Shown in pieces: positions 1 through 42,709 of a stretch of DNA of 42,709 bases. Position 1 is the stretch's first letter, and the number at the start of each line of letters is the position of its first letter. The notes under the pieces are model-generated. The model made no database searches. It saw only the letters and a list, made by a program, of their open reading frames with translations, and had not been told where the DNA came from. The stretch covers positions 1-42,709 of the IMG/VR virus record IMGVR_UViG_3300035698_026635. One strand, 5' to 3'. A program made the position numbers and the translations under genes. Source of the DNA: a virus.

Positions 1-1
1 C

Positions 2-547
2 ATCTCTGAAGGGGAAAGAGTCGAGGGGCCAATCCCAAGTCTTTCCAATATTGCACGATATTATGATACGACCCAGTTTATACAGCAAGGGGTTGCACAA
101 AAAAGAGAATACTTTGATAGTCAACGTTGGGCTATAGGCATCCGTGATATCTCGATAGAATCCGTCAGATATGAGAACACAAGTACTATCATCACCAAAC
201 CATTTCGAGTTGATGGTATCGTAGATCGTGTTTCTCTAGAGGTGAACTATGCAGTTCCAAATTCATTTAACACTAATCAGGATTGGGTCAAGTTTTATAT
301 CTCTCCCAATAATGGAATAAATTGGTATCGAATTTCAAACATTCAAGATGATCGCAATGACATTCCAGAAATCATATCATTCAATGATCCAATTCCAGAA
401 GAGTTTCATGAGCCAGGAGTTGCTTATTATCATGTAAACAACACGGTAGATACACTCCTGTTGAAGATAGACTTGGAAAGACCAGCGGATCAGAAATCTT
501 CCACTCCGGTCATCAGTGACTATAAGTTAAAGGCTTTGAAAAGATGA
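2..547 (+). CDS. Virion structural protein, C-terminal part (5' end outside window)
   Basis: The frame is open from the first bases of the window, so the first in-frame GTG at 242 is internal and the gene begins upstream. About 181 residues are visible. A segment with 'FYISPNNGINWYRI' and a C-terminal stretch 'TPVISDYKLKAL' look like the beta-rich repeats at the ends of phage tail or baseplate proteins. The following gene ends in a comparable 'SPMIDEYSLRF' stretch, which supports a shared fold. The stop overlaps the next start (ATGA), so the two are probably translationally coupled. Exact virion role is not known. Confidence 0.7.
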   Translation: MSEGERVEGPIPSLSNIARYYDTTQFIQQGVAQKREYFDSQRWAIGIRDISIESVRYENTSTIITKPFRVDGIVDRVSLEVNYAVPNSFNTNQDWVKFYISPNNGINWYRISNIQDDRNDIPEIISFNDPIPEEFHEPGVAYYHVNNTVDTLLLKIDLERPADQKSSTPVISDYKLKALKR

Positions 548-2712
548 GCATATCTGACATACAAAGATTGATGGCTTTCGAAGAGTCAGCTAAATTCTAC
601 TTTACGAATGGAGAGAAGCCTCGTCTGGTAGACGTGATGAGTGACCTTTCAGATTTCTTCGCTGAATATCAGATTGGTCGCCCCTTTCCTGTAGAGCCAC
701 ACAATATCAGAGTGGGACTGCCCAGCAATGTAGATGAGTTTAATGACAACATGCTCAAAGCAGTACTCAATATTGCCATTCTATACGAAGCTCTTCTGCA
801 AGAGACAGAAAGATCTATGGGACTCCATACTATTGCGAGAACAAGACTTGAAAATCTGAGGACGAGAAGACATAAGATTGAATCCGATATCGATGACTTT
901 CTGTTGTCTACTAACAATACGGAAGGGTACTTCTTTACATTGTCAGACTACTTCTCGACATTGGATAATGTAGACACTTTCTATACTTCAGCTTTTGTCG
1001 ATGTTGCCGCTGGCAATGTCACTATACCACCTATTGCGGAATTCACTCATGTGTTGCCTTACAGTAACTACACGATCAACAGCACCAAGATGTTTGTTGA
1101 TGGAGTAGAGGTAGGCTACCAGGAAGACTCCCCATTTGAGGGAGCCGTGGATGGTCTGTCTAATACTAACTGGGCAATTTCTACCTCTACCAGTAAGGTT
1201 TCAGAAGTTGTAGTAGAAACACTAATCGATATCACAGACTTCACAGATGGTGCATTCATTTCCAAGGTTGAGATCGACCCATTTACAGTTACACCAATGC
1301 AGGTGTATGTGGAACGAGAGAACTCCGATAGGGGATCTCAGATAGTGCGAGAAAAAGAAGTCTTTGGCCAAAGAGTGAAATCGGGTACTGGCAAGATGTC
1401 CTTCGTCGATGAAGCGCAAGAGACAACAGTTGTATATATAACAATGCGCAAAACTGAGCCAGATTATGAGATACAAGAAAATGGAACGAATAAATATGTT
1501 TACATTTTTGGTGCATCTCATTTAGAGATCTCAAGACAATCTTATGATAGCTCAGCGACCTTAATGTCTCAAGCAATTTCTCTGCCAACCGACATTGCTG
1601 AAGATCATGTCATTGATTCTGTTGCGCTTTCTGTGAAAGACTTTAAGCCACAAAACACTGGCATTACTTATTATGTAGCGCGGGACAATCCTCTGGCTAC
1701 TGATATATCAGATTTCCGATGGCAGCAAATTTATCCCCTGGAAGAAAGCTTTGATAAATCAAGTGCTATCTTGAATTTGGGCGGTGCTACGAATTTCTCC
1801 AAGTCGATCAAATCCAATCCTACATCTAATGAAATACAGCTTCTGGAAAGAGACAGCTCGAATTCTGATCTGCAACTCAGAAATCCCTCCACCGCAATTA
1901 TAGATGGAGTGTCTATTTATAGGATAGGAAGATTCAAAGAAGAGTTCATCCCTCAATCAATCACAATGGAGGAGGGTATTAATAGCACGAGAATACTATC
2001 CACAACACTGGATGAAACAGCTAAAGATAATCTTCTGTTCTGGAAAGACTATATGGATGGTGGATCCTACACTCCCCAAGAGTTTTATGGGAAGATAGAT
2101 TCGGGCAATGAGTTTTTCTATGGTGGAGACATTGGTGCTAATGGCAAAAGTGTTTATATAGAAACCTATGTTGAATCCCCGATCAATAGGGAGTCTCTTA
2201 TCAAGGAGTTTCGCAAAGCAGATGCCAACGCAGAAGCATGGGATGTCTATATATATCTTAATGGTCGAAAGATAGGCTCGTTACCGGTGGGTACAGACTC
2301 GGCATTGCTTCCTTGGAAGTTTGTCAAGGGCTTGAATCACATAGCATTGGGCATCCAGATTCCATATGCTACGACTGAATCGGTATCTCCCTATTTGGGA
2401 ACTGTTGATCTAATGGTTGATGATAACCTTTCTTCTTTCGGTACAGTGAAACTCAGTAACTGGTCTTATGTAGATCTCTTCAAGATGAAATACAATGAGA
2501 CAGGTAGCCCGAAAACCTTTACTATCTATAATGGAGAGATTATCTCCAGAAGAGAGCCCACCACTAACTTTAGACTCAACTACACTAAGAAGACAGGCAA
2601 TGGCCCTGAGACTATTCGGTTGAGAGCTGACATGGAGAGATCACTAAACGAAGACAGTGTCAGCCCTATGATAGATGAATATTCATTGCGATTCTCATAT
2701 GGAGATAAATAA
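544..2712 (+). CDS. Large virion structural protein, probably tail or baseplate
   Basis: This 722-residue protein starts at the ATG that overlaps the previous stop. The N-terminal ~130 residues look helical. The rest is rich in beta-type segments and Ser/Thr/Asn, as in phage tail, baseplate or adhesin proteins. A segment around residues 322-336 ('KYVYIFGASHLEIS') has a recognisable counterpart in the 415-residue protein two genes downstream ('KYLYAYGISHMDL'), so the two share a domain. The C-terminus carries a 'SPMIDEYSLRF' strand like the gene upstream. No enzymatic motif is seen. The structural call rests on size, composition and neighbourhood; which virion part it forms is unknown. Confidence 0.65.
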   Translation: MSISDIQRLMAFEESAKFYFTNGEKPRLVDVMSDLSDFFAEYQIGRPFPVEPHNIRVGLPSNVDEFNDNMLKAVLNIAILYEALLQETERSMGLHTIARTRLENLRTRRHKIESDIDDFLLSTNNTEGYFFTLSDYFSTLDNVDTFYTSAFVDVAAGNVTIPPIAEFTHVLPYSNYTINSTKMFVDGVEVGYQEDSPFEGAVDGLSNTNWAISTSTSKVSEVVVETLIDITDFTDGAFISKVEIDPFTVTPMQVYVERENSDRGSQIVREKEVFGQRVKSGTGKMSFVDEAQETTVVYITMRKTEPDYEIQENGTNKYVYIFGASHLEISRQSYDSSATLMSQAISLPTDIAEDHVIDSVALSVKDFKPQNTGITYYVARDNPLATDISDFRWQQIYPLEESFDKSSAILNLGGATNFSKSIKSNPTSNEIQLLERDSSNSDLQLRNPSTAIIDGVSIYRIGRFKEEFIPQSITMEEGINSTRILSTTLDETAKDNLLFWKDYMDGGSYTPQEFYGKIDSGNEFFYGGDIGANGKSVYIETYVESPINRESLIKEFRKADANAEAWDVYIYLNGRKIGSLPVGTDSALLPWKFVKGLNHIALGIQIPYATTESVSPYLGTVDLMVDDNLSSFGTVKLSNWSYVDLFKMKYNETGSPKTFTIYNGEIISRREPTTNFRLNYTKKTGNGPETIRLRADMERSLNEDSVSPMIDEYSLRFSYGDK

Positions 2713-3086
2713 TGGCTGACGGAGACTCTCCCACTTACGATGGGGTATTTTATTCCAGAATAGATAAATCCCAATGGTTGTATCAACCTAACCATACTCG
2801 TGTTCGCCACAGGTATCGAGGCCCTAGAGAAAGTCCCAAAGTTAATCAAGAGATGGGTCAGTTTCACGCCGATGTGTCGCAGTTAAGTGCAGATATAACT
2901 GACGCAGAGATGAGTTTGGTTGCCCATGTTGACAACATTCTGAATGGTAAAACTTATCCTGACATCACATATACCGATAGTGATGCTACTCCGAATGATG
3001 AGGTATTGACAGTCAATTCACTCACGGAACACGGAAGAAATATCAATGCCCTAGAAGAAAGAATCAAGAGGCTAGAAAATGGCTGA
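2712..3086 (+). CDS. Small structural-module protein with YRGP motif and C-terminal coiled coil
   Basis: A 124-residue protein whose ATG overlaps the preceding TAA (TAATG). Near residues 31-38 it has 'RHRYRGPR', and the next protein has 'VQYRGPTT' near its own start, so both may share a short docking segment. The C-terminus ('NINALEERIKRLENG') is a heptad-like coiled coil. Packing between two structural genes suggests a virion or tail-assembly role. The family is not recognised. Confidence 0.6.
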   Translation: MADGDSPTYDGVFYSRIDKSQWLYQPNHTRVRHRYRGPRESPKVNQEMGQFHADVSQLSADITDAEMSLVAHVDNILNGKTYPDITYTDSDATPNDEVLTVNSLTEHGRNINALEERIKRLENG

Positions 3087-4326
3087 CTCACTTTATAGTA
3101 GAAAACGTAATGTACAATACCGTGGTCCTACAACCAGTGAGGACTATAACGATAGAATCGAAGAGAACTATCGTGATCTCGTAGTCTTATATAATAGGAC
3201 TGGGTCACTCAATGAAGATATGAAAGTCTCTTACAGGCGGATTGTGCAAGATTATGTTTCTTTACAGAAGCGTTATTCGGAATTAGAATCCAGAGTGGAC
3301 ACACTTGAGGGGGCAGCAAATAAGCTTACTTTCTACAGCGATTCGCAGATTGATGTCAATAGGTTTGACGCAACAAGCTTTGCAATTCCGAATGCTTCTC
3401 GCTGCTATCATGATTATAATTACGGTCTGCTTGTATTGCCGAGATCTTCAAGCATTTCAAAGTTAAGACTCACCAATGCTGATGGTACCCAATTCGTTCC
3501 TTCTACTTTCGAAGCGATTCCAATTGGAGTCTCAGGTTCTCTCGATACCGCTAACGATTCTATAGTCAATGATTCAGATCCTTATTATGCTATAGTCAAT
3601 GAGGTCGGTAAAATCTGGGAAAGAAATGTAATAGCAACCACATCCAGTTCCAGTGGTGCTGCAGTAGATGTATATGTCAGAGTTCCGACAGAATTTGTGA
3701 CGACAGCCAAGACCAATGTATTAGTGATCCACCCTTATCCTTTGTTTGGTTGTGATATCGAAAGTATTGCTTATACGACATCGGCAAATATCAACCTCAA
3801 CAGCAGTGATTCCTATACGGACTTGAACTATCAACTGCTTCACAGTGGAGATACCAATGCAGTTGGTTGGGTACCACCCGGTGCTTGGACCAATGATGAA
3901 ATCTTGAATTCTGGCCCTAAAGCTTTTTACTTCCCTTCAGTGGATATCAGCGGTCTCAAAATCAGATTGAGACAAAGATCCCACATTCTTGAGGGTGGTA
4001 AATATCTCTATGCTTATGGTATTTCTCACATGGATTTAAGGTACGATAGCTTTGCTGACACCGGCAAGACTATTATTAGATTCGATGCTCCTGATGGGGA
4101 TACAATATCATCTGTGTCAAATGTACAGATTGATGCTTACAATGTGGGAGTTGGGGAAAAACCCTATGCTTACAGCTATAGAACCATTTGGGAAACAGCT
4201 TATGATTCTGGCTATACTACACAAGAAGTCCCATTCTCTCAACGAGTTTGGGTTGAATTGACGCTAAATAAGACACTTAGTGGTGCATCCCCATCATTAT
4301 CGGGAGTAACCCTAACTTATAGCTAA
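3079..4326 (+). CDS. Virion structural protein with N-terminal coiled coil
   Basis: This 415-residue protein overlaps the previous gene by 8 bases and has an AAGAGG ribosome-binding site before its ATG. Residues ~45-80 ('LQKRYSELESRVDTLEG') form a coiled coil that probably trimerises or anchors the protein. The rest is beta-rich. The segment 'KYLYAYGISHMDLRYDSF' matches a segment of the 722-residue structural protein, and the last residues ('SPSLSGVTLTYS') resemble the terminal strands of the two larger upstream structural proteins. It is probably a fibre- or baseplate-associated protein. No lytic or depolymerase motif is recognised. Confidence 0.65.
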   Translation: MADSLYSRKRNVQYRGPTTSEDYNDRIEENYRDLVVLYNRTGSLNEDMKVSYRRIVQDYVSLQKRYSELESRVDTLEGAANKLTFYSDSQIDVNRFDATSFAIPNASRCYHDYNYGLLVLPRSSSISKLRLTNADGTQFVPSTFEAIPIGVSGSLDTANDSIVNDSDPYYAIVNEVGKIWERNVIATTSSSSGAAVDVYVRVPTEFVTTAKTNVLVIHPYPLFGCDIESIAYTTSANINLNSSDSYTDLNYQLLHSGDTNAVGWVPPGAWTNDEILNSGPKAFYFPSVDISGLKIRLRQRSHILEGGKYLYAYGISHMDLRYDSFADTGKTIIRFDAPDGDTISSVSNVQIDAYNVGVGEKPYAYSYRTIWETAYDSGYTTQEVPFSQRVWVELTLNKTLSGASPSLSGVTLTYS

Positions 4327-4347
4327 AGTTTTATTACTATATCCATA

Positions 4348-4409
4348 TGAGGGTACGGGACCCGAGCATGTGCAGCATACTTAGGACCGTTATGAATCCC
4401 GTATCCTCA
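4348..4409 (+). promoter_or_regulatory. Long stem-loop between structural genes
   Basis: Arms TGAGGGTACGGGA (4348-4360) and TCCCGTATCCTCA (4397-4409) pair over 13 bp with a single G-U wobble, enclosing a 36-base loop that contains the near-palindrome GCATGTGC. No U-tract follows, so it is not a classical terminator. It ends 10 bases before the AGGAG of the next gene. It could be an RNA processing site, an mRNA stabiliser or a translational control element for the presumably abundant downstream protein. About 110 bases here hold no gene. Confidence 0.6.
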
Positions 4410-4435
4410 CAATCGACATAGGAGTGATGACAAAA

Positions 4436-5041
4436 ATGGCTTTATTCTATACGGGTCCTCGCCCTGTTACTAAGGGACGAAACCGCAACAACATGATCCA
4501 CGCCGAAAAGGGCGTTGCAGGCGTTTATTCTAACTGGTCTCTGTATAGCACCGACCATGTTTTCGATGGCGCACCTACCACTCATGTGGAACCAGGCGCA
4601 GGGGCATTTCCCTATGGGCTTGCGATGTCTCGTTGGTATCGTGGCCTCAGGGATCTTTGGCCATTAGATAACGCTGGTGGTGGCACTCGCATCGCCAAGA
4701 TGCGTTATCGCCCCCTGGAGTACAAGGGTACTCAGGGTCAAGGCGTTTTCTCTGGTAGCTACGGTCATGCTGATCGAGTCACAAGTTATTCAAACTACAA
4801 TAACAACATCTTTGATGGTTTGCCATCAGCTGAGACTCTGACCAATCCTGGCCATGCCCTTCGTGAGTCTGGTGGTGCTGCTACCTTTGGTGCATTCGGA
4901 CCTTATGTTCATAAGGGCGTAGATGTGGCAATGGAAAGCGGTTTTGGACAAGCTGTCCCCGCAGGGTATCAAAATAGTTATGGACGAAATAGAGTTAATG
5001 AGCACAGAGGTGTTGTCGCCTCTAAGGCTTTGAACGTTTAG
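4436..5041 (+). CDS. Gly/Tyr-rich small structural-module protein
   Basis: About 201 residues beginning MALFYTGPRP. In-frame GTG (4424) and ATG (4427) codons lie upstream, but they sit on or next to the AGGAG at 4420-4424, so ATG 4436 is preferred although its spacing of 11 is long. The protein is rich in Gly, Tyr, Asn and Arg, with no membrane segment, signal or catalytic motif. It lies after the structural genes, behind a long hairpin and ahead of a clear SD-led small gene. A virion or head-tail decoration role is plausible but inferred only from context. Confidence 0.65.
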   Translation: MALFYTGPRPVTKGRNRNNMIHAEKGVAGVYSNWSLYSTDHVFDGAPTTHVEPGAGAFPYGLAMSRWYRGLRDLWPLDNAGGGTRIAKMRYRPLEYKGTQGQGVFSGSYGHADRVTSYSNYNNNIFDGLPSAETLTNPGHALRESGGAATFGAFGPYVHKGVDVAMESGFGQAVPAGYQNSYGRNRVNEHRGVVASKALNV

Positions 5042-5057
5042 ACCTTAGGAGGTCATT

Positions 5058-5285
5058 ATGGTTATCAATCAAATTCGTGATTTTCTAGTAAATAGAGAAT
5101 GGGCACTAGCAGTTGGTGTTGCCACCACGCTCCTCACTTCTGGTGAGGAACTATTGGAGTCTGTCTCCATACTTGCAACCGAAAACAACGACTGGACTCC
5201 TCTTGGGTTGCTCCCGCTTGCTGCTGCAATCGTGACCCGCCTTAGAGTATGGTCCAAGGAAACTGTGGACGAAATCCAAGGTTAG
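5058..5285 (+). CDS. Small protein with hydrophobic segments, possibly membrane-associated
   Basis: A 75-residue protein with a perfect AGGAGG at 5047-5052 and good spacing. Residues 15-28 ('WALAVGVATTLLTS') and 46-61 ('TPLGLLPLAAAIVTRL') are hydrophobic and could form two membrane helices joined by an acidic loop; the tail is charged. It resembles small proteins encoded near structural and lysis genes of actinophages, some annotated as holin-like, but no lysin is next to it and the function is not established. It is the last gene of the structural block; two hairpins follow. Confidence 0.6.
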   Translation: MVINQIRDFLVNREWALAVGVATTLLTSGEELLESVSILATENNDWTPLGLLPLAAAIVTRLRVWSKETVDEIQG

Positions 5286-5292
5286 GTTGTTT

Positions 5293-5383
5293 GGGACTTT
5301 TTAGTCCTGTAAGATACAAATACTAGTTAATAGTCATCAAGTAGTTCTGCGGCCCCGACACGTCAGTTGGGTCCGCAGTTCTA
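5293..5383 (+). terminator. Two hairpins closing the structural module
   Basis: The first hairpin pairs GGGACT (5293-5298) with AGTCCT (5303-5308) around TTTT. The second pairs CTGCGG (5347-5352) with CCGCAG (5373-5378) and extends through CCCGA/TTGGG past one mismatch, with an 8-base loop and a weak TTCTATCT tail. Together they probably end or attenuate the structural transcript. The rest of 5286-5428 shows no gene; 'TTTATATACC' near 5398-5407 could hold a promoter for the next gene but is not convincing. Confidence 0.55.
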
Positions 5384-5428
5384 TCTACAGACTCTAATTT
5401 ATATACCTTTTGACGGGAATGTACATCT

Positions 5429-6079
5429 ATGGCATCTGACACAAAAGATTTCACTATTGCAAAAGACACCGCCATAAAATATCTTACAACTTATGTTGCA
5501 GAAGACGAAAACGAATGGCTTAATGCATTGGGAACTCTTGCTCAGAGAACCAAGGACAAGAATTTGTTGAGAGACATTATCTCTGCAACAATTCTGCTCC
5601 CTTCCATGGATAGAACTGTCATTCCGGAGGTTCCCTATAATCTTTTGTACTGGATCAAATCATATGAGCAGTTCAAACGTTATGATGACTGGCAATTGAG
5701 ATTCAGTAAGATCATTGAAAGAGACGAAGAGATCGCAAATCTGCGCAGCAAGCTAGTCGTCCTTGGATGTATTGATCCGATTGAGTATGCACCTTACACT
5801 AGACAGGCTTTTCGTTGGCTCGTGAATGAGAGTAAGAACGCAGAAGATTTCACAGCCACTACAGAAGCCAAGCTCAGGTCTTTAGTGCATGTGTACGGCG
5901 GTATATCAATCAGCACGCTTTTTAGTTCACACAAGAATAAGATCAAGAAATTACTCAATTGGAGAAGCCATTACTTCTTTGAGAGAGCATTGCATGATAC
6001 TTACGACATTGAACAGCTCGTGAGGTTCAAGCAAAAAGAATTAGACAAGACCAATCCATCATTAGTTAAGAAACTATGA
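5429..6079 (+). CDS. Protein of unknown function (216 aa)
   Basis: A mostly helical, charged 216-residue protein without membrane segments, Cys clusters or nucleotide-binding motifs. The start at ATG 5429 has a weak GGGAA upstream and follows the hairpins that end the structural block, so it probably begins the next transcription unit. It is immediately followed by nrdA. Conserved-looking features are Trp and Tyr-rich helices ('YNLLYWIKSYEQFKRYDDW'). I do not recognise the family. Confidence 0.6.
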   Translation: MASDTKDFTIAKDTAIKYLTTYVAEDENEWLNALGTLAQRTKDKNLLRDIISATILLPSMDRTVIPEVPYNLLYWIKSYEQFKRYDDWQLRFSKIIERDEEIANLRSKLVVLGCIDPIEYAPYTRQAFRWLVNESKNAEDFTATTEAKLRSLVHVYGGISISTLFSSHKNKIKKLLNWRSHYFFERALHDTYDIEQLVRFKQKELDKTNPSLVKKL

Positions 6080-6095
6080 CATATAGGGAGCTATT

Positions 6096-7952
6096 TTGAA
6101 AACAGCACAAAAAATTTCAATGCATGATACACAGCCAAGTTACATTGATGACTTTGCAATAGCATTATTGCAGGGCTTCTATTTGAAAGAGAACGAAACC
6201 CCCAATGATGCCATCGCACGTGCAGCTGAAGCTTTTTGTTTTGGTGACTATGATCTAGCGCAGAGAATATACGATTATGCTCACCAGGGTTGGTTCATGT
6301 TTGCTTCTCCAATTTTATCCAATGCCCCAAAAGGCGAATGGATTGGCAAGCCTGACGCTGACGACTGGAGAACTCATAACACCATGAAACATTGGGCGGG
6401 TGAAGTCAGTAGGGCAATGCCTATCTCTTGTTTTGCCCTGTATGTCCCAGACACCATAGAAGGCCAGATAGACGCCTCTTCAGAGCTGGCTGCACTATCT
6501 GTGTCTGGTGGTGGCGTAGGCCTCCACAACGGCATTAGAGCCGTCTCAGCAAAGGCACCAGGGCCAATCCCCTATATGAAGTCCATCGATGCTGTCATTG
6601 GCTACTTCAGGCAGGCAGAGTCTCGCAGAGGCGTGTGTGCTTATTATCTCGACGTCAATCATCCAGACATCATCGAGCACATTCGTTTCAGAATCCCTAG
6701 CGGTGGAGATAGCGCCCGTAAATCAGATAACAGAAGCCAATTCCACAATGCTGTGAATGTGACAGATGAATTCATTCAAGCTGTGGCTAATGATGATGAC
6801 TTTGATCTCGTATGTCCACACTCTGGAGAAGTCAGAGAGACTCTGAAGGCACGTTATATCTGGGAAGAGATCCTGGAAACTCGTGCGCTGACAGGTGAAC
6901 CGTATCTCTTCAAGATCGACACTGCCAATCGTGCACTCCCTGAGACACAGAAAGAACTGGGCCTTTCCATCAAGGGCAGCAATATATGTAATGAGATTTC
7001 GCTGGTATCGTCAGAGGATAGAACTTTTGTCTGCTGCTTGAGTTCTTTGAATCTCGAAAAGTACGATGAATGGCAAGATACAGCTATCGTCGAGGATCTT
7101 GTCACTTTCCTAGATAACGTGCTGCAGTACTTTGTGGAGTGCGCACCGGATTCGCTACACAAGTCGATTCATTCCGCTAAGATGGAAAGAGCAATCGGTC
7201 TGGGTACCATGGGGTGGCATTACTTCCTGCAAAAGAACAGCATTCCATTTGAGGGTGGTGGTTTTGACAGTCCCATCAATTGGACCCACCGTATCTTCAG
7301 TGGTATCAAAGAGAAGGCAGTCAATGCAACCATCGAACTAGCTACTGAGAGAGGGGAACCAGCAGACATGATTGGCTCTGGTCGTCGCAATAGCCATCTT
7401 ATGGCTCTTGCCCCCAACTCTAATAATTCAATCATTGTGAAAACTTCACCAAGTATTGAGCCAGTCAGTGGCAATGCCTATTCTCAAACTACAAGAGCCG
7501 GTACATTTTTGGTCAAGAACCCACACCTAGAAAAGATTCTCACCACTCATGCAATTCTTAATGGTCTGGATGAAAAATGGCTAGAAGACCAGTGGACTTC
7601 AATTGTTAGCTATAGTGGTTCGGTTCAGCATCTTAGCTATCTCACCGATCATGAGCGTGAGGTCTTTAAAACTGCTTTCGAACTCGACAACCACTGGATT
7701 ATAGAACAAGCTGATGCGCGTCAACAATATGTGTGTCAGAGCCAAAGTCTGAACCTGTTCTTCCCAGCCGGTGTGAGCAGATCTTATTTTAATTCTGTGC
7801 ACCTCAAAGCACTGAATGCCACCTACGTGAAGGGACTCTACTATGCCAGAATGGAACGTGGAGTCAATGCTGATGTGGTGAAACAAATCGAACGTAAGAC
7901 ACTAACAGATTGGAATACAACAAGTGATGATTGCATTGCGTGCTCGGGGTGA
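6096..7952 (+). CDS. nrdA: Class Ia ribonucleotide reductase, large (alpha) subunit
   Basis: Reduces ribonucleoside diphosphates to deoxyribonucleotides together with the beta subunit encoded next. The start is TTG 6096, placed 5 bases after AGGGAG; an in-frame ATG at 6120 has no such site. At 618 residues it lacks the N-terminal ATP-cone of longer NrdA proteins, so dATP feedback inhibition is probably lost. Active-site residues are present: C112 ('PISCFAL'), N296-x-C298-x-E300 ('SNICNEIS'), the partner cysteine in C313-C314, the tyrosine pair Y582-Y583 for radical transfer, and a C-terminal C613-x-x-C616 that relays electrons from thioredoxin or glutaredoxin. The gene is intact, with no intron or intein. 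Confidence 0.95.
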   Translation: MKTAQKISMHDTQPSYIDDFAIALLQGFYLKENETPNDAIARAAEAFCFGDYDLAQRIYDYAHQGWFMFASPILSNAPKGEWIGKPDADDWRTHNTMKHWAGEVSRAMPISCFALYVPDTIEGQIDASSELAALSVSGGGVGLHNGIRAVSAKAPGPIPYMKSIDAVIGYFRQAESRRGVCAYYLDVNHPDIIEHIRFRIPSGGDSARKSDNRSQFHNAVNVTDEFIQAVANDDDFDLVCPHSGEVRETLKARYIWEEILETRALTGEPYLFKIDTANRALPETQKELGLSIKGSNICNEISLVSSEDRTFVCCLSSLNLEKYDEWQDTAIVEDLVTFLDNVLQYFVECAPDSLHKSIHSAKMERAIGLGTMGWHYFLQKNSIPFEGGGFDSPINWTHRIFSGIKEKAVNATIELATERGEPADMIGSGRRNSHLMALAPNSNNSIIVKTSPSIEPVSGNAYSQTTRAGTFLVKNPHLEKILTTHAILNGLDEKWLEDQWTSIVSYSGSVQHLSYLTDHEREVFKTAFELDNHWIIEQADARQQYVCQSQSLNLFFPAGVSRSYFNSVHLKALNATYVKGLYYARMERGVNADVVKQIERKTLTDWNTTSDDCIACSG

Positions 7953-7954
7953 AC

Positions 7955-8908
7955 ATGGGACTACTTGATTCAAGTGAAGTATATGGCGTACATTACCATT
8001 CTTTTGTAGAGATATCGAAACGTCACGAAAAGGTACATTGGGTTGAACAAGATGCTAAGCTTGCATCTGATGTTGAACAGTGGAAGAGTTCTGTACTTAG
8101 TGTGCAGGAAAAAGATCTCATTCTCAATATCTTGAGGTTATTCACCAACAGTGATGTCATCGTGGGAGCTGCCTATTACGATAAGCTTATCCCATTCATC
8201 AAGAACAACGAAGCAAGATCCATGCTTGGATCGTTTGCCGCTCGTGAAGCAATTCATCAGCGTGCTTATGCCCTGCTTTCTGATACTCTAGGGTTCGGAG
8301 AGGACTTCCATTGGGAGTTCTTGAAGTATCACGAGATGAAAGAGAAGCTGGAGTTCATGATCGAAGGTGACATAGTAGATCCAAGTTCGTTTGCACAATT
8401 TCTAGCTAAGCAGACCCTCATTGAAGGTGTCAACCTTTTTGCATCTTTTGCAATCCTGCTGAACTTCGATAGGCTTGGGAAGCTTCCTGGAATGTGTGAC
8501 ATCGTGAGGTGGAGCATGATCGATGAGAGCATCCACATCGAGGGCAACGCAGCTTTGTTCCATCAGTTTTTGGAAGAGCATCCTGAGGTCATCAATGATG
8601 GGTTCAAGCATGAGATATATTCCATTGCCCGCAAGCTAGTCGATCTTGAGGATATGTTCATCGATAAAGTTTTCGAGCTTGGGGGAGTATCAAACCTTGA
8701 CAGCCAGGAAATTAAGGACTATGTTAGGTATGTGACCGATTACCGAATGAATCAGTTGGGCTTCAAAAAGAACTGGAATATCCAAGAGAATCCTCTTCCT
8801 TGGGTGGACCATCTGATGGGTAAATCTTTCAGTAACTTCTTCGAAAGATCTACCGTTGAATATTCGAAAGCAAATCTTTCTGGAGTATTTGCCGACGGTT
8901 ACACATAG
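7955..8908 (+). CDS. nrdB: Class Ia ribonucleotide reductase, small (beta) subunit
   Basis: Holds the diiron centre and tyrosyl radical that activate NrdA. ATG 7955, just after the nrdA stop, is preferred to the in-frame TTG at 7931 inside nrdA. The 317-residue protein has the expected metal ligands: D67 ('TNSDVIVG'), E98 and H101 ('REAIHQRAY'), E157 ('LIEGVNL'), E191 and H194 ('DESIHIEG'). The radical tyrosine is present as Y105. It is therefore a normal class Ia type, not a radical-free variant. The two genes form a tight operon. Confidence 0.95.
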   Translation: MGLLDSSEVYGVHYHSFVEISKRHEKVHWVEQDAKLASDVEQWKSSVLSVQEKDLILNILRLFTNSDVIVGAAYYDKLIPFIKNNEARSMLGSFAAREAIHQRAYALLSDTLGFGEDFHWEFLKYHEMKEKLEFMIEGDIVDPSSFAQFLAKQTLIEGVNLFASFAILLNFDRLGKLPGMCDIVRWSMIDESIHIEGNAALFHQFLEEHPEVINDGFKHEIYSIARKLVDLEDMFIDKVFELGGVSNLDSQEIKDYVRYVTDYRMNQLGFKKNWNIQENPLPWVDHLMGKSFSNFFERSTVEYSKANLSGVFADGYT

Positions 8909-8919
8909 TATGGTATAAT
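8889..8919 (+). promoter_or_regulatory. Putative extended -10 promoter after nrdB
   Basis: TGGTATAAT (8911-8919) is a perfect extended -10 element (TGnTATAAT). A weak TTGCCG lies at 8889-8894 with a 19-base spacer. It starts at the nrdB stop and would serve the small membrane proteins and dCMP deaminase downstream. A closely similar element (ATGGTATAGTG) occurs near 11234. Use by host RNA polymerase is inferred. Confidence 0.5.
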
Positions 8920-8949
8920 GGTCCTGTAAGGTATCACAAAAGGAAACTT

Positions 8950-9108
8950 ATGTTTGATGTATTCGTCCTCCTTGGGGGAATTGTATTGATATGCTTTTTC
9001 GCAGCATATTTATCCACAGTCATAGATCACAGAGGAAGTCATAGCGACCCACTGCCTCATGACCGGCAGACACGAGTAGAAAAACAAGAAGTCACAGAAG
9101 ACAAGTAG
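8950..9108 (+). CDS. Small single-pass membrane protein (52 aa)
   Basis: ATG 8950 follows AAGGAAA with suitable spacing and a promoter-like extended -10 at 8911. Residues 5-24 ('FVLLGGIVLICFFAAYLS') form one transmembrane helix and the remaining ~27 residues are hydrophilic and charged. It ends one base before the start of the next small membrane protein, so the pair is likely co-translated. The function is unknown; such phage proteins can act at the host membrane (lysis timing, superinfection control), but nothing here shows which. Confidence 0.6.
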   Translation: MFDVFVLLGGIVLICFFAAYLSTVIDHRGSHSDPLPHDRQTRVEKQEVTEDK

Positions 9109-9109
9109 T

Positions 9110-9265
9110 ATGTCTGAAATCTTGACAACATCTGCAGCAACTATTCTGCTTTTCCTGGGAATCGGATTTGCTTTGAGTTCGGCCAATATGGAAGGTCGAC
9201 TTCAATCATCCTTTCTCATGTTGGTATCACTCTTAATGATTTTTGGTGGGTTGTTGATTCTGTGA
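9110..9265 (+). CDS. Small two-helix membrane protein (51 aa)
   Basis: ATG 9110 begins one base after the previous stop. Two hydrophobic segments, residues ~8-24 ('SAATILLFLGIGFALSS') and ~33-51 ('SSFLMLVSLLMIFGGLLIL'), are joined by a short polar loop, a small hairpin-type membrane protein. The stop overlaps the GTG of dCMP deaminase (GTGA), so translation is coupled. It could be holin-like in topology, but there is no lysin next to it and no functional evidence. Confidence 0.6.
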   Translation: MSEILTTSAATILLFLGIGFALSSANMEGRLQSSFLMLVSLLMIFGGLLIL

Positions 9266-9723
9266 ATAGAGACCAAAAATATATGGAGCTATGCAAAGCA
9301 GCAGCACAGATTTTTTCTACGTGCAGCAGACGACAGTATGCATGCATTCTTGTAAACGATCATGACAGCATAGTCGGGATGGGATATAATGGTGTCCCGT
9401 CTGGCTTCCTGCATTGTGTCGATGGCGCCTGTCCTAGAGCCCTAAACAAAGATGCTAGCCATGGTAAAGACTACAGCGATTGCTATAGTTGCCATGCAGA
9501 ATCAAATGCACTCATAAGGAGTGACCATACCGCACGGCCATCAAAGCTTTACGTTAATGGACCTCCTTGCTTCGAGTGCGCAAAACTGATTGCCAATACG
9601 ACTGTAGAGACAGTTTTCTATCTGAACGATTCAAGCTACGCCGATGCAGAAAAAGTGCTTGCATTTCTTCGGGAAGCAGGTAAAATGGTTGTAGGCTTAG
9701 GAGAGGCTCATGCCAGCCAATAG
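9262..9723 (+). CDS. Deoxycytidylate (dCMP) deaminase
   Basis: Converts dCMP to dUMP with Zn2+, feeding thymidylate synthesis. The 153-residue protein has the deaminase signature 'CHAESNAL' (Zn ligand H78, proton shuttle E80) and 'PPCFECAK' (Zn ligands C103 and C106). Extra cysteines at 52, 57, 74 and 77 resemble the second structural zinc site known in phage T4-type enzymes. The start is GTG 9262, overlapping the previous stop. It fits with nrdA/nrdB as a dNTP supply set. No thymidylate synthase is seen in the window. Confidence 0.92.
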   Translation: MNRDQKYMELCKAAAQIFSTCSRRQYACILVNDHDSIVGMGYNGVPSGFLHCVDGACPRALNKDASHGKDYSDCYSCHAESNALIRSDHTARPSKLYVNGPPCFECAKLIANTTVETVFYLNDSSYADAEKVLAFLREAGKMVVGLGEAHASQ

Positions 9724-9964
9724 GACTAACTACATCGTCATATACGAGGACAACAGCCAGGTCTATGCATCTGGTAGTGAGGCTATTGCACTGCAATCTC
9801 CACCACCAGATGGTTGCACTCTGGAACAAAAACATGTATTGTTCATCACGTATGAACCAGACAACAAGGAAGTTGCACTATATGAACTTGAGCGAGATAA
9901 GGTAATGAACGCAGAGTTAGTTTATCCCAAGAAGAAGAAAAAGAAAGATGATGATGGAAGTTGA
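9710..9964 (+). CDS. Small protein of unknown function with Lys-rich tail
   Basis: An 84-residue protein starting at ATG 9710 inside the end of the deaminase gene, with GGAGAGG upstream. The body looks like a small beta-strand domain ('NYIVIYEDNSQVY', 'HVLFITYE'). The tail is a run of lysines followed by acidic residues, encoded by a purine-rich stretch. No family recognised. It overlaps the next gene by 17 bases. Confidence 0.6.
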   Translation: MPANRTNYIVIYEDNSQVYASGSEAIALQSPPPDGCTLEQKHVLFITYEPDNKEVALYELERDKVMNAELVYPKKKKKKDDDGS

Positions 9965-10166
9965 AGTAGATCCCGGGGAAGCAGTTGTGGTCATGCCGGT
10001 AGCGGTTTTTGAACATATCAGCATGACCTATAAGACGATTGCCGAGGACACTGGCAATCCTGGAGACAGAAAGAAGTGGGAAGATATCAGTCGTTACATC
10101 AAAGAATGGTTGGACTGGTCCATGGAACAACACTTTACTGCGATGGCCAAATATGAAAACGAGTAA
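9948..10166 (+). CDS. Small protein of unknown function (72 aa)
   Basis: Begins at one of three consecutive ATG codons (9948, 9951, 9954) inside the purine-rich end of the previous gene, which can itself act as a ribosome-binding stretch. The second half is helical and Trp-rich ('KKWEDISRYIKEWLDWSME'). No known motif. It is packed in the same orientation with overlaps on both sides, which supports a real gene. Confidence 0.55.
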   Translation: MMMEVEVDPGEAVVVMPVAVFEHISMTYKTIAEDTGNPGDRKKWEDISRYIKEWLDWSMEQHFTAMAKYENE

Positions 10167-10422
10167 CTTCATGGTCGGGATATACGTAGTGGCTACTGTC
10201 TTTGTGATCATTCGCAATCAGAGGCTCAATGCAGAAGCACTCATGAAAGAACAGACTGCCAATAGGCTTCTTGAATTTTTTGAGGGCTCAAATTTGATCA
10301 ATGCCCGAGAAGATTTCTATAAACTGATTGAACACAATAACTATTCTGTTCATCATGCTTTCGAGATTGTTTTAGATAAAGGTGGCTTCAGAGATGATAG
10401 ATCTCTGCATAGTGAACTATAG
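10153..10422 (+). CDS. Small membrane-anchored protein (89 aa)
   Basis: ATG 10153 overlaps the end of the previous gene by 14 bases; ATG 10171 is an alternative. Residues ~7-20 ('MVGIYVVATVFVII') form an N-terminal membrane helix, followed by a charged helical cytoplasmic part ('NAEALMKEQTANRLLEFF'). The frame also continues upstream of 10153, but that part overlaps the 72-residue gene. The 3' end overlaps the first glycosyltransferase. Function unknown. Confidence 0.5.
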   Translation: MKTSNFMVGIYVVATVFVIIRNQRLNAEALMKEQTANRLLEFFEGSNLINAREDFYKLIEHNNYSVHHAFEIVLDKGGFRDDRSLHSEL

Positions 10423-11188
10423 GACCCCCAAGCATCTGCAGCGCCTGATAGAAGTCTTGGTGTCTGACGCAGAAGAAGATCCTCCCTGGAAGCTTTACAT
10501 TGCAAACAACAGCGATGACCAAGAATCTCACGACTACATAGAGGCCCTTGCCCCGATAGCAGAAAAGATCGATCATAATGCAAATATCGGTTATTCTGCG
10601 GCATGCAATACACTTGCCGGGTATGGTAACTCTGAGTTTCTTGCATTGCTGAATGCAGATATATGGATGACCACAAGAGATGTGATCCGTATCGAGCAAA
10701 TCATGCGTGACGACAAGACTATCGGTGTTCTCGGTCCCAAGCAGATGAATGAACGCAAAGAGATAGTGCACGCTGGAATTGTTGGCATCAATGCAGCCCC
10801 CAAACATAGGGGATGGAAGATGCTCGATCCCGATGATACTCACTTCAAAGATCGTATAGATTGTGTCACGGTGTCAGGATCAGCTTATTTTGTGAGGCGT
10901 GATGTCTGGGATGAGATGACAAATTGTCCCATATACAAAGACAGGATCATGCATGGGGCAACTTCGCCCACGGGAGCTTTCCTGCCTACTCCACACTACT
11001 TTGAAGAAACGTGGTGCTCCTATCATGTAAGATCACACAAGTATCGTGTGGTCTATGATGGGTCCGTGACAATAGGTCATTCATGGCATGCTAGCTCTCC
11101 AGTAGGTGGAGAAGCGGATAGACATTTCCTCACCTCTAGGGATATTTTCCGAACTGCTTGCGACATGCATAGTATCGATCATGACTAG
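10394..11188 (+). CDS. GT2 family glycosyltransferase (rhamnosyltransferase-like)
   Basis: Transfers a sugar from a nucleotide donor to a glycan. ATG 10394 is preferred to the in-frame GTG at 10382; AAAGGTGG lies about 8 bases upstream. The 264-residue protein has the GT-A start 'IDLCIVNYRTPKHLQRLI', the donor-site region 'NIGYSAACN', 'LLNADIWM' (NAD in the place of the DxD motif) and an acceptor-side segment 'VSGSAYFVRRDVWDE'. This pattern is that of WbbL-like rhamnosyltransferases. It opens the glycan island and is followed by a palindrome and promoter. Confidence 0.8.
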   Translation: MIDLCIVNYRTPKHLQRLIEVLVSDAEEDPPWKLYIANNSDDQESHDYIEALAPIAEKIDHNANIGYSAACNTLAGYGNSEFLALLNADIWMTTRDVIRIEQIMRDDKTIGVLGPKQMNERKEIVHAGIVGINAAPKHRGWKMLDPDDTHFKDRIDCVTVSGSAYFVRRDVWDEMTNCPIYKDRIMHGATSPTGAFLPTPHYFEETWCSYHVRSHKYRVVYDGSVTIGHSWHASSPVGGEADRHFLTSRDIFRTACDMHSIDHD

Positions 11189-11201
11189 TGACAAATGTCA
11201 C
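11188..11201 (+). promoter_or_regulatory. Perfect palindrome, possible operator
   Basis: GTGACA-AA-TGTCAC (11188-11201) is a perfect inverted repeat lying just upstream of a likely promoter (-35 at 11213). It starts on the last base of the glycosyltransferase stop codon. Its position and symmetry suit a dimeric DNA-binding protein. A related palindrome (GTGCCA-ATA-TGGCAC) lies at 42140-42154. No regulator is identified. Confidence 0.45.
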
Positions 11202-11212
11202 AAATTTAATGG

Positions 11213-11239
11213 TTGCAATGTTCATATCAATGGTATAGT
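11213..11239 (+). promoter_or_regulatory. Putative promoter of the 59-residue gene
   Basis: TTGCAA (11213-11218), a 15-base spacer and the extended -10 TGGTATAGT (11231-11239) lie in the gap before the small gene at 11282. With the palindrome just upstream and a strong terminator after the gene, this defines a single-gene transcription unit. The short spacer is compensated by the TG extension. Confidence 0.5.
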
Positions 11240-11281
11240 GTTATTCACGCAAGCCCACTACAACAAACAAAAGGACAAACA

Positions 11282-11461
11282 GTGAGCACCAATAAGAACA
11301 AGACGTTCCTCGTCAATGGAACTTTCGTTGTCAAGGCGAACAACAAGGCAGATGCAGAGCTTGCAATCCGACGTGCTCGGGTTCCTCAGACTTCTGTGCT
11401 CGTTGAGAAGCTCAACACTGAGCGGATTCCTGCCGGTTCGGTTAGCAAGTACGAAAGCTGA
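11282..11461 (+). CDS. Small basic protein in its own transcription unit (59 aa)
   Basis: GTG 11282 follows AAGGA with 6-base spacing. The same frame is open from 11213, but that part covers the promoter and has no ribosome-binding site. The 59-residue product is basic ('STNKNKTFLVNGTFVVKANN', then 'DAELAIRRARVP') and looks like a small alpha-beta domain. It has its own promoter, a palindromic site and a strong terminator, so it may be expressed highly or at a different time from the glycan genes. Family unknown. Confidence 0.65.
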   Translation: MSTNKNKTFLVNGTFVVKANNKADAELAIRRARVPQTSVLVEKLNTERIPAGSVSKYES

Positions 11462-11479
11462 TCTAAGTAAATGAAACTT

Positions 11480-11519
11480 ATCGGGGGAGGGACAAGAGGT
11501 CTCTCCCCCGATCTATTTT
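11480..11519 (+). terminator. Strong intrinsic terminator
   Basis: Arms 11480-11493 and 11499-11512 pair over 14 bp with one G-U (core CGGGGGAG/CTCCCCCG), around the loop AAGAG, followed by CTATTTT. It ends about 10 bases before the next ATG, whose AGGAG follows at once, so downstream genes depend on read-through or on another promoter. Confidence 0.88.
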
Positions 11520-11529
11520 AGGAGACAGA

Positions 11530-11784
11530 ATGACAACACCATTTTCAATCACTACAGCTACCAAGTCTCTCACGTTGAGGGAAGCAGAAATCATTTGTGT
11601 GGCACTGACTAGTTATCAAGATCAGCTCGGAGAGACAATTGCACGCTTTCCACGTGAGTATGACGCAAAAACACTGAGTGTTACCCAAGAGGCTGAAGTG
11701 TTCTTTCAGAGAGTCGAAAGACTCAGGGAACGTTTTAGTGAAATACGTGATGAACTGCTCGCAGGTACGGAGTACCCAGGATGA
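11530..11784 (+). CDS. Small helical protein of unknown function (84 aa)
   Basis: ATG 11530 follows AGGAGA with good spacing, just after the terminator. The protein is helical with 'TLREAEIICVALTSYQDQLG' and a charged C-terminal helix ('RVERLRERFSEIRDELL') that could form a coiled coil. No known motif. It overlaps the next glycosyltransferase (ATGA). Confidence 0.65.
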   Translation: MTTPFSITTATKSLTLREAEIICVALTSYQDQLGETIARFPREYDAKTLSVTQEAEVFFQRVERLRERFSEIRDELLAGTEYPG

Positions 11785-12503
11785 AACTCGTAGCCAGTAT
11801 GATTGGTCGCAACGAGGCCAATAGGTATCTTCCCGAAGTTCTCGACCATCTCGCTCCTATCGTGGATGAGATCATTTTCACCGATGATTATTCTGACGAC
11901 AATACCATTGAAGTTGCAAAAGCTGCTGGAGCAAAAGTCTATCCATCTATCTGGGACAAGCCCATGTTCACGGAACATGAAGGGAAACTTCGCCAACAAG
12001 CATGGTGGAACCTTGAGAATCATACAGAGCTGGGTGATTGGGTCCTCGCAATAGACTGCGATGAGAAGCTGTTCGAATCATTCCCCGATATAGGTGTCAG
12101 GGATTTCATGCAGGAAACAGATTACGACGTAATTAATATTCAGTTTGTACATATGTGGTCTAGAACTCATTATCGTGTCGATAAGCTTTGGAAGCCCAAT
12201 AATAGTCAGCGTCTTTTTAGGTATGAAGAGAACGGACACTTCAGGGCTCGTCGTCTTGCTTGCGGCGCGGAACCAAGCTATGTCATCGATGCCATTAGGC
12301 ATAGAAGATATCTGACTAACTCAGGCCTCGTCATGCAGCATCTTGGTTATGTATCTGATGAAGATAAACAGGCAAAATACGCAAGATATATGGAGTTGGA
12401 CAAGGGAGAGTTCCATAATATTGATCACTTAAATTCTATCATCGACCCCAATCCGACCCTTGTAGAATGGAATATGCAATTAGAAGAGACGAGCGGAACC
12501 TAA
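11781..12503 (+). CDS. GT2-like glycosyltransferase
   Basis: A 240-residue protein with the GT-A N-terminus 'MKLVASMIGRNEANRYLPEV', the nucleotide-sugar segment 'IIFTDDYSDDNTIEVAKAAG' and the metal-binding motif 'LAIDCDEKLF' (DCDE as DxD). This pattern is common in single-domain GT2 enzymes such as lipooligosaccharide and O-antigen transferases. Two further GT2-type genes follow directly, so the products probably act in sequence on one glycan. Donor and acceptor cannot be read from the sequence. Confidence 0.8.
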   Translation: MKLVASMIGRNEANRYLPEVLDHLAPIVDEIIFTDDYSDDNTIEVAKAAGAKVYPSIWDKPMFTEHEGKLRQQAWWNLENHTELGDWVLAIDCDEKLFESFPDIGVRDFMQETDYDVINIQFVHMWSRTHYRVDKLWKPNNSQRLFRYEENGHFRARRLACGAEPSYVIDAIRHRRYLTNSGLVMQHLGYVSDEDKQAKYARYMELDKGEFHNIDHLNSIIDPNPTLVEWNMQLEETSGT

Positions 12504-12506
12504 GCA

Positions 12507-13196
12507 ATGCCGAGAACTAGTGTCATCTTAACTTCATATAACCGTCCTTATTTCCTTATGCAATCTGTCTCTTCCGTGTTGTCACAGACCACAAGAGATT
12601 TTGAGCTGATCATATGTGATGATAATTCACCAGATCCCATGATTGAACCAATGCTCTCTATGTTAGAGGAACATGATGGTCACGTCAAAGTCTATAGATC
12701 TGGTGTCTCAGACCACGAAAGATACTTGAGTGCACGGTATGCAGTTTTGATTAATCATGCTATCACCAACATGGCTGAAGGTGAGTTCATTACTTATCTG
12801 ACAGATGATGATATTTTCTATCCCGACCGATTGGAGAGGGGACATCAACTTTTTGACGAGAATCCCGACTATCAGGTCATCTACTTCAATCAGAACGTGT
12901 TAGATTTAGATCTCAAGATATGCGGACAAAGAGAGTTCAACGATAAGCCCATGAGAAAAGCGTGGGATGCTATAGATCACAATTCTGTCATGCATAGGAC
13001 TCAGTTGTTTCATGATGTTGGAGGATGGTCTGAAAGCCCAAGGCTTTGGGGTGGTGCTGATTCCAACTTCTTTAGGAAGATCAATAATAGAGGACTCGAC
13101 TTCATGCCGGTTGGGGGAGCCCCGGGAGATGGTCATCGTTACCATGAGGAATCTGTACAATGGAAGATAGCCAACCAATGCTTTGACCCTTCATAG
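12507..13196 (+). CDS. GT2 family glycosyltransferase
   Basis: Classic GT2 N-terminus 'SVILTSYNRPYFLMQSVSSV', then 'ELIICDDNSPDP' and the metal-binding 'YLTDDDIFYPDRLERG' (DDD). Residues ~155-175 ('HNSVMHRTQLFHDVGGWSE') correspond to the acceptor-side region of the family, with the usual aromatic/Gly pair. 229 residues, single domain, no membrane segment. It overlaps the reading frame of the next gene slightly. Donor sugar unknown. Confidence 0.85.
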   Translation: MPRTSVILTSYNRPYFLMQSVSSVLSQTTRDFELIICDDNSPDPMIEPMLSMLEEHDGHVKVYRSGVSDHERYLSARYAVLINHAITNMAEGEFITYLTDDDIFYPDRLERGHQLFDENPDYQVIYFNQNVLDLDLKICGQREFNDKPMRKAWDAIDHNSVMHRTQLFHDVGGWSESPRLWGGADSNFFRKINNRGLDFMPVGGAPGDGHRYHEESVQWKIANQCFDPS

Positions 13197-13203
13197 GAGA
13201 CAA

Positions 13204-13734
13204 ATGGAAGTTACCGTTATTACACCATCACTCCCTGAGAGGTCTCAAGTATTAAAAGATGCTATAGATTCGGTAACCGCTCAAGAACACAGTGTAAGTG
13301 GTCACTTCGTAGGGGTTGACCACCAAAAAGAAGGTCCAGTAATCGTTAGAAACAAGTTGATTGGCTTGGTGGACACTGAGTGGACAGCCTTTTTGGATGA
13401 TGATGATGTTTTGTTCCCAAACCATTTCTCAACAATGGCCGCAAATACTGACGGAGCTGACCTCATATGGACATGGTGCACTTCAGAGGGCAGGGGCACC
13501 TTTAATCCCAACAGTAGTTTTGACGAAAGAAGACTGAGACAGGATGGCAATTATATTCCTATGACTGTTGCGGTGAAGACGGAACTTCTGAATGAAGTAG
13601 GAGGGTTCGTGGATCATCCACAAGAAGATTGGCATTTGTGGGTGAGGTTACTTGATGCGGGGGCACGCTTCAAGAACGTTCCAGTCATCACTTGGAACTA
13701 CAGATTTCTTGGTAATAATAGAACATTCGGATAG
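13204..13734 (+). CDS. GT2 family glycosyltransferase, short
   Basis: ATG 13204 is chosen because AGGAG stands at 13195-13199; the longer frame from 13183 would begin inside the previous gene. The 176-residue protein has 'EVTVITPSLPERSQVLKDA', 'FLDDDDVLFPNHF' (metal-binding Asp cluster) and 'LLNEVGGFVDHPQEDWHLWV', all typical GT2 features, with ED as the likely catalytic base. It is short for the family but keeps the core motifs. Confidence 0.82.
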   Translation: MEVTVITPSLPERSQVLKDAIDSVTAQEHSVSGHFVGVDHQKEGPVIVRNKLIGLVDTEWTAFLDDDDVLFPNHFSTMAANTDGADLIWTWCTSEGRGTFNPNSSFDERRLRQDGNYIPMTVAVKTELLNEVGGFVDHPQEDWHLWVRLLDAGARFKNVPVITWNYRFLGNNRTFG

Positions 13735-13741
13735 GATCAAT

Positions 13742-14452
13742 ATGGAAAATTTATCGATAATCATTCCATTCAGGTTTGTCGACAATAGAAGAAAACTTAT
13801 CTTTGATTGGATCTGCCAAAGATACGAACTGCTTTATCCAGAGTCCAGAATTATCATTGCAGATTCTGATGAAGATAAGCCATTCAGTAGATCACAGTCT
13901 CGCAACTATGGTGTGGACAATGCTGACACTGAATACATTTTGTTAGCAGACGCAGATACAATTTCATTTCGTCCTTTCATCGAACAAGCAGTTGAGATGA
14001 TGGAGTCTGGAGAAGCAAACTGGGTAATACCCTATGGGATAAGCGGTTATTACAATTTACGTAAGCCTTACTCGAACAAGTTATTGAACATGCCTCCAGA
14101 TGTATTCGTTACTCCGGACAAATTTGAATGGAAACATCAGCTGGAATCTTGGGCTGGTCAACTTGTAATGAGAAAAGAATCATTTTATGAAGCCAATGGA
14201 TATGATGAGCGTTTTCAAGGTTGGGGCTACGAGGACAATGCTTTCCAGAGAGCAGTTGACACAATAGTTGGCCCATTCACTAGAATTGAAGCCGGGTGGA
14301 CCGCCCATCTATGGCATGCAGAACCTAACTATGAAAGATGGGATCAGCCGAATTTCGATCACAACAAACAGATGATGCATCATTATGTGGCTGCTTCTGG
14401 AAAAAGAGATCAGATGATCAGACTTGTTGAAGGGAATAGATTAGATGCCTAA
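13742..14452 (+). CDS. Galactosyltransferase-like glycosyltransferase (GT2/GT7-type core)
   Basis: ATG 13742 starts a 236-residue protein; the open frame upstream belongs to the previous gene's region. It has 'NLSIIIPFRFVDNRRKL', the metal-binding 'LLADADTISF', and the hallmark 'GYDERFQGWGYEDNAFQRA', which matches the WGxEDxxF acceptor and catalytic segment of beta-1,4-galactosyltransferase C-terminal domains and of chondroitin-polymerase-like enzymes. The product probably adds a hexose or N-acetylhexosamine. The sugar is not certain. Confidence 0.8.
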   Translation: MENLSIIIPFRFVDNRRKLIFDWICQRYELLYPESRIIIADSDEDKPFSRSQSRNYGVDNADTEYILLADADTISFRPFIEQAVEMMESGEANWVIPYGISGYYNLRKPYSNKLLNMPPDVFVTPDKFEWKHQLESWAGQLVMRKESFYEANGYDERFQGWGYEDNAFQRAVDTIVGPFTRIEAGWTAHLWHAEPNYERWDQPNFDHNKQMMHHYVAASGKRDQMIRLVEGNRLDA

Positions 14453-15284
14453 TGCACTCACATACAAGTATCTGGGCCATTGGGGCGCTCTTGGCAACCA
14501 ACTATGGGAAATCGCTGGCACTATTGGTGAGGCAGACAAGCAAGATATGACACCTCTGTTTCCAAAGTGGGAATATCAGAAATGGTTTTCCATTCCAGAC
14601 GAAATGTTTGTAGATGAATTCCCAAGAGAGAGAAGAGATGTTGGCAGGAAATATCTGCAAGACCTTGATCATTGGTGGCACATCAGGGAGAAGATCTTCG
14701 ACTATATGGAACCCTCACTGCATGCTAAAGAAATGGCATTGGCGAGTTATCCAAGTGATTTGAAATTCTCTGAATTGACTGCAGTTCATGTGCGTAGAGC
14801 TAATAACTTGCATCTTCCCAACCATCATCCCGTGCCGACAGAGGAATACTTTAGGTTGGCCATGCAAATCATGGGTCTAAAAAGTAGTGACTTGATGATC
14901 TTTTCTGACGATATCAAATGGTGTAAAGAACAGAAGATATTTGAGGGGTCAGTCTTTGCCCATGGTAATCCAGAAGACATAAACGTGTTGGAGCTGACAA
15001 ACCATGCTCCGCTGGCTTTAGATTCAGTAGCTCTCGATTATACGACAATGACTTTTTGTGATGACTTTATTATCTCTAATAGTACATTCTCTTTATGGGC
15101 TGCACTTTCAGCTTCGTATCGCAACGAAGATGCAAATAGTGTGGTAGTCCCAAGGAACTGGTATGGCCCTCTTGTAGAGGGTGTGAGATTCCAGGACATG
15201 TTTAAGTACCATTGGTGGATGCAACTAGAGATTACCGATGATCATTTCCCTCGTGTACATATGGATCAACAAGATGAAGCTTAA
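14445..15284 (+). CDS. GT11 family fucosyltransferase-like protein (alpha-1,2 type)
   Basis: Family features of alpha-1,2-fucosyltransferases are present: 'GNQLWEIAGTIGEA' near the N-terminus, 'AVHVRRANN' corresponding to the GDP-fucose-binding HxRRxD motif, 'LMIFSDDIKWCKE', and 'IISNSTFSLWAALSA' near the C-terminus. In the second motif the usual Gly-Asp is Ala-Asn, so the donor could be a relative of GDP-fucose. 279 residues, the normal size. The preceding and following genes are also transferases, and GDP-sugar enzymes lie downstream. Confidence 0.8.
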   Translation: MPNALTYKYLGHWGALGNQLWEIAGTIGEADKQDMTPLFPKWEYQKWFSIPDEMFVDEFPRERRDVGRKYLQDLDHWWHIREKIFDYMEPSLHAKEMALASYPSDLKFSELTAVHVRRANNLHLPNHHPVPTEEYFRLAMQIMGLKSSDLMIFSDDIKWCKEQKIFEGSVFAHGNPEDINVLELTNHAPLALDSVALDYTTMTFCDDFIISNSTFSLWAALSASYRNEDANSVVVPRNWYGPLVEGVRFQDMFKYHWWMQLEITDDHFPRVHMDQQDEA

Positions 15285-16074
15285 TCTGATCGGTAATACT
15301 TTCACCCATTTAACCGGTGGCAATCTTGGTTACTCGGTACACGCAAAAATGGCAAAATATGTTCAGTGGACACATAATGATCCAGATGCTGAGGGTATTG
15401 TCTTTGTTGATGAGGCTATAGATACATCCCTCGTTTCGCCCCTACCAAAGTATGCATGGATTTATGAGTCCAAACATATCAGGCCCGGTCCAACCAGGAA
15501 CTTCATCGAAAACTCAAGGGAGTGGCTGGATTACTTCACCTACGTTTTTGTGCATGACAAATCTCTTTTGGATATACATGAGAATGTGAAGTTTGTTCCA
15601 GCAAATGGAACTTGGATACAACATCCAGATCTCTACGAGAAGACTAAATTGATATCAATGATATCTTCCAACAAAAGCCTGACTGCTGGTCACGATCTGA
15701 GATTAAAGTGGGTCGAAGAACTTAGAGATAAAGTTGATCTATACGGTCGAGGCTTCAATCCCATAGCGAGAAAAGAAGAGGGATTGTGTGATTACATGTT
15801 TTCTGTAGCTATCGAAAACGGTTCTTATTCTTCGTACTTTACAGAGAAGATTCTTGATTGTTTTGCTACGGGAACTATTCCCATATATTTGGGTGCACCA
15901 GACATAGGTGATTACTTTAACATCGATGGTGTTGTATTGCTAGACAAGAAGTTCGACATCACAAAACTCAATAAAGATTTTTATGATGATAGACTTGATG
16001 TAATCAAAGAAAACATGAATAGAACGATTGGACTGGGCATGCCTGAAGACTACATATATCGTGAGTATCTATAA
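15274..16074 (+). CDS. GT10 family fucosyltransferase-like protein (alpha-1,3/4 type)
   Basis: ATG 15274 overlaps the end of the previous gene; the longer frame from 15238 has no ribosome-binding site. The 266-residue protein carries the GT10 core 'FSVAIENGSYSSYFTEKI' followed by 'LDCFATGTIPIYLGAPDI', the GDP-fucose-binding signature of the family. The N-terminal half is the acceptor domain. Together with the GT11-like gene this gives two adjacent fucosyl-type transferases, a sign that the glycan contains fucose or another 6-deoxy GDP-sugar. Confidence 0.82.
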   Translation: MKLNLIGNTFTHLTGGNLGYSVHAKMAKYVQWTHNDPDAEGIVFVDEAIDTSLVSPLPKYAWIYESKHIRPGPTRNFIENSREWLDYFTYVFVHDKSLLDIHENVKFVPANGTWIQHPDLYEKTKLISMISSNKSLTAGHDLRLKWVEELRDKVDLYGRGFNPIARKEEGLCDYMFSVAIENGSYSSYFTEKILDCFATGTIPIYLGAPDIGDYFNIDGVVLLDKKFDITKLNKDFYDDRLDVIKENMNRTIGLGMPEDYIYREYL

Positions 16075-16721
16075 TGGGAGCAATATATCAACCAATAGAA
16101 CCGAAACGGATCATAGACAATTTTCAAATCGAAAACTTTGTAGAGACAGGTACCGGGGAGGGTCATAGTCTAGAGTACATTCTCGATTTGGGTATAGATG
16201 ATTTAGAAATATACACTATCGAATTAATGAATGTTCTATATGATAGATTACGAAACAGGTTTGGTGGGATCAAGAATCTGCATCTCATCAAGGGCTTCTC
16301 GCACATAGAGATTGCCAATGTAATCAAGCAGATGAGTTCAAAGCCTGCCCTTTTTTGGCATGATGCGCATTTCCCCGGTGCTGACTTTCAGATTGATGGA
16401 GCCACTTACACAAGCGAGTCGGACCCCACCAAAAGAATACCACTGGAAGCAGAACTGAATGCTATCATTGATAGTGGACGTGATATCTCTCGTGACGTGA
16501 TTATCATCGATGATCTACGAGTCTACAAAGACGGACCATACACTGAGGGACAGTGGCCACTAAGAGCGCAAGCAGGTGGTGACGGAATAGATTTCATCTA
16601 TGAACTTTTCGATGAGACACATCACATCTATGAGCTGTTCATCATCCAGGGCTTTGTCGTACTTATGCCGAAGTCTTATGATGGTAACGTTGAAGAATTC
16701 ATTCTAGGATTAGGACAATAA
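16074..16721 (+). CDS. SAM-dependent methyltransferase-like protein
   Basis: A 215-residue Rossmann-like protein. 'NFVETGTGEGHSLEYIL' corresponds to the SAM-binding motif I, 'ALFWHDAHFPG' and 'DVIIIDDLRVYKDGPY' provide acidic and His residues usual in metal-dependent class I sugar O-methyltransferases. The ATG overlaps the previous TAA. In this setting it probably methylates a sugar of the glycan. Substrate not visible. Confidence 0.7.
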   Translation: MGAIYQPIEPKRIIDNFQIENFVETGTGEGHSLEYILDLGIDDLEIYTIELMNVLYDRLRNRFGGIKNLHLIKGFSHIEIANVIKQMSSKPALFWHDAHFPGADFQIDGATYTSESDPTKRIPLEAELNAIIDSGRDISRDVIIIDDLRVYKDGPYTEGQWPLRAQAGGDGIDFIYELFDETHHIYELFIIQGFVVLMPKSYDGNVEEFILGLGQ

Positions 16722-17701
16722 TGAAGTTTTTAATTACCGGTATAACAGGGTTTGCAGGACCGCATCTAGCTAATCTTCTTCACGATAATGGACACGATGT
16801 CTATGGTTTGATACGTGGGTCCAATGGCATGGAGACAGACATCTGTGATGTCGTGCCAGACGATGTGTTTAAGGACATTAAATTTCTCTATGGTGATCTG
16901 ACCAATCATACATTGTTGAATCAGATATTCGCAGAGTACCCTTTCCATGGGGTATTTCATCTCGCCGCACAGTCACATCCACCTTCCAGCTTCAAAGATC
17001 CTCTTGGCACATTTGAAGACAATATCATGGGTAGTGCAAACCTGATACAAGCCCTTGCAGATAATCAACCATCATGCAAATTGATGTTTTGTTCTACCTC
17101 TGAAGTGTATGGAAACAGCGGGATAGACGGTCGCAAGATTCATTGGGGAGATCCTCTTATCCCATCAAATCCCTATGGTGTCTCCAAAGCGGCCATCGAT
17201 CTTTACGTACAAGAACGTATTACAAACGGTAAGATCAAAGGATTTATTACAAGAGCGTTCTCCCATACTGGCCCCAGAAGAGGGAAGAACTTCTCTATAT
17301 CTTCAGATGCCTATCAGATCGCAAGAATTATGAAAGGTTATCAAGAGCCAGTTTTGAACATCGGCAACCTAGAGACTACAAGAGTAGTGATCGACGTACG
17401 AGATACGGTCAATGCCTACTATCTTGCAATGATAAATGAAGAGATCGGTAGGGGTGAGATTTTCAATGTCTGTGGTGATACGCCTAGAAAGATGCAGGTA
17501 TTCACAGACAAGTTAATTCAACTTAGCGGGGTCAAAGACATCAAGTGTAAAATATCAGACGAACTTTATAGACCAATAGACATCCAGTATCAGCATGGTG
17601 ATTCATCCAATTTGGTGAACATGACTGATTGGTCCCCCCAGATTGAAATTGAACATACCCTTGAAGATCTTTTGATGTATTGGTTTAAGAAAATACAGTG
17701 A
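16721..17701 (+). CDS. SDR nucleotide-sugar dehydratase/epimerase, GDP-mannose 4,6-dehydratase or RMD-like
   Basis: An extended short-chain dehydrogenase of 326 residues. The NAD(P)-binding 'GITGFAGPHLANLL' starts at residue 6, 'HLAAQSHPPSSF' and 'FCSTSEVYG' follow, and the catalytic pair is in 'NPYGVSKAA' (YxxxK). 'RAFSHTGPRRG' and 'VVIDVRDTVNAY' are typical of GDP-mannose 4,6-dehydratases and of GDP-4-keto-6-deoxymannose reductases. It probably supplies a 6-deoxy GDP-sugar for the fucosyl-type transferases just upstream. Dehydratase and reductase cannot be told apart by eye. Confidence 0.8.
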   Translation: MKFLITGITGFAGPHLANLLHDNGHDVYGLIRGSNGMETDICDVVPDDVFKDIKFLYGDLTNHTLLNQIFAEYPFHGVFHLAAQSHPPSSFKDPLGTFEDNIMGSANLIQALADNQPSCKLMFCSTSEVYGNSGIDGRKIHWGDPLIPSNPYGVSKAAIDLYVQERITNGKIKGFITRAFSHTGPRRGKNFSISSDAYQIARIMKGYQEPVLNIGNLETTRVVIDVRDTVNAYYLAMINEEIGRGEIFNVCGDTPRKMQVFTDKLIQLSGVKDIKCKISDELYRPIDIQYQHGDSSNLVNMTDWSPQIEIEHTLEDLLMYWFKKIQ

Positions 17702-18387
17702 ACAATATCATCATAGATCAACCAGCTGGTATTGGTGACATCATTTTTATCCAGAAACTATGTGCTGCGCTCGTGGACAGAGGTAATACTGTATATCTGC
17801 CTGTGTTGCCTGTTTGCTGGGAAGCTGGCATTGATCGCTTGCGGAGTAGAGCAATTATCACTCCAGATAAATCGATCTTACCGCACGAAGCAAAAGTAAT
17901 TAATCTTTCACTCTTGTCTAAACCAAATGGCTTTATTGACACTATGGTTTCTAAGTATGAAGGACTAGGGCACACTTGGCAGGGATGGCAAAAATATGTC
18001 GTGTTTGATCGTGATATTGAGTCAGAAGAATCTTTCAAGAAGAATCACCTTGGTATTCAGAACGGCGAACCATATATTGTAGTCAACAAACACTATGGAA
18101 CACCTCCTCATTCTTCGGTAAAAGAAACCGTGATAGATACTGTTCCCACCGGTTATGATGGTAAGATAGTCACTATGACTCCCAATTCTTTAGTACCCTT
18201 GCTCGATTGGTGCACTGTTTGGGAGGGAGCCGAAGAAATTCACTCGGTAGATACTTCACTACAGTACATCTGTGAGACGTTACAATTGAAAGCTAACAGA
18301 CTCGTAACACATCCACGTCATCCAGAATCTAGCAAGGCAATGGTGAGTAGATTGTTTGACCAACCTTGGGAGTGGAACGAATGGTAA
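17698..18387 (+). CDS. GT9-like (heptosyltransferase-related) protein
   Basis: GTG 17698 overlaps the preceding stop. The N-terminal 'IIIDQPAGIGDIIFIQKLCA' matches the opening motif (PxGxGD) of ADP-heptose transferase-type GT9 proteins, and 'VWEGAEEIHSVDTSLQYICE' matches their C-terminal donor-site region. At 229 residues it is shorter than full GT9 enzymes (about 320-350). A related protein is encoded two genes downstream. Because heptose-activation genes lie 4 kb away, a heptosyl donor is a reasonable guess. Confidence 0.6.
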   Translation: MNNIIIDQPAGIGDIIFIQKLCAALVDRGNTVYLPVLPVCWEAGIDRLRSRAIITPDKSILPHEAKVINLSLLSKPNGFIDTMVSKYEGLGHTWQGWQKYVVFDRDIESEESFKKNHLGIQNGEPYIVVNKHYGTPPHSSVKETVIDTVPTGYDGKIVTMTPNSLVPLLDWCTVWEGAEEIHSVDTSLQYICETLQLKANRLVTHPRHPESSKAMVSRLFDQPWEWNEW

Positions 18388-18878
18388 AGTTGATCCAGTT
18401 TAATGGGAAAAAGTATCCCCACTTCCAATCACAGGGTAACTCGGCTCAGTACATCATGCCGTTGGCCAAAGAATTCTGTCAGGGTGTCGGCTATGATATT
18501 GGATGTGGTAAACCTGACTGGAAATTACCGGGAGCTATGGGCATAGATTTGACATTCCCAGATGAATGGGATGCAATGCATTTGCCAGAGGATCCAGTTG
18601 ACTATATCTTCTCTAGTCACTGCCTTGAACATCTTCCCGATTGGCCAGGCGTACTGAGCTATTGGACCGCTCATTTAAGGTATGGTGGAACTCTTTTCTT
18701 ATACCTACCGCACTATGATCAAGAATATTGGCGACCATGGAACAACAGAAAGCATCTTCATGTGCTAACTGTAGAGATGTTAGAGGATTGGATGAAGGCT
18801 CACGGCTACAAAAATATCTTTACGACAGGTAGAGATCTGAATCATTCCTTTGCGATTACGGGTACACTGGGTTCATGA
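18381..18878 (+). CDS. Class I SAM-dependent methyltransferase
   Basis: ATG 18381 overlaps the previous gene by 7 bases; TTG 18366 is the weaker alternative. The 165-residue protein has motif I 'VGYDIGCGKPDW', the acidic motif II 'GAMGIDLTF', and the post-motif 'YIFSSHCLEHLPDWPGVLSY' with 'GGTLFLYLPHYD', a Methyltransf_11-type core. It sits between the two GT9-like paralogues, so it may act on the same sugar. Substrate unknown. Confidence 0.78.
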   Translation: MVKLIQFNGKKYPHFQSQGNSAQYIMPLAKEFCQGVGYDIGCGKPDWKLPGAMGIDLTFPDEWDAMHLPEDPVDYIFSSHCLEHLPDWPGVLSYWTAHLRYGGTLFLYLPHYDQEYWRPWNNRKHLHVLTVEMLEDWMKAHGYKNIFTTGRDLNHSFAITGTLGS

Positions 18879-19621
18879 AAACAGGATTGATCTATCAACC
18901 ATGTGGGCTGGGTGATATTCTCTTTACACAGAAGATAGGCTATCACATTGCCGATTTAGGCTACGAAATAGTTTGGCCAGTAGTGTCTGAATTATCTTGG
19001 CTTGATAGCTATATCCCCAGGTTCAATTTTGTTTCATGGGAAGATGACAACCAACATATCACTGGACCACCTCTTCCTGAGTCCGTGCAATTCCCCCACA
19101 AGGAAGGCTACCATCCTGATAGGGATACAGAGATCAGAGATGATCTGTTCTTCTTTCAAGGCTTTGTGAGCGATGGCACTCATCTCGTCATGGAGGCCAA
19201 GTATAAATCCATTAATTTAGATTGGTATGACTGGGCTTCCTACGTGCGCTTTGACAGAAATGCCGAAAAAGAGCACGAGTTATACTATAACGTGCTGAAC
19301 TTGAGTGACGGAGAAGAGTACGTCTTTACCAATAGAAACTATACGACCCGTCCTGAGGTGATGAGATTTCAGGGAATGCCTGAACAGTTTGGCGTGCGGG
19401 AAGTAGAAATGCAAATTATAGATGGATACTCTATATTTGACTGGTGTAAAGTCATTGAAAATGCACAGTCGATTTGCATGATAGAGTCAGCCCTCAACTA
19501 TGTGCTGGAAAGTCCAGCGATGTTCGATGCAGTCAAAGACAAAAAGCTAGAACTATATCATAGAGCTGGCAATTTTCACCAGGTCAAAGCCCTATTTAAT
19601 CTCCCTTGGATATATCGATGA
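18875..19621 (+). CDS. GT9-like protein, paralogue of the gene at 17698
   Basis: Begins at the ATG overlapping the previous stop. 'GLIYQPCGLGDILFTQKIGY' parallels 'IIIDQPAGIGDIIFIQKLCA' of the upstream gene, and 'DWCKVIENAQSICMIESALN' parallels its 'DWCTVWEGAEEIHSVDTSLQ'. The two therefore arose by an old duplication or joined separately from one family. 248 residues, single domain. The opening motif is that of GT9 (heptosyltransferase-like) enzymes; catalysis is not proven and truncated family members may lack activity. Confidence 0.6.
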   Translation: MKTGLIYQPCGLGDILFTQKIGYHIADLGYEIVWPVVSELSWLDSYIPRFNFVSWEDDNQHITGPPLPESVQFPHKEGYHPDRDTEIRDDLFFFQGFVSDGTHLVMEAKYKSINLDWYDWASYVRFDRNAEKEHELYYNVLNLSDGEEYVFTNRNYTTRPEVMRFQGMPEQFGVREVEMQIIDGYSIFDWCKVIENAQSICMIESALNYVLESPAMFDAVKDKKLELYHRAGNFHQVKALFNLPWIYR

Positions 19622-20496
19622 AAATCTTGAACTTTGTAAAACCAGAGAATGGATTGGTACACGATCCTTTGTACTATCTGGGTTTTGAGAAATTTGAAGA
19701 TGTAGGTAGAGATTGTTATCTGATGACAGCGGCCCTCTATAATGAAATAGCTTCGGGTAAATACGATGACAAAGAAAAAGTTGCGCTCACTCTTGAAGAG
19801 CCTAATTTCTACATGCCTGGTCCGCACATGCAAATGTATGAGCATGCAGATACCGTACTGACAATCTGCCCATACACTGCAAGGCTTTTCCCAGATCAAA
19901 GTATTCCAGTTTTCTTTCCATTCGATGCAGATTACATTCCAGAAGAAAGAGAAAAGACAATAGCTGTTTCCTATTTCGGGAGCATGCCCTCTGTAGTACC
20001 TTGGCATGAATACATTGGAGTCATGTCTACATTTGAATACAGATACGGACACTACAATGCAGGCAATATGCGTGGTTGTACATACGAAGAAAAACTCAAT
20101 GCATTATCTGCATCAAAGATGTCTTTGGTCCATGGCTTATGCAATGTGAATGAAGGATCAATCGCACAATATCGTAGTGGTTTGAGAGCAGAAGAAAACT
20201 ATGCATTCAGCCACCTAGAAGAAGGCTTTCTACCTCAGATCAAATCTCGGATGTTCGAGTCTGCATTTTCTAAATCAATGATGTTGTGTCAACGTGACCC
20301 ATTTAATGTGATTGAACACTTTTTCGAGCCCGGCAAAGAATTTATATACTTCAACGATAAGAGAGATCTGCTTGACAAAATAGTGATGACCATGAATAAT
20401 GAAGCAATGCGCAAAGAGATAGCTGAAGCAGCATATAATAGAGCAATAGAGAACTATACAACACAACATTTCGTGGAGCAATTTCTATGCAAGTAA
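19618..20496 (+). CDS. Glycosyltransferase, GT4-like C-terminal domain
   Basis: ATG 19618 overlaps the preceding stop (ATGA). The 292-residue protein has a weakly recognisable N-terminal half and a C-terminal part 'SRMFESAFSKSMMLCQRDPF' ... 'FEPGKEFIYFNDKRDLLDKI', which corresponds to the donor-binding region of GT-B (Glyco_trans_1_2) enzymes, where a Glu in the E-x7-E-type motif holds the nucleotide sugar. The terminal helix 'EAAYNRAIENYTTQHFVEQF' is also typical. Donor unknown. Confidence 0.72.
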   Translation: MKILNFVKPENGLVHDPLYYLGFEKFEDVGRDCYLMTAALYNEIASGKYDDKEKVALTLEEPNFYMPGPHMQMYEHADTVLTICPYTARLFPDQSIPVFFPFDADYIPEEREKTIAVSYFGSMPSVVPWHEYIGVMSTFEYRYGHYNAGNMRGCTYEEKLNALSASKMSLVHGLCNVNEGSIAQYRSGLRAEENYAFSHLEEGFLPQIKSRMFESAFSKSMMLCQRDPFNVIEHFFEPGKEFIYFNDKRDLLDKIVMTMNNEAMRKEIAEAAYNRAIENYTTQHFVEQFLCK

Positions 20497-21461
20497 ACGG
20501 TACGTTGTACAACAACTCGATCACGATCGTAACGACAACCATTTATCCTATTGGCGCGGCACTCCGAGAGTTCGCTAAAAAAGTTTACCTTTATTCTGGT
20601 CAGTTGATCATTGTGGGCGATCAGAAAACTCCCCATCAACAATATCATGACTGGGCAGAAGAAGACTGGAGGGTTACCTATCTTGACCCTGATTATCAGC
20701 AGGCGGAATATCCTGAACTGAGTGATCTGATTGGCTGGAACAGTATTCAACGTCGTAACATAGGATTTGTTGAAGCATGGCGTAGGGGTATATCATCCAC
20801 TATCGCTACTGTCGATGACGACAACTATCCATACCCTGGCTGGGGCTCCAATGTATCTGTTGGTCGTAGACCTATACTTGATGTATATGAGGCTGAGGAA
20901 GAATGTTTTGATCCCCTCAGTGTTACTAATCAATCCCATCTTTGGCATAGAGGGTTTCCTATAGATATGGTTCCCACAAGAGATCGGGTCAGTTATAAGG
21001 GCAAGCATAAAACTTCACCGATAATGGTGCAGGCAGACTTATGGGATGGTGATCCAGATATTGATGCCATGTGCCGATTAACGCACTCCCCATGTGTGAA
21101 ATTCGATGATATAGGTATTTATACTTCCAATAATATGTCCCCCTTCAATAGTCAAAATACATTCATTGCCACTAAGGCCCTACCGGACTACTGTGTCTTT
21201 CCTCACATAGGCAGGATGGATGATATATGGGGCTCATATGTGTTCCAGTATCTGACTGGAGAAAATCCAGCTTATGGTCCCGCTTCGGTGTATCAAGATC
21301 GTAATGAACATGATCTCATCAATGACCTTGAAGGGGAGATCATAGGCTATCGCAACAGCGGTGAATTTGTCAGAAATATTGAGGACTGGAAGGATTTCAT
21401 GCCAGCTAGAACATTGGAATTTTGGGAGGCATACCGTTCCCTTTACGGTGAAGAAGCATGA
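20487..21461 (+). CDS. STELLO/DUF288-like glycosyltransferase
   Basis: A 324-residue protein. The combination 'QRRNIGFVEAWRRG' followed by 'IATVDDDNYPYPGW' (DDDN as metal site) and the later 'VQADLWDGDPDIDAM' is the arrangement seen in STELLO-type and reversibly glycosylated polypeptide-like proteins, which are better known from plants and algae and from some large viruses and phages. The product probably transfers or mutates a pentose or hexose. It starts inside the end of the previous gene. Function inferred from motif order only. Confidence 0.65.
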   Translation: MQVNGTLYNNSITIVTTTIYPIGAALREFAKKVYLYSGQLIIVGDQKTPHQQYHDWAEEDWRVTYLDPDYQQAEYPELSDLIGWNSIQRRNIGFVEAWRRGISSTIATVDDDNYPYPGWGSNVSVGRRPILDVYEAEEECFDPLSVTNQSHLWHRGFPIDMVPTRDRVSYKGKHKTSPIMVQADLWDGDPDIDAMCRLTHSPCVKFDDIGIYTSNNMSPFNSQNTFIATKALPDYCVFPHIGRMDDIWGSYVFQYLTGENPAYGPASVYQDRNEHDLINDLEGEIIGYRNSGEFVRNIEDWKDFMPARTLEFWEAYRSLYGEEA

Positions 21462-21856
21462 TCACAGTTTTTACAAATGGATGCTTTGATATTGTACACC
21501 CGGGACACATAAGGCTTTTTCAACATGCTCGTTCTCTAGGTGATAAACTCATTGTCGGCTTAGACAGAGATGCAAAGGTATATAGAGATAAGGGACCAGA
21601 CAGGCCCATCAACACCTTTAGTGATAGAGCCGAGGTGGTTGCTGCCATCAGGTATGTCGATGAAGTATGCAGCTTTGATTCTACAGAAGGACTGCGAGCA
21701 TTGGTTAAGTGTTTATTGCCAGATCTACTTATAGTTGGTTCTGATTGGGAAGGTAAGCCCGTGATTGGTGCAGAGTACGCTAAAGAGGTGAAGTTTTTTG
21801 ACAGAATCGCTGGTTACTCAACAACGAAAATCATTGAGAGTATTCCTAGTAGGTGA
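21458..21856 (+). CDS. Heptose-1-phosphate adenylyltransferase-like (HldE C-domain type)
   Basis: A 132-residue cytidylyltransferase-fold protein with 'FTNGCFDIVHPGHIRLFQ' (HxGH nucleotide-binding motif) and the C-terminal 'YSTTKIIESI' corresponding to the ST-x-ii motif of RfaE/HldE domain 2. It would join heptose-1-phosphate to a nucleotide, giving ADP-heptose in the usual pathway. In bacteria the domain is normally fused behind the kinase; here it is a separate gene placed before the kinase gene, with overlapping ends. Start ATG 21458 overlaps the preceding stop. Confidence 0.85.
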   Translation: MITVFTNGCFDIVHPGHIRLFQHARSLGDKLIVGLDRDAKVYRDKGPDRPINTFSDRAEVVAAIRYVDEVCSFDSTEGLRALVKCLLPDLLIVGSDWEGKPVIGAEYAKEVKFFDRIAGYSTTKIIESIPSR

Positions 21857-22586
21857 GTCATGTCTAGATGAATATAAGTATGGTGCATGTAGTCGTCTAA
21901 GTCCCGAAGCACCCGTACCAGTTTTTGATTTACAAAGAATCAAAAGCAAGAATGGTATGGCTGCGAATGTACAGGACAATCTTAAGGCATTTGGTATTAA
22001 AACCGAACTCAACTCTAACTGGCCCCCTATGCTCAGAAAAACTAGGTTCGTGGATACGATCTCTGGACAGCAAATTCTGAGAGAGGACGAAGAGACTTTA
22101 ACTACAGTATTAAATACTCCCTCTTTAGATTATCATCCCAAAATGTACGATGCGGTTGTTGTATCAGATTACAATAAGGGGCTGATCACTTCGGAGTATA
22201 TAGGGAAGCTCTTAGAAATATTTGACGTTCCTGTTTTTGTAGATTCAAAACGTAGAGATTTGTCAGTGTTTGAAAACTGTTATATCAAAGTGAACAGCAA
22301 GGAGCACGATCTAATCCAGGCACTCCCGGAAAAGTGTGAACTTATCATAACTCGCGGTGCAGATGGGGTCGAATATAATGGTACCAAGTATCCTGCTCCA
22401 CATGAAGATGTTTTTGATGTGACTGGTGCTGGTGATGTATTCCTTGCAAGCTTCACATATAGCATGCTGACCACTGGTAGCATCAATGCCTCTATCAGGA
22501 ATTCTATTATTTTGGCGACTAAATCAGTTAGACATCGAGGTACATACGTCTTGACGAAGGAGGACATAGATGAAGTATGTGGTTGA
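21834..22586 (+). CDS. Heptose-7-phosphate kinase-like (HldE N-domain, PfkB family)
   Basis: Would phosphorylate heptose-7-phosphate at C1. The family start 'RVFLVGESCLDEYKYG' puts the likely initiation at TTG 21834 inside the adenylyltransferase gene; an in-frame TTG at 21798 is possible. 'GACSRLSPEAPVPVFDL' matches the HldE substrate-binding region, and 'DVFDVTGAGDVFLASFTY' is the PfkB GAGD motif with the catalytic Asp. About 250 residues. With the previous gene this forms a split, order-reversed HldE. Confidence 0.85.
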   Translation: MRVFLVGESCLDEYKYGACSRLSPEAPVPVFDLQRIKSKNGMAANVQDNLKAFGIKTELNSNWPPMLRKTRFVDTISGQQILREDEETLTTVLNTPSLDYHPKMYDAVVVSDYNKGLITSEYIGKLLEIFDVPVFVDSKRRDLSVFENCYIKVNSKEHDLIQALPEKCELIITRGADGVEYNGTKYPAPHEDVFDVTGAGDVFLASFTYSMLTTGSINASIRNSIILATKSVRHRGTYVLTKEDIDEVCG

Positions 22587-22890
22587 TATTGATGGCACAA
22601 TATGTGTGAATGCTACAGTGGGTGATTATTCTTCAGCTGAACCTTTCACCAGCAGAATCGAAAAGCTTAATGGTCTCAAGAAGGCTGGAAGCACTATTGT
22701 GTATTTCTCTGCAAGGGGTATGGATACATTCAATGGTGATATAGAAAGGTGTAAGGAGGAGTATTTAGAATTGACTCAGAGTCAACTGAATGCTTGGGGT
22801 GTCGATTACGATGATATAATATTAGGTAAGCCCAGTGGCGATTTCTATATCGACGATAAAGGGATGAGCTGTCATGAATTTTTCTATTAA
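22570..22890 (+). CDS. Small HAD-family phosphatase
   Basis: A 106-residue protein with the HAD motif 'VVDIDGTIC' (nucleophile D6, acid D8), motif II Ser in 'YFSARG', and 'GKPSGDFYIDDKGM' with the lysine and acidic pair of motifs III/IV. GGAGG stands before ATG 22570, which lies in the end of the kinase gene. In a heptose pathway the phosphatase GmhB, also HAD, removes a phosphate between kinase and adenylyltransferase steps, and this gene is in the right place to do that. It is much smaller than GmhB, so this is a guess. Confidence 0.72.
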   Translation: MKYVVDIDGTICVNATVGDYSSAEPFTSRIEKLNGLKKAGSTIVYFSARGMDTFNGDIERCKEEYLELTQSQLNAWGVDYDDIILGKPSGDFYIDDKGMSCHEFFY

Positions 22891-23014
22891 CAAAGAAGAT
22901 TCTTTGACGAGAGTAGAAAAAGGTTGGGGCTATGAGCTTTGGGTAGCTAACAAACCCGAGTACTGTGGTAAGCTTCTTCATTTTGAGGGAAGCAAAAAGA
23001 TAACAAAAGTATGA
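22874..23014 (+). pseudogene. Truncated 5' part of a cupin gene (46 aa remnant)
   Basis: ATG 22874 overlaps the end of the phosphatase gene, as a normal operon start would. Residues 14-42 ('VEKGWGYELW' ... 'YCGKLLHFEGSKK') are the start of a phage-type sugar cupin, but the frame then runs 'ITKV' into a stop that overlaps the ATG of the HNH gene. The metal-binding HxH part that should follow is missing here. A divergent copy of the same 29 residues appears at positions 230-258 of the next protein, attached to the rest of the cupin. This looks like the left remnant of an interrupted gene. A functional small peptide is unlikely. Confidence 0.75.
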
Positions 23015-24024
23015 CAGATAAACGAAAATCCATAAATTACACGAAGATTTGCAAGTACTGTGGCAAGGAATTTCTAGTTGCACCGAATAATAAGCAAGCC
23101 ATGCAGAGACTATATTGTGGGCGTAGTTGCCAATCAAAGGCTATCGTTAGAACAGATTCAAGAAAAAAAAGTTTATGTATGGTATGCAATGAAGAGTTTA
23201 AGCATTATGGAGAACGCATAGTATGCAGCGTCAAATGCAACCATCGATATATGTCATTGGCGAGATTAGGGGACAATAACCCATCATACAAAGGGAAAGA
23301 TAAATTCCTCGTTGAACGCTGCAAGTATTGTGACGATGAGTTTACTTATACAAAGTCAGGACGCTATAATAAAAGACTGCCTAAATTTTGTTCCAAAGAA
23401 TACTGGGACCGTTTTCAGAAAGGCAAAAACAAAACCCCAAATGGACCAGCCGTACATGGTGTGGGATATCTGCCAGCATTCAAAAAAATGAGAGAACAGA
23501 TAAAAAAACGTGACGGTGACAAATGTCTTTTCTGCGGAGAAACAGAAATACTTCATGTACATCATATCGATTACGATAAAGACAATAATGATCCCTTGAA
23601 TTTAATAACTCTTTGCATACGTTGTCATATGTTGACTAACTTCAATAGAACTTATTGGGAGATAGTGTTCTCTGCTCTTTTATCTGGTTCCAAGCTGGTA
23701 AAAAAGGGATGGGGTTTTGAGGTACATATTACAAACAATAATCAATATTGCATGAAATACTTGGTATTCTTTGAAGGTAAGAAATTTTCCTTTCACTACC
23801 ATCCAATAAAGAAAGAACTTTGGCACTGTTTAATGGGGAAGTTTGAATGTACACTCCAAACAGGTGAGAATAAAAAGGAATCATTCGTTTTTCAAAAGAA
23901 TGACAAAATTGAAATTGAACCAGGTGTGAAGCACCAGCTAAAGGCTTTGAAAAATTCTATTATTATTGAGGTATCTTCAGAAGATTATCCTGAAGATTCT
24001 ATTAGACTTGAAAAAGGTGATTGA
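23011..24024 (+). CDS. HNH endonuclease fused to a complete cupin domain
   Basis: A 337-residue chimera. Residues 14-127 contain three zinc-finger-like CxxC...C units (C14/C17/C36/C40, C56/C59/C72/C76, C104/C107/C127). Residues ~155-216 are an HNH nuclease with 'CLFCGETEILHVHHIDYDKD' and 'LCIRCH'. Residues 230-337 are a cupin with 'FHYHPIKKELWHCLMG' (HxH, E) and 'PGVKHQLKA', the full metal site of sugar isomerase or epimerase-type cupins. GTG 23665 after GGGAG (23657-23661) could start the cupin separately. The sequence is more AT-rich than its neighbours. See the finding on gene regeneration. Confidence 0.85.
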   Translation: MTDKRKSINYTKICKYCGKEFLVAPNNKQAMQRLYCGRSCQSKAIVRTDSRKKSLCMVCNEEFKHYGERIVCSVKCNHRYMSLARLGDNNPSYKGKDKFLVERCKYCDDEFTYTKSGRYNKRLPKFCSKEYWDRFQKGKNKTPNGPAVHGVGYLPAFKKMREQIKKRDGDKCLFCGETEILHVHHIDYDKDNNDPLNLITLCIRCHMLTNFNRTYWEIVFSALLSGSKLVKKGWGFEVHITNNNQYCMKYLVFFEGKKFSFHYHPIKKELWHCLMGKFECTLQTGENKKESFVFQKNDKIEIEPGVKHQLKALKNSIIIEVSSEDYPEDSIRLEKGD

Positions 24025-24884
24025 TGATGAAGATCTTAGTTTTGGGACATAAAGGTCAGATAGGTTCTGATTTCTGTAGGTTAGCAAAGGAAGAGGGACA
24101 TGAGATACGTGGCTTGGATATCGCAGGTGATGAAAGGTTCGATTTAAGACTGGAGCATAAATGGCCAGAATTAGCGGATCACATGAAGTGGGCTCACGTT
24201 GTTTTGTCTCTAGCTTTTGATGTTGGTGGGTCTCAGTATCTCAAAAAACATGAGCATACATATGAGTACCTAGAAGACAATAATGCAATTATGTTCAACG
24301 TGTTTCGTGCACTTAGGATTGCAAAAGTGCCATTCATCAATGGCTCTAGCCAAATGTCCAACATGATACACTCACCTTACGGTATGTTGAAGCGCATCAG
24401 TGAGTTCTATACCACATCACTCAATGGTATTAATGTGAGGTTTTGGAATGTATACGGACACGAGACAAACCCAGATAAGTTCCATGTCATTACAGATTTC
24501 ATCAATATGGCTCGCAATGAGGGTGTAATACATATGAAGAGTCATGGAAACGAAACTCGATATTTTATGCATGTGCTTGATTGTTCTCAAACTCTTTTGG
24601 CCATCTGTAAAAATTATGATAAGGCTAAAGAGTACATCCAAGATAATGAGTGGGATTTGAAAGCAATAGATATCTCTTGGCCATCCCCTACCGCTATTCA
24701 ATACATCGCTAAGGTGATTGGAGATATGTACGACGTACCAATTTATGCTCAATTGGGACTTAAAGGTGGCGACACACAGATGGGCATGCGCAATACTCCT
24801 ATGATGATGGGAACGATGCAGTTTCATAATCCAACTATAGATATTGAAGAAGGAATCAAAATGATAGATCAGGCAATGAAATGA
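24024..24884 (+). CDS. SDR-family nucleotide-sugar epimerase/reductase-like protein
   Basis: Consecutive ATGs at 24024 and 24027 follow AAGGTGA (24014-24020); 24024 overlaps the previous stop. The ~286-residue protein has a Rossmann 'KILVLGHKGQIGSDF', a 'LSLAFDVGG' segment where family members have the H-x-A motif, 'NGSSQM', and the catalytic 'SPYGMLKR' (YxxxK). 'VRFWNVYG' and 'RYFMHVLDC' fit sugar-nucleotide epimerases. Substrate unknown. It sits before a GDP-mannose 3,5-epimerase, so a GDP-sugar is likely. Confidence 0.7.
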   Translation: MMKILVLGHKGQIGSDFCRLAKEEGHEIRGLDIAGDERFDLRLEHKWPELADHMKWAHVVLSLAFDVGGSQYLKKHEHTYEYLEDNNAIMFNVFRALRIAKVPFINGSSQMSNMIHSPYGMLKRISEFYTTSLNGINVRFWNVYGHETNPDKFHVITDFINMARNEGVIHMKSHGNETRYFMHVLDCSQTLLAICKNYDKAKEYIQDNEWDLKAIDISWPSPTAIQYIAKVIGDMYDVPIYAQLGLKGGDTQMGMRNTPMMMGTMQFHNPTIDIEEGIKMIDQAMK

Positions 24885-25840
24885 AGGTCTTAGTGGCAGG
24901 AGCTGGTGGTTTCATCGGAGGCCATTTGGTCGAGAGGCTCCTTAGGGAAGGGCATGAGGTCCTGGCTGCTGATATCAAACCATTAAGTGAATGGTATCAG
25001 TACAGTAAGGAAACAAAACGAATTCCAATCATCGATCTTTCGACTGATGAAGGTGCAGATTTTATCACACAATATGTAGATGAAGTCTATATGCTGGCAG
25101 CAGATATGGGTGGCATGGGCTATATCGAATCCCATAAGGTAAATTGTATGTTGAGTGTCCTGATCAGTGCAAACATGATGAGATACTCAATGAGACACGG
25201 GGTCAAGAAGTATCTCTATAGCTCTTCTGCATGCGTCTACCCTGCATACAAACAGGAGAGTCAGGATGTATCTCTTAGAGAAGAGGACGCTTACCCTGCA
25301 GATCCTGAGCCTGGATACGGTTTGGAGAAACTATTCTCAGAGGAACTTGCCATCAATGTGGGCAGAGAACACCAGGGAATGAAAACCTACGTGCCCAGAT
25401 TTCACAATATTTTTGGTGAGCTTGGGACCTATGATGGTGGGAGAGAAAAGGCCCCCGCAGCTATCTGTCGCAAGATCATCCAAGCAAAACTTTCCGGAGA
25501 CCACAGCATAGAGATATGGGGCGACGGAGAACAGACCAGAAGCTTTATGCACGTTGACGATTGCGTTGAGGGCATGTTGAGGCTTATGGATTCTGATTAT
25601 CACATGCCAATCAATCTTGGTAGTGATAGACTAGTTACCATCAATGAACTTGTTACTTTAGTGGAAGAGATAGCTGGTATTAAGGTAGATAGAAAGTATG
25701 ATCTTTCGAAACCCCAGGGAGTGCGTGGTCGTTGCAGCAACAATGATCTGGTGAAGAAAGTCCTCGATTGGGAACCACAGATTTCACTTGAAGATGGACT
25801 AGAAAGGACTTATAAGTGGATCTATAAAAAAATGCAGTGA
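24881..25840 (+). CDS. GDP-mannose 3,5-epimerase-like enzyme
   Basis: Closely matches GDP-mannose 3,5-epimerases, which make GDP-L-galactose or GDP-L-gulose. Seen are the NAD site 'GAGGFIGGHL' (7-16), 'MLAADMGGMGYIES', 'SSSACVYP' with C118, 'YGLEKLFSEE' with Y146 and K150, 'GREKAPAAICRK' with K190, and 'IEIWGDGEQTRSFMHVDDC'. C118 and K190 correspond to the two acid/base residues known in the plant enzyme. 319 residues, full length. This is the most specifically assignable sugar enzyme of the island and shows that an unusual L-hexose may be in the glycan. Confidence 0.88.
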   Translation: MKVLVAGAGGFIGGHLVERLLREGHEVLAADIKPLSEWYQYSKETKRIPIIDLSTDEGADFITQYVDEVYMLAADMGGMGYIESHKVNCMLSVLISANMMRYSMRHGVKKYLYSSSACVYPAYKQESQDVSLREEDAYPADPEPGYGLEKLFSEELAINVGREHQGMKTYVPRFHNIFGELGTYDGGREKAPAAICRKIIQAKLSGDHSIEIWGDGEQTRSFMHVDDCVEGMLRLMDSDYHMPINLGSDRLVTINELVTLVEEIAGIKVDRKYDLSKPQGVRGRCSNNDLVKKVLDWEPQISLEDGLERTYKWIYKKMQ

Positions 25841-25870
25841 ACATGTAGCCTATAAGACGAAAGCCGCCCC

Positions 25871-26527
25871 ATGCAAAAAGACGAAGATTTTTGGAATGAA
25901 GCATACATTATCGCAGATTATATTTTCGAGACTAATCTCTCCTATAAAGAAATCGCTAAGAAGATGCAAAGGAATGAAGGTTATATCGTCGGGGTAGTAA
26001 AAGAGCTGGGTATCGATTGGGTCAGAAGGAAAAACAGAAAGCTTTCCCGAGGCGCATCAGCTCTCACCGAGATTATGAAGTCGCTCATGCCCGGTTCTAA
26101 GATCATGAATGAATATCATGTCGGAGAGAGGCTCATGCTTGATGTGTATTCTCCCGAATACAACATTGGTGCAGAGTATCATGGTAGACAGCATTTCTTT
26201 TATAGCACGTTATTCCATGAGACCAAGAAAGATTTTTATGCAGGCCAGAAAAGAGATGAGCGTAAGATAGAGCTGTGCGAAGAGCAGGGTATAACCCTCG
26301 TTGTATTTAGGTATAATGATACTCTTACCGAAGATATTGTTTACAGGCGTATTATAGATTCATTACGCAAAGAGTCTACTCCCGCAGATTTGACAATGCC
26401 CTCGTCTCGTAGGGTCAAGAAGACCCCATATTATGAAGAGATGAAACGTAGACAGAGAAGCTATAGACGCTCAGAATATAAGAGACTAAAGGAACTGAAG
26501 AAACGTGACTTCGATAAACCCGTTTGA
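25871..26527 (+). CDS. EDxHD/VSR-like endonuclease with N-terminal helix-turn-helix
   Basis: A 218-residue protein. Residues ~20-47 ('LSYKEIAKKMQRNEGYIVG') look like a helix-turn-helix. The centre has 'EYHVGERLMLDVYSPEYNIG', 'AEYHGRQHF' and 'KRDERKIELCEEQGITLVV', the spacing of E, D, H and D residues of the VSR-fold EDxHD homing endonucleases. The tail is strongly basic. Such genes are often mobile and free-standing. No intron, split gene or flanking duplication is seen here; it lies between the sugar genes and the helicase and overlaps the helicase start by 23 bases. Confidence 0.72.
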   Translation: MQKDEDFWNEAYIIADYIFETNLSYKEIAKKMQRNEGYIVGVVKELGIDWVRRKNRKLSRGASALTEIMKSLMPGSKIMNEYHVGERLMLDVYSPEYNIGAEYHGRQHFFYSTLFHETKKDFYAGQKRDERKIELCEEQGITLVVFRYNDTLTEDIVYRRIIDSLRKESTPADLTMPSSRRVKKTPYYEEMKRRQRSYRRSEYKRLKELKKRDFDKPV

Positions 26528-27953
26528 GGAAGAGAAAGGTACACCATTAGAGTATGGTCTGTTTGCCTTGTGCTTTCAGCAGCAAGGTGCTGTAGAATTT
26601 TTCAGTGCCAATCTTGACCCAAACATCGTTGGGGCTATTCATGGTGAAACAGGAATACATGAGTTTTATAAAACTATACTGGATTTCTATCACAACACAA
26701 GACTGGACCCAGTAGATCCAATCGCCTTTCGTTCATGGCTGGAAGATACTGATATCTTTTCTGCCTTGGGTGGAGAGGCAGGTGTCCGTGCCTTCATGGA
26801 TACCATTAACGCTGTAGATCTCCCCGACAAGAATCAAACCCTTCGGGTTCTAGAGGTCAGAGCTAATCATCGCAAGCAGCTGAACAATATTCAAGAGCTG
26901 CAGACTATCATCTCCAAAAAAGCGATCAAAAGTGATGGAGATATAGCACGTATATCACAATTGACTGAAGAGATTCGTGACCTAGAGAACCAGTTGGATC
27001 TCAATCCTCTTGACTTTGTCACCACTGGTACCCAGATGATTGACAATATCGACACGCTACTTGATATACCTAGTTTCATACCCACACAATTCAAGTCTCT
27101 CAATAGATCTATGGGATACAGTGATGACGGTGGATTCTATCGTGGCGCTGTTCATGCTATTCTTGCTGCATCGGGGTTGGGCAAGTCGACCTTTTGCAAG
27201 AGCCTTTGTAATCATTGGCTAGATGAGGGTTATCGCGTGCTATTTATTAATTTCGAGGAAGCACAGAACCACTGGGAAAGAATTCTCTTTACTCAAGTAA
27301 TTAAGGACAACGTATATAAAAATGCGGACTCCTGGGATGAGTTTACACGTAACAAATATACAACCTTATATAGGGCTAAGCTCACGGAGTGGGGTGATAG
27401 GCTCATGGTCCGTCATGATCCAGACACTCCATATTTTGACGATCTAGAACTATGGTTTAGGGATGTCATAGGACATAATGAGGCTTTGCCAGATGTTGTC
27501 GTTATTGATACGATTCAATCTCTCTTCACAAAGGGTTCCGGTAAACCTAGATGGGCGGAGTATGAACAGATGATGGTACGGCTAGAAAAATTAGCCAAAG
27601 ATATGGACACAGTGATGATCATCACCGCACAAGAGAATACTAACCGCATGAAAGAAAAGAGGGAGGTTGTGATGCAATCAGATACTGGCGGATCCATAGC
27701 AATCCAGCAAAAATCTTCAGTCACTATGTTCTTGACACCGATAGCTAGCGAGGGAGATGAGAGCGCTGATCCTTCCCTCATGCAACTCCAAATGCCAAAA
27801 AACAGAATCACTGGTGGGGCATTTAACTTGAATCCCCCTATGATTAAGTATGATGATAATTCTAAATCATATCTTCCATGGGAGCTTCCTGATTCCTACG
27901 GACAGGATAGACAACACAACATAAATCTCTCCGAGGGAATAGAACAACTATGA
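26505..27953 (+). CDS. dnaB: DnaB-like replicative helicase
   Basis: Unwinds the replication fork as a hexamer. GTG 26505 starts a 482-residue protein. The N-terminal ~110 residues resemble the DnaB N-domain ('GLFALCFQQQGAVEFF'), a helical linker follows, and the RecA-like motor has Walker A 'AASGLGKST' (221-229), 'INFEEAQNHWER', and Walker B 'VVVIDTIQSL' (331-340). 'IITAQENTNR' with following Gly-Gly-Ser matches the family's sensor region. It opens the replication block together with primase and polymerase downstream. Confidence 0.88.
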   Translation: MTSINPFEEEKGTPLEYGLFALCFQQQGAVEFFSANLDPNIVGAIHGETGIHEFYKTILDFYHNTRLDPVDPIAFRSWLEDTDIFSALGGEAGVRAFMDTINAVDLPDKNQTLRVLEVRANHRKQLNNIQELQTIISKKAIKSDGDIARISQLTEEIRDLENQLDLNPLDFVTTGTQMIDNIDTLLDIPSFIPTQFKSLNRSMGYSDDGGFYRGAVHAILAASGLGKSTFCKSLCNHWLDEGYRVLFINFEEAQNHWERILFTQVIKDNVYKNADSWDEFTRNKYTTLYRAKLTEWGDRLMVRHDPDTPYFDDLELWFRDVIGHNEALPDVVVIDTIQSLFTKGSGKPRWAEYEQMMVRLEKLAKDMDTVMIITAQENTNRMKEKREVVMQSDTGGSIAIQQKSSVTMFLTPIASEGDESADPSLMQLQMPKNRITGGAFNLNPPMIKYDDNSKSYLPWELPDSYGQDRQHNINLSEGIEQL

Positions 27954-28753
27954 TAACACTGAACGCAGAGAAAATTCGAGATTTCCAGACATGTGAATTA
28001 GCCTATAAGTATAGGTATATTGATGAGGTCATGGAACCAATCTATCATCGAGAACTATTATTGGATAGATTTGAAATTGAGATCAAAAAGATTATGTCAT
28101 TCTTTTTCTATAAGAAACAGGGTGGCAGCATGCCATCATATAATGCCCTATTGAGTAGATGGCAAAGAAACTGGTTTAAGAATGAAGAAACAGCGAAAGA
28201 CATAGCGGGGTCGACTACTACACCACACATGGTCAGTGAAAGCAGTCTGACATCTAGAGCTGCCAGTGTTTTACTGAACTTCTATAATGATTTTGCAGAC
28301 CAAAATAGTCAACCCATTCTTATAGACGAAACAGTTGCAGTATCTGTTGGTAAAAATCTTAGATTGAGTGGCACTTATGACATAGCGTTGAGGGATCCCA
28401 AGGGTGATCAACTTTTGATTATCAAATGGATCACAAGAGGTAAGGGAGCATGGGGTGGCACTATTGATTATGGTATAGATTTTGCTGTAATAGACCACCT
28501 CTTCCAAGAAAAGAGTTCTCTTGCTGCTACCCACAAACCAACATATGCACTCTATGAGATTGGGGCTAAGAACAATAAACTGAAAGTCTTTAATCTCTCT
28601 GAACAAAGTAAAAACACTGTAGCTTTTTGGGTAAACAGAATAGGTGATACGGAAATATTTGCTCCACGTAGAGGGTTGACAGTAGCATGCAAAGCCTGTC
28701 CCTTTGATGCCCCGTGCGCTAACTTTAACGAATATACAATTGAAGATGTCTGA
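27950..28753 (+). CDS. RecB/Cas4-type nuclease-like protein with degenerate active site
   Basis: A 267-residue protein with the family's N-terminal 'KIRDFQTCELAYKYRYID' and a C-terminal cysteine cluster 'ACKACPFDAPCANF' that may bind Fe-S or zinc. The PD-(D/E)XK core shows 'GTYDIAL' but then 'LLIIKWITRGK' where active members have a D-x-K (as in 'VIDYKSGK' of the gene at 36041). The catalytic Asp and Lys seem replaced by Lys and Ile. It may be a non-cutting DNA-binding partner. It sits between helicase and primase, ATGA-coupled to the helicase. Confidence 0.68.
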   Translation: MITLNAEKIRDFQTCELAYKYRYIDEVMEPIYHRELLLDRFEIEIKKIMSFFFYKKQGGSMPSYNALLSRWQRNWFKNEETAKDIAGSTTTPHMVSESSLTSRAASVLLNFYNDFADQNSQPILIDETVAVSVGKNLRLSGTYDIALRDPKGDQLLIIKWITRGKGAWGGTIDYGIDFAVIDHLFQEKSSLAATHKPTYALYEIGAKNNKLKVFNLSEQSKNTVAFWVNRIGDTEIFAPRRGLTVACKACPFDAPCANFNEYTIEDV

Positions 28754-29432
28754 AGATATCCTCAATGATCTTTTGTCTGATTATCCAGACAGAAAATCCC
28801 TTGATGCTGAATCAAATATAATTTTACGACCTTTGATTTCCGAGATAGAAATGATCAAAGACGCTAAAATGCAGGAGTTTGTAAAGATTATCCTGTTGAA
28901 GTCACTGTTTTTTTGGGTCATGCCCGTCTGCCCAGAAGACAATGAAGATTTAATAGGCATATGGCCACCAGACACATATCGTCCCGGCGGTGAAGTTCTC
29001 AATACCCAAAGAGTTATACGCGTATGTGAGGTTTTGGCAGATAGTCATGGTTTGGATGATGATAATAGGGACATACTATATGCTGCAGCTTTGTTGCACT
29101 CTGTTACTAAATATGTCTATGATCACACTTTAGGTGGCCCACGCTATGATCCAATGCATCCCTACACAGTGGATACTTTAGTTGCGATCATCAGAGAAGA
29201 AGAACAGATCAAGGCTCTTGAGGGCACTCCTCATACTTTAAGTATAACAGACGAACAGGTCATGCAAATCTTGAGAATTATACGATGCCAAAGAGGACCC
29301 TGGTCTTTGATCCCAGAGACTGTGCCCGTAGCACTGTGTGAAACGATTCTACATATGGGTTATCATATAGCAATGAATTTGGATTATATAATCGATGGAG
29401 ATGAAATAATGGATGCAAGATGGGACTTCTAG
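28746..29432 (+). CDS. HD-domain-like protein, HD pair altered
   Basis: ATG 28746 overlaps the end of the previous gene. The 228-residue helical protein has 'ILYAAALLHSVTKYVYD' in the place of the HD-phosphohydrolase 'LLHD' and 'MHPYTVDTLV' in the place of a later His motif, and 'GYHIAMNLDYI' near the end. The central Asp is Ser, so metal-dependent hydrolysis is doubtful. Phage HD proteins often act on nucleotides; its place between helicase and primase suggests a replication-linked role. Assignment is tentative. Confidence 0.55.
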   Translation: MSEDILNDLLSDYPDRKSLDAESNIILRPLISEIEMIKDAKMQEFVKIILLKSLFFWVMPVCPEDNEDLIGIWPPDTYRPGGEVLNTQRVIRVCEVLADSHGLDDDNRDILYAAALLHSVTKYVYDHTLGGPRYDPMHPYTVDTLVAIIREEEQIKALEGTPHTLSITDEQVMQILRIIRCQRGPWSLIPETVPVALCETILHMGYHIAMNLDYIIDGDEIMDARWDF

Positions 29433-29581
29433 AACGTAAATGGTTGATCGATGAGTTTGAAAACATTCTAAGAGAAATGGAATACTGCAGAGATCACACC
29501 GAGATCTTTAATCTACCTCGCTATCCATTGTGGAAGCTAGGAGAACCACAGGGAAGAGCGCGCATTGAGACTGCCGGATGA
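29420..29581 (+). CDS. Small protein of unknown function (53 aa)
   Basis: ATG 29420 lies in the end of the previous gene and the stop lies inside the primase start, the usual overlap style here. The 53-residue product is charged and helical ('KWLIDEFENILREMEYCRD') with a Pro/Arg-rich tail. No motif recognised. It could be a helicase or primase partner by position. Confidence 0.5.
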   Translation: MGLLERKWLIDEFENILREMEYCRDHTEIFNLPRYPLWKLGEPQGRARIETAG

Positions 29582-30776
29582 CAAATCAAAATATAGCAAT
29601 AGGTGGAAGTGGGTTGAGTTAGGCAGGTATCTACCCAAAGACTCCAAGGTCGCTCGCTCTTCAAAGAAAGTGGGAAAGACTTGGGTTCCAATCACATATG
29701 AAAGCTCTGAGATAGAGACCTATGCCGACAAGTATGATCGCATGGGTATATATTCTACCGTCTTTCACTATGATGATCCAGACTGGGAGAAAGCCACCAG
29801 ATTGGGTTCTGTTTATTTCGATCTAGATAATGCAGATGTCGACATAGCACATACAGATGCATTGACATTGGTTGAATTCTTAAGTGACATGCTTGATGAG
29901 AGTCAACTAAGAATATACTTCACAGGTAAGAAAGGCTATCACATCGAATGTGAAGCTCTGGCTGTGGGTGTTTCTCCAAGCAATGAACTCCCTGGTATAT
30001 ACCGTATTCTTGCCAACGATGTCAAAGAACAACTCAATTTGACAAGTATAGATTTTGCAGTCTATGACCTAAGACGTATGTGGCGTGTGCCTAACACCCG
30101 ACATCAAGCAACCGGCCTGTACAAAATACCTGTTACCATTGATGAACTCAAAAAGGGCAATGACTATGTCAAGCAGTTAGCTGAGAATCCAATACCACTG
30201 GATGTCCCTGAACAGGAGTTCTCCTTCAAAGCCAACAAATGGTATAAAGAATATGTTTACAAGTATGAACAATCATTAACTGAACAGCATTCTTTGGATG
30301 ATGTCATTAGCATGTTCAGGAAACGAGGCACTGGTGGCAATCGCAGTGGTGATATCGAACGAGTTTTCAGTCCAGTCAACCTTTTTGATAACTGCCCCTC
30401 AATTCTAGGGCTCTGGGAGAAGGCAGAGAAAGAGCATCACTTGGAACACGAAGAGAGATTGTTTCTTTGCAGCATCTTGACTTACACAGATGAGGCTGTG
30501 GAATATCTCCACATGATTCTGTCGAACTGTCATGACTATAGCTTAGAAAAATCTCAATCACACATAGATGATTGGATTTCAAGGCGCAAGTATGGCATCG
30601 GGGGAAGACCCTACACTTGTAGAAGAGCAAACGAAGCCGGGGTTGGGTGTTCTAATTGCGAACTAGAGCCAAAGAAAAAGTGGATCAAGGTGGGAGAGAA
30701 CTTTGTAGAGGGAGAAGAGTTTAGTGAACCCTCTCCGATTAGATATGCTTATCAATCCGTTACTATTAATACGTAA
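29565..30776 (+). CDS. Archaeo-eukaryotic-type (AEP superfamily) DNA primase
   Basis: Synthesises primers for the DnaE polymerase. The start is TTG 29565 within the 53-residue gene; no other good start precedes the conserved region. Core motifs: 'SVYFDLDNAD' (D86, D88), 'YFTGKKGYHIE' (H126), and 'VYDLRRMWRVPNTRH' with 'TGLYKIPV', the pattern of PriS/LigD-like polymerases. The C-terminal third has Cys residues ('YTCRRANEAGVGCSNCE') typical of a PriCT-like zinc or Fe-S part. 403 residues. This differs from the DnaG primase of the bacterial host. Confidence 0.8.
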   Translation: MRLPDDKSKYSNRWKWVELGRYLPKDSKVARSSKKVGKTWVPITYESSEIETYADKYDRMGIYSTVFHYDDPDWEKATRLGSVYFDLDNADVDIAHTDALTLVEFLSDMLDESQLRIYFTGKKGYHIECEALAVGVSPSNELPGIYRILANDVKEQLNLTSIDFAVYDLRRMWRVPNTRHQATGLYKIPVTIDELKKGNDYVKQLAENPIPLDVPEQEFSFKANKWYKEYVYKYEQSLTEQHSLDDVISMFRKRGTGGNRSGDIERVFSPVNLFDNCPSILGLWEKAEKEHHLEHEERLFLCSILTYTDEAVEYLHMILSNCHDYSLEKSQSHIDDWISRRKYGIGGRPYTCRRANEAGVGCSNCELEPKKKWIKVGENFVEGEEFSEPSPIRYAYQSVTINT

Positions 30777-30795
30777 CCTAAAGCGGGAGAGATAG

Positions 30796-30900
30796 ATGTC
30801 TAAACCCAGTAAGAGTTTAGCACCTGTTGCAAAGGTAGCTAAATCACGTAAACTGTCTAAAGGGAATAAACCGAAACCGAAAAGAGTTGAAAATGGCTGA
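30796..30900 (+). CDS. Very small, highly basic peptide (34 aa)
   Basis: ATG 30796 follows GGGAGAG with good spacing and the stop overlaps the next gene. The 34-residue product is dominated by Lys, Ser and Pro ('KSRKLSKGNKPKPKR') with no hydrophobic core, so it is probably disordered and may bind nucleic acid. The strong ribosome-binding site supports translation. Function unknown. Confidence 0.5.
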   Translation: MSKPSKSLAPVAKVAKSRKLSKGNKPKPKRVENG

Positions 30901-31099
30901 AGAACTAGATCCCAATATCAAGGGAATGTGTACAGAATGTAAGAGCATCATGCTTGATTCTTGGATGGTCAAGAACAGTTTTGCACAGCAAGGGTTGAGC
31001 CCGGTATGCCCTTACTGTGGTGGGGTTGTAGCAATAGTCGACACTCGTCGTGATATAGAGGCAATCAAGAAACGTATGGATAGCGAACGAGGGTTGTAA
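30893..31099 (+). CDS. Small zinc-ribbon protein
   Basis: ATG 30893 is chosen over the in-frame TTG at 30887; AAAGAG lies upstream. The 68-residue protein has 'CTECKS' and, 27 residues on, 'CPYCGG', a four-cysteine zinc ribbon, followed by a basic helix ('IEAIKKRMDSERG'). It may bind DNA or the replication proteins nearby. A strong terminator follows. Confidence 0.65.
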   Translation: MAEELDPNIKGMCTECKSIMLDSWMVKNSFAQQGLSPVCPYCGGVVAIVDTRRDIEAIKKRMDSERGL

Positions 31100-31136
31100 A
31101 CTATCTCATAGCTCTGGTAAACTTATCTATACAGAC

Positions 31137-31170
31137 AGACCCCGGGCCTAGGGATGGTCTGGGGTCTTTT
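31137..31170 (+). terminator. Intrinsic terminator just upstream of dnaE
   Basis: AGACCCC (31137-31143) pairs with GGGGTCT (31161-31167) and the inner GGGCC/GGTCT continues the stem with wobbles, loop TAGGGAT, then TTTT. The dnaE ribosome-binding site (GGAG 31176-31179) and ATG (31184) follow within 20 bases. No clear promoter is seen between, so dnaE expression may depend on read-through (attenuation) or on a promoter in 31094-31131. Confidence 0.82.
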
Positions 31171-31183
31171 CTATTGGAGATTG

Positions 31184-33193
31184 ATGAAACACTACGTAAA
31201 TCTGCATACCCATACTACGTTTAGTATGCTTGATGGGCACGGAAAAGTAGAAGAGTATGCCAAGAGAGCTAAAGCACTCCAAATGGGAGCACTTGCTCAG
31301 ACGGACCACGGCAATATCCATGGTTGGCTAGACTTTTACGATGCCTGTAAAGAGCACGATATCAAACCTCTATTCGGTATCGAGGCATATCAAGCCAGAA
31401 AAACAAGGTTTGACAGAGACCCCGAAGAGAGGGCTGGTCCTGCTACCAATGAGTGGGAGCAAAGAGGTCCGTATCATCTGACAATACTAGCCAAGGATAA
31501 GACTGGATACGACAATATCATCAAGCTTTCTTCTCGCTCTTATCTAGAAGGCTATTATGGTAAGGGGAGAATAGACCACGATCTCATCTCCGAGCATTCA
31601 GATGGACTCATCATATTGTCAGGATGCCTAAATGGCGAAGTCAATCAAGCGCTACTGAGAGGAGACTTTCAGGCTGCTTTAGACAAAGCATCGACAATGC
31701 AGGACATGGTTGGCAGGGAAAATTACTTCATAGAAGTGCATGATCATGGAATTGCAGAGCAACTTAAAGTCAAAGATGATCTTATTCGCATTGCGAAACT
31801 GATTGATGCACCCTTAGTGCCCACTGGTGACTGCCACTATGTGCACAAGGAAGATCACGCAAAGCATGATATTATGTTGTGTGTGGGGACGGGTAGCACC
31901 GTTGACAATGAGAATAGATTTAAGTTCGCTGGCCCAGAATTCTATCTCAAGACATATGATGAGATGCTAACTCGTTTCGAACCGGAATGGCTTGAGAACA
32001 GCGTCAGAATAGCTGACATGGCTAACGTTGATCTGGAGTTTGGAGAGTATTATTTTCCAAAGTCTCAAGACGTACCTGATGATGAGGATGTTGACGAATA
32101 TCTAGAGAAGCTCATGTGGAGTGGCCTCAAGGGCCTCTATGGTGACCCTCTGCCACAAGATGTTATTGACAGGGCAACTTATGAGTTCCAAGTCATTCAG
32201 AGAGAAGGCTTTCAACATTATTTCCTAGTGGTCGCAGACATCATCAGGTGGGCTATCGATAATGGAATCCGTGTCGGACCAGGCAGAGGCAGCGCTGCAG
32301 GATGTATGCTATCATATGCATTGGGTATTACGAAATTAGATCCGATCAAATACGATCTTCTTTTTGAGAGATTCCTCATTGAGGGACGCAGCACTGTTCC
32401 TGACATCGATATTGACTTCGACGATAGATATAGAGATAAGGTCATTGAATACTGTAGAGAGAAGTATGGTGATGATCATGTTGCTCACATCGTAACCTTT
32501 ACCAGCATCAAAGCAGCGTCAGCTATCAGAGACGCCACTCGTGCACTTGGTCACGAATATCAGGCTGGTGATAAATTGGCCAAGATGATTCCATCTGCTA
32601 TTCTGGGTGTCACAAAATCGCTGAAAGAGTGTTTAGAGGTCAAAGAAATTCGAAAGGCCTACGATGAGGATTCTGTCTCGAAAGAGATCCTAGACGCTGC
32701 TATGGGCTTAGAGGGCCTTTATCGGCAGCGTGGCATTCATGCAGCTGGTATCGTGATATCCAGAAACCCAATGATTGAATACATACCTGTCATTCGATCT
32801 GGTGATGACAAACCCATTGTGACTCAGTGGGATATGGAGAGAGTTGAGCAGTGTGGCCTCCTGAAGATTGACTTCTTGGGACTCCGTAATCTTGGTGTCA
32901 TAGATCTTTGCCTGAATAGAATCAAGAATCGACATGGTATAGAAGTAGCAATAGATGATATTTCTTTGGAAGATGAGAAAGTATATGATCTTCTCAGAAG
33001 CGGCAACTCTATCGGTTGTTTTCAGATAGAGGGCGATGGCATGCGCCAGATGATGATGGAACTCCAGCCGGAGAACATATATGATCTGATGGCTTTGATA
33101 TCACTTTACCGTCCTGGCCCTATGGGTTCTGGCATGGATAAAAATGTATATAGATCGCAAACATGGACGACAACAGATATCTTATCCACATGA
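31184..33193 (+). CDS. dnaE: DNA polymerase III alpha (DnaE-like), N-terminal part: PHP and palm
   Basis: The replicative polymerase of the phage. ATG 31184 after GGAG is preferred to ATG 31154, which lies in the terminator. The PHP domain (1-~280) has candidate metal ligands H8, H10, D17, H42, E67, H98, C148, D216, H218. The palm has 'GPGRGSAAGCMLSYALG' and 'VPDIDIDFDD' with D407 and D409, and the third aspartate D563 in 'LLKIDFLGLRNL'. The frame is right up to 'RPGPMGSGMDK' and then runs into unrelated codons to a stop at 33193. The remainder of the polymerase continues in the +1 frame from 33144. Confidence 0.9.
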   Translation: MKHYVNLHTHTTFSMLDGHGKVEEYAKRAKALQMGALAQTDHGNIHGWLDFYDACKEHDIKPLFGIEAYQARKTRFDRDPEERAGPATNEWEQRGPYHLTILAKDKTGYDNIIKLSSRSYLEGYYGKGRIDHDLISEHSDGLIILSGCLNGEVNQALLRGDFQAALDKASTMQDMVGRENYFIEVHDHGIAEQLKVKDDLIRIAKLIDAPLVPTGDCHYVHKEDHAKHDIMLCVGTGSTVDNENRFKFAGPEFYLKTYDEMLTRFEPEWLENSVRIADMANVDLEFGEYYFPKSQDVPDDEDVDEYLEKLMWSGLKGLYGDPLPQDVIDRATYEFQVIQREGFQHYFLVVADIIRWAIDNGIRVGPGRGSAAGCMLSYALGITKLDPIKYDLLFERFLIEGRSTVPDIDIDFDDRYRDKVIEYCREKYGDDHVAHIVTFTSIKAASAIRDATRALGHEYQAGDKLAKMIPSAILGVTKSLKECLEVKEIRKAYDEDSVSKEILDAAMGLEGLYRQRGIHAAGIVISRNPMIEYIPVIRSGDDKPIVTQWDMERVEQCGLLKIDFLGLRNLGVIDLCLNRIKNRHGIEVAIDDISLEDEKVYDLLRSGNSIGCFQIEGDGMRQMMMELQPENIYDLMALISLYRPGPMGSGMDKNVYRSQTWTTTDILST

Positions 33194-34526
33194 ATCTCTG
33201 AGGGGTGCACTAGAGAAATCAAAAGGTATTATGCTCTACCAGGAAGACGTGCTCAATGTTGCAAAAATAGGTGCTGGTCTTTCTCCCGCAGATGCAGATG
33301 ATTTACGTAAAGTTATCGGTAAGAAATATATGGATAAGGTAGCGAAGTATCGTGAGCTATTTGTTCAGGGGGCAATGAAAACCAATAACATGTCTGAGCG
33401 AGTCGCAAACGATATCTATTCAGATATTGAATACTTTGCTGGTTATGGTTTCAATAAAGCTCACGCTGCATCTTATGCAATTGTTTCATACCAAACTGCT
33501 TATCTGAAGGCCCATTATCCAGTCGAGTATATGGCTGCACTTATGTCTACAGTCGTGGACAAGAAAGATAAGTTGAATCTCTATCTCGGTGAGTGTAAAG
33601 CAATGGGCATCACTGTGTTGTCTCCTTCCATCGTAGACTCTGAATATCACTTTACTGTTAAAGATGACAGTACGATTAGGTTTGGTTTATCAGGTATCGA
33701 TGGTCTTGGCAAGGCACAAATAGGCCACTTGGCTGAGAACCAAAAATATCACGACAATATCTGGTCATTCATGCGCCATTCGAATCCACATGCCCTGAAG
33801 AAGAATACGATGCTACAGCTTGTGAATTCGGGTGCCCTTGATGATCTTGTCCGTTCCGAAGATTTGAGAGAAAATACTCTTAAAAGAGAAGCAACAGTGG
33901 AGATTCTCAATAGAGAGAACTCTGCTATTGGTATCTATTTGTCGGGGCATCCCTTGGATGGTCTTTGGGAAATTCTCGAGAAAGATATATCCCATACTTG
34001 TCATGACGTAGCCGATCTACCAGACGGTGTTGGTGTACAGGTTGCTGGTATCGTATTAGAGTATGAGGAAATGACTACCAAAAGATCTGGTCAGAAAATG
34101 TGCAAATTTTCGATAGAGGATCTCAGTGGTAAAGCAGCAGCCATCGTATTTCCAAACGAGTTCTATAGTGTCACGAAAGGCATGGACGCTTCATTAAAAC
34201 CGATATGCAATATAAAAGGTAATATCAAAAGGGAATCAGAAAACTCTGATATTATTATAGTGGTTAGAGATATATCCCCCATAGATGACAGTCTCTTAAT
34301 GGGTGGCAGACCTATCATATTGCCGGTGAATAATTCAATAGACAGCAATCAGATAGATAAGATAGCTAATATTATTGATAGAAATCGTGGCGACTGTCCT
34401 GTCTACTTACAAATAGCAGACGCAGAATTTGATGTCACTTTCAAATTTGATAAGTGCGTAAGAGAAGATGCAGTGAGTATTATTAAAGATATAATTACCC
34501 TAACAGAAGTCAAACATTTAGTGTGA
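33144..34526 (+). CDS. dnaE: DNA polymerase III alpha (DnaE-like), C-terminal part: fingers, HhH, OB
   Basis: Continues the polymerase in the +1 frame. It opens 'MYIDRKHGRQQISYPHESLR', the direct continuation of the fingers region after 'SGMDK', then has 'GIMLYQEDVLNVA', 'GYGFNKAHAASYAIVSYQTA', a helix-hairpin-helix-like segment ('GLSGIDGLGKAQIGHL') and an OB fold ('VQVAGIVLEYEEM'). One base too many in an AAAAA run (33140-33144) would explain the shift. Joined, the protein is about 1113 residues, near the normal length. Separate translation from ATG 33144 would cut through the polymerase fold. Confidence 0.88.
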   Translation: MYIDRKHGRQQISYPHESLRGALEKSKGIMLYQEDVLNVAKIGAGLSPADADDLRKVIGKKYMDKVAKYRELFVQGAMKTNNMSERVANDIYSDIEYFAGYGFNKAHAASYAIVSYQTAYLKAHYPVEYMAALMSTVVDKKDKLNLYLGECKAMGITVLSPSIVDSEYHFTVKDDSTIRFGLSGIDGLGKAQIGHLAENQKYHDNIWSFMRHSNPHALKKNTMLQLVNSGALDDLVRSEDLRENTLKREATVEILNRENSAIGIYLSGHPLDGLWEILEKDISHTCHDVADLPDGVGVQVAGIVLEYEEMTTKRSGQKMCKFSIEDLSGKAAAIVFPNEFYSVTKGMDASLKPICNIKGNIKRESENSDIIIVVRDISPIDDSLLMGGRPIILPVNNSIDSNQIDKIANIIDRNRGDCPVYLQIADAEFDVTFKFDKCVREDAVSIIKDIITLTEVKHLV

Positions 34527-34533
34527 GGTTTGT

Positions 34534-34920
34534 ATGAAAGAAAGAACAGTTATGGTCACCACACGTCACTCGTATCGTGACCCAGCAAGAAGGGCATGCT
34601 TTGATGCATGTGTATCTTGCATGCGATGTTCCAACAAAGGAATGAAGCTTGAATGCGATTCATGTTCTGGGCGTCCCGATCCCTATGGGCAAAGGATACC
34701 AGATACGGATGATTTTTGTGATTGCAGGAATGGTGTCATGAGATGGTTGACTAAAGACGGTCGTTTAGTTATCCGTAAGTTCATGTCCAATCCTTTCAAG
34801 GGTCAAGTTAAGACAGACGCTAAGACCCAGGACGAACGAGACTGGAACTCTTACCTTGGGGAGCGCAGAGAGCAATTGAACGACCCCGAATGGAACCCAA
34901 TCATCACAACGGAGGAATGA
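34534..34920 (+). CDS. Cys-rich protein of unknown function
   Basis: A 128-residue protein starting at ATG 34534 after GAGG. Eight cysteines in the first half ('CFDACVSCMRC', 'CDSC', 'FCDC') suggest one or two zinc sites. The second half is charged and Trp-containing. It follows dnaE after 7 bases and is probably co-transcribed. Family not recognised. Confidence 0.6.
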   Translation: MKERTVMVTTRHSYRDPARRACFDACVSCMRCSNKGMKLECDSCSGRPDPYGQRIPDTDDFCDCRNGVMRWLTKDGRLVIRKFMSNPFKGQVKTDAKTQDERDWNSYLGERREQLNDPEWNPIITTEE

Positions 34921-35201
34921 TGCCATACCATGAAAAAGAGGTGTACGAGAATAAAATTACATCTTTAGAAATAATGAGGGGACCGACATCTAATAGGATC
35001 TGGCTGCAAGCAGGTATAGCTGGACTTCAGATGTCCGATGAAGAGTTTGCGGACCTCTGGCCACTTCTCAAAGGTTACGCAGAAGAGATAGGGATAGAAA
35101 AGCCCGGCATACCATCCACCCAGAGAAAACAATGCACATGTTTGTGCCATAGCTTTGAAAGTTATAGCCACGTAGTTGCATGTTGTGAAGGAGTATTATG
35201 A
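34920..35201 (+). CDS. Small protein with C-terminal Cys/His cluster
   Basis: Two adjacent ATGs (34917, 34920) follow GGAGG 34911-34915; 34920 has the better spacing. The ~93-residue protein has 'QAGIAGLQMSDEEFADLWPL' and a terminal 'CTCLCHSFESYSHVVACCEG' that may bind zinc. Its stop overlaps the ATG of the 13-residue remnant (35198). Function unknown. Confidence 0.6.
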   Translation: MPYHEKEVYENKITSLEIMRGPTSNRIWLQAGIAGLQMSDEEFADLWPLLKGYAEEIGIEKPGIPSTQRKQCTCLCHSFESYSHVVACCEGVL

Positions 35202-35239
35202 ATCCAGAAGAAGATTTTATGGAGATCGGTGAGACTTGA
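35198..35239 (+). pseudogene. Truncated 5' end of a small gene (13 aa remnant)
   Basis: ATG 35198 overlaps the preceding stop (ATGA) after AGGAG, an ideal operon start, yet only 13 codons follow, ending 'FMEIGET' and a stop. The same residues occur at the start of the gene at 35892 ('WMEIGET'), where the protein continues. At DNA level ATGGAGATCGGTGAGAC here is repeated downstream with one change. This is the left remnant of a gene interrupted by the endonuclease VII-like gene. Confidence 0.7.
35219..35235 (+). repeat. Left direct repeat flanking the endonuclease VII-like insertion
   Basis: ATGGAGATCGGTGAGAC, 16 of 17 bases identical to ATGGAGATTGGTGAGAC at 35913-35929. The two copies flank the nuclease gene and encode the same residues (MEIGET) in the left remnant and in the restored gene. 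Confidence 0.8.
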
Positions 35240-35292
35240 TAGAAATGGGACTATATTGATCGTCTGCTTGTTACTATGCTACCTAATCGAGC

Positions 35293-35883
35293 ATGAGTGA
35301 GGCAGGAATGAATCAAGTCAAGACTAAGAGATGCAATGGGTGTCTAATAGAAAAATCGCTAGAAGATTTTCATAAGAAACTAGATGGACGTCAATCTAAC
35401 TGTAAAACATGTATGATTGAAATCAATAAGAGATATCATACACTAAGCGAAAAAACATCTCTATCTAGACAAGGCATAAAACGTTGTACCTACTGCAAAA
35501 AAGTCAAAAGTATTAAAGATTTTTATAAAAACGGTGTATCACCATTAACTGGTAACCAAAGAATGAATCCACGTTGTAAAACATGCACGAAAGAACTTAC
35601 TGGCGACAAAACTAAAGATCGAAACTTGCGCAAAAGATTCAATATGACCCTAGATAGATACAACCAGTTAATTGATGAGCAAAATGGAAGATGTGCAATA
35701 TGCGCTCAAAGAAAACAACTAGTAGTTGATCATGATCACTTCTGTTGTCCCAATAGAGAATCATGTGGAAAATGCGTTAGAGGTTTATTGTGCCATAATT
35801 GTAATCGTAGTCTTGGACTTTTTGGGGATTCCATTTCAAATCTCAAGACTGCAATCCAATATTTAGAAAGAGGTAAATTGTGA
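35293..35883 (+). CDS. Endonuclease VII-like (HNH/His-Me finger) nuclease with zinc-finger N-terminus
   Basis: A 196-residue protein (ATG 35293; ATG 35308 possible). Two N-terminal zinc-finger-like units (C14/C17...C37/C40 and C65/C68...C95/C98) precede a recombination endonuclease VII domain with 'CAICAQRKQLVVDHDH', 'CGKCVRGLLCHNCNRSLG' and the closing 'LKTAIQYLERG', all typical of the family. The gene is AT-rich compared with neighbours. It lies between a 13-residue remnant and a restored copy of the same gene start, which suggests a mobile, homing-type nuclease rather than the resolvase of the packaging system. Confidence 0.88.
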   Translation: MSEAGMNQVKTKRCNGCLIEKSLEDFHKKLDGRQSNCKTCMIEINKRYHTLSEKTSLSRQGIKRCTYCKKVKSIKDFYKNGVSPLTGNQRMNPRCKTCTKELTGDKTKDRNLRKRFNMTLDRYNQLIDEQNGRCAICAQRKQLVVDHDHFCCPNRESCGKCVRGLLCHNCNRSLGLFGDSISNLKTAIQYLERGKL

Positions 35884-35891
35884 GTGAAGAA

Positions 35892-36047
35892 ATGAATCAT
35901 TTAGGTGAATGGATGGAGATTGGTGAGACCGGTTGGGTCCCAATGTCCGACGGTACCTATGTCAATCTGAAGACCAATGAAATGATGACCGCAGATGGAG
36001 ACATTATCTCTCTAGAAGAAGAAGACATAGAGGAAGGCGGATGCTAA
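35892..36047 (+). CDS. Small acidic protein, restored gene after nuclease insertion (51 aa)
   Basis: Starts at ATG 35892 or at GTG 35880, which overlaps the nuclease stop (GTGA). It contains 'WMEIGETGWVPMSDGTYVNL', then an acidic tail ('LEEEDIEEGG'). The first part repeats the truncated ORF at 35198. No known function. The stop overlaps the start of the RecB-family nuclease by 7 bases. Confidence 0.6.
   Translation: MNHLGEWMEIGETGWVPMSDGTYVNLKTNEMMTADGDIISLEEEDIEEGGC
35913..35929 (+). repeat. Right direct repeat flanking the endonuclease VII-like insertion
   Basis: ATGGAGATTGGTGAGAC, the partner of 35219-35235 with one difference, 694 bases apart. It lies in the coding start of the restored 51-residue gene. 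Confidence 0.8.
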
Positions 36048-36829
36048 GCAGATTGCTCGAAGATGTGACTGATGAACAAGAGTTGTTGACATTGACTCCA
36101 ATGTCTTATTCTAGACTCAATGCTTACAAGTCTTGTCCATCGCAATATTTTTATACATATGTCATCAGGGCACCCAGGGTTTTCTCATCTCCAGCTGTAC
36201 TCGGCAATATCATCCATACAGCACTTGAAAACACATTAGAAAAAGATGTCACTATAGCCGACATTGCAGATGATATTACCAAAGAATATGAAAAGCAAAT
36301 TCCCATATGGGATCCTGATTCTGTCATTCCAGATCATATGATTGACATCGGTCATACTATGCTTGGAGAATTCATAGACAGACACGAGCATGAGTCTTTC
36401 CCCATAGAAGATAAGGAATATGGGTTTGCTATTGTGCTTGGTGGAGCATTACTAGCTGGCTACATTGATCGTGTGGACATCATAGGTGACATTGTATATG
36501 TCATTGATTATAAGTCTGGCAAGCACGAAGTAGCCAAGAAGGGTATTGCAAATGATCTTCAGCTAGGCATTTATGCCTTGGCTATGAAGTTGAGATTCCC
36601 CGATAAACAAATCCATGCATCGCTTTATTACCTGCGGTCAGGTAAAGAGAAGGGACACCTTTATACCGATGAGGACTTTGAAAGAGTGGAGCAGGACTTA
36701 TTGGACAAGATCAATGAAGTCCGATGGGATCATCACTTCCACCCAACAAGCAACAGGCATGTTTGCAAATACCTGTGTGATCATGGGAAGAGTGGACTTT
36801 GCCCTATTGGTGCAAGGGTAGTGAAATGA
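36041..36829 (+). CDS. RecB/Cas4-family PD-(D/E)XK exonuclease, likely Fe-S
   Basis: A 262-residue single-domain nuclease. 'YSRLNAYKSCPSQYFYTYV' with one Cys, 'VLGNIIHTALE' (motif His), 'AGYIDRVDI' (Asp), 'YVIDYKSGKHEV' (D-x-K) and 'LQLGIYALAM' (Q...Y) make a complete active site. Three C-terminal cysteines (C-x3-C-x7-C in 'CKYLCDHGKSGLCP') plus the N-terminal one fit a [4Fe-4S] cluster as in Cas4, AddB and Dna2. It probably processes DNA ends in replication or recombination. A strong terminator follows. Confidence 0.85.
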   Translation: MLSRLLEDVTDEQELLTLTPMSYSRLNAYKSCPSQYFYTYVIRAPRVFSSPAVLGNIIHTALENTLEKDVTIADIADDITKEYEKQIPIWDPDSVIPDHMIDIGHTMLGEFIDRHEHESFPIEDKEYGFAIVLGGALLAGYIDRVDIIGDIVYVIDYKSGKHEVAKKGIANDLQLGIYALAMKLRFPDKQIHASLYYLRSGKEKGHLYTDEDFERVEQDLLDKINEVRWDHHFHPTSNRHVCKYLCDHGKSGLCPIGARVVK

Positions 36830-36831
36830 AA

Positions 36832-36851
36832 GAGCCCCCCGAAGGGGGCTC
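36832..36851 (+). terminator. Bidirectional intrinsic terminator
   Basis: GAGCCCCC (36832-36839), loop CGAA, GGGGGCTC (36844-36851). On the plus strand it is followed by CTTGTTTGTGTTT; on the minus strand it is followed by TTTCATTTC. It separates the plus-strand replication block from the converging minus-strand gene at 36885. Confidence 0.88.
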
Positions 36852-36884
36852 CTTGTTTGTGTTTGACTGCTTCAGCCTATTGGC

Positions 36885-37073
36885 TCAGAGTGCGTCGTAG
36901 TCGTCCTCGTCCACCTCTTCGAGATCCTCAGGGAGGTCCCAGGTGGAGTTGAGGGCGTATTCGAAGGCAGCCGGGGAATCGACCCCATTGCCCACCATGT
37001 CGAGGAAGGTGCCCTCTTCGATGGTGCGAACGACCGAGCTGACAATTTGCTGAAGGTTTTTGTTGTTTTCCAT
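36885..37073 (-). CDS. Small acidic protein of unknown function (62 aa)
   Basis: ATG at 37073 on the minus strand; an in-frame TTG at 37109 preceded by AGGA could give 74 residues. The protein begins 'MENNKNLQQIVSSVVRTIEE' and ends with a very acidic tail ('EDLEEVDEDDYDAL'). The region is more GC-rich than its surroundings. It converges on a bidirectional terminator. An acidic tail of this kind can mimic DNA or bind polymerase, but no family is recognised. Confidence 0.55.
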   Translation of the reverse strand: MENNKNLQQIVSSVVRTIEEGTFLDMVGNGVDSPAAFEYALNSTWDLPEDLEEVDEDDYDAL

Positions 37074-37127
37074 GAATGAAACAATAACAGCCTGCAATGG
37101 GTATGGCAACCCTTTTCCTGAAGTTTT

Positions 37128-37156
37128 TTGGTTTTTTTTGAAGACTCATGTATAAT
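37128..37156 (+). promoter_or_regulatory. Putative promoter of the nuclease-sigma factor unit
   Basis: TTGGTT (37128-37133), a 17-base spacer and a perfect TATAAT (37151-37156) lie upstream of the nuclease and sigma factor genes. The spacer contains a T-rich run that would bend DNA. A minus-strand gene starts nearby, so this is a divergent control region. Confidence 0.55.
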
Positions 37157-37189
37157 GTGATCATACCAATAGAATACGGATGCAATCAA

Positions 37190-37780
37190 ATGGCACAGAA
37201 GTCACGAAGATGGACACTAGAAGACGATGCGAACCTTGTCCGAATGGGCGTCAACGGGTCTAATGTCGCTAGTGTTGCAAGAAAACTAAAGCGTACTGAA
37301 TCAGCCGTGATGAGTAGGGGCACCAAGCTCAGGCGTGGTCTCAACAACCTTCTGGATCATAAGGAGAACAAAACTCCCGTCTCCAAGCAGGGTTTTCGCA
37401 AGCATCTGAATGTCAGCGTGAGAAGTACATGGGAAGCCAATTTCCTGTACTCTCTTAATGCCGAGAAAATCAAGTGGGAATACGAACCAAAGACATTCAT
37501 TTTCCATGAGATAGAAAGAGGTACCAGAGCTTATCTTCCGGATGTCTATCTTCCGGATCAAGACATGTGGGTGGAAATTAAGGGGAGGCTACGTCCTAAG
37601 GACAGGACTAAGTTAAGGAGATTCAAGAAGTATTATCCTGATGAATTCTCTCGTTTTCAGTGTGTGGTGAAAAACCCTAGGGTTGAAGCTGCCATTTTCT
37701 TCGAAGAACTTGGGGTACCCGTATACACATATTATGAGGATTTGGAAAAACAATATGGTCACTTACCGAAGTGGGAATAG
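37190..37780 (+). CDS. SANT/Myb-like HTH plus PD-(D/E)XK endonuclease
   Basis: ATG 37190 starts a 196-residue protein; the longer frame from 37148 would begin inside the promoter. Residues ~6-47 ('RRWTLEDDANLVRMGVNG', then 'VARKLKRTESAVMSRG') are a Myb/SANT-like DNA-binding domain. The second half has 'RSTWEANFLYSLN', 'YLPDVYLP' and 'MWVEIKGR', giving E, D and E-x-K of a PD-(D/E)XK core seen in many phage nucleases. It may be a resolvase or a homing-type enzyme. It is overlapped closely by the sigma factor gene. Confidence 0.75.
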   Translation: MAQKSRRWTLEDDANLVRMGVNGSNVASVARKLKRTESAVMSRGTKLRRGLNNLLDHKENKTPVSKQGFRKHLNVSVRSTWEANFLYSLNAEKIKWEYEPKTFIFHEIERGTRAYLPDVYLPDQDMWVEIKGRLRPKDRTKLRRFKKYYPDEFSRFQCVVKNPRVEAAIFFEELGVPVYTYYEDLEKQYGHLPKWE

Positions 37781-37782
37781 CA

Positions 37783-38631
37783 ATGGCTCCTAAGCAGAAA
37801 AGTGCTGAACCCAAAAAGTACAAAGAAAAATATTATACTCTTGAAGAAGAGGAGATGCAGGCTTTGATTGTCGCAGCCAAAAAGGGTGACGACAAATCTC
37901 AGCTGGAACTTCTGAAGATATTTGATAACTTCTTGAGGAAATATACGAACCTTCTCTACAACGGGAAATACAATCTGGGGGATTATGACATTAGAAAGTT
38001 TGTCGCCCTCTTTGTCAAAGACCCTAACGTCAGGCACTTCCTGGTAAGAAACAAGTTGAATTCGTCGGGTGCGAAACATGTACGTGAATGTGTCAACGGT
38101 ATTGTTTACATGGCAAAACGGTATGGAACCCCCGAGGATGTCAAACAAACCGTTCAGATGACATTCCTCCAGTGTGTCAAGAGATACGAAAGAAAAGGTC
38201 CAATTCCATTCAGTGGATATCTTTATAGTTATTATTTTTACATGCTTAAGAAAAACGTGGATCAACTTTTGATCGACCAGTTGGGTCGCAAAAGCTTTCC
38301 ATTGGCCACAGAAGAAGACAGGGGCTCAGATGACGAGGAAACACAGGTTGGTTTCGCTGCCCCTCCCTTACCCTCGGCAGAGGAGCTTATAGGCCCTGAT
38401 GAGCTTGATGAGCTTTGGGTTGCTGGAGACACAGCCATGCCCCCATTTTCTGAACTCACCATTCAAGAAAGACAATTAATCAAGTGGCGTTTTGTGGACG
38501 GTTATAAATCATCACAGATAGCCCGCAAGATTACCGAACATCCCAACACTGTGAGAGAGCACTTCAATGAGATTCGTGCCAAGCTCACTGAAATAGTTGG
38601 CGATGAGATAGAATATATCTTTTACAATTAA
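37783..38631 (+). CDS. RNA polymerase sigma-70-like factor
   Basis: ATG 37783 is preferred to the in-frame GTG 37771. The 282-residue protein has region 2 features ('DVKQTVQMTFLQCVKRYERK' and 'FSGYLYSYYFYMLKKNV', for the DLxQEGxxGL...FxxYA pattern), an acidic linker, and a region 4 helix-turn-helix ('LTIQERQLIKWRFVDGYKSS' then 'TVREHFNEIRAKL'). It probably redirects host RNA polymerase to late phage promoters. No anti-sigma gene is beside it. Confidence 0.82.
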   Translation: MAPKQKSAEPKKYKEKYYTLEEEEMQALIVAAKKGDDKSQLELLKIFDNFLRKYTNLLYNGKYNLGDYDIRKFVALFVKDPNVRHFLVRNKLNSSGAKHVRECVNGIVYMAKRYGTPEDVKQTVQMTFLQCVKRYERKGPIPFSGYLYSYYFYMLKKNVDQLLIDQLGRKSFPLATEEDRGSDDEETQVGFAAPPLPSAEELIGPDELDELWVAGDTAMPPFSELTIQERQLIKWRFVDGYKSSQIARKITEHPNTVREHFNEIRAKLTEIVGDEIEYIFYN

Positions 38632-38657
38632 TTGATCTTGAAAGTACTAGATGGATT

Positions 38658-39140
38658 ATGGACAACGTTCTCCTGTTGAATGCCTCATATGAACCCATCC
38701 GAATCATCTCCTACAGGAGAGCTATTGTGATGCTATTACAGAATAAGGTGGAGTCTGTGATTGACTCCCACCATGTAATCAGATCACCTAGCATAGAGAT
38801 AGTGCTGCCGTCTGTTGCCAAGTTGAAATACTATGTGCAACTTCCCTATACCGGGTTGGCAAATACCCCAACAAAAAAGGGGATCCTGAGAAGAGATGAT
38901 CACAGGTGTGGCTATTGTAATAAAAAAGCCACAACCATAGATCACATCATCCCAAGATCCAGAGGAGGCAAGCACACCTGGGTAAACCTGACCTCGTGTT
39001 GTTTGTGTTGCAACCAGGAGAAAGCTGATAAGTTTCTCCACGAAATAGGCTGGAAACTACTCAGGGAACCAAACGTCCCCTCCAATAGACCAGATGTATC
39101 TGGTAGATCAGACAGGGAAGAGTGGGTCCCATTCCTATAG
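38658..39140 (+). CDS. HNH endonuclease (LNASYEP family)
   Basis: A 160-residue protein with the N-terminal 'VLLLNASYEPIRIISYRRA' and the HNH core 'CGYCNKKATTIDHIIPRSRG' ... 'NLTSCCLCCNQEKAD'. This family is common in actinobacteria, cyanobacteria and their phages and includes free-standing nucleases. ATG 38658 lies 27 bases after the sigma factor. Unlike the two other HNH-type genes here it has no flanking duplicated gene start. It ends two bases from a converging gene. Confidence 0.85.
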   Translation: MDNVLLLNASYEPIRIISYRRAIVMLLQNKVESVIDSHHVIRSPSIEIVLPSVAKLKYYVQLPYTGLANTPTKKGILRRDDHRCGYCNKKATTIDHIIPRSRGGKHTWVNLTSCCLCCNQEKADKFLHEIGWKLLREPNVPSNRPDVSGRSDREEWVPFL

Positions 39141-39142
39141 AA

Positions 39143-39460
39143 TCAGGTGGTGGGACGTCCCTCATCCTGAGCTGCCTTGATTGAACTATAGCGTTCATAT
39201 GTCTCCTGCGAGACAACCCTCATCGCATCAGCTATCGCTGTAGAAATATCCTCTTCCAGACTTTCAATGTCTGCACCAACCGGTAGGGTCACCCCAGCAT
39301 AGATATCGAGATGCTCAAAGTTTCCTAAATTCATTCTTCGATTGACACCACAAGAGATAAATGGTTTGCCAGTTAAAGCAGACGCAAAAGCTGCGTCTTG
39401 TATCAGCTCAGCCCGGTTGTCTTTTGTCTGTTCTGCTGCATCTTTATTCTTAGTTGGCAT
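39143..39460 (-). CDS. Conserved-type phage protein of unknown function (105 aa)
   Basis: Starts at ATG 39460 and overlaps the end of the kinase gene by 11 bases, so the two form a minus-strand operon. The centre 'NLGNFEHLDIYAGVTLPVGA' resembles a short beta domain found in many phage and plasmid hypothetical proteins, often next to DNA-metabolism genes. The rest is helical and acidic. No function is known. Confidence 0.6.
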   Translation of the reverse strand: MPTKNKDAAEQTKDNRAELIQDAAFASALTGKPFISCGVNRRMNLGNFEHLDIYAGVTLPVGADIESLEEDISTAIADAMRVVSQETYERYSSIKAAQDEGRPTT

Positions 39461-40214
39461 TGACTGTGCTCCTTAGGTCGAAATGTTCGACTATTAATTG
39501 GTGTACTTGAATGAGCTGATCTTCTTTTGACTGCTCAGTTGTATCTATTCTATAGTCATGGGGCAATTTTCGGTCATATGATTCAATTATAGTATCATAT
39601 CTTGTCTTGGTCAGATAAGGAATGCCTTCATTCTCAGTGTAATCCTTCCATCTCTGCTCTCTGACATTTGCATCCGCTTGCAGATTGAAGATGATACTAT
39701 TTGGCAACTGACTAATCATCCTGGCTTCTTCTGGATACTGGATATCAGATACAATGATCAGCGATGCCTCATGATCTTGCAGAATGGAATGTCGTTTATT
39801 GATTTGTTTCCGCATCCAAAGACAAAAAACTTCCGGATACATTTGCTTGCATTCATGGTAAACAGCTTGTATAAATTCCCTCTTATCAAATAGCGGCATC
39901 TCAATTGTTTCATATACAAGTTCGACCAGTTCGTCGAAATCAGGTGCCCCATAAAGGGGACCCACAAACAGTTCTAGATATACAGCCATTGTTTGATACA
40001 ATTGCCTCTGGATACTCTTGTCTCCTTCGGTCATTTCCCGCAAGCTGACTAGCTTTTGGCAAGGTAAATGAAAGGCAAGGTGGTCCCATGCATAGTCAGT
40101 TTTCTCATCAATTCTTGCCACCATATTGGGGATCAATCCATTTGCAATGGTAGTTTTTCCTGTTCCAGATAGACCAGAGAATCCAACTACTATCGGGTAA
40201 TCATCATTCTTCAT
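39450..40214 (-). CDS. P-loop kinase, deoxynucleoside monophosphate kinase-like
   Basis: A 254-residue protein, ATG at 40214 with AGGAG five bases upstream on the minus strand. The N-terminus 'YPIVVGFSGLSGTGKTTIAN' is a Walker A loop, 'LIIVSDIQYPEEARMI' fits a Walker B and 'DIQYPEE' the substrate region of phage dNMP kinases (T4 gp1 type), which phosphorylate dTMP, dGMP and modified dCMP. It would complete the dNTP pathway with the reductase and deaminase. A general adenylate/shikimate-type kinase cannot be excluded. Confidence 0.7.
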   Translation of the reverse strand: MKNDDYPIVVGFSGLSGTGKTTIANGLIPNMVARIDEKTDYAWDHLAFHLPCQKLVSLREMTEGDKSIQRQLYQTMAVYLELFVGPLYGAPDFDELVELVYETIEMPLFDKREFIQAVYHECKQMYPEVFCLWMRKQINKRHSILQDHEASLIIVSDIQYPEEARMISQLPNSIIFNLQADANVREQRWKDYTENEGIPYLTKTRYDTIIESYDRKLPHDYRIDTTEQSKEDQLIQVHQLIVEHFDLRSTVNAN

Positions 40215-40252
40215 ATCAACTCCTATAAAGATTACTAAATCTATACACTACT

Positions 40253-40261
40253 ATTATATCA
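40253..40261 (-). promoter_or_regulatory. Extended -10 promoter for the minus-strand kinase operon
   Basis: On the minus strand TGATATAAT (40261 to 40253) is a perfect extended -10, 39 bases before the kinase ATG. No good -35 is seen, as expected of extended -10 promoters. The plus-strand gene at 40290 begins on the other side, so the 75-base gap is a divergent promoter region. Confidence 0.55.
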
Positions 40262-40289
40262 TGGATGATAATAGGGGAGACATACAACC

Positions 40290-40874
40290 ATGCCTGAAGT
40301 CCCGAATTATAAAACGCACAAATATTTGGCTTATGCATCAATTGGGATTTCGGTTATAGCAGTTCTGATCATGTCCATAGTCACATATACTATTGTCACC
40401 AATAGTAGAGATTGGAATCCACTTGGGGTGTATGCAACACAAGATATCAATTTTGTGGGTGACGATACGGTTAACGTAACCGGCGTTAAGTGTAATAAAA
40501 CCGACGTACCAGTTTTGGTGGCCGGTTCTTCTGGTTGGTTTCGAATTAGCATTGACGGTGAGCAGGGCGTGGGGATAGATATGAGAACTAACGAAAGAGT
40601 AGGATCAGGAGTAAGACTTCCTGGATGTCAAGAGCTGGTCTACGTCAATCAGATACCGGAAGAGGTTCTTGAAATCAATGAAGTCAATCCTGGTTCTAGG
40701 TGGTACATCAGCGGTTCTGAAATTCCAATTGGAGAATGGAATTATCTTTGTAACGATATAATGCTTGCTGGTAGGGAAATCACCGGAGAGAATCGAGAGT
40801 GTTTCGATCCCCATAGTGGTGAAACGAGAAATTGGCAGACAGTTAATTTCGGAATTCCAACAGAGGTGAACTGA
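40290..40874 (+). CDS. Membrane-anchored extracytoplasmic protein
   Basis: A 194-residue protein with AGGGGAG before ATG 40290. Residues ~12-37 ('YLAYASIGISVIAVLIMSIV') form one N-terminal membrane anchor; the remainder is a beta-rich soluble domain with four cysteines (in 'GVKCNKTD', 'LPGCQE', 'YLCND', 'RECFDP') that could form disulphides outside the membrane. It is followed by a coiled-coil membrane protein. It could alter the cell envelope or exclude other phages; nothing proves this. Confidence 0.6.
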   Translation: MPEVPNYKTHKYLAYASIGISVIAVLIMSIVTYTIVTNSRDWNPLGVYATQDINFVGDDTVNVTGVKCNKTDVPVLVAGSSGWFRISIDGEQGVGIDMRTNERVGSGVRLPGCQELVYVNQIPEEVLEINEVNPGSRWYISGSEIPIGEWNYLCNDIMLAGREITGENRECFDPHSGETRNWQTVNFGIPTEVN

Positions 40875-40876
40875 AT

Positions 40877-41062
40877 ATGCCGAATGGACATGAGACCCCG
40901 GAGATAAGATTAACAAGGTTAGAGACAGAAATGGATGGTATCGAAAGACAGGTCGGTGATTTGTCGGAATCCATCAAGTGGCTCACAAGATCTATATTCG
41001 GACTGATGGGTACCCTAATGGTGGGTGTCATAGTCGGTGTGGTGAGTATCTTAATCGCTTGA
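40877..41062 (+). CDS. XhlA-like small coiled-coil membrane protein
   Basis: A 61-residue protein starting two bases after the previous stop. Residues 9-36 ('RLTRLETEMDGIERQVGDLS') are a coiled coil and residues 38-61 ('FGLMGTLMVGVIVGVVSILI') a C-terminal membrane helix. This layout is that of haemolysin XhlA-type proteins associated with holins in phage lysis. No endolysin is seen in this window. Its 3' end overlaps the converging gene by 12 bases. Confidence 0.65.
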   Translation: MPNGHETPEIRLTRLETEMDGIERQVGDLSESIKWLTRSIFGLMGTLMVGVIVGVVSILIA

Positions 41063-41524
41063 TGATTCTGCTTTTAATGCTTCAGGAGTTGGAAAGTTCG
41101 CTTTCTTGCAGAACTCTGGCTCCAGCATGAGCACATAGAGTGATTCAAGCTCTTCAGATTGCTCAGAATATACTGCACCGTTTTGCCAATAGGCCAATTT
41201 GTTCTTGACCCCATCGAATGCTCCTTCTAGGCATGCGATGGGGGCTTCTGTTTTGACGCTCCTACCAATGTAGGGTATGATTGAATGGTTGACAACGAAT
41301 TCGTTGACTAGCTGTTCAACAACAGTCAACTCAAGTTCTGTACTTGCGTACCCAACCCATCTGTTTTTCTTGGCATATCCAAGAGCAGTGATGCTTGCAT
41401 GGAATTCAGAAACACCTTCTCTTTCTGCTCTTCCCGCCAGATCCCATGGGTTTTTCTCGGTGATTTCCAATGAATTCCAGAACCAATCGAGATTACCTAT
41501 CAGTTTCTTCAGCTCTGAGTCCAT
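41051..41524 (-). CDS. Protein of unknown function (157 aa)
   Basis: ATG at 41524 on the minus strand overlaps the end of the 67-residue gene by 32 bases; GGAG is about 10 bases upstream. The protein is mixed helical-strand with many Trp and Glu ('LDWFWNSLEITEKNPWDLAG') and no recognised motif. It is the last gene of a minus-strand group that begins near 42061. Confidence 0.55.
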   Translation of the reverse strand: MDSELKKLIGNLDWFWNSLEITEKNPWDLAGRAEREGVSEFHASITALGYAKKNRWVGYASTELELTVVEQLVNEFVVNHSIIPYIGRSVKTEAPIACLEGAFDGVKNKLAYWQNGAVYSEQSEELESLYVLMLEPEFCKKANFPTPEALKAESSSD

Positions 41525-41696
41525 TGACTATCTGCTCCAAGTAGTTTGCAACTATTTTCTTTGCTGTATCTAAATCAACATCAGGTTGATCAGCAATCTG
41601 TTTTGTTGCTGTGATGACCATTGTGAAAATGTTATCTAGTATGTAGACGCCTGAAAAATCAGCCATCTCTTCTTGCTCTTGCTGTTGTTCTTCCAT
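41493..41696 (-). CDS. Small helical protein of unknown function (67 aa)
   Basis: ATG at 41696 on the minus strand. A Gln/Glu-rich start ('MEEQQQEQEEMADF') is followed by helices ('LDNIFTMVITATKQIAD' and 'AKKIVANYLEQIVNGLR'). No good ribosome-binding site is visible. A small hairpin (AAAAAG ... CTTTTT near 41699-41717) lies between it and the upstream gene. Function unknown. Confidence 0.5.
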   Translation of the reverse strand: MEEQQQEQEEMADFSGVYILDNIFTMVITATKQIADQPDVDLDTAKKIVANYLEQIVNGLRAEETDR

Positions 41697-41716
41697 AGAA
41701 AAAAGTCTATCCCTTT

Positions 41717-42061
41717 TTAGTTGCTGCCGAAACCCACAAGAAGCAGTTCTTCATTAAGAGAATTGGCCTTGCCATCGGGGAATATCTCGCCCAACCAGGG
41801 TCCATTGATATCATCTCTGTGTATACTCACAATGAATGGCCAATCTTCTCCGTTGTCATTCTCTTCAAACCATGAAGCAATGAATTCTTTGGCGTGTAGC
41901 CCGATTCTCCTTAGAGATCCTCTGGGTTCTGGAGTATACACATTCTTCAGGTGTATTCTGGCCCGATGTGTGATGTCAAAACCGAGATCGATATCCAGGA
42001 TGACTTCTTCGGGGTGCCCGGCCAAGATTATTTGATGGAGACTACATCTATATTCGTACAT
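41717..42061 (-). CDS. SNase-like (thermonuclease-fold) protein
   Basis: ATG at 42061 on the minus strand is preferred to the longer frame from 42100, which lies in the divergent promoter region. The ~114-residue protein has 'EVILDIDLGFDITHRARIHL' and 'PEPRGSLRRIGLHAKEFI', the strand and loop pattern of small phage SNase-like proteins. The typical 'DGDT' and distal Arg of active nucleases are not clearly present, so it may bind nucleic acid without cutting it, or use altered residues. Confidence 0.65.
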   Translation of the reverse strand: MYEYRCSLHQIILAGHPEEVILDIDLGFDITHRARIHLKNVYTPEPRGSLRRIGLHAKEFIASWFEENDNGEDWPFIVSIHRDDINGPWLGEIFPDGKANSLNEELLLVGFGSN

Positions 42062-42139
42062 CTTTTCATAATAACATATTATCAACACAAAAACAAGCAA
42101 TCATTGACTGAAATTTAAAAAAAGTGCAGATGTCACATT

Positions 42140-42154
42140 GTGCCAATATGGCAC
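42140..42154 (+). promoter_or_regulatory. Perfect palindrome, possible operator of divergent genes
   Basis: GTGCCA-ATA-TGGCAC (42140-42154) lies in the 169-base gap (42062-42230) between the SNase-like gene and the lipoprotein gene. Upstream of it is TGTCAC, one arm of the palindrome GTGACAAATGTCAC at 11188. A TATATATAT stretch (42190-42198) stands 40 bases before the lipoprotein ATG. No gene is seen in this gap. A regulator binding here is inferred from symmetry alone. Confidence 0.5.
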
Positions 42155-42230
42155 GTTTAATCGTTAAATGGGACGAAATCCATTACTACTATATATATGA
42201 ACGGTTCCTAAACTCCAAGAGGATAAAGAC

Positions 42231-42709
42231 ATGAAGAAATTTCTTACCAAACCCTTGACTATATTGTTGATGCTCGCAATGAGTCTTTTCCTTGCAGGCT
42301 GTTTTTATCAGACAGCTAATGATGGAGCTGCTCCATGCAATAGCAACCATGCCCGTGTAGAGGTGCCCGCTGGCACATCTTATTGGGATACAGATACACG
42401 AAGCTACAAGGTATCAATGCAGACGCTTCTGCTGTGTGATGATCAGACCACCACCACAACGTCGCCACCAACTACTACGGCTCCTCCAACAACGACACAG
42501 CCTCCTACGACAACTGCTCCCCCGACTACCACCCAGCCGCCCACAACAACGGCTCCACCGACAACCACTAATCCTCCAACTACAACTCAACCGCCTACTA
42601 CCACGCAGCCGCCAACGACGACTAGCCCACCTACTACGACTAGTCCGCCCACCACAACTACGGCCCCTCCAACTACAACGACCGCCCCACCAAGTGGCGT
42701 GCTGTTCTC
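42231..42709 (+). CDS. Lipoprotein with PPTTT repeat stalk (3' end outside window)
   Basis: ATG 42231 follows AAGAGGA with 7-base spacing. Residues 1-23 are a signal peptide (Lys-rich start, hydrophobic 'LTILLMLAMSLF') ending in the lipobox LAGC with the lipidated C24. Residues ~25-72 form a small domain with C36 and C69. From residue 79 the chain is a stalk of 12 PPTTT units separated by Ala, Gln, Ser, Asn or Thr-Ala. The frame is still open at the window end. Such a protein would stand on the outer face of the host membrane and could block phage entry or present a domain in the cell wall. Pro/Thr stalks of this kind are common in actinobacterial proteins. Confidence 0.82.
   Translation, partial: MKKFLTKPLTILLMLAMSLFLAGCFYQTANDGAAPCNSNHARVEVPAGTSYWDTDTRSYKVSMQTLLLCDDQTTTTTSPPTTTAPPTTTQPPTTTAPPTTTQPPTTTAPPTTTNPPTTTQPPTTTQPPTTTSPPTTTSPPTTTTAPPTTTTAPPSGVLF
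42462..42695 (+). repeat. Protein-level tandem repeat (X-PPTTT), codons all different
   Basis: Twelve PPTTT pentapeptides encoded in tandem, mostly as hexapeptides with one variable residue. No two of the twelve 15-base units are identical in DNA; all differences are synonymous third-position changes. The repeat is exact in protein but scrambled in nucleotide sequence. Confidence 0.85.

Follow-up and report, generated by a model that had tools for sequence, protein, structure and literature searches.

The window is a linear viral contig of 42.7 kb taken from IMG/VR. Two of its loci probably represent free-standing homing-type nucleases, each of which has entered a phage gene in its 5' part and is accompanied by a diverged replacement. 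The targets are a cupin gene (site A) and a small acidic gene (site B). An earlier note on this DNA had proposed one common architecture for both sites, and the order of stub, stop, nuclease and second copy of the target is indeed found at each of them, but at site A the copy is not joined to a native remainder. Similar arrangements are found in no fewer than seven further sequences of viral or prophage-like character.

At site B the gene upstream (34890..35201; all features given here lie on the + strand) ends with a stop that overlaps the start of stub B (ATGA). The stub (35198..35239) is the native beginning of the small acidic gene, 13 codons and then a stop, and reads MNPEEDFMEIGET. It is followed by a free-standing nuclease of the Endo VII type (DHHRN; 35293..35883; PF02945, 5e-21), in which CAIC...VDHDH...RGLLCHNCN corresponds to the DHHRN family motif (CX2-4C, DHDH, R, CX2C/N). 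The Endo VII motif marks an experimentally established family of homing nucleases (F-CphI, PMC6083498). The GTG of the replacement start of the acidic gene (35880..36047, beginning MSEEMNHLGEWMEIGETGW) overlaps the nuclease stop. Here as at site A, the nuclease is the sole gene between stub and copy, and neither a site-specific recombinase nor an att site was found there. Stub and downstream gene have ATGGAGATyGGTGAGACy in common, present as ATGGAGATCGGTGAGACT in the stub (35219..35236) and as ATGGAGATTGGTGAGACC in the acidic gene (35913..35930), both encoding MEIGET. The two copies match with a score of 37 over 13 residues, which is within the chance range, as 15 of 2082 permuted flanks reach at least 34, so that the score of stub B alone does not beat chance. 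Stub B is instead secured because two uninterrupted alleles, L120 and L121, begin at the same operon position.

These two alleles were retrieved by a search with a fragment of the DNA polymerase III of the window; searches with the PDDEXK neighbour, and with the acidic protein in phages, gave no relatives. L093, considered as a relative of the acidic gene, was rejected since its match (WVPMSDGTY) is due to chance. Both L120 and L121 are syntenic with the window for helicase, primase, PDDEXK gene and a 128-aa gene (34534-34920), mostly with 54-68% amino acid identity. In both the order is the same as in the window and the acidic gene (MDSDWMELGDTGWIPVGDGTFVN...) begins where the corresponding upstream gene stops, with the nuclease absent. 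On the contig of L120 an intact cupin gene (L295) directly follows the HAD gene, and the contig of L121 is organised likewise. Nuclease B is thus absent from L120 and L121 and nuclease A from the L295 cupin locus, and the uninterrupted relatives carry the target as a single copy. Because these alleles are intact, we regard the stubs as the native gene starts and the nucleases as optional insertions. The earlier note suggested aligning occupied and empty alleles to map the junctions; with only about 54-68% identity in the neighbouring genes, these alleles are too diverged to place them to the base.

Site A lies behind a HAD-like phosphatase gene (22570..22890), whose 3' end overlaps the start of stub A (22874..23014; 46 aa, about 42 of them native), the 5' end of the resident cupin gene. 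The stop of the stub overlaps the start codon (ATGA, 23011) of the next feature, an HNH nuclease domain (23011..23688) that contains tandem CxxC units. A stop touching or near the nuclease, as the earlier note had it, is seen at A as well as at B, and its description of the nucleases is confirmed by the profiles: HNH (PF01844) with several CxxC units at A and Endo VII (PF02945) at B. For nuclease A the PF01844 match is just below the cut-off in the whole-protein scan (19.3 bits) and above it in the genome search; the HNH core of HNH homing endonucleases is present. The reading frame stays open throughout from 23011 to 24024, leading from the nuclease without any stop into a complete second cupin (23689..24024), which matches stub A with an ungapped BLOSUM62 score of 79 over 31 residues.

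This fused cupin differs in origin from the stub. Stub A shares 20 of 30 residues with native cupins (L295, L003) and only 14 of 32 with the fused copy. The fused cupin in turn resembles those of L002 and L095, not only before the cut point (23/32 and 22/32 identities) but also after it (45/79 in both cases), where native-type cupins reach only 22-28 of 79, and its GC content is 32.6% as compared to 42.4% for the neighbouring epimerase genes. The same HNH::cupin fusion is found in L002 and L095, with 51% identity to L002 over the length including the junction, and a native cupin remainder was looked for downstream of site A and not found. Because the similarity to L002 and L095 holds on both sides of the cut point and the GC content is low, site A is, as judged from these comparisons, a whole-gene replacement in which the entire downstream cupin is foreign and the native remainder is gone. 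The second copy is hence in one frame with the nuclease and not, as had been claimed, joined to the rest of the target. In L002 and L095 the fusion starts directly after a kinase gene, without a stub, and the fused cupin is the sole cupin match in those records. The window nuclease lacks a zinc module of about 48 residues at the N-terminus of these relatives, as if the module had been removed by the junction. On these two grounds stub A may be the scar of a single joining event.

To see how general the arrangement is, we scanned viral and genome contigs for nucleases that resemble those of the window or L062, which gave 175 distinct ones for which both flanks were available; the scan of genome contigs contributed five loci, among them L212. 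An unanchored similarity scan showed no excess of nucleases over other genes (2.3% vs 2.3% at score 50). Its top hits were patterned, being either common gene starts or common gene ends that close at the stop in both copies, and for this reason tests anchored at start or stop were written (thresholds: type5 at least 46 or type3 at least 38). Six of the 175 nucleases pass the anchored test, namely L014, L165 and L212 for the 5' type and L062, L108 and L021 for the 3' type. None of 2082 permuted pairings of upstream and downstream flanks does. Other genes passed in 5 of 916 cases before clean-up, from which L158 (same contig as L062), L035 (an HNH nuclease) and L106 (adjoining an HNH gene) were taken out, leaving 2 of 913: L018, an exact tandem repeat, and L030, a low-complexity match. 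The difference between nucleases and other genes is significant (Fisher p=3e-4), and p=7e-5 results if L035 is counted as a nuclease (7/176). The anchored criteria were shaped by L014, L062, L108 and L021, while L165, L212 and L035 came later; L035:1001-1552 was, in a blind view, the best unexplained control hit and turned out to be an HNH nuclease (PF01844, 9e-10). The clear excess over other genes that the earlier note named as support, in a scan for stubs upstream of nuclease ORFs, is obtained once the test is anchored. Its idea of a gene-regenerating class gains from this excess and from the further cases, but the arrangement belongs to a minority of about 3-4% of the sampled nucleases and produced no excess in the unanchored scan. 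No stubs were found at 14 nucleases from named phages (T7-like, rV5-like, actinophages) or at the other nuclease-like ORFs of the window (25871, 37148, 38658), and the class-b HNH nucleases (L215-L294) gave no further case.

Among the cases of the 5' type, L014 has the stub MSEDVIKISWSSLQR and a PDDEXK gene, MNDDTIKISWTSLQR, and the uninterrupted relative in phage Magritte starts VTLRLSWSQLRVHEECKQK. In L165 the target is TerL, with MADLNFSLLPWQQ the same in both copies, and in L212 it is the UDG domain of a UDG/polymerase gene, with 28 residues matched. In the 3' type the copies share the gene end up to the stop: LGGRFHHKP and LGGKFHHKP in L062, VVVSRRTQ and IIVSRRTQ in L108. In L035 the HNH nuclease carries at its C-terminus the tail that also closes the upstream gene (PIQIAVQKRKVK and PIQIAIQKRKSK, each followed by the stop). 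In these three the native tail is fused exactly to the end of the nuclease. L036 concerns a lysozyme whose native tail, TPNRAKELSDLMAKIT plus stop, stands after the nuclease; its score of 34 is below the threshold. L021 passes by score and is a weaker case, as the second copy is in another frame of a putative gene, and L171 (score 33) is a weak case of the 3' type.

The stubs could also be relics of repair, with no strategy of regeneration behind them: the nuclease would normally lie beside or be fused to a complete copy of its target, and in a recipient that it had cut, one side would be repaired by homology and the other joined illegitimately to the nuclease region. The stubless fusion of L002 and L095 and the truncated window nuclease at site A speak for this, and there are many free-standing nucleases, for example in phage R1, that overlap the following gene at its start but have no stub. 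However, the nucleases of L014, L165, L212 and site B look complete, and the pattern of a nuclease flanked by stub and copy recurs in them, while the exact fusions of tail and nuclease at L062, L108 and L035 would be remarkably precise for chance joins; we therefore consider this explanation unlikely. Improbable in our opinion is an ordinary insertion of an accessory gene by illegitimate recombination, in which the nuclease had no role in its own insertion. It would lead to the same anatomy, and mosaic exchange is frequent among phages, but the other genes of the same contigs do not show this anatomy, with two hits out of 913, an exact tandem repeat and a low-complexity match.

The divergence between the copies bears on their history. 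In nine pairs of stub and copy the DNA identity is 51-77% and the longest identical run is 9 nt. The differences fall 46, 31 and 80 times on codon positions 1, 2 and 3 (p=4e-6 vs equal shares). Since third positions are affected most, the two copies had drifted apart as coding sequences before coming together. This degree and pattern of divergence argues against a recent tandem duplication, while recoded copies are as predicted if the element destroys its own target site. That the target was duplicated in tandem and the nuclease inserted afterwards would account for a nuclease flanked by two related copies. It is nevertheless very improbable, not only for the divergence, but also because stub A and its copy come from different cupin lineages and the uninterrupted relatives are single copy.

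Still less credible is an intron or intein whose splicing would join the stub, as one exon, to the downstream gene as the other. In other phages Endo VII nucleases do occur inside group I introns (rV5-type TerL), but the downstream copy has a start of its own and repeats residues of the stub, which splicing would duplicate. Rfam gave no intron match at the case loci, a weak negative as it also missed the annotated rV5-type TerL intron (L206). An assembly chimera of two strains we hold for next to impossible: the window is a metagenomic contig, and frame breaks in its pol III gene and in L295/L296 show that errors occur in such contigs, but the same anatomy recurs in many independent contigs and samples, and the HNH::cupin fusion is conserved in three of them.

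In the reading that we prefer, insertion of homing-type nucleases together with a replacement, the nuclease would cut an uninterrupted allele close to the beginning or end of the coding sequence. An occupied genome would then serve as the template for repair, which would bring in the nuclease along with a foreign, recoded substitute for the end that was cut off. Site B, L014, L165 and L212 would represent this for the 5' end and L062, L108, L035 and L036 the mirror image for the 3' end, whereas at site A repair would have delivered a whole foreign gene fused to the nuclease. The native stub would keep the operon position and terminate where the nuclease begins or close to it, and the replacement gene, mostly coupled to the nuclease stop, would still allow the gene product to be made. 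The DNA divergence should shield the copy from cutting, and also from recombining with the stub and so deleting the nuclease. From the anatomy, the intact alleles, the foreign cupin at site A, the recurrence, the enrichment and the divergence we infer cutting, homing, resistance of the copy and function of the product. Of the two possibilities, repeated transmission of the whole unit and a one-time scar, site A leans to the scar, the precise tail fusions of the 3' type to transmission. That homing nucleases of this kind are widespread in phages and are passed on as one unit with a recoded target end, entering genes at either end without intron or intein, with divergence selected for resistance to cutting and against recombinational loss, is a tentative extension to which we give slightly less than an even chance.

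A homing nuclease within a coding gene and without an intron is known from mobE in nrdA of phage Aeh1. There the gene stays as two functional pieces, and no end is duplicated as it is here. The earlier note gave no standard name for the arrangement, but it does have precedents. Fungal mitochondrial mORFs come with a replacement C-terminus (Allomyces atp6; Glomus atp6, atp9, cox2 and nad3; PMC3630166). In both systems an endonuclease gene has entered a coding gene and brought a diverged foreign substitute for the end that it severs, the native end is left over, and amino acids are conserved while DNA is diverged. A diverged duplicate end with native leftover is found at site B, L014, L165, L212, L062, L108, L035 and L036; at site A the whole gene is replaced and the native remainder is absent. 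The mORFs are, however, mitochondrial, of LAGLIDADG or GIY-YIG type and only C-terminal, whereas our cases are HNH or Endo VII nucleases of phages at 5' and 3' ends, those of the window being 5' replacements. IMEVchUSA3 in dusA and SXT in prfC also restore their target gene (new dusA N-terminus 61% identical over 35 residues; PMC8409611) with a new diverged 5' coding end that keeps the invaded gene in frame. These elements are large, have a site-specific integrase and a new promoter and excise reversibly, unlike the single nuclease and presumed double-strand-break repair considered here. T4 Seg/Mob (PMC2988022) and F-CphI (PMC6083498) are likewise optional HNH or Endo VII nuclease genes near conserved phage genes, but they are described as intergenic, and a target stub or replacement end is not mentioned for them in the texts searched.

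Reviews and surveys of phage homing nucleases give intergenic, intronic and intein locations (PMC2988022, PMC10448857), and free-standing ones are described as avoiding coding DNA unless they come with an intron or intein. A replacement end would be a third route, seen earlier in fungal mitochondria; for phages we found no description of it in the open-access full texts searched. If true, it would account for puzzling short ORFs in annotated phage genomes, and for split genes there, and essential genes, among them terminase and lysozyme, could acquire new N- or C-termini in this way. Concrete allele pairs are now at hand for tests of cleavage and homing. The findings suggest that selfish DNA can get into working genes and leave them unbroken by a route that has received little notice.

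A third HNH nuclease ORF with a PF01844 match above the cut-off lies at 38658-39140 in the window, and neither a stub, that is, the native gene end cut off at a nuclease insertion, nor a duplicated gene end was found there. By eye, two further ORFs look like small endonucleases, one EDxHD/Vsr-like (25871-26527, for which Pfam gave no match) and one PDDEXK-like (37148-37780); stubs are absent at both. In the window's DNA polymerase III alpha gene the reading frame shifts at a run of A (33130-33200), so that ORF 31154-33193 is continued in the frame of 33144-34526; the break reflects either a sequencing error or a real split gene.

In an rV5-type phage the TerL gene is annotated as joined segments (L206:683-3113), which implies an intron, yet Rfam at the gathering threshold missed it; a phage intron search that finds nothing is therefore weak evidence. 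In one of the syntenic relatives with uninterrupted alleles, the contig of L120, the epimerase gene (L295:1818-3302) appears to carry an intein. This putative intein starts with CFDDQTEIWTKDGWK and ends with CGN/C, and the homologous epimerase gene of the window (at 24881) is without it.

Among the controls of the nuclease scan an unlabelled HNH nuclease turned up (L035:1001-1552), the C-terminus of which is the leftover tail of the upstream gene. In L095, one of the records with the HNH-cupin fusion, the HAD-phosphatase gene shares a single reading frame with a GIY-YIG/NUMOD-like segment (L095:3144-4022); this may be a further fusion of nuclease and target within that operon. Escherichia phage vB_EcoP-R1 has a free-standing Endo VII gene (L303:2860-3291), without any stub, that overlaps the start of the DNA polymerase by 8 nt, and this overlap possibly represents a donor-like arrangement.
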